A DNA stretch of 46,362 nucleotides from Actinomycetes bacterium (lineage in GTDB: Bacteria > Actinomycetota > Acidimicrobiia > Acidimicrobiales > JABEUL01), in NCBI GenBank assembly GCA_021777355.1, contig JAJYDO010000013.1, positions 1 to 46,362 of the forward strand. The letters run 5' to 3'. The position numbers and the translations under genes were made by a program. Below the pieces are notes generated by a model, which searched no databases, was not told where the DNA came from, and worked only from the letters and a program-made list of their open reading frames with translations. Of this stretch, positions 1 through 46,362 are shown piece after piece (positions within the stretch are counted from its first letter, which is position 1; every line of letters begins with the position of its first letter).

Positions 1-922
1 CAGTGAAGTTGGGAAAGTTTCCGGTGGCTGTGTAGGTACCCTGCGCCGGATTAAATGCCCCTATAAATCCACTTGAGAGCGCTTGCCCGTTTGATGCAAA
101 GCCAGCCCATGTGCCGCTTCCAAAAGTTAACCCGCTAAATGTGGCTCCACTTGGTGCGTATGCATAAATGGCCTGTGTGGCATTGACAGTTAGAGAAGTT
201 GAAAGGCTAGCTTGGTTTGCCAGCGCAAAGGGATTGGCAACATTGGTAGTAGTTGTATTATTTCCTGCAGTTATTGCAATTGCCGCGGAAGGATTTGTGA
301 AATCCAAAAGAACCCCTAAAGGAGCCCCGCTTGCAATGCCAAGCGACTGTGCAAGGGTGGAACTTAATTGCGGCGTTCCCGTCGCCACTACTTTAAACAT
401 CTGAGTTGAACTGTTGTATGTCGACGTGAAGTTTAAAGATCCAGAAGGTAAATCTAACCCGGCAATGCCGAAAGCATTCGGGAAGTCCGTGGTTTGATTC
501 AAAGTCAAAGTTGAATTCGATGGAGTAGTTGAATCTATAGAAGCTGAGGCCTGGAAGGAAGTGGAGGATGCAATTCTTCCACTTGAAGAATCAGCGGCAA
601 TGGTAAGTGTTGCCAATCCCGTATATGTTGTAACCGATCCGGCTGTTGAAACTGTCGGGTTACTTATCACGAGGCTTGCATTTGCACCATTTGTGCAAGA
701 AGTCGAGCACTCCTGGAAAATTGTATAACTTGAGGTTGCGGCTTCGGCCACTCCGCTCGGTTTAACTCCCAAAAATGTAAAGGTCAGACCAAATGTCCCC
801 AATGTTAAGAGTAAGGCAAGTAGCAATTGCTCCCTTCTTAATCGGAGTAATTTTAAGTACTTGAATTGTGCAAAACTAATTACTTTGCTTTGCATGCCGG
901 TTGAAGGCCTATTTCTCACCAT
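1..922 (-). CDS. Exported hypothetical protein, C-terminus truncated by window edge
   Basis: Open minus frame from ATG at 922 to the window edge: MVRNRPSTGMQSKVISFAQFKYLKLLRLRREQLLLALLLTLGTFGLTFTFLGVKPSGVAEAATSSYTIFQECSTSC...; N-terminal hydrophobic signal/anchor, Ser/Thr-rich exported body. Missing from ORF track because no stop is inside the window. Confidence 0.8.
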   Translation of the reverse strand, partial: MVRNRPSTGMQSKVISFAQFKYLKLLRLRREQLLLALLLTLGTFGLTFTFLGVKPSGVAEAATSSYTIFQECSTSCTNGANASLVISNPTVSTAGSVTTYTGLATLTIAADSSSGRIASSTSFQASASIDSTTPSNSTLTLNQTTDFPNAFGIAGLDLPSGSLNFTSTYNSSTQMFKVVATGTPQLSSTLAQSLGIASGAPLGVLLDFTNPSAAIAITAGNNTTTTNVANPFALANQASLSTSLTVNATQAIYAYAPSGATFSGLTFGSGTWAGFASNGQALSSGFIGAFNPAQGTYTATGNFPNFT

Positions 923-944
923 TTACCTATTTAACGAATTTAAA

Positions 945-1144
945 GTTACTTCAGAGTTACAATACTACTCTCAGTAATTTTTAAGTATACTATTACCACT
1001 CTCCGTTACTATAAATTATAAATTAACCTGTAACTCGTGCACTCAAAGCGTTCGTAAGAGTCGATATCCGGAAGATTTTAAAAATTTGCCAATAAAGGTT
1101 ACACCGGTTACTTCAATTTGCAAAATACCTATATCTCTGGTTAC
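945..1144. promoter_or_regulatory. GTTAC/GTAAC repeat cluster in divergent promoter region
   Basis: GTTAC at 945, 956, 1005, 1098, 1107, 1140 and GTAAC at 1030; 945/956 are exactly 11 bp apart. Confidence 0.55.
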
Positions 1145-1153
1145 ATTGAATTC

Positions 1154-3076
1154 ATGACCGCTGGCAAATCTCAGAAGTACCCAATGACAAGTACCCTATA
1201 TCAACTACCTAAATCAATCCAAATTAAAAATCCTAAGGCAAGGTCATTAGTTTCAAATGGCGAGTTCGTTGAACTTGCCGAGCTACTTTCAAAGTGGCTC
1301 GTTGATCCTAAAAAAGAGTCAATTGCTGAAAATATACTGCTTGATCTTTTGGCAATAGGAAAAACCAGTGAACTAAGCAGCGCTATAAAGTTGCTGCCTG
1401 ACATTCCGCTTGCTTTGAATTTATTTATGATAGATGCCGATATTCGTGTTCAAGCGGTTTCTCCCTCCCAGCTTCATGAACTTTTTGCTCAAATTAACGT
1501 GCAAACAAGAATTGACTTTAGGTTATGGCTTTCGGCACTAATTGCGGAGCGTTCTTTATGGCAAGGCGAATTGGTCGGGCTCTGGAGCGCTCAAAGTGCT
1601 CTGGCTCAAGCCCCGGATGTACATGGTCGAATCGCCTATATGGCACGCGGGAGGCTAAAGAGACTTCTGGCGGTAGCTGCAGTCTTGACCAATGGTCCCT
1701 TGGACAAAGCCAACAACGGTCTAGTGCAGGACGTAATACTTGATCTGGAAAAAGCTCAGATGTACGAGGAGATGGCAGCTACGGTCGGCCTAATAGCATG
1801 CATAAAAGTATTTTCGTATTCCCATGAGTGCGTCGATCAACTCGACCTAATTCGCGAAGTAATTGATCAACTCGATCTGCTTAAGTCTGACAGAAAAAAT
1901 ATCTCTCTTTTAGGCCTTGGCTGGGCTGCAGGTTCTGAATGGGATTTCCAAACATTGAAATCATGTGTTTTAGAACTTGAGAATCAGCCGTCTGAGACAA
2001 TGTGGCCTGTTCTGGAAGACGCTTACAAGCTTTTAAAACTTTATTCGGATTTATACGAAAAAGGACCCAGCAAACAGGTTACCGACTTCATCTTTGAAAC
2101 TTTTAAAGATCTAAGGGAAAGCACTATCAGGTTTCCATCTGCAGTAATTTTCCTGTCAAGTTACTTACTGGACATTGGTGAAACTAATACCGCCGAACGC
2201 TTGGCCGAAACGGTAATTGGCCACAATGACCTAACTATCACGTTTGCATCTGAAGCCGCCATCGAGGAGATCGATTTAAGAATCAGGATCCTGAAAAATG
2301 GCGAAATTAGGGCAGCCGAAAGGATGCTGGAGGTAATCAACCGCTGGAAGACAAGCGGGAGACCTAGGCAAGCGGCAAAAGTGGCGCTAAGAGCTGCACG
2401 TGACTGTTCAAGAGCAGGATTACACCCCTTCGCTGAAAAATTCCGCTCAATAGGAGTAAACGATATGCCTCCTAAGGCCGAGCGGACCCCTTGGGAAAAT
2501 TGGCTAATTGATCAACCTGAAACACCACTTTCCGGGACCAATGAAGTCAAGATAATGGGAAGCGATCTTGTGGTCATGAAAAATGGGCGGAGCCTGCCAC
2601 TAACCGACACAGCTGCTTTGCTCTTAACTTATTTAGTACTCGAGCGTAAACCGGTTACAACTTCTTGGCTTATGGAGCAACTATGGCCTGGTGAAAATCC
2701 AGAAAAATCTCAGAATAGGTTAAAAGTGTTGCTTTTCAGATTAAGGAAGTCTTTAGATTTGGCAAGAGACGAGCTCATTTCCAGGGATTCTCGTGGATTC
2801 TCCCTGGATCCGGCGTGGTCATACGACTATATAAAGTTCATGAGATTAATTAGGAGTGATCCCGAATCAAAGTTGAGGGCGCTTAGAGAATTTCCAATTT
2901 CACTTTGTTCAAGGCAGTTTCGATACAATGATGAGATTTCTTGGAAACGTGAGGAAGTTCATGTCTTGTGGAGGGATGCTGCTACTTGGCTAGTTGATGA
3001 GGGCATGCTGTCGCCAGAGGAAGCTCTATCCAGAGCCAGAGAAGTCGACCTTCAATTTTCACTTCACTTTGAATAA
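1154..3076 (+). CDS. Large regulator-like protein with C-terminal OmpR/SARP-type winged helix after a long helical region
   Basis: C-terminal segment LTDTAALLLTYLVLERKPVTTSWLMEQLWPGENPEKSQNRLKVLLFRLRKSL resembles the winged helix of SARP/BTAD-type activators. ORF track start is TTG 1118; ATG 1154 is in frame and likely. Confidence 0.75.
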   Translation: MTAGKSQKYPMTSTLYQLPKSIQIKNPKARSLVSNGEFVELAELLSKWLVDPKKESIAENILLDLLAIGKTSELSSAIKLLPDIPLALNLFMIDADIRVQAVSPSQLHELFAQINVQTRIDFRLWLSALIAERSLWQGELVGLWSAQSALAQAPDVHGRIAYMARGRLKRLLAVAAVLTNGPLDKANNGLVQDVILDLEKAQMYEEMAATVGLIACIKVFSYSHECVDQLDLIREVIDQLDLLKSDRKNISLLGLGWAAGSEWDFQTLKSCVLELENQPSETMWPVLEDAYKLLKLYSDLYEKGPSKQVTDFIFETFKDLRESTIRFPSAVIFLSSYLLDIGETNTAERLAETVIGHNDLTITFASEAAIEEIDLRIRILKNGEIRAAERMLEVINRWKTSGRPRQAAKVALRAARDCSRAGLHPFAEKFRSIGVNDMPPKAERTPWENWLIDQPETPLSGTNEVKIMGSDLVVMKNGRSLPLTDTAALLLTYLVLERKPVTTSWLMEQLWPGENPEKSQNRLKVLLFRLRKSLDLARDELISRDSRGFSLDPAWSYDYIKFMRLIRSDPESKLRALREFPISLCSRQFRYNDEISWKREEVHVLWRDAATWLVDEGMLSPEEALSRAREVDLQFSLHFE

Positions 3077-3206
3077 AGTCAAACATATTGGTAAGCAAAT
3101 AGGAAAGTTATTTCGTAGTCAATATGAGGAAGCTTGCTTCCTAAATACCTGGCCTTTCCGTCTTTTAATATCTTCTAGCCGCTTATATTTGCTGGAACAT
3201 TTTGGC

Positions 3207-4052
3207 TCACTTCGTAATCGGTTCCTGGACTGCCAAGCAGTAACAACGGTATAGTTCACCTATATTTTTCGGTACAGCATCAAGTTCTATTTCATTTTTT
3301 CCGGCCATCATGGCAATTGCGTCCAGTACGCAAAGCATCTCAATTGAGTCCCAATTCAAATCGGACACTAAATCAGTTGAGGCATCTATTTCCATCCCGC
3401 TATTGAGATGAAACTCGCTTAATCCCGTTAAAAACTCATCGAAAGTCAAAACTTTGTCTACTAACCTATCCTTGTCGGACAAGTTCACAAACCTTTCCAC
3501 AACCTGGCTTTTCACATTTTGGAAGCCACTCCAACTCGCGCTGGAAATTGCAAAAACATGCATGTCCCAAAATCTTCCGTTAAAAAAGCTATGGTCACGA
3601 AGCAAGCCTTCCTTGGCGGCGACTCTGGTCAGTTCTGTTTCAAACTGCTCCAAATTGTAGTCAAGCGTCGAAAAATAGACCTTTCTGAATCGCCACATTT
3701 TAAATAAGTAGTCAATCAGGAGTCCGACACCCTCAACTGCTAGCCCAGTTCCGCGAGTCTCGGGTGTCGAAATGACTCCCAGGTGAGCCCACCCATCTTG
3801 ATGGTTGGCATCAAAAGCAGTGACAAGTCCGACGGGTTTGCCACTCCCAATTGTTTCAGGAACAAATTGGCATAAAACACCCTTCCATAAATTATGGACA
3901 AATTCTTCCGGACCCGGCGTCATTCCTTTGTAACGCCATCTAAAACCCGCATCCTGAGAAAGTGAAATACGATAGAGCCATTCGTAGTCATTTCTATGGA
4001 CCGGACGAAGTCGCACATGCTGTCCGCGCAATTCAGTCGATTCAACTAGCAT
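3207..4052 (-). CDS. GNAT-family N-acetyltransferase fused to C-terminal acyl carrier protein-like domain
   Basis: GNAT-like ETRGTGLAVEGVGLLIDYLF; C-terminal MEIDASTDLVSDLNWDSIEMLCVLDAIAMMAGKNEIELDAVPKNIGELYRCY matches the ACP DSxE helix-II region. GGAGGATAA RBS directly before ATG. Confidence 0.75.
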   Translation of the reverse strand: MLVESTELRGQHVRLRPVHRNDYEWLYRISLSQDAGFRWRYKGMTPGPEEFVHNLWKGVLCQFVPETIGSGKPVGLVTAFDANHQDGWAHLGVISTPETRGTGLAVEGVGLLIDYLFKMWRFRKVYFSTLDYNLEQFETELTRVAAKEGLLRDHSFFNGRFWDMHVFAISSASWSGFQNVKSQVVERFVNLSDKDRLVDKVLTFDEFLTGLSEFHLNSGMEIDASTDLVSDLNWDSIEMLCVLDAIAMMAGKNEIELDAVPKNIGELYRCYCLAVQEPITK

Positions 4053-4503
4053 TTATCCTCCGTTCACATTTTTTAATTTGTAGAGGGCGCAAGTCGGCAG
4101 AAGTGAAGTCCAAGGGATAAACTGGTTTCCTCCGGACAAGCCCAAAAGTGAGTAAGTCGACTTCGCACTGAAAATTACCCTAAGGCAATTGAAATAACCT
4201 AATCGTCGAGACAAATTCCCAAAACACCTTTTGCGTTTCATGGATACCTCTTTCATGATTCGCTAATTAATCCAAGGCCCCGCGGGACAATCCACTAATC
4301 ATGTAGGTACTTGTAACTTACATTTAAGTTTTCACGCTGTCAACTATTGATACAGAAACTAAATCAAGAGTCAACCAAGCAATTTCCAGATCCAATTTGG
4401 AAATTGCTTAACCAATGCTGCCTTCTGGCTATACCTATCTTCATCTGGCTCGGTGAAGATATTTAGAAATAACAGGCAGCTTTCAAAAAGAAAGTCTTTA
4501 AGG

Positions 4504-5532
4504 CTAACCTTTTGGCAATGTAGTTGTAGTCGAAGGAGCACTTGAATACTTATAGTAGGTTGGAAAGTCAAGTACTTCGTTATCGGGTGGCTGTGTCACG
4601 GAAACAGGTTGGTTGAAACTATTTATTTCCACCGACAAATCAAGTTCAATGCCAATATTTGCGATATTAGATGCAATCGATGAGGTAGTTGCTTGCGAAT
4701 TAACCGACTTAATGTTCAGCTTTATGTCAAAACCCCTTAATCTGCCAGAGTTATCAAGAAAAACGTCTAATGCCAGTGAATTCTCTAAGGTCGCAGATAG
4801 AATGCTTGCTAAAGGGCTGGAAGGACCTAGGGAAGCCTCCGCCTTGGCCACGTCCATGCTCGCACTGTACTGGGACACCGCTACCCCATTAAGCAGACCG
4901 GTCTTAGTTTCTTCGACATTTCCAAGCGAGCTAAAAGTCGAAACAAGTTGGTCAATTTCGCCCAAAAGAATATAAATTGAGCTGAATCCCGAGGAATTAA
5001 TCCCTCCGGCGGCAGCGAAAGATTGAGGATTAATATTTGTCCATCTCATCGATGAATACATAGAAGGCAACTTTGAATTATCTATTTGGACAAAGAGTTG
5101 ACTTCCTTTCTCAAGAATATTGAAAGACGATGTGCTGGAAGATGTGGACTTTGCAGTTACAGTACCTGAACTTTCGTGAGACAAGAAATTGGAGGTTCCG
5201 AGCTCATTAAAGGTAGCTAGCGGACCATTTCCATTTCCGAGTGATATTCCTGTAATACCTATTCCTAGCAATGCATCAAACCCAATTCCTCCGCTTTCAT
5301 CCATAAATTTTGGTACGTTATCAATTGCGACTTGGGGATTTGAAGCAAGCGTGCCGGTAAAGTTTGACTGAGGATTCGACGAATTTCCGTTGGTCGCGTA
5401 CACCCCCATCCCGGCAATGCCGGATAAACCCAATACCATTAGCAGTACAACCCCGCCAATGGACGAGGCCTTCCTCCTTCTTTTTCTGTCGTCACTACTG
5501 AATGCTTCAGAAGCGTTTTTTCTCTGAGACAT
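4504..5532 (-). CDS. Hypothetical exported/membrane-anchored protein
   Basis: 342 aa ORF with basic N-terminus RKRRRKASSIGGVVLLMVLGLSGIAGMGVYA followed by a Ser/Asn-rich extracytoplasmic domain. Confidence 0.75.
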   Translation of the reverse strand: MSQRKNASEAFSSDDRKRRRKASSIGGVVLLMVLGLSGIAGMGVYATNGNSSNPQSNFTGTLASNPQVAIDNVPKFMDESGGIGFDALLGIGITGISLGNGNGPLATFNELGTSNFLSHESSGTVTAKSTSSSTSSFNILEKGSQLFVQIDNSKLPSMYSSMRWTNINPQSFAAAGGINSSGFSSIYILLGEIDQLVSTFSSLGNVEETKTGLLNGVAVSQYSASMDVAKAEASLGPSSPLASILSATLENSLALDVFLDNSGRLRGFDIKLNIKSVNSQATTSSIASNIANIGIELDLSVEINSFNQPVSVTQPPDNEVLDFPTYYKYSSAPSTTTTLPKG

Positions 5533-6109
5533 TACCTAGATGCCAATCATGTTTAAGTTATGGCCAAAGTTGCGATATGAGCATATCTGATTATTCTTTG
5601 AACTACGCACAGAAGTTGATTTTAGTTCGCAAAATGGATCTAAAGAGAGGATTTTGAGAATATCTTGAAATTACTCTATTTTTTAAGTTCCGCTAGCACT
5701 TAGTCGAAAAGCTCAAGTTTCGACTTGATTGCATGCATAACATCAAGGTTACCTATAAGTTACACCCATTAATACTTCCTCATTCATCCTTGTCCTCAAC
5801 TACAATTTTTTAGGTTCCTATTAACGTTCAAACTAATTTTGAGGTTTGCTACTTCGCTTTCACTGGAATTTTCGATTGCTTTGAATACTATTAGGAAATA
5901 ACTTTAACAAGCAGGATATTGGCGGGATTAAGAATAGAATTGTATGGCGGCGCAATTTGATCGTGAAAAAGGTTTATTCCTTTTTGAGGAAGCAATGGAT
6001 TTAGGCCTAAGGAGCCTTAAATGTGTTGTCCAAAGGACAGGAGCCGCCGCCTTCAATATTTTGAGAGAACAGTTGATCTGCTGCTTATCTGACATAAGCT
6101 TGTGTCTCT

Positions 6110-6988
6110 ATGGTAATAGCAGTAATAGCCACGGTATTAGCGGACACTTTATTCGCCATATCGGCGGTATTCCAGCAAAGTGCAGCTTCTAAATTGGACT
6201 CTAGCCTTAATATGAGGTTCGCGCTTATCTGCCAGCTATTTAAAAATAAAAGGTGGGTATATGGGTTTTTGATTGCACTTTTAGGATATGCATTTCAAAT
6301 ATTTGCGCTTTCCACATCTTCCTTATTGGTTGTCCAGCCGCTAATAATTCTTAATTTTGTGATTGCCCTGCCTCTATCAGCGTATTTTGTTCAAAAGCGG
6401 AAAATGACCTTTATTGAGATTTTTTCCACCTGCTTAATTACGCTCGGCTTAGTGGGCTTTCTGCTAATTTCCAACACCAAGGGAGGAATTTCTAACCCAT
6501 CTCAGTCAGGTTGGATCATAACTCTGGCGTTTATTTTAGGTTCCTACTTCCTCCTAGGCGCAGTATCTGTCAGAGTCTATGATCCTACAAAGTCAATACT
6601 CCAAGCGCTTATGGGAGGGGTCGCAAATGTGCTTTTTGCCTTGCTGGCTAAGTCGCTCTCTTCCATAGTCGCTGATTCTTATAGGCACAATCATTCCTTA
6701 ATCAAGTTGGCTTCGCCACTTTTTCTTTCCTGGGAGTTTCCAATGATTTTGGCTGCCTTTTATCTCGTCCTAATTTCTGTCCAATCTGCATTTCAAGGCA
6801 AGTCACTGGGCTGGTCGCTTCCAACTCTTACAGTCATCAATCCAATTGTCTCTCTCATTATTGGATTAGTAGTATTGCATGAAACCCAAAGGAACTCTCC
6901 ACTGGCAATTTCTATGGAAAGCATATTGGCAATGCTCTGTCTTTTTGGCATCTTCAGCCTTGCTCGGATCGAACAGTCGGTCGAATGA
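6110..6988 (+). CDS. DMT-superfamily (EamA/NIPA-like) multi-spanning membrane transporter
   Basis: 292 aa with many hydrophobic helices; order typical of DMT permeases (AVFQQSAASK..., LLVVQPLIILNFVIALPLSA...). Confidence 0.65.
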   Translation: MVIAVIATVLADTLFAISAVFQQSAASKLDSSLNMRFALICQLFKNKRWVYGFLIALLGYAFQIFALSTSSLLVVQPLIILNFVIALPLSAYFVQKRKMTFIEIFSTCLITLGLVGFLLISNTKGGISNPSQSGWIITLAFILGSYFLLGAVSVRVYDPTKSILQALMGGVANVLFALLAKSLSSIVADSYRHNHSLIKLASPLFLSWEFPMILAAFYLVLISVQSAFQGKSLGWSLPTLTVINPIVSLIIGLVVLHETQRNSPLAISMESILAMLCLFGIFSLARIEQSVE

Positions 6989-7111
6989 ATTTAGAGCAAT
7001 TAAACTGTTTTCTGATTTTTCACCTCTCTTCAAAGAGTTAATCAAACAATTTTCCTTCCTTAAGCGTTCAAATTTTGCGAATGCCAACTAATTTGGCATG
7101 GAGAGTCGCCA

Positions 7112-7171
7112 ATAGCGATTAGTCAGGTGGCCATTCCGAAAGATATTCGCGATTAGACGATAAGGAAAGAA
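7112..7171 (+). pseudogene. Decayed AbrB/MazE-type antitoxin fragment
   Basis: Frame reads IAISQVAIPKDIRD*TIRKE; aligns with the intact antitoxin downstream, GRVVIPKELRDQLGIRAGE. Confidence 0.4.
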
Positions 7172-7404
7172 TCAGCCTTTCATCCAGACAGAAAAAGATC
7201 TCCGAAGTGAACCTGGAAAAGGCGTAATGTTAGCACCGAGATCTACTCAGATATGTAATGTTTCTCTTTCTGAAAATCACTATGTCAGCATTCGAAAATG
7301 TGTTTCAAAAAAATTTAAGACGCTCGATCTTAGATTTTGAGATTTGATTACCGACTTTCCGAATGATGTCCTAAAGTTCAAAAAGGCAATGGTATACTAA
7401 TGGT

Positions 7405-7638
7405 ATGCGTGGAACCATAGACAAGGCAGGTCGAGTAGTTATTCCCAAAGAGCTTCGTGATCAACTAGGGATAAGAGCTGGGGAAATAGAGATTAATATC
7501 TATGGCTCAGGGGTCCAAATAGAACCAATCGCCGACGACAACTTGATCAAGGAGGGAAATCTTCTGGTAATAAAGGCCTCTGGGACGCCTGTAGATGATC
7601 AATTAATTAGCGCCCTACGACATGCCAACCAAAAGTAA
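7405..7638 (+). CDS. AbrB/SpoVT-MazE family antitoxin (VapB-like)
   Basis: MRGTIDKAGRVVIPKELRDQLGIRAGEIEI is the canonical AbrB swapped-hairpin motif; overlaps a PIN toxin ORF. Confidence 0.9.
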   Translation: MRGTIDKAGRVVIPKELRDQLGIRAGEIEINIYGSGVQIEPIADDNLIKEGNLLVIKASGTPVDDQLISALRHANQK

Positions 7639-8050
7639 AAATGTTTATGCATTTGCCGATACAAGTGTAGCTATCGCCGTGGTTGTGGCCGACCATACCC
7701 ATCACGTTTCAACTATGGCAGTCCTAGGTGATAAACGAATCGGGCTCGCTGGACATGCAATATATGAAACATACTCGGTGCTGACTCGGCTGCCACCGCC
7801 AAACCGTCTTACACCAAAAGCAGCATTGCTAGCCATGCGCCATGACTTTGAGCTTATGGATTACAGCAAGCCGGTTAACGCAAGTGATTTGCTTTACAAG
7901 TGTTCATCCCTTGGAATTTCGGGGGGTGCAATTTATGATGCGCTAGTAGGATGCGTAGCATCAGATCACGGCATCAAACTTGTTACCAGGGACGTTCGGG
8001 CTTTTAGTACTTACCGGGCCCTTGATATCGAAGTGGAACTCATCGACTAA
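7622..8050 (+). CDS. PIN-domain toxin (VapC-like)
   Basis: Acidic PIN motifs FADTSV, YETYSVLTR, YDALVG and TRDVRAF; overlaps the antitoxin ORF by 17 nt. Confidence 0.88.
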   Translation: MPTKSKNVYAFADTSVAIAVVVADHTHHVSTMAVLGDKRIGLAGHAIYETYSVLTRLPPPNRLTPKAALLAMRHDFELMDYSKPVNASDLLYKCSSLGISGGAIYDALVGCVASDHGIKLVTRDVRAFSTYRALDIEVELID

Positions 8051-8152
8051 AAATATTGATCAAGAATTTATCGACTCATTTTGGATAAATAAGTGACTTT
8101 ACATATTGAGTCTTTCAGGCAACAGTCCATTTCGCACTTCTCAAATATCTCG

Positions 8153-8225
8153 AGCCCGAGAGGAGATTCGAACTCCTGACCTGCGCATTACGAGTGCGCT
8201 GCTCTGCCAACTGAGCTACCCGGGC
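8153..8225 (-). tRNA. tRNA-Thr (anticodon CGT)
   Basis: Reverse complement GCCCGGGTAGCTCAGTTGGCAGAGCAGCGCACTCGTAATGCGCAGGTCAGGAGTTCGAATCTCCTCTCGGGCT folds as a cloverleaf; anticodon loop CTCGTAA; no encoded CCA. Confidence 0.95.
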
Positions 8226-8286
8226 AATCGCCAACTATGACTAATAGAAATATTCGCTCTGATATAAATCAACCACTGATTTTAGA

Positions 8287-9174
8287 TCAAGGAAGCCCGG
8301 CACCCGGTACATCTACTCTTGCCATGACTATTTGGCCAATTCGATTGTGTTCGACAACACTTGGTTGTGAACTTGGAGCACTCATCATAAAAAGGGTTTT
8401 TTTGTCTTTGCCCCCCAACATGCAAGCATAACACTTATGTGGAGTTTCAACTTTAGCTAAAACCTCTCCGCCTTCTCTTACTCTTAAGCACTGATTTGCT
8501 ATTGCATTGGCCACCCAAATGCAGCCCTCGGCATCCAAGCAAATTCCATCCGGCACGCACAGCGCCGAACTTAAATTGGCCCATATCCGCCTGTTGGACA
8601 AGGATCCATCTAAATTTATGTCAAAAGCAGTTAGTCTCATTGAAAGAGACTCCCCGACTATCAAGGTCTTCCCATCCGGCAAAATGACGCTTCCATTTGG
8701 AAAAAACATCTCGCCGGGGCCTTTTGAAACTGAACCGTCAGCATTGACTATTGCTAACGATGTCGTCGGCGGCCCCGGAGGCTCATAAATTGCAGCCTCA
8801 CCTTTAGTCTCAATAGTCCCATGAAGGTCAAAACCAAAATCTCCAACATAGGCAATTCCACTTGAGGATACGACCATATCATTAGACAGGAATTTTGCTA
8901 CGCCTGTAAGATCTGCGTATTCATTGATCTCGCCGTTACTAAAACGCATTAGCTTTCGATCCAGCATAGAAACAACAAGCATCGAGCCGTCCGGGAGCCA
9001 CCCGATACCGCTTGGCTGGCCATCTACTTCAACAATCCGCTCGCCCTCACCGTCCTCATCGACCGCCCAGACTCCGTGGTCATAAAAATCACTGAACCAG
9101 AGGCGATCTTCATGCCATCTGGGGGACTCTCCAAAGTGCAAGTCATTTATAAAAGGTTCTGCGATTAAATCCAT
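8287..9174 (-). CDS. SMP-30/gluconolactonase/LRE-family protein
   Basis: HFGESPRWHEDRLWFSDFYDHGVWAVD, GQPSGIGWLPDGSMLVVSM and CVPDGICLDAEGCIWVAN are typical SMP-30 blades. Confidence 0.88.
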   Translation of the reverse strand: MDLIAEPFINDLHFGESPRWHEDRLWFSDFYDHGVWAVDEDGEGERIVEVDGQPSGIGWLPDGSMLVVSMLDRKLMRFSNGEINEYADLTGVAKFLSNDMVVSSSGIAYVGDFGFDLHGTIETKGEAAIYEPPGPPTTSLAIVNADGSVSKGPGEMFFPNGSVILPDGKTLIVGESLSMRLTAFDINLDGSLSNRRIWANLSSALCVPDGICLDAEGCIWVANAIANQCLRVREGGEVLAKVETPHKCYACMLGGKDKKTLFMMSAPSSQPSVVEHNRIGQIVMARVDVPGAGLP

Positions 9175-9183
9175 TAGAACAAT

Positions 9184-10167
9184 CTAGCCTTCTATTCCAC
9201 TCAACCGAAAAAGAAGCCATCTTAGGAGAAGCGGCTCGTTGACATTTCGTCGCAATCGTTCTTGTGCTTCAAGTATCGAATCGTACGCGATTAAGTCATG
9301 GCTGGCTTCTGCTGTCCTATAGTGCCGATTGGAAGACTGGGCTGAAACGCTGACTTCTTTAATCCGGTCTAGGTAAAATTGAGCGAGATCGGACAATCGA
9401 TCTCGAAACTCTTCATTTCTCATTCTCCTGAGTTCCCGTCTTTGCCGCTCTTCGACTTGCTTTTTCATGGCAGAAATACTTCTTTTATCTCCCGGCGAAG
9501 AATCAATTACTTTCAGCTCCTCGGCCTGCGCTTTTTTAATCTCACTCAATTTTTGCTCTACTGATGCCATAAGCTCGTCGACCAAAATAGCAATTGAAGC
9601 TCCGGTGTTATCAAGTCGCGACGGGATAGACTTCCAGAGTTCACAGCGCAGCGATGCCTCGTCTGATCGGGCGGAATTTTCCAAACTCTTTTTTACTTCA
9701 CCAGAACCTTCAATATCCTTTTTTGCAATATTAAACACCAGGCAGCGACTCTGGATGGTTATAAGGTCAGGCGGAACCGAATTGGCTAGCAGGATAAAAA
9801 TGGTTTCCTCCGCGGGCTCTTCAAGAGTTTTAAGCAGTGTAGGGCGAGCTTTATCCATTAAGTGGACGTCAGGGATAATTAGAATCCGTTTCTTTGCCAA
9901 ACGCGGAGTCCTGCTTGCGGCCTGAATGATCTCGCGGGCCTCTTCAACCATCAGAGCCGATCCGGTTTTCTCAATAACGACCACATCCGGATGACTGTTT
10001 GAATCGATTAGTTTGCACTGGTTGCAATCTTTGGAACCTTCACAAACTATTTCTTTAGCAAATCTAACTGCCGCAGCTTTTGTGTAGTCTTCTTTCCCTA
10101 CGAGAAGGTATGCATGCAACGGATTTTTTGAGGTCCCTAAAAGCAGGTCAAGGGTATTACTAACCAC
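9184..10167 (-). CDS. holB: DNA polymerase III subunit delta'
   Basis: HAYLLVG, KTLEEPAEETIFILLAN, DLITIQSRC are delta' hallmarks. Track start is 10227 but GTG at 10167 is more likely, just overlapping the ispF end. Confidence 0.85.
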   Translation of the reverse strand: MVSNTLDLLLGTSKNPLHAYLLVGKEDYTKAAAVRFAKEIVCEGSKDCNQCKLIDSNSHPDVVVIEKTGSALMVEEAREIIQAASRTPRLAKKRILIIPDVHLMDKARPTLLKTLEEPAEETIFILLANSVPPDLITIQSRCLVFNIAKKDIEGSGEVKKSLENSARSDEASLRCELWKSIPSRLDNTGASIAILVDELMASVEQKLSEIKKAQAEELKVIDSSPGDKRSISAMKKQVEERQRRELRRMRNEEFRDRLSDLAQFYLDRIKEVSVSAQSSNRHYRTAEASHDLIAYDSILEAQERLRRNVNEPLLLRWLLFRLSGIEG

Positions 10168-10648
10168 TGACCACTCTTTTCTCCAAGAGAGCAACGGCCC
10201 AAACTGCCATTCCTTCCAGTCGTCCAAGTGCTCCGAGACCTTCTGGCCTGGTTGCTTTTATCGAGACCTGACCTTTGGTTATTTTCTCTAAATTAGATAT
10301 GATTTCTTTTTTAAAGGGGGCAATTTTAGGAGATTCCAAGGCTATGACAGTATCAACTTGGCCCACTTCAAATCCCCTTTTGGCAACCTCCTCAACAACG
10401 CTTTGGAGCATCAGCAAGCTATCGGCATTTTTCCATTTGGGATCCGTGTCTAAAAACCACTCACCAATGTCGCCGAGCCCTGCTGCTCCAAGTATTGCAT
10501 CGATAATCGCGTGTGAGAGAATGTCTCCGTCACTGTGACCGTGAAGCCCCGGTGATCCTGGAATTACTATGCCGCCCAGGATAAGGGGTCTATTTGGACT
10601 GTGATCAAAGGGATGAATGTCCAGACCGAGACCTACTCTAATATTCAC
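10160..10648 (-). CDS. ispF: 2-C-methyl-D-erythritol 2,4-cyclodiphosphate synthase
   Basis: RVGLGLDIHPF, LHGHSDGDILSHAIIDAILGAAGLGDIGEWF. Confidence 0.96.
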   Translation of the reverse strand: MNIRVGLGLDIHPFDHSPNRPLILGGIVIPGSPGLHGHSDGDILSHAIIDAILGAAGLGDIGEWFLDTDPKWKNADSLLMLQSVVEEVAKRGFEVGQVDTVIALESPKIAPFKKEIISNLEKITKGQVSIKATRPEGLGALGRLEGMAVWAVALLEKRVVSG

Positions 10649-10650
10649 TG

Positions 10651-11331
10651 TTAATTACCATAGTTAATGCTCTGATCCATCTGCCATTTAAGAAGGGCAA
10701 GATCTTTAGCATAGGTGATCTTTACATTGGTGATCTCACCGTCAACAACTTTTACCGGGAAGTTTTCCGCCTCCAAAAGCGCAGCATCATCACTAGCTTC
10801 GGCCCCCTTGGAGTGCACCAGATCAAGGGTCTCTCTTAAAAAACCTTGAGGAGTCTGGATAAGTATAAGTTTATTTCGATCCAGTGTTCTTACAACGTGA
10901 TCTCCGTCGACTTCTTTTATTGTGTCAATTACAGAAACTCCAGGCACAACCCCATGGGTATTATCATCTGCATCTTCAATGGCCGACCTTACTCTTCTCC
11001 AAAGATTTATCGAGGCCATAGGTCTTGCCGCATCGTGCACTAAAACGTATTTAACGTCTTTAGGCAACGCTTTGATTCCGCTTCTAACCGAGAGAGATCG
11101 AGATTCTCCACCTGCTACCAAGTAATCGGCACCAAGTTCAAAAAGCTCTTCACTTTTTTGCTCCAGCAAGTCTTCGGGAAGCACCACTATTAATCCATCG
11201 CAAACAGCCTTTGCAGTGGACAGCGACCAATTAAGGACGCTCTTTCCGTTAAGAGTGTGAAACTGCTTTGGCGTTTGGCCAAATCTGGTTCCACGACCTC
11301 CTGCAACCACAACTGCCCAAGTAATACTCAC
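10651..11331 (-). CDS. ispD: 2-C-methyl-D-erythritol 4-phosphate cytidylyltransferase
   Basis: VVVAGGRGTRFGQTPKQFHTLNGKSVLNWSL, VLVHDAARP; adjacent to ispF. Confidence 0.95.
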   Translation of the reverse strand: MSITWAVVVAGGRGTRFGQTPKQFHTLNGKSVLNWSLSTAKAVCDGLIVVLPEDLLEQKSEELFELGADYLVAGGESRSLSVRSGIKALPKDVKYVLVHDAARPMASINLWRRVRSAIEDADDNTHGVVPGVSVIDTIKEVDGDHVVRTLDRNKLILIQTPQGFLRETLDLVHSKGAEASDDAALLEAENFPVKVVDGEITNVKITYAKDLALLKWQMDQSINYGN

Positions 11332-11381
11332 CTTTTACAGTTTAGGAGAACGGAGCCAATATCGATTAATTTGACTTCTGG

Positions 11382-11858
11382 CTATGGAAGTGCGTCGGCC
11401 AGACGTTGCTCTGCTTGTTCTTCATTTACATTTAGTGCAAAAGTCAACTCGGATATTAATATCTGGCGAGCTCTGCTGAGCATTTTTTTCTCCCCAGCGG
11501 AAAGCCCTTTGTCTTTGTCTCGAATAGATAAGTTTCTTACCACCTCAGCCACTTGGTAAATGTCGCCGGACCTGAGCTTCTCCGAGTGGTTCTTGAACCT
11601 TCTTGACCAGTTCGTAGGCATTCTGGCTTCCTTTTTGCCTAGAACGGCAAAAACCTCTTCAACCTCTTCATCGTTAATTACTTCTCTGAGTCCGACTTCT
11701 TCGGTATTTTCTGAAGGAACCATTAAAGTCAAGTCTCCATATGCAAGTTTTAAAACCAGATACTCTCGCTTTTGCCCAAATACTTCTCTTTGTTCTCGTC
11801 TTTCGACTATGGCCGCGCCATGGTGTGGATACACGACCTTGTCACCAACATCAAACAC
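11382..11858 (-). CDS. carD: CarD family transcriptional regulator
   Basis: FDVGDKVVYPHHGAAIVERREQREVFGQKREYLVLKL; GTG start with GGGAG upstream; followed by ispD-ispF as in mycobacteria. Confidence 0.93.
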   Translation of the reverse strand: MFDVGDKVVYPHHGAAIVERREQREVFGQKREYLVLKLAYGDLTLMVPSENTEEVGLREVINDEEVEEVFAVLGKKEARMPTNWSRRFKNHSEKLRSGDIYQVAEVVRNLSIRDKDKGLSAGEKKMLSRARQILISELTFALNVNEEQAEQRLADALP

Positions 11859-12036
11859 TTAATTCTCCCATCGGGTAAAATTTCCCATTACAAGTGCAGA
11901 CTAATCGAGACACCAAAACCTATTTCCCACCGTTGCTTCTTAGTCTCGTGCACACTCAATTGTACTAGATATTTATATTCCAGATATTACGCGGCAAATT
12001 TAGAGGCCAAATGCCGGAAATAATGCAAATTGATCT

Positions 12037-13113
12037 TCAATTCCGATAGCGATCGATGATACTTGCCTCGGTTATTCTGGCTAAACCCTCCTTGACGCTT
12101 CTGGCACGTGCTTCGCCAACCCCAGCTACCTCGCCTAAATCATCCTCTGTGGCCCTCATAACCCTTTGTAGGGAACCGAAGTAATCAACTATGTCATTTG
12201 CCACGCTCCCGGGCAATTTAGGCAGTCTTGAGAGTATCCTGAAACCCTTGGAAGAAATCGGCTGGGACAAATCATCTGATTCTTCTACTAATTTGAGCGA
12301 AATTGCCACTTTGCCTACATCTGCAATTTCCTCCATTGTTAAAGCCTGAAGCTTGTTGAGCGCCGTTTCCATGGTCTTGGCTTTATTGTCGGGAAGAAAG
12401 TCCCGAATAATTAGTCGATAAAGGGCGTCTAAGCCGTTAGTCAACTCGTCAAGCTGAAGCCTCAGCATGGCTCCCTCTTCGCCAAGTTCAACAAGGTGCT
12501 CTTCTATTTGCCTGGCCACCCTAATGGACATTTCTGCCCTTTGAACAGCTTCGGCCACATCTCTTACGGTCACCAAGTCGGCAACTTCCAGCGAAGACAA
12601 AGAGGATGCGGCCACATCCAGTCGGCCTCGAAATCTCTCCAAGGTTTGGAGGAGCTGGTTTGTCCTCGTCCAGAGTTGGGTAACGGGCTCAAGCACTCGT
12701 TTGTCATTTCCCCAATAGACAGTGACCATGCGCAGTTCCTCCGAAACCGCTATTACAACTACGCCAAGGGATCTCGCGACTCTTTCGGCGCTACGGTGCC
12801 TTGTACCGGTTTCAGAAGTCGGAGTAGAAGGATTTGGCACCAAGTGCACGTTGGCTCTTGCGATGCGTGTGGCGTCTGATGAGGTGACTATTGCGCCATC
12901 CATTTTGGCGAGCTCTGAAAGTCTTTGGGCAGTAACTTCTGCATCCAACAAAAATCCTCCGGTTGAGATGGCCAGAACTTGTGGGGAATCCCCCACTACA
13001 ATCAGTGCTCCCATCCTGCCTTGAAGTATCCTGTCGAGGCCTGCTCTTAGCGGACGGCCCGGAGCCACCAAAGAAAGTGCTTCGTGCATACTCGGACGCT
13101 TTGGTGGTGCCAC
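12037..13113 (-). CDS. disA: DNA integrity scanning protein / diadenylate cyclase
   Basis: GALIVVGD, KMDGAIVTSSD, GTRHRSAERVARSLGVVVIAVSEE (DAC domain DGA and RHR motifs); C-terminal HhH GVGEARARSVKEGL. Confidence 0.95.
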   Translation of the reverse strand: MAPPKRPSMHEALSLVAPGRPLRAGLDRILQGRMGALIVVGDSPQVLAISTGGFLLDAEVTAQRLSELAKMDGAIVTSSDATRIARANVHLVPNPSTPTSETGTRHRSAERVARSLGVVVIAVSEELRMVTVYWGNDKRVLEPVTQLWTRTNQLLQTLERFRGRLDVAASSLSSLEVADLVTVRDVAEAVQRAEMSIRVARQIEEHLVELGEEGAMLRLQLDELTNGLDALYRLIIRDFLPDNKAKTMETALNKLQALTMEEIADVGKVAISLKLVEESDDLSQPISSKGFRILSRLPKLPGSVANDIVDYFGSLQRVMRATEDDLGEVAGVGEARARSVKEGLARITEASIIDRYRN

Positions 13114-13222
13114 TATATCAATTTAGCCGAGAGTGTTAACATGCAAAACCTCAAATACATTTTCACCAGGAAAGAAACAATATTTACCACTATAAGGATA
13201 GGGATATTTCATTACTTTGCCT

Positions 13223-14644
13223 CTATGCAAAAACAGCTTCAATGGCTTTATCCAAGTTGGACACCTTGATAACTTCAATTTCTTGCGGATCAAATTTTGA
13301 CGCGGTTGGGATCACTGCCTTTTTAAATCCCATTCGGCAAGCTTCTTTTAACCGTGCTTCAATACCTTGAACTTGGCGTATCTCGCCTCCCAGCCCAATC
13401 TCGCCTGCCACTACCAAGTCATTTGAAATCCTCGAATTAGTAAGGGAAGATATCAGTGCGACTCCGAGTGCCAGATCAATGGCGGGTTCCATGACTTTGT
13501 ATCCTCCAACTACTGAAGCAAAGATGTCTTGATCAAAAAATCGATATCCTCCTCGTTTTTCTAACACGGCTAGAACAAGCAGAAGTCGACTTGTATCAAT
13601 ACCTTGCACGGTGCGCTTAGGCGTAGGGAGGAAAGTCTTAACCGCAAGCGCCTGAAGCTCAATCAACAGTGGCCGCTTGTGATCCATCACCGGGATAACT
13701 ATCGAGCCGCTTGAATCATTACACCTGTCTTCCATAAGCATTCCACTTGGATCAGCCACTCCGACCAACCCCTTTTGGGTCATCTCGAAAATCCCCAATT
13801 CATCACTGGGCCCAAACCGATGCTTCCCGGAGGCCAAAGTCCTAAGAGAGTTTCGCCTATCGCCTTCAAAAGTCACCACGGTATCTACTAGGTGTTCGAG
13901 CACCCTGGGACCTGCCAAAGTCCCATCTTTGGTGACATGACCAATTAAGAGCGTCGTTATTCCATTTTCCTTTGCCAACTTAATTAGACGCGATGTGCAT
14001 GCTTTTACCTGATTGGGCGATCCCATAAGCGAGCTTTGAGTTGTATCCATCACAGTTTGAATGGAATCGATGACTAGGAAATCAGGCATTTGCTCAAGGG
14101 CATAGCTCTCGATGGTGGCAATGTTGGCTTCGCAGGCAATTTGAGAGTGCTCAAGTGAAACTCCCAGCCTTTCGGATCTCCTCATTACTTGCTCGGGAGA
14201 CTCTTCGGCAGAAATTATGAGGGAGTGCAGGTGCTGCGACACACCGGAAAGAACTTGTAGCGTGAGGGTGGATTTGCCAACTCCTGGTTCTCCTGCCAAA
14301 AGCGTGACAGAACCCTTTGTGAATCCTCCTCCCAACACTCGATCAAATTCAGATATTCCGCTTGGGATAACTTGTGTTGGCTTGGTGAGGCTATCAAGCT
14401 TTGTGGCGGCAAAAGTCTTAGGCGCTCCCGCAGAAATCAATGGAGTGAAACTCTCAATTTGAGGGCCTTTGTTCCTCAACACTTCCACAAAAGTGTTCCA
14501 ATCGCCACATGACTGGCACTGTCCTTGCCATTTGAGAGATTCAAATCCGCACGAAACACACTCAAAAACAGAGGGTTTCGCTTTAACCGCAATTGCGCTA
14601 GGAGCACTTGAAACCTTTTTGATACTACTTAAGGTGGTGTTCAT
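13223..14644 (-). CDS. radA: DNA repair protein RadA (Sms)
   Basis: CVSCGFESLKWQGQCQSCGDWNTFVEV zinc finger, GEPGVGKSTLTLQ Walker A, KHRFGPSDELGIFEM. Track start GTG 14653; ATG 14644 preferred. Confidence 0.95.
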   Translation of the reverse strand: MNTTLSSIKKVSSAPSAIAVKAKPSVFECVSCGFESLKWQGQCQSCGDWNTFVEVLRNKGPQIESFTPLISAGAPKTFAATKLDSLTKPTQVIPSGISEFDRVLGGGFTKGSVTLLAGEPGVGKSTLTLQVLSGVSQHLHSLIISAEESPEQVMRRSERLGVSLEHSQIACEANIATIESYALEQMPDFLVIDSIQTVMDTTQSSLMGSPNQVKACTSRLIKLAKENGITTLLIGHVTKDGTLAGPRVLEHLVDTVVTFEGDRRNSLRTLASGKHRFGPSDELGIFEMTQKGLVGVADPSGMLMEDRCNDSSGSIVIPVMDHKRPLLIELQALAVKTFLPTPKRTVQGIDTSRLLLVLAVLEKRGGYRFFDQDIFASVVGGYKVMEPAIDLALGVALISSLTNSRISNDLVVAGEIGLGGEIRQVQGIEARLKEACRMGFKKAVIPTASKFDPQEIEVIKVSNLDKAIEAVFA

Positions 14645-14660
14645 GGAAACCACCTTAAGT
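14627..14660 (-). promoter_or_regulatory. Perfect 12-bp inverted repeat enclosing the radA start codon
   Basis: Minus strand ACTTAAGGTGGT-TTCCATGAAC-ACCACCTTAAGT; AUG in the 10-nt loop, AAGGTGG (RBS-like) in the 5' arm. Confidence 0.7.
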
Positions 14661-14685
14661 TCAACCTACGTCAAGTTGGATAAAT

Positions 14686-17193
14686 TCAGACTTCGCCGGG
14701 TCCTAAAGGCTCAGTTCCGCCTGTTCCGGCAAATTCCATCGGAGGCGGTTCAAAACCTTCGATGGTTCTAAATACCAACTCTTCTCCTTCAACATCGACC
14801 ACGATGGTCTCGCCCACTCTGAACTCTTTCCAAAGCAATTTTTCTGCCAATGGATCTTCTATCATTTGCTGAATTGCCCTGCGAAGCGGTCTAGCCCCGA
14901 GTTGGGGATCGTAACCTTTGAGACCCAGTAGTTGCTTGGCCGAAAGAGTAAGCTCAAGGCCTATGCCTTGACCCTCAAGCTGCTCTTGAACACGCTTGAT
15001 CATGAAGTCCACGATCTGGGTGACTTCTTCGGTCGTCAAAGAGTGGAAGACAATTACGTCGTCGATCCTGTTTAAGAACTCAGGCTTGAAGTGTCCTTTT
15101 AGCGCTTCGTTCACTTTCTTTTTCATATGCTCGTAGGTCACGGCTTCACTGGTCTTAGCAAAACCAAGAGAAGTTTTTCCTAAGTCTGCCGTCCCTAGAT
15201 TAGAAGTCATAATCAAGACAGTATTTTTGAAGTCAACGGAGCGGCCCTGGGCGTCTGTGAGGCGACCGTCTTCTAAGATTTGGAGAAGCGTGTTAAAGAT
15301 ATCCGGATGAGCCTTTTCTACCTCGTCAAAGAGGACAACCGAAAATGGCTTCCTTCTAACAGCTTCTGTAAGCTGGCCTCCCTCGTCATAGCCGACATAT
15401 CCCGGAGGAGATCCAACTAAACGGCTAACTGCGTGCTTTTCCATGTACTCTGACATGTCAAGTTGGATTAGTGCATCCTCGTCGTCAAACAAGAATTCAG
15501 CCAGTGCTTTGGCTAACTCGGTTTTCCCAACTCCGGTTGGACCTAAGAAAATAAACGAACCGGATGGTCGTTTCGGATCCTTTAGTCCTGCTCTTGTCCG
15601 CCTAATTGCCCTCGAGAGAGCCTCAATTGCCTGGTTCTGGCCAACGATTCTCTTGTGGAGTTCGTCTTCCATTCTAAGCAGCTTGGAAGTCTCCTCTTCA
15701 GTTAGCTTGTAGACCGGGATGCCTGTCCAGTTGGCCAAAACTTCGGCCACGACTTCTTCGTCTACTATGTCGAAAAGATCTATTCCCTTTTCATGAAGCT
15801 CAACTTCGGCGGCAGTTTTCTGAGCAAGCTTTTCTTGTTCTTGCTCTCCTAATTGACGGGCCAATTCAACGTTTGACTTGTCGAGTGCGATTTGCCGTTC
15901 TGAGCGAATCCTTGCAAGTTCGTCTTCGATTATCTGATAAGACTCAGGGGTTTTCATTCTTCGGACCCTCAAGCGGCTACCGGCCTCATCAATCAAGTCA
16001 ATAGCCTTGTCAGGCAAAAATCTATCAGCGATGTATCGATCGGCCAAATTAGCTGCAGCCACCAAAGCTTGGTCGGTAATTGTTACCTGGTGGTGCGCCT
16101 CATAGCGATCTCTCAATCCCTTTAGAATTTCGATTGTGTGGGCAACCGTGGGCTCAGCCACTTTGACGGGTTGGAATCTGCGCTCAAGTGCCGCATCTTT
16201 TTCCAAATGCTTCCTGTACTCATCGGTGGTTGTCGCGCCAATAGTTTGCAACTCGCCTCTCGCCAACATTGGCTTCAAGATACTGGCAGCATCAATTGCA
16301 CCTTCAGCTGCACCTGCTCCCACGAGCGTGTGCAGTTCATCGATAAATAATATTATGTCGCCACGTGTTCGAATTTCCTTGAGCACCTTCTTAAGGCGTT
16401 CTTCAAAATCTCCTCGATATCGCGATCCTGCAACCAGCGCGCCTAGATCCAGAGTATAAAGCTGCTTGCCTTTTAAAGTCTCTGGAACATCATCTGAGAC
16501 AATGTGCTGGCTTAGGCCTTCGACAATGGCTGTCTTGCCAACGCCGGGCTCTCCGATCAGTACGGGGTTGTTTTTGGTCCTTCTCGAGAGAACCTGCATC
16601 AACCTCTCGATTTCCTTGTCCCTTCCAACAACCGGGTCAAGCTTCTGGTCTCTTGCCATGGCGGTTAGATTTCTGCCGAACTGGTCTAAGACAGGTGAAC
16701 CGGCCTGAGAGTCACTTGGAGACCCGCCAACAGAGGCAGTAGGAGATTCCTTAGTGGAGGCACCATTCATCAATTGAATGACCTGTTGGCGAACGGCTGG
16801 AAGCTCAGCACCTAGCTGGGTGAGAACTTGGGCGGCTACGCCTTCTCCTTCTCTAACAAGGCCCAAGAGCATGTGCTCGGTTCCAATGTAGTTGTGGCCA
16901 AGTTGGAGGGCCTCCCTTAGCGAGAGCTCTAAAACTTTCTTGGCCCTTGGCGTGAAAGGCGGAGACGAAGAAGTTCCGGTTCCCGGCATGCCGATCGTTT
17001 CTTCAACTTTCTCTCTAACTGCTTCAAGGGAAACTCCCATAGCTTCCAAAACCTTGGCTGCGACACCTTCACCCTCTCGAATCAAACCCAAAAGTATGTG
17101 CTCTGTACCTATAAAACTGTGGTTGAGCAGGCGCGCTTCGTCTTGGGCTAACACGAGAACCCTACGGGCCCTATCTGTAAACCGTTCGAACAC
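14686..17193 (-). CDS. clpC: ATP-dependent Clp protease ATP-binding subunit ClpC
   Basis: [36 protein letters not shown]; two AAA+ modules ([20 protein letters not shown]). GTG 17193 preceded by GGAGGAGG is the likely start rather than track start 17220. Confidence 0.96.
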
Positions 17194-17350
17194 TCGACCT
17201 CCTCCTATCTCTGGCAGCAAGTACTTTTAGTGTACCGCTAAAGGCGACGCTTTTGGCGCCACAGTAGAAATATCGGCCAAAAATCACATTTTCCTCACAA
17301 ATCTTGCCGATTTGTCCGGGAGACCTCAATTTTTCGCCTACATTCACAGT

Positions 17351-18400
17351 GTGGTAAACATTATTTTTGCCTTAGACCTTCCCAATTTGGAAAATGATCT
17401 GAAAAGACTCGAAATCGCATTGAAAGAGTCGGTGACAACCGACGACCCTTTTCTTGCCGAAGTAGCCAGACATCTTATTGACGCAGGTGGAAAACGCCTC
17501 CGACCTGCACTTGCTGTCGCTTCTTCACTAATAGGGAGGGAAGATGGAAGCATCGATCCAGTGAGTCTTGGCCAAGACGAATTAAGAGAGTTTTTCAAAT
17601 CGGACAATGACGTAATCACAGGATCTGTAGCTGTTGAGCTGGTTCATCTAGCCTCGCTATACCACGACGACGTGATGGATGAAGCGCTGACCAGAAGAAA
17701 TGTGGAGAGTGTAAATGCCAGATGGGGCAATCTGGTAGCAATTGTAGCTGGGGATTTCCTTTTGGCGAGATCTGCCGAGATTGCGGCATCATTAGGCAGT
17801 GAAATTGCAGGTCTTTTGGCAGCTTCTCTTGGAAGGCTTTGTGGAGGGCAGGTTAGCGAAGTTAACGCCGCATTCAGCACAAATAGGACCCTGGATACTT
17901 ACTACCGAGCAATTGCCGGAAAAACTGCCTCATTGATGGCCACAGCGTGCCATATTGGCGCACTTACAGGCGGAGTTAATCGTGAATTAATTCCAAAGCT
18001 CGTCGCCTACGGTGAGGCTCTCGGAATGGCTTTTCAGATCAGAGATGACATCTTGGATATTGCAGGAGAATCAAAAACGCTTGGAAAAGTGGCCGGGCAA
18101 GATCTGGTTGAAGGAATTTATACTCTGCCGGTTCTCCTTACTCTTGAAAATCCACGTTTTGGAGATGAACTACTTTCAATGCTTGGAAAACCGCTTGATG
18201 AACATGATAGAGACAGAGCCAGAAAACTAGTAACTTCAACTGATGCAATTGCAAACAGCGTCGAAATTGGACAGAGTTTTGCCAGAAAGGCGGCTTCCCA
18301 AATAGGGGAATTCAGCAACACCCTAGTTGGCCAAGGACTTACCCGTTTTGCTCTTCAGTTAATGGACGACGCAAAAGAGCTGATACCTTCAAAAGTTTAG
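17351..18400 (+). CDS. Polyprenyl synthetase family protein (trans-isoprenyl diphosphate synthase)
   Basis: GGKRLRPAL, LVHLASLYHDDVMDEALTRR (DDxxD-type), FQIRDDILDIAG. Track start TTG 17312; GTG 17351 likely. Confidence 0.93.
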   Translation: MVNIIFALDLPNLENDLKRLEIALKESVTTDDPFLAEVARHLIDAGGKRLRPALAVASSLIGREDGSIDPVSLGQDELREFFKSDNDVITGSVAVELVHLASLYHDDVMDEALTRRNVESVNARWGNLVAIVAGDFLLARSAEIAASLGSEIAGLLAASLGRLCGGQVSEVNAAFSTNRTLDTYYRAIAGKTASLMATACHIGALTGGVNRELIPKLVAYGEALGMAFQIRDDILDIAGESKTLGKVAGQDLVEGIYTLPVLLTLENPRFGDELLSMLGKPLDEHDRDRARKLVTSTDAIANSVEIGQSFARKAASQIGEFSNTLVGQGLTRFALQLMDDAKELIPSKV

Positions 18401-18751
18401 GTAGGGTTGGCTTAAACGAAGCGCAATTATTGGAAATTTTTCCTGAAATTGCTGTAGGAATTAAAGCAAACTTTGACACCTTATGGATTTCTCTAATCAA
18501 GGGAGCTGAGATGACATATTTGACGCACCTAAAATTTCCTTGGACCTCTCTGGAAAATATTAGGAGACGTCTTCGGCGTTCCCTCTCGCAATTATTTGGC
18601 GCAAATATATCTGCCATACAAATCTGCTTGTTTGCCTGTTGAAACACTTAAGAATCCTGAAACAACCAAGTAAAGATTTCATTGCAGAAAGTCCAAAACA
18701 TGTAGGGTGGAAATGTCGAGGGGATCTGGTTGACCCTGAGAATTAGCTAAC

Positions 18752-18776
18752 TTGAAAAACGTTTCAATTTTTTTTT
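18752..18776 (+). terminator. Weak candidate intrinsic terminator
   Basis: TTGAAA-AACG-TTTCAA followed by a run of T; stem is short and AU-rich. Confidence 0.3.
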
Positions 18777-19020
18777 GCCCAAAAGTCGTGATGTGATCCG
18801 ACTCCGGCTCTTGAATCGAGCGGCCAAGCGCACATTGGTGATTTTGGACTTTTGATTTTGTATATTTATGAACAAAACATGAAGTGACTTCTCACGTAGA
18901 CCTAGTGAAAGGCTTCGGAGGGCAACTCCGATCATGGGACCGTGGCAATATTTCAAGAAGCGAAATTTGCCTAAAAAAATCCAATGGCTTAATTTTCGCT
19001 ATCTAATCGGCTTTCACACC

Positions 19021-22000
19021 TCAAAATGACAGCACTTCTGAACCAACAGAACCGAGATAGCCATACCCTACAGCGAGACATTCGGTTGCAGTGGGGCAAG
19101 CAAGGCTGTATGGTGTGGCGCTAGCAGGGGTTTCAATTGTCCAAGTGGAACCTGAGTCCGTTGTGCCAACCAATGTATAGGTAAGGCCGCCGCTGGAGTC
19201 GGTGTAGGAAATAGATGCAAAACATTCGGTTGTAGAAGGGCACGTGATGGATGAGACTAAGTCACCAATTGGAAGTGCGACGGATGTCCAAGTAGCGCCT
19301 GAATCGGTAGTACTTAAGATTATGCCTGCACTTGAGCTGTTGGTTCCAGTTGCAAAACATTCGGTTGTAGAAGGGCACGTGATGGATGAGACCAAGTCAC
19401 CAATTGGAAGTGCGACGGATGTCCAAGTAGCGCCTGAATCGGTAGTACTTAAGATTATGCCTGCACTTGAGCTGTTGGTTCCAGTTGCAAAACATTCGGT
19501 TGTAGAAGGGCAAATGATACTGCCAATAAAACTTATGCCACTGGGGATGGTTTCTGTATTCCAAGTAGAGCCCGCATTTGTAGAACCGATTATTGTTCCA
19601 GAACTAAAAGAGTTGTCGCCACCCCCAAAGCACTCGGTGGGCGATGGACAAGTGATGGAATATATAGAGTCAGTAGTTGGAAGTGTCACTGATGTCCACG
19701 TAGCGCCCGAATCAGTGGTACTTAATATTATGCCTGAACTCGAGTTGCTGTCGGCATCGGCAAAACATTCGGTCGTAGAAGGGCACGTAATGTAATAGAT
19801 CGGTCCAATTGCACTTGGAATTGTCTCCGTGGTCCAAGTTGACCCTGAATCAGTGGTGCCGAGAATTCTGTTGGATCCAGAGCTGTTGGCACCATATGCA
19901 AAGCACTCAGCTACAGACGCGCATGTGATGCTATAAAAGTAGTTCAAACCGCTCGGTATTGTTTCTGCGGTCCAAGTGGCACCTGAATTGTTAGTGCCTA
20001 GGATTATTGGCGCATTAGAATTATCTTGACCATCTAGAAAACACTCGTTGACAGACGCGCAAGTAACGTTGTAGATTTCAGCCACTCCACTCGGGATAGT
20101 CTCGGTTGTCCAAGTTAAACCGGAATCAGTAGTGCCTAAGATTATGCCATCTCCAGAATTACTCCGTCCATCGGCAAAGCACTCAGTGGGAGACGCGCAT
20201 GTGATGTTATAAACGTATTTCATGCCACTTGGAATAGTCTTAGTTGTCCATGTGGCACCTGAATTGGTGGTACCTAAAATTATGCCTTCATTGGAACTAT
20301 TTTGACCATCGGCAAAGCACTCGGTGGGAGAAGCGCATGTTATGTTAAAGAGATAATTCGTTCCACTCGGGATAGTCTCAGTTGTCCATGTGGCACCTGA
20401 ATTGGTGGTACCTAAAATAATTCCGGCACCAGTACTGTTGGAACCAAGTGCAAAGCACTCAGTGGTAGACGCGCATGTGACATTGCCGGAGATTGTATTT
20501 GTGGTCCAGGTGACGCCAGAATTGACAGTGCTCAGGCTAATGTTCCCAGTGCTACTCTGACCATCGGCAAAGCACTCAGTGGGAGACGCGCATGCGATGT
20601 CAAGAAAATACTTCACTCCGCTTGGAATAGTCTCCGTTGTCCATGTGGCACCTGAATTGGTGGTACCTAAAATAATTCCGGCACCAGTAGCGTTGGCGCC
20701 AAGTGCAAAGCACTCAGTGGTAGACGCACATGTGACGTTGTTGACAAAATCTAGACCACTAGGAATAGTCTCCTGAGTCCACGTAGTTCCAGAATTTGTA
20801 GAGCCCAGAATTGCAGTGGTCGAACCGATGGAACCACCTACGAAGCATTCAGTAGAAGAAGGGCAGGATATTGTATCTGTAGTACTTTTATAACCACTTG
20901 GGAATGCCACTGTATTCCAATTTGCACCCGAATTTGTTGTGAATACGAATGTATAAGTAGCTATCAAGGATGGAGATGTCGCCGCTCCAGCAAAGCACTC
21001 AGTAGTCGAGGGACAAGTAATGGTTCCAACAGCGTTTCCACTAGTTGTTGCTTGCGTGGTCCACATAGCTCCGGAGTCAGTACTTTCCAAAATTATTCCC
21101 GTGCCCATATTATTTTGGCCCCCAGCAAAGCACTCGGAAGTAGAAGGACAAGTGATGGCGCCAACGCTATTAGGGTAAGCGGGATACTTTTTTAATATTT
21201 GCAGTGGTTGAAGGTTAGTAAAGCTGTCCTGTGTTGAAGTTGCAGATGTGCCGCTAAGACTAGTAACTGTTATATCAATTGTTCCTGTTGATCCACTTGG
21301 ACTGGTGGCAGTTATTTGACTGTCGCTGTCAAAAGTAAAACTTGCAGCAGTGGCTCCAAAATCAACAGTTGTGGCTCCACTAAATCCTGATCCAGTAATG
21401 GTTACTTGTGTCCCCCCTGTAGTTGGTCCTGAATTAGGTGTTATTGAAGTAACTACTGGGATGGGGATGGTTGAAACTTGTGGAGAGTAGTATCCCATTA
21501 CATCGATTATTAGATCAGCTTTACTTAACGAATAAAGTGTTATCGAGTTATTTACTCCAATTTTTACTATTGCAAGATTTGCCCTCGTTTCACCTGGCGC
21601 CCAGTTGAGATCAGAGACTACAGGTGGATTAGTTGGAATTGACGGCTGTGGATAAAGGGTAAAGAACCCTCCTGAAACTGAATTGGTAGTTGTGACATTA
21701 ATTACTACTGCAACCGCATTGGCCGGTATTGAATCTAATCCAACTACCTGGACATTTATTGATGAATTGCTGTTTAAAGTGCCATTTCCATTGGTGTTAC
21801 ACTGATTGGATGCAACTCCAACTTGTATAGCTCTTGTGTCACAGATCCTAAAAGGCGTGGTACCTGTGAAAAATGATCCTGTAGTAGTTGAGCTATTTCC
21901 TGTGTAGTAGCCATTTATATCTACAATCACATCTAGTGAACCCAAGAAGTTATAAATGGAGATCTCTCCATTTGAGTTAATTGGGACTATTACCCTATTT

Positions 22001-22851
22001 GCCACGCTTTGGCCAATGCCAAAGTTGAGATTAGATGCAGTTGGAAGGCTTGGACCAGGGAAAACCGTTAGAAACCCTGGTGAGGTTGTATTAGTTGCCG
22101 TTACATTGGCTACAACTGCACTGGCATTACTTGGAATACCAGCTAGACCAGCTACTTTTACTTGAAGTGTTGAACCTGTAGACAAAGTGCCATTTCCATT
22201 AGTGTTGCACTGATTTGATACAACGCCTGTTTGTATAGCTCTTGTGTCACAGATCCTTATTGGGGCAAGTGGGACAAACTGGCCAGCTGTAGTTTGGGAT
22301 GCCGGGGGTGCTACATAACCTTGAACGTCTACTATGACATCTGTGGATCCCATGAAGTTATAGATAGATAAATCACCGTTTGATCCAAGTGCAACTTCAA
22401 TTAAGTTTGGGATGCTCTCATTGGCTGTGAAGTTAATACTTGAAGAGTTTGGCTTTGTAGCTCCGGTTGGATAAATAGTTAGATAACCAGGTGAAGTTGT
22501 ATTAGTGGCAGTGACATTAACTACCACTGCAGTTGCATTAGCTGGAATGCTCCCCTGTCCGGCTACATTTACTTGAAGTGTTGAACCTGCAGACAAAGTG
22601 CCATTTCCATTGGTGTTGCACTGATTTGATACAACGCCTGTTTGTATAGCTCTCGTGTCACAGATCCTTATTGGGTTAATCGGGGTATAGATGCCCTGGG
22701 AGCTAGAAGCAAGTGCCTGTACCATTGGGCCGGCGCTTAAATAGGCTCTTAGTGGGACAGCCAGTGATGCTATTAATGCAACTGTGACTAGAGATCTAGC
22801 AACTGTATTCAACCCATTTCTTGATTCAATCCGGTGAGAATTACCTCCCAT
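19021..22851 (-). CDS. Large exported repeat protein: three N-terminal actinobacterial surface repeats, one IPT/TIG domain, 16 BNR/sialidase-like C-X6-C repeats
   Basis: Signal peptide SLVTVALIASLAVPLRAYLSAGPMVQA; triplicated PxRICDTRAIQxGVxSNQCNTNGNGTL; TSITPNSGPTTGGTQVTITGSGFSGATTVDFG; 16 x (I/V)xCxSxxECxxxxx...TxSGxTWT. Confidence 0.9.
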   Translation of the reverse strand: MGGNSHRIESRNGLNTVARSLVTVALIASLAVPLRAYLSAGPMVQALASSSQGIYTPINPIRICDTRAIQTGVVSNQCNTNGNGTLSAGSTLQVNVAGQGSIPANATAVVVNVTATNTTSPGYLTIYPTGATKPNSSSINFTANESIPNLIEVALGSNGDLSIYNFMGSTDVIVDVQGYVAPPASQTTAGQFVPLAPIRICDTRAIQTGVVSNQCNTNGNGTLSTGSTLQVKVAGLAGIPSNASAVVANVTATNTTSPGFLTVFPGPSLPTASNLNFGIGQSVANRVIVPINSNGEISIYNFLGSLDVIVDINGYYTGNSSTTTGSFFTGTTPFRICDTRAIQVGVASNQCNTNGNGTLNSNSSINVQVVGLDSIPANAVAVVINVTTTNSVSGGFFTLYPQPSIPTNPPVVSDLNWAPGETRANLAIVKIGVNNSITLYSLSKADLIIDVMGYYSPQVSTIPIPVVTSITPNSGPTTGGTQVTITGSGFSGATTVDFGATAASFTFDSDSQITATSPSGSTGTIDITVTSLSGTSATSTQDSFTNLQPLQILKKYPAYPNSVGAITCPSTSECFAGGQNNMGTGIILESTDSGAMWTTQATTSGNAVGTITCPSTTECFAGAATSPSLIATYTFVFTTNSGANWNTVAFPSGYKSTTDTISCPSSTECFVGGSIGSTTAILGSTNSGTTWTQETIPSGLDFVNNVTCASTTECFALGANATGAGIILGTTNSGATWTTETIPSGVKYFLDIACASPTECFADGQSSTGNISLSTVNSGVTWTTNTISGNVTCASTTECFALGSNSTGAGIILGTTNSGATWTTETIPSGTNYLFNITCASPTECFADGQNSSNEGIILGTTNSGATWTTKTIPSGMKYVYNITCASPTECFADGRSNSGDGIILGTTDSGLTWTTETIPSGVAEIYNVTCASVNECFLDGQDNSNAPIILGTNNSGATWTAETIPSGLNYFYSITCASVAECFAYGANSSGSNRILGTTDSGSTWTTETIPSAIGPIYYITCPSTTECFADADSNSSSGIILSTTDSGATWTSVTLPTTDSIYSITCPSPTECFGGGDNSFSSGTIIGSTNAGSTWNTETIPSGISFIGSIICPSTTECFATGTNSSSAGIILSTTDSGATWTSVALPIGDLVSSITCPSTTECFATGTNSSSAGIILSTTDSGATWTSVALPIGDLVSSITCPSTTECFASISYTDSSGGLTYTLVGTTDSGSTWTIETPASATPYSLACPTATECLAVGYGYLGSVGSEVLSF
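19217..19486. repeat. Near-identical 135-bp (45-aa) tandem repeat, two copies
   Basis: gcaaaacattcggttgtagaagggcacgtgatggatgaga... at 19217 recurs at 19352 with one visible difference (gactaag/gaccaag). Confidence 0.85.
22159..22676. repeat. Dispersed ~105-bp near-identical repeat, offset 411 bp (137 aa)
   Basis: acttgaagtgttgaacctg..gtgttgcactgatttgatacaacgcctgtttgtatagct..agatccttattggg near 22159-22264 and again near 22570-22676. Confidence 0.75.
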
Positions 22852-23226
22852 ATGACAGCCCCATAAAACCTTTTGGGCTGAGGCCGAAATTGTAATTACT
22901 CATCAATATTGAAACAATATCAGCAATATACTTCCCGGTCAATTGGATGTTGGAGGCTTTAAGTTGGTCTCGATGAACACACAGAAGCTTTTCTAAATCA
23001 ACCAAATACATTTTTTGGCCCAAGAGTAAGAATTTCTCTAGCGGAGAGCGGGCTTCCAGTGAAGGTGCGCCAAAATGCGCCAAACTTTAAAAATCTGAAC
23101 GAGAAATTAAGTGCGCCGGATGTTACCATTTATTAGGACTTTCTTTGGCCCCGAGACTAGAGTCGGAAAGAAGAGAAATCCAAGGTATTAAGGATTTACG
23201 TGATAGTGGAGGAATCTGATCAAAAT

Positions 23227-24258
23227 ATGATTGACATTTTGAAAATTAGATTTAGATTGGCACTTCTTATTTTCCTACTATTGGCTTTCATCTTTGTCCC
23301 AGCGGAAAATGCAATGGCGGCAGGGAGTTCAAACTTAGATTCGTTGATAGTTACTAATCCATACCCTTCTATGGCGCCTTTAGACTCGGCTACTTTGCAA
23401 AATGTGGTCGACACATTGAAAAAAATGCTCAAAGATGCGACGAATTCACCAGTGGATACTGCGGCAGAGGGGTGGAGGGACACGTCGACCAACCAAAGTC
23501 TTTTGATAATTGTGGCAAGCTTCGGAAATGCTTTTTATGTCAACCAGCTTGCTTCGAACGAAGAGGTGTCAACTTTTTGTGGCTCTGTCGGTGCACAGGC
23601 AGCCGGCTCGCCATCTCCTATATCAGGAATACCATTGTCTGCGGAATTGCAATGCAGCGCAAATGGCTCAAGCTATGATTCAATCTCTTTTGGCGTGGCC
23701 AACGTATTTGTGGCTCTTGATTTTTCCAATATCACATCGGCTGACACGCCCACGCCGGATGCTTTGGCTTCAAGTGAACTAGCAATGATTCCTGCCAAAG
23801 GAGTCGGCGTGAATTCGCCTCTCGATTTGCCGCTGGTGATAATTTCCACATTGTTCGTAGGGGCAATTTTAGGAGTCGGCTTATTAATACTATATAAGGC
23901 CAAAAAAACTTCCAGACAACGGAACGCCATTCCTATTATGTATCCCGGATATGGCATGCCAAGCGGAAGTTACCAACCCTTCGGGAGCCAACCTCCATAT
24001 GGATATGGCTCTCCACCCTACCGGCCCGAATATGAAACACCGGTTGAACAACATCCGGCACACCTTGCCGGCCAATATTTCGTGGCAACGGACAATCTCC
24101 AACAAGGACCCGGCACTCCAGGTCCCTTTGGACAAACCGCTCTAGAAATCGGATGGCACGAGGTTGATGGAAATCCACATCGCAAGCGCTACTGGGATGG
24201 CACTTCGTGGACCTCTTATCTTGAATGGGATGGCACAGAGTGGAAAAATTCTGCTTAG
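23227..24258 (+). CDS. Membrane protein: signal peptide, extracytoplasmic domain, TM, PGY-rich cytosolic linker, C-terminal DUF2510-like domain
   Basis: LALLIFLLLAFIFVPAENAMA signal; LVIISTLFVGAILGVGLLILYKAKK TM; GWHEVDGNPHRKRYWDGTSWTSYLEWDG matches DUF2510. Confidence 0.8.
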   Translation: MIDILKIRFRLALLIFLLLAFIFVPAENAMAAGSSNLDSLIVTNPYPSMAPLDSATLQNVVDTLKKMLKDATNSPVDTAAEGWRDTSTNQSLLIIVASFGNAFYVNQLASNEEVSTFCGSVGAQAAGSPSPISGIPLSAELQCSANGSSYDSISFGVANVFVALDFSNITSADTPTPDALASSELAMIPAKGVGVNSPLDLPLVIISTLFVGAILGVGLLILYKAKKTSRQRNAIPIMYPGYGMPSGSYQPFGSQPPYGYGSPPYRPEYETPVEQHPAHLAGQYFVATDNLQQGPGTPGPFGQTALEIGWHEVDGNPHRKRYWDGTSWTSYLEWDGTEWKNSA

Positions 24259-24618
24259 CGGCAGAAACTGGAGCAATTTAACGGCAAGTTATCGAGATTG
24301 TCCTATCAACTTTCAATCCTAAGACTTTTTAGGAAGCTCAAATTCCGGTTTTGGATTACAAACTTTGACAAAATCTGGCAAATAGAACACCTGACAATGC
24401 CGAGTTGAAGTGAGTTCCACTTCCATTCGCATCCACGCAAACGCTCAATTGAGGAGAAATCTTGATCGAAACTTGCCAACCTGAAAGATTTGAAAGATTG
24501 AACATGTTCACAAATTAAATTCTCTAGATTTGAATTTTATAGTCCGCAAGTACTAAAACTAAAGGAAGCTACTATGGAAGTAGTAGTGGGGCTTAAATTT
24601 GAAGAGGTGCGATAACTT

Positions 24619-25035
24619 ATGTCGGTTGACACAATAGATGGTTTTGTTTTAGATCGCAAAACTGTACACGATGCTCTTGGAATCGAATTAGTCGAGGCCA
24701 GTCCTGATAAAGTCGTTCTCAAAGCACCAGTCACATGGAAAGTCCACCAGCCTATGGGACTTTTACATGGAGGAGTTTCGGCACTTATGGCAGAGTCTGC
24801 GGCAAGCATGGGGGCCAGTTTAAACGTCTTGCCAGAAAAAGTTGCAGTGGGAATTGAACTGAATGCAAGCCATCTCAGATCTATTACCGAAGGCATGGTA
24901 TTTGCCACTGCCACTCCGTTGCGAAAAGGCAGATCGGTTCATGTTTGGATAGTCTCAGTTAAAGATGAGTTTGGCAAGTTAATCTGTGAGGCCAGGTGCA
25001 CGCTGGCCGTGATCGACAATCCGGGCCGAAGCTAA
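24619..25035 (+). CDS. PaaI-like hotdog-fold thioesterase
   Basis: APVTWKVHQPMGLLHGGVSALMAESAASMGASLNV...VGIELNASHLRS. Confidence 0.88.
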   Translation: MSVDTIDGFVLDRKTVHDALGIELVEASPDKVVLKAPVTWKVHQPMGLLHGGVSALMAESAASMGASLNVLPEKVAVGIELNASHLRSITEGMVFATATPLRKGRSVHVWIVSVKDEFGKLICEARCTLAVIDNPGRS

Positions 25036-25084
25036 ATGAAAGCCTAGACAACTCTTGACGAAATTAGTTTGGAAACAAAAGTGA

Positions 25085-25112
25085 TTGGAACTTAATAAGT
25101 TTTAAGCTCCAA
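25085..25112 (-). terminator. Hairpin downstream of the acyl-CoA mutase gene
   Basis: Minus strand TTGGAGCTTaaaacttattAAGTTCCAA (9-bp stem with one G-U), ~75 nt past the mutase stop; U-tract poor. Confidence 0.35.
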
Positions 25113-25184
25113 TTAGAACAAGTCAAAAAGATTTTCCCAGCATAATCAATATATCGCTATCCGGCGTCCAAAACAGTGTCTCCG

Positions 25185-26900
25185 TTAAATTACAGCACTC
25201 TCGCGCCAAGTGCCAAACACCTCAGCCAAAGTGTTCATCACTTCACCCACTGTCGCTCTGGCCCTAACAGCATTAATTAATGGTTCCATCAAATTGATGT
25301 CGTTAGAAGCTGCATCCTTTGCCAATTGATCAAGAGAGGCTTTAACCGCTTCAGAGGATCTGGAAGACTTTACTTGAGCGAGTCTCTCAATTTGTTCTTT
25401 TTCCACGGCAATTGGAATTTCTAATGTAGGCGGGAGTGGCTCCTCATTTCCTTCAATATACGAATTAACCCCAACTACTATCCGTCTCTTAGAATTCACT
25501 TTTCGCTCAAAAATATAAGCCGACTCTGCAATCTCGCTTTGGAACCAGCTGGATTCAATGCCTGCAATTACTCCGTCCAACATTGATCCCGAGCCCAATT
25601 TATCAATGTGGGCAAAAATCTCTTCGGCCAACTCTTCCATTTTTTCGGTAAGGTGCTCTACGAAATAAGAGCCTCCAAGCGGGTCGCTCACGTTGGCAAC
25701 TCCGGTTTCATTGGCAATAATTTGTTGAGTTCGCAGTGCTATGCGACATGCCTTTTCAGTTGGGAGAGCCAAAACTTCATCCATAGAGTTTGTGTGAAGA
25801 CTTTGTGTCCCCCCCAAGACTCCAGCCAAAGCCTCAATGGCTGTTCGAACAATATTTAGCTCAGGCTGCGTGGCTGTTAGGGAAACTCCCGCTGTTTGGG
25901 TATGAAAGCGTAACTGCAGCGAACGAGGATCGCGAGCACCATATCTGGTTGCCATCCAGGTCGCCCAGATTTTCCTTGCGGCACGATACTTGGCTATCTC
26001 TTCAAAAAAGTCAATGTGCGCATTGAAGAAAAATGAGAGTCGCGGCGCAAATTTATCAACGTCTAATCCAGTCTTTATGGCCGATTCCACATATGCGAAT
26101 CCGTTAGCAAGTGTGAATGCCAGCTCTTGGGCCGCGGTTGCTCCTGCTTCTCTGATGTGATAACCCGAAACTGATACCGGATGGAACCTTGGAAGATCGC
26201 TTTGACAAAATCTAATAACATCTGTGACAAGTCTCATAGATGGACGCGGGGGGAATACATACTCCTTTTGAGCTTGGTACTCCTTCAAGATGTCATTTTG
26301 GAGAGTTCCTCCCAGGGACGCTCGATCAAGACCCATGTCTTGGGCAGCGGCTACATACATTGCAAGAATAGGAGCCGCGGGTGAATTTATCGTCATCGAA
26401 GTAGTAACTTTCGACAAATCAATATCCTTATATAGATCCTTCACATCATCCAAAGTGTCTACTGCAACACCGCACCTGCCAACTTCCCCAGCACTTTTAG
26501 GATCATCGGAATCTCTGCCCATTAGAGTCGGAAGATCAAAGGCAGTTGAAAGCCCATCCCCTCCGGTTTTAAGAATCTCCTTAAAACGCAGGTTCGTATC
26601 GACTGCGGTTCCAAAACCTGCAAACATCCGCATTGTCCAAAGCTTTGATCGATACATTGAGGCATATGGTCCTCTGACATATGGAAAAACTCCTGGAAGG
26701 GGATACTGCAAGTCTTCCGGGATTTGGTCCTGCGACATAGCAGGGCCATTATCGTGAACTCCTATATAAGCACCGGATTCTTTCAGTGGACCGTCTGGAG
26801 TGTACACGGGTGCCAGTTCGACACCTGACATAGTCTCAAAATCCACATCCCTGATTTTGGCTGCCTTGTATCCCTGTGCCCAACTTGCATTGTTAGTCAT
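25185..26900 (-). CDS. Acyl-CoA mutase large subunit (methylmalonyl-CoA mutase family), lacking B12-binding domain
   Basis: LWTMRMFAGFGTAVDTNLRFKEIL, GLSTAFDLPTLMGRDSDDP, SMTINSPAAPILAMYV, SGYHIREAGATAAQELAFTLANG; no DxHxxG domain in the 571-aa ORF. Confidence 0.93.
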   Translation of the reverse strand: MTNNASWAQGYKAAKIRDVDFETMSGVELAPVYTPDGPLKESGAYIGVHDNGPAMSQDQIPEDLQYPLPGVFPYVRGPYASMYRSKLWTMRMFAGFGTAVDTNLRFKEILKTGGDGLSTAFDLPTLMGRDSDDPKSAGEVGRCGVAVDTLDDVKDLYKDIDLSKVTTSMTINSPAAPILAMYVAAAQDMGLDRASLGGTLQNDILKEYQAQKEYVFPPRPSMRLVTDVIRFCQSDLPRFHPVSVSGYHIREAGATAAQELAFTLANGFAYVESAIKTGLDVDKFAPRLSFFFNAHIDFFEEIAKYRAARKIWATWMATRYGARDPRSLQLRFHTQTAGVSLTATQPELNIVRTAIEALAGVLGGTQSLHTNSMDEVLALPTEKACRIALRTQQIIANETGVANVSDPLGGSYFVEHLTEKMEELAEEIFAHIDKLGSGSMLDGVIAGIESSWFQSEIAESAYIFERKVNSKRRIVVGVNSYIEGNEEPLPPTLEIPIAVEKEQIERLAQVKSSRSSEAVKASLDQLAKDAASNDINLMEPLINAVRARATVGEVMNTLAEVFGTWRESAVI

Positions 26901-26958
26901 AACATAATGCTAGACCGAACTAACAAGTCAGGCTACATCAAGGAGAAATTAAGTGCCC

Positions 26959-29900
26959 TTAAGTTACACTTAGCGACTTATTTACAGAAGCCGATGGTCC
27001 GCCATTGTTCAGAACCTCCTGGCCATCAAAGATGACTGCAGTTGAGGTGCCATAAGAGTTTGTAGCTGTCAATGCAACAGTGTAATTGCCTGGAAGTGAA
27101 TAAGTATGGCTCACATTGGGCGTAGACACGACCGTCTGGCTTCCATCTCCGAAGTTCCAGGAGTAAGAAACAATGACGCCACAAGGGGTAGTGGATCCAG
27201 AGGCATCAAACAAAGTAGGGATCCCCCCTACAGCGCCCGAATAGGTGAATGCAGCAGTAGGTGCGGCATCTGCAGTTATGGCTATTCCGGCCGGAATCGA
27301 ACCGTTCTCAACCGTAGCTCCTACAGTTGCTGATGAAATATCAAAAGACACAACTGAAGATGCTCCAGACAGTCCAATCAGCGCAGTAGCGCCTCCCGGA
27401 ACAACTGCAATCGCTGACGGATTGGCACCAACCGTATAAGTTCCGCTTAGGGTATTTGTAGCGGTTGAAATCTCACTGACAGAGTTGGAACCCCTATTTG
27501 CAACCAATAAGGTAGAGCCGTCGCCGGTAATTGCCATTGCGACAGGGGTAGTGCCGACTAGAATCGATGAGTAAGTAAAGCTGCTCAGATTTACGGCAAA
27601 TACTTTGGAGTTCAAACCGTCTGCGACGTAAAGTGTAGACCCGTTTGGATCTACTGCCATTGCATCGAGTCCACCTCCAACCATAATGCGACCAGTTATT
27701 ACTCCGCTTGGAATATTAATAATTGTGATATAGCCTTGATTGGTCTCTGAGTAGTTAGCCACGTATAAAGTATTTCCATTTGGTGATATTGCAAGGGCGC
27801 GAGGTGCCGATGCATCCCCTACCGTAATGGGCGGAAGGGCAGTATCGGTAGAAGTTGAAATAGGAGTCACCGAGCTATCGCCATAGTTGGCAACATATAC
27901 CATGGAACCGTCAGGAGTTACCGCCATTGCCACAGGATCATTTCCGACTAAAATTGCATTCCCGGTGGTCTTTGTGGCCAAAATATATGGAGTTACCGTA
28001 TCGGATAACGAATTTGCTACGAAAACCTGTGAATCATTAGGTGTCACAACTATTTGCTGAGGTGCAGCGCCTGTGCTAACTGGAGAGGCTGCCGTGTTTG
28101 TTTGAAGATTTATAGGAGTAAAACTATTGGCTCCTGCATTTGAAATAAATGCTTGGGGTGGTATTGGGGTGGGCGGCGCACTGACTGGAGAGGGAATAGC
28201 AGGGATTGGAATTGTAGCCGGATAAGCAATTGCTACTTGAAATGCATGAACACTTGTATTCCAGGATTGTCCCAGAGTTCCTGTGGTAACGCTGTAGGAT
28301 TGAAGCTTTCCTGTATAAATGCTGTTGAAATCGGCTACATATGCCTCTTGACTGGGTTGATCAACAGCCATTCCAACGGGTTCGCTAAATCCGGTAATTG
28401 GAGTACCTACAGAAGGCGGCGAAACTGTTAGGTCAAGTGCTACCACTTCATTTGCTCCGGTACAAACCACCTGTGCACTCCTTCCATCTGGTGATATCAC
28501 TATTTGTGAAGGCTGCTTGGGCACTGAAACTGTTGATACGACACTTAGTGTCGTGAGATTGACAACGCTAATAGTGCTTGCAGCTGAATTGACCACATAT
28601 GCAGTCATGCCATCTGGGCTCAGCGCTACACTCATCGGACCTTGCTCAAGAGTTATGGAAGGTCCTACTGCTCCTGTTGCAATTGTAATTGGAACCAAAT
28701 ATCCACTGGTTCCAATTTTGTCGACTACAATCCAGGCCGTTTTGCCATCGGCGGTAATTGCAGCATTTCTAGGATCTCCGGTGAGCGAAGCTGTAATGGT
28801 TGCTCCAGTTCCAGTATTTACTATTGAAACTGAAGATCCCAGCCAGTTGGGAACCACAATTGTCGAGCCATCCGGAGTGATGGCTATTCCCTTGGGGTCC
28901 GCGCCAACGGCAAATGTTTTAGTTATAGCCCCAGTTGCCGTAGAAATGACACTCACTTCATTGCTTGCTGCATCTGTAACATAAAGGGTACTCGAGTCAG
29001 GTGAAACTGCGATTCCATTAGGTTGATTCATTCCAGCAATTGGTGCCAACAACGTATTACTCTCGATATTGACTGGATAAACGAGATGGTATGCGGCATT
29101 AGTCACATAAGCAATGCTGTTGATTGCATACAAATAGTTCCCCGCCAAATCAGTTCCCTTTGGCGTAGTAGCAGATACTGCAACATAATTTCCTGCAGTT
29201 CCAGGAGGAGTATAGATAGTAACTGTTCCGTTTCCGTTGATCACAAAGCACCGTAAATAGCTTCCGATCGCACACGAATTTAAGGTATAAGAACCAAAAG
29301 TTACCGAAGTTGTTCCTCCTAATCCCGTTCCTGATATAACTGTAATTGCGCCGCCTACGCTAGGCCCAACGAGAGGCGAGAGGCTAAGGCCAGATGGGAC
29401 AATCGTTGTAGTGCCCGTTCCGGGATCTACGGCACTTCCTGAAGTTGCACCAACAGAAGTATCCGTGCCATTTGAAGCCAAGGCATTGGCTATTAAGGAC
29501 GCGCTGGGAGACACTGCTGCACTGATTGTGATTACAGACAGCGACGTTCCTCCTTGAAGCGGCTCAAGGCCAGAAACGTTAGTTGAGTCGCAGATAACGT
29601 CTTGTCCAAGGATTGTGCAATTCCACCCGTTTCCTGATGACGCTACCGGAGTGACTCCTGCGGGAAAAACGTAAGTCACGCTAACCTGATTTGGATCAGC
29701 ACCTCCGATAATTGAAGCTGCAGCAACAACCGAATATGTCACCAAACCACCAAGTGGCAGGCTTCCATTTTGATTGTCCGTGACTGTTAAGGTCAAAACC
29801 GGATTGGCCGTATACGTGTAAAGTCCTGCTGAAGCAGTTCCACTCGCGGTAGTCACTGAAACTGAAACACTGCCACCGGAAGTACCCGGAGGTGCGTAAA

Positions 29901-32900
29901 GCGTCAGTGTCCCGTTGGAATTGACTACGAAACACTGCGACCAACTGGAGATGGCACAGGCATCCAAAGTGTAGGTTCCAAACGCCACCGATTGCGCGCC
30001 GTTCAATCCGGATCCACTTACCGTCGTCGCCCCGCCGCCCGCGGCCGGACCAAAATTGGGGGTTAATGCAAGACCGCTTGGGGTAACGGATGCAACCCCT
30101 GTACCAGAAGCGATTACAAAAGCAGACGTACCATCTTGCGAAGCTGCTGAGCCGTTAGAAGAAAGCGCTCCAGGTGAAGTTGAAGCGGTAAGCGAAACAG
30201 ATGCCTGAAGGTAAATGCTTGGAAGCAACGATCCGGCAGACAACGGATTAGAACTTGAAATATTGGTCGTGATACAAGTAACAACCTGGCTCGAAATTGA
30301 ACACGACCAGTTGGTTCCAGCGACCGAAGCTGGGCTCAATCCGGCAGGGAGAGTATACGTTACTGTAACGGGCTGAGTTTCACTTCCACCTGTTGCAAGG
30401 GTCCCTGAGTCAATCGTGAATATTACGGAACCTCCAAGCGGGAAATTGTTGCCTTGGTTATCCGATTCGGTGATATTAAGAATTGGATCTGCAAAATATA
30501 AGTAGTTTCCAACAGACACTGAGCCGGTGGAAGTTACCAATGAAACAAGAACGGAAGTGTTAGCAGATCCCGGTGGAGCGTAAAGGGAAAGTGTTCCGTC
30601 AGCGTTGACCAAAAAGCACTGCGTTAGAACTCCTGGCCCACAAAGGCTTAATGAATATGTTCCAAATGTTACCGAGGTTACACCACCTAAATTAAGTCCC
30701 GAAATCACCACTCTTGCACCACCTTCACTGGGACCAGAATTTGGAGTCATTGAAAGATTAGTCGGTATGAGAGGCGTAACTCCTGTTCCCGGATCATCTG
30801 CATATACAGTTGCCGAATCCCCTGAAGATGAATTTGAAGCGGAACTAAGTGCGCCTTGCGTAGTTGAGGCAGTTGCAGAAATTGTCGCATTGACTGTAAT
30901 GGCTGCAAGTGAAGAACCTGCATCAAGAGGATTTGAGTTTGACAGAGTCGGCATGATACATGTCACAACTTGCCCGGCTATCGAACAGGTCCAGCTTTGA
31001 CCTTGTGCAGCATCTGGAATCACCCCGCTTGGAGCTGTAAATTTGGCCGTCACAGGCCTTGTCTCTACACTGCTTCCAGACAGGTTGCTTACTACTACTG
31101 AATAAGCGACGGTTCCTCCTAGAGGGAGAGATCCGTCTTGACTATCGGTAATATAAACTTCAAGGACAGGATCAGATGTGTAGGTATAACTAACGGGAGA
31201 ACTGGTTCCACTTCGATTGGTTACCGATACTGCAACCGCGTTGCCAGAAGTTCCAGAAGGAGTGAAGGTGCTAAGTGTCCCATTTGAATTGATGTTGAAA
31301 CAGTTAGAAGTTACACCTGCTGCACAAACATATAGAGTTGACGCTCCAAAATTGACTCTTGTGGCACCGGCCAACCCTGTGCCTGAAATAACAGTCACTG
31401 CCCCTCCCGCCGCGGGACCGGAATTCGGGGTTAACGTTAGACCAGCAGGCGCTATTGACACTGTCCCAGTTCCGGGATCGCTAGCACTGACAGTAGTCGC
31501 GTCGCTTGAAGACAAAGATCCATGTGAAGTAAGGGCATTGGGCGAGGTTGATGCGTTAAGCGCAATATCAGCAACTACTGTTACCGGAGACATCGATACC
31601 CCGGGATTGAGAGGAGTGGTACTTGTTATTCCTGTAGAAGTACAAGTGACCGTAGGCGAGGAAACAGTGCAAAGCCAACCAATTCCTGCGGCCGATTTTG
31701 GCGTAACCCGAGGTGCAAGAGTATATGAGAGGGTGAGTTGCTTAGTTTCAGGGGCGCCAGCATTTATTGCCGAGGCGATCAAAATGTAGTCCACTGATCC
31801 TCCCCGATAAAGAGTGCCGTTTTGATTATCACTTACGCTGAGACCAAGAATTGGAGTCGAACTATATATGTAATTTCCTGCCGAAAATGTTCCGAGTGGA
31901 GTAACGATACTTACAGCTACCGCGTTGCCGGAAGTTCCAGGCGGCGGGTAAAGAGATATATTGTTAGCTGAATTTACGGTAAAGCACTGAGAAGTCGAGC
32001 CTGGACTGCAGAGATTTAAAGTGTAAGTGCCGAAAGCAACCGACATGGCACTTCCCGCCCCAGCTCCCGTAAGTGTCGTAGCTACGCCTCCAATTGATGG
32101 GCCAGTTGTCGGATTCAGTGAATATGGACCGGTCCCGCCAGGTGAAAGTCCAGTTCCAGGGTCAAAGGCCGATGCAGATGTGGCGTCACCCGAAGAAGCG
32201 GTTCCCAGGATCTCTAGCGCATTTGCGGCAGTACTTGCTCCGCTTGAGACTGATGCATTTACAGTTAACGGCGCCAAAGCGGTACCTGGTGCTAAAGGAT
32301 AAATAGACGACACATTTGTAGTGACACAAGTCACTGCCTGTCCCGAGATCGCACAACTCCAGTTTGATCCGCCAGCGGCGCTAGCCGTTATACCGGTCGG
32401 CATTAAAAACGAATCAGTTACAGATTCGCTCTCCTGCCCGCCGGTTAATAAAGCCGAACTATTAGCTGTATAGGTAATCGTTCCTCCCAAAGGAGGAGTT
32501 CCTCCCTGGTTGTCACTAAGCTGCAAACCTATTACAGGTGCAACTGATCCCGTATCTGTTGTAAAGGCGGAAAGTGCATCGTTAGAAGATACCTGACCAT
32601 TTGAACTAAGTGCTCCGGTGATATTTGAAACCGAGTTAGATACCGTTGCGGAAATGGAAATATCAGGAAGATCAGTCCCTGAAATCAATGGATTAGAAGG
32701 TGAAACAGTTGTGGAACTGCATGTGACCACTTGGGCAACTACAGAACAAGTCCAACCTATCCCTTGGGCTCCGGTGGGAGTGATTCCTATCGGGAGAGTG
32801 TAGTTGATTGTAACTGGATTTGTTTCATTGGAGCCGCTAGCTAAAACACCTGAAGCTAGCGTGTAAGTGATTGGCGATCCAGGAATAAGTTTTCCATTTT

Positions 32901-34086
32901 CAGAATCAGTTGCACCAAGTGTGAGCAACGGAGCCGCCGAGTTAAGTGAAGTTACTTTTAAATTGTTCACTTCGTGCACATCGGTAGAACCACCGGTGGA
33001 TGCGTAAAAACCTGCGACTAAAAGATAGGGAAGTCCTGTCGTCGGATTGATCCAGCTTGCAGGGTACAACCCTGAGGGAATCCCGCCGTTTAGAGTTGTA
33101 GGAATAGGATCGCTAAAAGTCTGAAGCGAACCACCAATTCCAGTAACTGCGGCAATCATCGAATACGGTGGAACCACTAGCCCTGAGGCAGTTGTGATAC
33201 TTGTCCCACTTGGATTCATTGCAAATTCAACCGGCACCAGAGCATTTGATCTTGGAGGTGGAAGTGTAACTGGATTAAACGTCCCGTTTAATCCATAGTA
33301 AGTAGTGTTGGCAAGTGTTGAGTCGATTAAGCAATAGCCTGATTCGTTATTTCCCGGGCCCCGCAAAGTAACGTTCACAGGATTTGCGCTCCCCAACGGA
33401 TTTATATTTGTAAGCCAAGAAGGGTCGCTGCACCCGCTGCCGTCAAAGCTCGAGTTGGTAAAGTTTCCATAATTGTCAAGACCAAGTCCCAAATATCCAT
33501 AAGGAAGGCCATTTCCTGCCGGAGCCGCAGTGCCTCCGGCATATCCAAGGTGTCCGCCTGCAGGTCCGGTGGTAGTTGGCGGCACAGGATCTCTAGGGTT
33601 GGCAACTGAAAAAGCAAGAGAAATTCCGTCGGCGCCGGTTCCACCGTATTGATAACTTTTAAAGGTCACGTCGATCCCGGCTGCTGTTGGAAACGCTGAA
33701 GTCATAGTGACCCCGCCTGCTAAATTTCCCTGCGCATCAGTAAGCCGCAACGCTCCGTTCCCATTTGAATCAGGCGAAGCTTCATTGCATCCGGGTATTG
33801 GGGTCTGAGTGGTATCCGTTCCTGCGGTTAAGCATGCCACATTTTTCGCACCTGGAACCAGTGGAAGCGCAAGGGGTCCCTGTTCTGTTCTGTTTGCAAA
33901 TGAGTAGTTAAGATAAGTGCTTGTTACCCCCGATGCACCGGCTAACTTACTATTTAGAACTGATGTTGAAACTGAAATACATGTAAATACTGTGACAAGT
34001 ATTATCAGTGACTTCAAAACCGATGATACTCGAACTAAATCAAGTGACCAAAACTTGGCGCGCCTTTTCCCACTCTCTTGCAACAT
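26959..34086 (-). CDS. Giant exported surface protein: L-type lectin-like N-domain, alternating DUF11-like and IPT/TIG repeats, YVTN-type beta-propeller repeats, C-terminal PKD domain
   Basis: Signal peptide LKSLIILVTVFTCISVSTSVLNSKLAGASG; GGTGADGISLAFS/GYLGLGLDNYGNF lectin-like; repeated DNQNGSLPLGG...WSCxIxGQVVTC and TPNSGPxxGGAxTVISGxGLGG; repeated AITPDGSTxYVxNxxxxxVSxI; YSWNFGDGSQTVVSTPNVSHTYSLPGNYTVALTATN (PKD). Confidence 0.92.
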   Translation of the reverse strand: MLQESGKRRAKFWSLDLVRVSSVLKSLIILVTVFTCISVSTSVLNSKLAGASGVTSTYLNYSFANRTEQGPLALPLVPGAKNVACLTAGTDTTQTPIPGCNEASPDSNGNGALRLTDAQGNLAGGVTMTSAFPTAAGIDVTFKSYQYGGTGADGISLAFSVANPRDPVPPTTTGPAGGHLGYAGGTAAPAGNGLPYGYLGLGLDNYGNFTNSSFDGSGCSDPSWLTNINPLGSANPVNVTLRGPGNNESGYCLIDSTLANTTYYGLNGTFNPVTLPPPRSNALVPVEFAMNPSGTSITTASGLVVPPYSMIAAVTGIGGSLQTFSDPIPTTLNGGIPSGLYPASWINPTTGLPYLLVAGFYASTGGSTDVHEVNNLKVTSLNSAAPLLTLGATDSENGKLIPGSPITYTLASGVLASGSNETNPVTINYTLPIGITPTGAQGIGWTCSVVAQVVTCSSTTVSPSNPLISGTDLPDISISATVSNSVSNITGALSSNGQVSSNDALSAFTTDTGSVAPVIGLQLSDNQGGTPPLGGTITYTANSSALLTGGQESESVTDSFLMPTGITASAAGGSNWSCAISGQAVTCVTTNVSSIYPLAPGTALAPLTVNASVSSGASTAANALEILGTASSGDATSASAFDPGTGLSPGGTGPYSLNPTTGPSIGGVATTLTGAGAGSAMSVAFGTYTLNLCSPGSTSQCFTVNSANNISLYPPPGTSGNAVAVSIVTPLGTFSAGNYIYSSTPILGLSVSDNQNGTLYRGGSVDYILIASAINAGAPETKQLTLSYTLAPRVTPKSAAGIGWLCTVSSPTVTCTSTGITSTTPLNPGVSMSPVTVVADIALNASTSPNALTSHGSLSSSDATTVSASDPGTGTVSIAPAGLTLTPNSGPAAGGAVTVISGTGLAGATRVNFGASTLYVCAAGVTSNCFNINSNGTLSTFTPSGTSGNAVAVSVTNRSGTSSPVSYTYTSDPVLEVYITDSQDGSLPLGGTVAYSVVVSNLSGSSVETRPVTAKFTAPSGVIPDAAQGQSWTCSIAGQVVTCIMPTLSNSNPLDAGSSLAAITVNATISATASTTQGALSSASNSSSGDSATVYADDPGTGVTPLIPTNLSMTPNSGPSEGGARVVISGLNLGGVTSVTFGTYSLSLCGPGVLTQCFLVNADGTLSLYAPPGSANTSVLVSLVTSTGSVSVGNYLYFADPILNITESDNQGNNFPLGGSVIFTIDSGTLATGGSETQPVTVTYTLPAGLSPASVAGTNWSCSISSQVVTCITTNISSSNPLSAGSLLPSIYLQASVSLTASTSPGALSSNGSAASQDGTSAFVIASGTGVASVTPSGLALTPNFGPAAGGGATTVSGSGLNGAQSVAFGTYTLDACAISSWSQCFVVNSNGTLTLYAPPGTSGGSVSVSVTTASGTASAGLYTYTANPVLTLTVTDNQNGSLPLGGLVTYSVVAAASIIGGADPNQVSVTYVFPAGVTPVASSGNGWNCTILGQDVICDSTNVSGLEPLQGGTSLSVITISAAVSPSASLIANALASNGTDTSVGATSGSAVDPGTGTTTIVPSGLSLSPLVGPSVGGAITVISGTGLGGTTSVTFGSYTLNSCAIGSYLRCFVINGNGTVTIYTPPGTAGNYVAVSATTPKGTDLAGNYLYAINSIAYVTNAAYHLVYPVNIESNTLLAPIAGMNQPNGIAVSPDSSTLYVTDAASNEVSVISTATGAITKTFAVGADPKGIAITPDGSTIVVPNWLGSSVSIVNTGTGATITASLTGDPRNAAITADGKTAWIVVDKIGTSGYLVPITIATGAVGPSITLEQGPMSVALSPDGMTAYVVNSAASTISVVNLTTLSVVSTVSVPKQPSQIVISPDGRSAQVVCTGANEVVALDLTVSPPSVGTPITGFSEPVGMAVDQPSQEAYVADFNSIYTGKLQSYSVTTGTLGQSWNTSVHAFQVAIAYPATIPIPAIPSPVSAPPTPIPPQAFISNAGANSFTPINLQTNTAASPVSTGAAPQQIVVTPNDSQVFVANSLSDTVTPYILATKTTGNAILVGNDPVAMAVTPDGSMVYVANYGDSSVTPISTSTDTALPPITVGDASAPRALAISPNGNTLYVANYSETNQGYITIINIPSGVITGRIMVGGGLDAMAVDPNGSTLYVADGLNSKVFAVNLSSFTYSSILVGTTPVAMAITGDGSTLLVANRGSNSVSEISTATNTLSGTYTVGANPSAIAVVPGGATALIGLSGASSVVSFDISSATVGATVENGSIPAGIAITADAAPTAAFTYSGAVGGIPTLFDASGSTTPCGVIVSYSWNFGDGSQTVVSTPNVSHTYSLPGNYTVALTATNSYGTSTAVIFDGQEVLNNGGPSASVNKSLSVT

Positions 34087-34253
34087 AGCAGCCTTTCCTT
34101 CGTGTTTGTTGCATTAAAACGAGCCGGGCCGCTCAAATAACTTTCTCAATAGTACCAGCACTACTGCAATAAGTACTCGCAAATAGCGATTTTCTACTCA
34201 CTCTAAGTGGCAAGATTGGCGCAAGGTACTTCAGACAGTGCAAAATGTTAATT

Positions 34254-35390
34254 ATGCAAATTGCCGTTCCTAAAGAGACGCGCGCCTATGAGCGCCGAGT
34301 TGGTTTAGTTCCAGATGTAATCCCAAAGCTGACGAAAGTCGGATATGAGATATTAGTTGAAAATGATGCAGGTTTAGAAGCAGGTTTTTCAAACTCCTCG
34401 TATGAAGAAAAAGGGGCAAAAATTGTAGAAAGTGCAGATTCTCTGTACAAACAAGCATCTATCGTCCTAAAGGTCCAACCCCCAACAATTGATGAAATTA
34501 AAAACTTGAAAGACGGGACTCTTTCGATTTCACTATTTGCCCCTTCTGGTTTCAAAGAAGAGGTAAAAGCAATTTCCGAACGACCACTCACGGTGTTTGG
34601 ACTTGAACTATTGCCGCGTATTAGTCGAGCACAGTCCATGGATGCCCTTTCATCGCAGGCGACTGTATCGGGATACCTCGCTACGCTTTGTGCCGCCACG
34701 AATTTGCCAAAATTTTTCCCCATGTTCATGACGGCAGCCGGTACGGTGCCACCTGCCAAGGTATTTGTAATGGGCGCCGGCGTGGCTGGATTGCAGGCAA
34801 TAGCAACAGCAAGAAGGCTGGGAGCAAATGTGAGAGCCTACGACGTAAGACCTGCGGCGGCGGAGGAAGTTCTCAGTCTTGGGGCTACTTTTGTCAAACT
34901 TGATCTAGAAACTCAAGAAGGCGAAGGCGGATATGCCAAGGAGCAGTCCGAGGACTTTCTAAAGAGGCAGCAGGAACAGATGACTGCCCAAGTTGCCCAA
35001 TGTGATGTAGTCATCACAACAGCATCAATTCCAGGCAGAAGTGCACCTAGGCTGCTGACGGTTCCCATGGTGGAAGCAATGTCCAAAGGAAGCGTGATTG
35101 TTGACTTGGCAGCAGAATCGGGAGGCAACTGCGAGCTGTCCAAACCAGGTGAAACAGTAATTCACAATGGGGTTAAGATTATTGGTGCCCGCAACTTCCC
35201 AAGTCAATTGGCAACGCACGCGAGTTTCTTGTTTGCAAGAAACGTAACGGAGCTCTTGTTGTTAATGACTAAAGAAGGAGCCCTCGCTCCCGATTTTGAC
35301 GACGAAATTGTTGCCGGCACATGCATAGTTAGAGATGGGAAAATCGTCCACGAACCGACTAGGCAATTGATGGAAGGAGCAGGGAAATGA
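34254..35390 (+). CDS. pntAA: NAD(P) transhydrogenase subunit alpha part 1
   Basis: MQIAVPKETRAYERRVGLVPDVIPKL; VFVMGAGVAGLQAIATARRLGANVRAYDVRPAAAEEV. Confidence 0.95.
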   Translation: MQIAVPKETRAYERRVGLVPDVIPKLTKVGYEILVENDAGLEAGFSNSSYEEKGAKIVESADSLYKQASIVLKVQPPTIDEIKNLKDGTLSISLFAPSGFKEEVKAISERPLTVFGLELLPRISRAQSMDALSSQATVSGYLATLCAATNLPKFFPMFMTAAGTVPPAKVFVMGAGVAGLQAIATARRLGANVRAYDVRPAAAEEVLSLGATFVKLDLETQEGEGGYAKEQSEDFLKRQQEQMTAQVAQCDVVITTASIPGRSAPRLLTVPMVEAMSKGSVIVDLAAESGGNCELSKPGETVIHNGVKIIGARNFPSQLATHASFLFARNVTELLLLMTKEGALAPDFDDEIVAGTCIVRDGKIVHEPTRQLMEGAGK

Positions 35391-35713
35391 GTGTAGATAT
35401 TCTGAGTCTGGTAACGGTATTCGTGCTGGCTGCATTTGTCGGGTTTGAAGTTATTTCCAAAGTGCCAAGTACCTTGCATACTCCTCTAATGAGTGGAACT
35501 AATGCCATCCATGGGATCATTTTGGCCGGTTCGATGCTTGTATTGGCTTCGGCGAGCGGAACACTTCAACTGGCTCTTGGATTCGTCGCAGTGATACTTG
35601 CAACTCTGAATGTCGTTGGAGGGTTTGTGGTAACCGATCGAATGCTTGAGATGTTTGCAGGTAAAAGGCCAGCTCCCAGAAAAACCGAAGAAGCCGGTGG
35701 GGAAAAGGCGTAA
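35387..35713 (+). CDS. pntAB: NAD(P) transhydrogenase subunit alpha part 2
   Basis: FVGFEVISKVPSTLHTPLMSGTNAIHGIILAG; ATGA overlap with pntAA. Confidence 0.95.
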   Translation: MSVDILSLVTVFVLAAFVGFEVISKVPSTLHTPLMSGTNAIHGIILAGSMLVLASASGTLQLALGFVAVILATLNVVGGFVVTDRMLEMFAGKRPAPRKTEEAGGEKA

Positions 35714-35725
35714 GGAAGCGATTAA

Positions 35726-37111
35726 ATGAGTTTAGAAAACATCCATATTGTTTATTTGGTAGCGGCAATCTGTTTCATATTGGCTTTAAAGGGTCTTACT
35801 TCACCAAAAACCGCTCGCAAGGGAAATGCCCTGGGTGCTGCCGGCATGTTGCTGGCAATTGGCGTGACATTTGCTTCACCCAAATTTCACAATCAGATTT
35901 ATATAGTAGTTGCGATGGCCATAGGAGTAGTCGTGGGGGTTCCAGCGGCCAGACTTGTCAAGATGACTGCCATGCCGCAGATGGTGGCCATATTCAACGG
36001 CGTGGGCGGCGGGGCGGCTGCGTTGGTGTCGTTAATGGAGTTCATTCTTAGACCATCGCCACACGGTTTTGCAATTTATCAACTCGTAGAGATTTTGATC
36101 GGGGTAATTGTAGGCTGCGTTTCTTTTTCGGGTTCGGCAATCGCCTTTGCCAAGCTCCAAGAGTTAATGACAGGAAGACCCATTACCTATCCTGGCCAGC
36201 AGGTTCTAAATGGAATAATTGCTTTGGGGGCCTTAGGCGCCGCAGCGGCAGTTATTGCTTCTCCCACTACGCCGGTCCTGGCGATAGTCGGCGGGCTTGC
36301 TCTTTTGTTCGGTATTGCATTCGTGCTTCCAATCGGCGGGGCTGACGTGCCCGTTCTGATTTCATTATTGAATTCATTTACTGGCCTTGCAGTGGCCGCG
36401 TCAGGATTTGCCCTTAACTCGGTTGTTTTAGTGGTGGCCGGCACATTAGTTGGAGCTTCGGGAACTCTCTTGACATTAATGATGAGCAAAGCCATGGGAA
36501 GGTCGCTTCCAAATATATTGTTCTCGGCATTTGGGTCGGTTGTGACAGCTACAGGATCAGATGCAAGCGGAGAGGCTCGACCCGTTAGGTCCTCTACGCC
36601 GGAAGACCTGGCCATAATGCTCGCTTATGCCAGAAAAGTCGTTATTGTCCCTGGTTATGGACTGGCTGTGGCGCAGGCACAGCACACGGCTCGAGAATTG
36701 GCTGAGGTGTTGCAAGAAAAAGGGGTGGAGGTCTTTTATGCAATACACCCGGTTGCAGGAAGAATGCCTGGTCACATGAATGTACTTTTGGCAGAGGCCA
36801 ACGTCCCCTATGAAGAACTAAAAGAGATGGATGAAGCCAATCCGGAGTTTGCCACTACTGATGTTGCTCTCGTAGTTGGAGCCAATGACGTAGTTAATCC
36901 AGCAGCTCATGATTCCCCGGGGAGTCCGATTTATGGAATGCCGATATTGCACGTAGATGACGCTCAATCGGTAATTTTCTTGAAGAGATCAATGAGGCCG
37001 GGATTTGCCGGAATTGAAAATGAACTTCTATATAATCCCAAGACCACTCTCTTGTTCGGCGACGCAAAAGATTCTTTGACAAAACTTGTAGCGGCAGTAA
37101 AAGCGGCTTGA
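35726..37111 (+). CDS. pntB: NAD(P)(+) transhydrogenase subunit beta
   Basis: MTAMPQMVAIFNGVGGGAAALVSLMEF; VPGYGLAVAQAQHTARELAEVLQEKGVEVFYAIHPVAGRMPGHMNVLLAEANVPYE. Confidence 0.96.
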   Translation: MSLENIHIVYLVAAICFILALKGLTSPKTARKGNALGAAGMLLAIGVTFASPKFHNQIYIVVAMAIGVVVGVPAARLVKMTAMPQMVAIFNGVGGGAAALVSLMEFILRPSPHGFAIYQLVEILIGVIVGCVSFSGSAIAFAKLQELMTGRPITYPGQQVLNGIIALGALGAAAAVIASPTTPVLAIVGGLALLFGIAFVLPIGGADVPVLISLLNSFTGLAVAASGFALNSVVLVVAGTLVGASGTLLTLMMSKAMGRSLPNILFSAFGSVVTATGSDASGEARPVRSSTPEDLAIMLAYARKVVIVPGYGLAVAQAQHTARELAEVLQEKGVEVFYAIHPVAGRMPGHMNVLLAEANVPYEELKEMDEANPEFATTDVALVVGANDVVNPAAHDSPGSPIYGMPILHVDDAQSVIFLKRSMRPGFAGIENELLYNPKTTLLFGDAKDSLTKLVAAVKAA

Positions 37112-37141
37112 CAAGTATGACGATTTAACCATCTATAACAA

Positions 37142-37193
37142 AACCCAGGCAAGTAAAGCATTTGACTGCCTATTTGCCTGGGTTAGTTTTTTA
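37142..37193 (+). terminator. Rho-independent terminator after pntB
   Basis: AACCCAGGCAA...TTGCCTGGGTT (perfect 11-bp arms) followed by agttttttatt. Confidence 0.85.
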
Positions 37194-37270
37194 TTGCGAG
37201 TAATTAGACTTTAGACCACTTCTCAAGAGGTATCCAAAAAAACAATAAATTTTTGATAAAGCTAATCTAA

Positions 37271-38338
37271 CTATTTATGCGAGGTCCCAATAGAAGTTGA
37301 TTCCGACAGTTTTGCAAAGACTAACAACCCCTGGCTAGTTCTCCTTGAAGCAATAACTTCAACCAACACGCCTTCTTTGCCGATCAAATGGCTTGCATCG
37401 TTAACAACAACCATGTCTCCGTCGGCGAGGTAGCCAACTGCCTGGCCATCTTGGGTCCCTGTCTTTACCAACTCAACTTCAAAGGTCTCACCGGCACTGT
37501 GGTCCGGGGCGAGTTCACTTACCAAATTTCTTAGGTCAGTAATTTTAACGCCAAATTTCTGAGCAGCACCTATAAGCGGAGCACTGCATGTGGCTACTTT
37601 TGCTTCCAAGCGAGCAGCAATTGCCAAGACTTTATCGTCCAACTTGTCTAGCTCCGGCACAAGTTCCTCGGCAATAATCAGCGATGAGCCTGACTCACGA
37701 AGAGCATCCAAAACTTCAAGGGAACGCCTCGCCTTTCTTGATGCGACCGGATCCGGAGCATTAGATATTAGGGTTAATTCATCTATTACTACTCTTGGAA
37801 CGATCAAAGGAGTAGGTAACATCCCTATTTTGCCTAGCACCCAGATAGCTCTCTCCATAACGGCAGAAGTATCAAGCACTAAGGCCCCTTCAGGAACTTC
37901 TGATTCAGTGCCTGGAGCAATTCGCCTGGTAAAGCCAATCGTTTTGGATACCTGGGAAGCTTTGGCCATACCTATCCTGATACCAAAGTACGCAAGCATC
38001 CAAGTCAACACTCCAACGATAGGGAGCGAGAGGGGGGAACCCCACAGAAGAACAATTGGAACTCCGATAATCAAGGAAATCACAAGCCCTGTCGTGCCCA
38101 TAACCGAAGCTGCCAATACTTCAACTGCAGGAACGTCCTTTAAGTGACGAGAGGCTTTTCTCACCCCCCTGTCAAAGGATCTTCCGACAACTCCCCCAAC
38201 CACGTATCCAACTAATACACCAATGGCAACAAATAACAACTTGTCCACGGAGCCGTGAAATTCCTGCGTGCCTAGTTCATCTCCACCAATGAGTCCAACA
38301 AATACAAAAAGTAAACGAAGTCCTTCTACAAAAAACAT
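37271..38338 (-). CDS. PIN/TRAM-domain integral membrane protein (YacL-like)
   Basis: N-terminal TM helices, PIN motifs VLDTSAVMERAIW and CSAPLIGAAQKFGVKITDLRNL, TRAM-like tail. ATG 38338 avoids overlap with the kinase ORF. Confidence 0.85.
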   Translation of the reverse strand: MFFVEGLRLLFVFVGLIGGDELGTQEFHGSVDKLLFVAIGVLVGYVVGGVVGRSFDRGVRKASRHLKDVPAVEVLAASVMGTTGLVISLIIGVPIVLLWGSPLSLPIVGVLTWMLAYFGIRIGMAKASQVSKTIGFTRRIAPGTESEVPEGALVLDTSAVMERAIWVLGKIGMLPTPLIVPRVVIDELTLISNAPDPVASRKARRSLEVLDALRESGSSLIIAEELVPELDKLDDKVLAIAARLEAKVATCSAPLIGAAQKFGVKITDLRNLVSELAPDHSAGETFEVELVKTGTQDGQAVGYLADGDMVVVNDASHLIGKEGVLVEVIASRRTSQGLLVFAKLSESTSIGTSHK

Positions 38339-38345
38339 AATCCCC

Positions 38346-40334
38346 TTACTTAGCCCCAGTATACAGGACAACTGAACCCGGCAAATCAATAACTGTACCT
38401 GGCAAAGGATTGGTAGTAAATGCAACCGCATTATTTGTTATGGGACCATATGTGGCAGAAACGCTGATGCCAACTGCCAATAGTTTAGATACAGCTTCTT
38501 GAATGCTCAGCCCAGCTACGGAAGGCACGATAACCGTCTGAGGTCCAAGAGAGACTTCCAGCACCACAGTAGATCCTTTGGCTACCTGGTTTCCAGGCGC
38601 AGGAGATGACGAAATGGTCAAACCTGCAGTCACGCTTGACGAATATACTTGGCTCTCTTTAGCCACTAAACCAAGTGAGCTAAGAGTGCTTTGGGCGCTT
38701 TGAAAACTAACGCCTATGACAGATGTAGGAATTGTCCTTGGCGAAGGCCCCATTGACACTGTCAAATCAATGTTATTTCCAGGCTGCATCGAACCTGAAG
38801 AAGGTGTTTGGGAAATAACCAATCCCACAGCCAAAGTCTCAGAATATGCTTTCTTGATGCTTACTTGAAACCCTAGGGACTTGAGTTTTGACTCCGCACT
38901 TACAGAAGGAGTACCGATCAAATTGGAAGGTATTGACACAGGTGGCGGCCCCTTGGACACCACATAACTGATTATTGTATTAGCGCTTAGCCTCGTGCCC
39001 GCGGCAACTGCCTGCGAGACGATAACTCCCTTTTCGTACTTCGAGTTGTACTGGTAGCCCGAGATGTGGCCTTTTAGTTCCTGAGCATTTAGTACCGCAT
39101 TTGCCGTAGTTAAATTATCACCTACCAATGTGGGAACCACTTGGGAATTTACCACATAGTGCTGAGCAAAAAATCCAAATCCAACTCCGGCAATAATTAG
39201 TATTGCAACGGCCACCAGCCAGGGCCATTTTCTTCTGGGATGAAGCTCCCTGGCCTTCGGCGGCCCGTCTTCACCCCACTGAGGACCAGCCGCGAGTGCG
39301 TCAAAAGTCGCTGCATGCGCGGTCTCTTTTAGATTGTGCCCGGTAAATGAATCTTCCGGATCCAAAGACTCAACTTTGCCGACATATGTTGTATCGGGGC
39401 TATTTTCATTTCCGCCCAAAATCTGCGTTGGCGGATCTCCAAGAGAGAGTCTTTCAACAAGAGCGGACCGAGTTGGCGCAAGCGGGAGTCTCTCAGGAGG
39501 GTCAAGCTTCTTGGCAGCTTTCTCCAAGCTTTTTACGAAACCCGCCGCATCTAACCGCTCGGTGGGATCTGGATCTGCGGCCCGCATTATTGCCTCGGAC
39601 AGGACCCCCAATTTAGGGTTGTTGGGCAGCCTGGCATTCTTGCGGGCCGCCAGCATTGCAATAGTAGTGTCTGCCTGAAAGGGAGTATCCCCGACAATTG
39701 ACTCATAAAGTACAAGCGAAAGCGAGTAGATGTCTGACTTCCCGGTAAGGGCCTTGGCCTCCGCTTGCTCCGGTGAGGCGTATCTTGCCGTTCCCAATAC
39801 AGTTCCAATAGGTTCTGTCCAGGCAGCTTCGGCCAAGGCTCTTGCAAGGCCGAAGTCCGCGATAACCAATCCTCCTCGCCTGTCAAAAAGTAAGTTTGCA
39901 GGTTTGATATCTCTATGAATCAATCCTCTTGAATGTGCAAACGCAAGACCCCGGGCCGCCTGGATCCCGACGAAAAGCGCTTGGGATTCTGTCAAGGTTT
40001 TCCCGCCGTCTAGGAGTGTCCTAAGGGTCCCACCTTCTAATAATTCGGTAACTAGGTAAGGTTGCTCGTCTCGATCTATTCCCCAATCAATTACCCTCAA
40101 CAAATTAGGGTGCACCAAGGCTGCAGCCGATCTTGCTTCGTAGAGAAATCGCTTTAGAAATCCTGCTTCATGGCGCAGGGCCGGGTGAAGAATTTTAAGT
40201 GCCACGGAATTTCCCGTTTTAATATCTAGAGCCGCGACCACAACCGAAGAGGCGCCCGCTCCTATTACCTCTTCTACCTGGTAGCGCTCTCCAATGACGC
40301 GCCCAACCACATCGGCTATTCCAGCGACTGTCAC
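38346..40334 (-). CDS. Ser/Thr protein kinase with PASTA repeats (PknB-like)
   Basis: YQVEEVIGAGASSVVVAALD, GLIHRDIKPANLLFDRRGGLVIADFGLA; TM WLVAVAILIIAGVGFGFFA; about four PASTA repeats (VPSVAGLSIQEAVSKLLAVG...). Confidence 0.95.
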   Translation of the reverse strand: MTVAGIADVVGRVIGERYQVEEVIGAGASSVVVAALDIKTGNSVALKILHPALRHEAGFLKRFLYEARSAAALVHPNLLRVIDWGIDRDEQPYLVTELLEGGTLRTLLDGGKTLTESQALFVGIQAARGLAFAHSRGLIHRDIKPANLLFDRRGGLVIADFGLARALAEAAWTEPIGTVLGTARYASPEQAEAKALTGKSDIYSLSLVLYESIVGDTPFQADTTIAMLAARKNARLPNNPKLGVLSEAIMRAADPDPTERLDAAGFVKSLEKAAKKLDPPERLPLAPTRSALVERLSLGDPPTQILGGNENSPDTTYVGKVESLDPEDSFTGHNLKETAHAATFDALAAGPQWGEDGPPKARELHPRRKWPWLVAVAILIIAGVGFGFFAQHYVVNSQVVPTLVGDNLTTANAVLNAQELKGHISGYQYNSKYEKGVIVSQAVAAGTRLSANTIISYVVSKGPPPVSIPSNLIGTPSVSAESKLKSLGFQVSIKKAYSETLAVGLVISQTPSSGSMQPGNNIDLTVSMGPSPRTIPTSVIGVSFQSAQSTLSSLGLVAKESQVYSSSVTAGLTISSSPAPGNQVAKGSTVVLEVSLGPQTVIVPSVAGLSIQEAVSKLLAVGISVSATYGPITNNAVAFTTNPLPGTVIDLPGSVVLYTGAK

Positions 40335-40408
40335 GCTTCTAGGCTAGTTTCCAAATTGTGCAAAATGGTGGATACTTTGAGTGCATTGCCACCAATTTTA
40401 GGCTAGAA

Positions 40409-41551
40409 CTAGCTGACTTTGGTCACAGTACCACCTGAAGCTGTACCGCTGCCACTCGCCGAAGTTGTTGTGGTGGGAGGGGGGCAAGCCACTGCAATCA
40501 TGCATCTAATTGCAGCGGTAGTGCAAGGTGGTTGGGTACATGGCACTGTCGTTCCCGGCGTCGTTGTAGATGTTGTAACTGGCGGAAGAGTTCCCTTAGG
40601 AATTGTAGTTTCGGGTGGAAGAGTACCGGGAGGACTAGTTGTTCCGACACATACGGGAGGGTAAGTCATTTCTGTCGATCCACCTGTTACTGGTTGCGGA
40701 GAAGCAGGCTGGGCCGGATAGGGTTCTGTCGGAGGACATGTGGAAGTACTCGGAGGCACCGTTACAGTTTCAAGAAGTGCTCCTTGAGCATTGAATGCCT
40801 GAAGCGTTCCGCTTAATCCGTCCGAACTTCCCACTCCGTTAACTGCCAACGTTACAATGCCCTCAGTTGGCGACGCGGTGTCACTCTGGCCGTTTGAAGA
40901 ATTCCAAATAACTTTGGCTACATCATTGTTCGCAGAAGCTGCCAACCAGAACACAGGAGAACTTTCTCTTTGACCGAACTCGCCTCCGCTGCGGTAGGTA
41001 AGGGCACCAGTGGATCCGGAAGAGAGGAAGGCATACCCTGTCCCGATGGCTTCGGGGTTGCTCATCTCTATTACTACCTCTTGGCTGGAGGCAACAACTG
41101 AAGTAGGACACGCTGGAGCGGTATTGCTACTTGTCGAGCATTGATAAGTTTCATTGGCTGCACTGTATGTTCTGATAGTTATGCCAGAAGATGTTGTACG
41201 GAGCGAAACCAGTTTCAATAAAGAGAAGGCCGGTTGGTCGATCCCGCTTGTCCCGCCAATAGAAACGTTCCCTCCGGAACCTGTTGCGACATTAGGAGAT
41301 AACTCGCCCTTGCCTTGAATAGTTGTCTCTCCTGACTTAGCTGCAGACACATTGTTAACGCTTTCATGTCCTCCTAAAAATCCTCCGAGAGCTCCGATCA
41401 ACAGAACCCCGGCCAAGAGTGGTGCAATTGACAAAAGCGGACTCCGGCTCCTCGTATAAGGCTTTCTATCAATTGAGTCAATATTAGGCGTCGCGTACAC
41501 CTCGCTTGCTTTGTTTTGCAAGTGGCTTCTTAAGTTTTGTTCAAAATCCAT
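40409..41551 (-). CDS. Single-pass membrane protein with Pro/Thr-rich tail; candidate regulator of the adjacent sigma factor
   Basis: Short N-terminus, TM SPLLSIAPLLAGVLLIGALGGFLGG, extracytoplasmic domain, TTTSTTTPGTTVPCTQPPC tail; 11-nt overlap with the sigma gene. Confidence 0.75.
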   Translation of the reverse strand: MDFEQNLRSHLQNKASEVYATPNIDSIDRKPYTRSRSPLLSIAPLLAGVLLIGALGGFLGGHESVNNVSAAKSGETTIQGKGELSPNVATGSGGNVSIGGTSGIDQPAFSLLKLVSLRTTSSGITIRTYSAANETYQCSTSSNTAPACPTSVVASSQEVVIEMSNPEAIGTGYAFLSSGSTGALTYRSGGEFGQRESSPVFWLAASANNDVAKVIWNSSNGQSDTASPTEGIVTLAVNGVGSSDGLSGTLQAFNAQGALLETVTVPPSTSTCPPTEPYPAQPASPQPVTGGSTEMTYPPVCVGTTSPPGTLPPETTIPKGTLPPVTTSTTTPGTTVPCTQPPCTTAAIRCMIAVACPPPTTTTSASGSGTASGGTVTKVS

Positions 41552-42095
41552 CTTTTTCTACCTTTCTTCTTAATTGGTCAAGTGCTCTGCTAATTAGGCT
41601 CGCTACAGTGCCGACTTGACACCCCAGAGCCTTTGCGATTTCAACATCGGGAAGGTCTTCGTAAAAGCGAAGAATCACTGCCACTCGTTGCTTATAAGGA
41701 AGCTGCCTAATTGAATCTTGCATTCCGTCAGCATCTTCAATTGCAATTAATTCACGCCTAGCGAGCTTGGGAGCAACTATTCTTTCGATTTTCCTATGCT
41801 TAAAGTAACTGTTGCAAGAATTGACCACGGTTCTTCGGAGATAGCTTACGGGTGAGTCTATCCTTGACCACTTCTTGTGTACCTTAAAAAAAGAGTCCTG
41901 CACAATATCTTCTGCCAACTGGTGGGACTGAACAATTAGATAGGCGACTTTTACACTCGCTAAAAAATTATCTTCGTAAAACTTGATAAAATCAAGTTCC
42001 CACTTTGTCGAACTTTTGGTAACTATTTTAAAATCGGGTTCCACCTGTAAATCTTCCCTCAAATTCGAGGTCTTTGCACGTTCTAATAGCATCAT
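41541..42095 (-). CDS. ECF-type RNA polymerase sigma factor
   Basis: AEDIVQDSFFKVHKKWSRIDSPVSYLRRTVVNSCNSYFKHR (region 2); LPYKQRVAVILRFYEDLPDVEIAKALGCQVGTVASLISRALDQLR (region 4). Confidence 0.92.
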   Translation of the reverse strand: MMLLERAKTSNLREDLQVEPDFKIVTKSSTKWELDFIKFYEDNFLASVKVAYLIVQSHQLAEDIVQDSFFKVHKKWSRIDSPVSYLRRTVVNSCNSYFKHRKIERIVAPKLARRELIAIEDADGMQDSIRQLPYKQRVAVILRFYEDLPDVEIAKALGCQVGTVASLISRALDQLRRKVEKDGF

Positions 42096-42158
42096 CTCTC
42101 ATAAGACGCCTCAAATCAGACATTTCTTGCAATTATTTTCACATTTTCGGAAGAAAAT

Positions 42159-45426
<3,268 letters not shown>

Positions 45427-45430
<4 letters not shown>

Positions 45431-46362
45431 AAAATACAGATTCACAAAAACGCAGCTATCTAAGAGTATTCTCCGGTGAAGTCGGAAGATTTCTGATATT
45501 TAGCGCTCTAATATTACTGATTCTATTAATTTACGTCCTCTTTGGAACAGGTGCATTCACCGCAAGCAGCCAAGCCAAGTTGAAAACCGAAATTGAAAAA
45601 ATCATTCCCCAGCCGGAGATTCCGGTTTCTAAGAAATCATTTAAAGTAGTTCCGATTAATCTTCCTACTTCAACATCGTCCCTTCCACAGCAAGGAGCAC
45701 CAATCGCCGAAATAAATATTCCTGCAATCGGACTTCAGATGGTAGTAGTTGAAGGGACTCAGACCGGCGATCTCAGATTGGGCCCCGGGCATTACCAAGG
45801 CACCTCGCTCCCTGGGATGGCGGGGAATGTGGCAATTGCGGGCCATCGGACAACTTACTTGCACCCGTTTTATAACCTGGACCATCTAAGTGCCGGCGAT
45901 CCAATATTTTTATCCTCTGCGATTGGGACACTTGAATACTTGGTTACAAATATTGATGTTAGAGAACCCTACGATATATCGATACTTAGGCAGTTTGGCG
46001 ACAATCGGCTGACATTGACTACTTGTAATCCGAAATATAGTGCAGCAACCCGCCTAGTCGTTGTCGCTCATCTTTTAGGTTTGGTTGAAGTTGTAAATTC
46101 AAATGCGCCAAGCTCTGCTTCCAAATCTAAAACGACTCAACCTCCGCCCAATTCGGGGGGATCGCTTAAGAATGCCAAGTCTCTTTTAGCAGGAACAACC
46201 AGCTCGACATCTCCTGCAATCGGATGGGGAGCACTATTGCTTCTTGACTATATATTGTTCAGGCTTTCTATGCGCCATATAAAAGGCTGGAAAAAGCTGC
46301 TTAGTGCGCTTGCTACTTTTGGAGTTTTGCTCCTTATTATTCTTCCATTTTGTGCAGCCGTT
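45427..46362 (+). CDS. Sortase (class E-like), C-terminus truncated by window edge
   Basis: MKNTDSQKRSYLRVFSGEVGRFLIFSALILLILLIYVLFGTG...AEINIPAIGLQMVVVEGT...GNVAIAGHRTTYLHPFYNLDHLSAGD...RLTLTTCNPKYSAATRLVVVAHL; catalytic His (AGHR) and TLTTC Cys. ATGA overlap with permease. Missing from ORF track because no stop is inside the window. Confidence 0.9.

Follow-up and report, generated by a model that had tools for sequence, protein, structure and literature searches.

The question raised by this locus is whether a short word repeated between two divergent genes forms part of a genetic switch. The window, by which we mean the whole stretch of 46,362 bp that was analyzed, begins with a leftward gene for an exported protein (positions 2 to 922, minus strand; ATG at 922), of which 307 amino acids are seen before the contig end cuts it. 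Across an intergenic region of 231 bp (923–1153; 31% G+C) lies a rightward gene (1154–3076, plus strand) encoding an orphan regulator of 640 amino acids. We propose that a 22-bp box at 939–960 is a putative operator through which the neighboring SARP-like protein activates the exported-protein gene, a reading to which we assign a probability of roughly 0.45.

All seven copies of the pentamer GTTAC (or its reverse complement, GTAAC) that the initial annotation had reported from about 200 bp were located. They span 945 to 1144 (200 bp), with six on the plus strand (945, 956, 1005, 1098, 1107, and 1140) and one on the minus strand (1030). It estimated that well under one copy would be expected; we computed 0.86 for the 231-bp region from dinucleotide shuffles and 0.25 from the genome’s own intergenic background; none of 2000 dinucleotide shuffles of 923–1153 reached seven. 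In the background, 374 kb sampled from this genome as 20 stretches and the window, GTTAC occurs between genes at 1.2 per kb and ranks 142nd among the 160 intergenic pentamers with two G/C, a scarcity that sets it apart from generic promoter words, and any other 231-bp stretch of the sample held at most five copies. When all pentamers were compared over 146 intergenic intervals (45.5 kb), GTTAC in 923–1153 was the most extreme cluster (Poisson 1 × 10−8, runner-up 1.5 × 10−6), and it was never matched in 60 first-order Markov simulations of all the intervals. These statistics were computed after the cluster had been picked, and 17% of shuffles of this interval bring some pentamer to seven copies, because AT-rich words do so. 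With this caveat of post hoc selection, the cluster is a real, non-random sequence feature. The search for structured RNA gave no Rfam match except one tRNA, and the folding z-score was −0.5. Elsewhere in the window, a MazE-like antitoxin/PIN-domain toxin pair (7405–8050, plus strand) adjoins a tRNA-Thr (8152–8225).

The copies at 945 and 956 stand at an exact 11-bp period, as first described, and the pair extends to two 11-mers. Read toward the leftward gene, from 960 to 939 on the minus strand, the adjoining units GTAACTCTGAA and then GTAACTTTAAA are identical at 9 of 11 positions and form a 22-bp box at −38 to −17 of ATG 922. Two cases of such intergenic pairs of 11-bp repeats were found in the window, and exact period-11 pentamer repeats occur at about 0.0014 per center per gene in the genome’s own upstream regions. 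SARPs bind direct repeats 11 or 22 bp apart, with the 3′ repeat 8 bp from the −10 element. Judged from sequence, the repeats at 939–960 have the 11-bp period and nearly the 8-bp distance to a candidate leaderless −10, TTAAAT (929–934, minus strand; −12 to −7 of ATG 922), which matches TATAAT at four of six positions, as do hexamers over-represented at −12 in this genome; both this element and the 10-bp gap separating it from the repeat had been read correctly. The other five copies of GTTAC do not obey the 11-bp rule, among them the single copies at 1005–1009 (plus strand) and 1030–1034 (minus strand), which have no 11-bp partner.

In Streptomyces coelicolor, the afs box consists of two 11-bp repeats at −40 to −19 of a promoter whose −10 and −35 elements are poor, and suboptimal −10 elements are described for SARP promoters (PMC10936776). 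Given an assumed start at 922, the box studied here fits that position to within 2 bp, and the two systems share a pair of 11-bp direct repeats near −40 to −17 over a poor promoter. The SARP-box geometry that had been claimed is borne out by the 11-bp pair, relative to an assumed leaderless start at 922. A consensus promoter scan found nothing, and the TTAAAT of the leftward gene departs from the TAnnnT pattern described below.

We counted promoter signals before the 146 genes of this genome that have intergenic upstream DNA. TAnnnT stood at −12 in 14 of them and at −13 in seven, with about two or three at most other positions, and an SD-like word was present in only 32. By these counts, leaderless transcripts appear to be common in this uncultured Acidimicrobiales genome; two papers (PMC3160421, PMC3898074) report them in other actinobacteria. 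The genome’s signal at −12 makes a transcription start at 922 plausible, and a TAA lies in frame immediately upstream of ATG 922. The regulator gene carries its own putative leaderless −10, TACATT, which GTTAC 1140 overlaps (1140–1147, plus strand); as TACATT lies exactly at −12 of ATG 1154, this copy of the pentamer is accounted for by the −10.

The regulator consists of a helical N-terminal part, a winged helix at about residues 463–551, and about 75 residues of truncated BTA-like helices that run to the C-terminus. A scan of the whole protein against Pfam gave one weak match, Trans_reg_C at 478–541, and matched no receiver domain. Trans_reg_C scored 23.6–27.5 bits, depending on the flank given, against a cut-off of 26.2. 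The N-terminal 460 residues are predicted, at low confidence, to be helical. We modeled residues 455–640 (186 residues) after aligning them with ten SARP-type proteins encoded in related genomes and obtained a mean pLDDT of 85. The five best PDB matches of the model were AfsR in transcription complexes and EmbR, with AfsR the best, at TM-scores of about 0.5 by query length. In AfsR, a complete BTA domain of seven helices directly follows the winged helix. Here four helices are predicted after the winged helix, the later sigma-touching helices of AfsR are absent from the activation domain, and Pfam BTAD has no match in the regulator, whereas it matches all ten of the aligned relatives.

A standard SARP has its SARP domain at the N-terminus, and in this protein the winged helix is C-terminal; related C-terminal SARP-type versions exist in related genomes. 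The protein is best called SARP-like, and not a SARP by definition. Of the SARP-type winged helix in the initial annotation, the fold stands, with AfsR as the best structural match, and the C-terminal position, the truncated activation domain, and the missing BTAD match speak against the rest. The regulator is the only SARP-like protein found in the searched genomes of its family, which are otherwise without BTAD proteins: a whole-genome search found none in this genome or in three others of the family.

Like AfsR, the regulator has an OmpR-type winged helix, and like AfsR and other large SARPs, it has an extra helical part. Unlike AfsR, it carries the winged helix toward the C-terminus, with an activation domain of some 75 residues and no NOD/ATPase match, and it would act on an exported-protein gene whose start is probably leaderless. 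EmbR of Mycobacterium tuberculosis also has a winged helix followed by helices, but the protein studied here has no FHA domain and its domain order differs. In three SARP-type regulators encoded by related genomes (L094, L095, and L096), a long, mostly helical part likewise precedes a winged helix close to the C-terminus; they differ in carrying a full BTAD, with 19–27% identity over the alignment, and L095 and L096 have, in addition, a P-loop ATPase-like part at the N-terminus. The winged-helix type and the direct-repeat period are shared with OmpR/PhoB response regulators, from which the 640-amino-acid protein differs in having no matched receiver domain.

The distribution of the motif is local. 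The exact pattern GTTAC-N6-GTTAC occurs three times in 2.78 Mb, against 2.3 expected and nine in a reversed-pattern control, counts that do not support a general motif before exported-protein genes. Two of these pairs, at 945 and 5748, are the only intergenic ones; they lie 4.8 kb apart, each upstream of a leftward exported-protein gene, and the chance of a second exact pair within 5 kb is about 0.008. The third sits at the start of a tetR-type gene on contig C21. The second box (5742–5763, plus strand; ATCAAGGTTAC and CTATAAGTTAC) is about 215 bp upstream of ATG 5532, and so outside the SARP distance, before a gene (4504–5532, minus strand) for a protein of 342 amino acids distantly like the SCO4651 lipoprotein family. 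No 11-bp GTTAC pair of this kind stands in the upstream regions of that protein’s homologs. With a degenerate 22-bp box, which was built from these same two sites, the 945 and 5748 sites were the genome’s two best, both within 5 kb of the regulator gene; genome-wide it gave 15 matches against 26 for the reversed control, no excess. Searches for a regulon by an extended consensus or a triple cluster likewise gave nothing above controls. The next-best hits of these searches are mostly in or at coding sequence (the tetR-type start on C21; an aminotransferase gene on C37). An exception is the third-best match to the 22-bp box, with two mismatches (C23:36446; L122 1501–1521), which precedes by about 118 bp an exported-protein gene that has a good SD. 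We find no support for a wider exported-protein system; no genome-wide regulon was found, and a local pair of sites is possible. Such a motif, local rather than genome-wide, is as expected for a local regulator.

This distribution also bears on the identity of the binding protein. OmpR/PhoB-family response regulators likewise recognize direct repeats spaced at about 11 bp, and of the 11 Trans_reg_C proteins in this genome, ten are OmpR-type frames of response-regulator size, the 640-amino-acid regulator being the sole exception. The repeats could accordingly be the operator of one of those ten, for example a PhoP/PhoB-like box, with the neighboring gene incidental. We consider this unlikely, because a global response regulator would be expected at more sites, whereas the exact pair is intergenic at two places only, both within 5 kb of the 1154–3076 gene.

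In the sister species, which keeps the adjoining acetyltransferase gene at 80% DNA identity, other sequence stands where the regulator and the exported-protein gene would be, and neither gene was found there, which precludes footprinting of the intergenic region. The intergenic DNA at 923–1153 had no meaningful match in relatives. The exported protein (2–922) had no Pfam or NCBIfam match and no convincing relative in 11 related genomes. For the regulator, 58 related genomes gave weak matches to the winged-helix part only, and no ortholog was found in peptide scans of GTDB contigs and IMG/VR viral contigs, or in plasmids. No relative with the same arrangement was found in the related genomes searched; conservation is therefore unsupported, and this is the main limit on our confidence.

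The neighboring acetyltransferase gene (3207–4052, minus strand), 79% identical in the sister species, encodes a GNAT domain with an extra C-terminal part that by eye is acyl carrier protein-like (motif DSIEML); Pfam matched the acetyltransferase part and, weakly, YbjQ. Upstream of it, a stretch without a convincing gene (4212–4367) has 76% DNA identity to the sister species (L118 4749–4907) and might represent a leader, small RNA, or small gene. Farther along the window, two genes (19021–22851 and 26959–34086, both minus strand) encode very large proteins that contain TIG, PKD, and beta-propeller repeats; the first of these is matched many times over by a sister-species contig (L119), in overlapping, repeat-like fashion.

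Since conservation is not demonstrable, and genome-wide pair counts are near expectation, most of the cluster might be a coincidence of AT-rich intergenic DNA, made up of a chance pair, a −10 element, and scattered pentamers; the 17% of single-interval shuffles that give some pentamer seven copies point the same way. We judge this improbable, on a par with an operator for another regulator, as GTTAC is rare between genes, its interval is the extreme of the 146 and unmatched by simulation, and the 945/956 pair stands at activator distance.

The sites on the right do not repeat the pattern of those on the left. The GGTTAC repeats of the element at 1092–1111 (plus strand; copies 1098 and 1107, −56 to −43 of ATG 1154) are spaced at 9 bp; the unit ATAAAGGTTAC within it is identical to ATCAAGGTTAC (5742–5752) at 10 of 11 positions, and GTTAC-N6-GTTAC is absent from the 1154 promoter even when up to two mismatches are allowed. 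With no 11-bp repeat there, and with GTTAC 1140 forming part of the −10, the autoregulation that had been suggested is unsupported. That the regulator represses both itself and the exported-protein gene through scattered copies, by cooperative repression or by looping across the intergenic DNA, is the least likely of the alternatives: both promoters carry sites (945/956 on the left; 1098/1107 and 1140 on the right), and 1107 and 1140 are 33 bp, or three turns, apart, but the right-hand spacing is 9 and not 11 bp, the −10 itself accounts for the 1140 site, and just one right-hand unit resembles the consensus beyond GTTAC.

In the activation that we propose, the 22-bp box at 939–960 would serve the leftward exported-protein gene as its activator site. 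Bound in tandem to the 11-bp repeats, across a weak −35 and spacer, the SARP-like protein would recruit RNA polymerase to a leaderless promoter, with the transcript starting at about ATG 922. The helical N-terminal part of the regulator probably responds to a signal and holds the C-terminal DNA-binding domain in check, and the protein may act at the second site (5742–5763) as well. We infer binding, and activation as the direction of its effect, from the repeats, their spacing, the genome’s leaderless signal, and the predicted AfsR-like fold. The undescribed switch for an exported protein that was first suggested survives as a local candidate operator, shorn of autoregulation and of a general motif for exported-protein genes.

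The GTTAC arrangement is probably an ordinary local genetic switch, seen in a single genome. As it stands, the finding is a well-defined single-genome candidate operator beside a divergent regulator gene, which is a common arrangement. We regard with more doubt the stronger proposal that a SARP-like activator, having lost most of its sigma-contacting domain, uses an afs-like 22-bp box at a leaderless promoter and controls exported proteins instead of antibiotic synthesis; the unusual part of it, a SARP-like protein whose activation domain is cut short, comes from one gene in one metagenome assembly. If it is true, a SARP-like winged helix would activate with a much reduced activation domain, and SARP-like activation would extend outside secondary metabolism, at a leaderless promoter.
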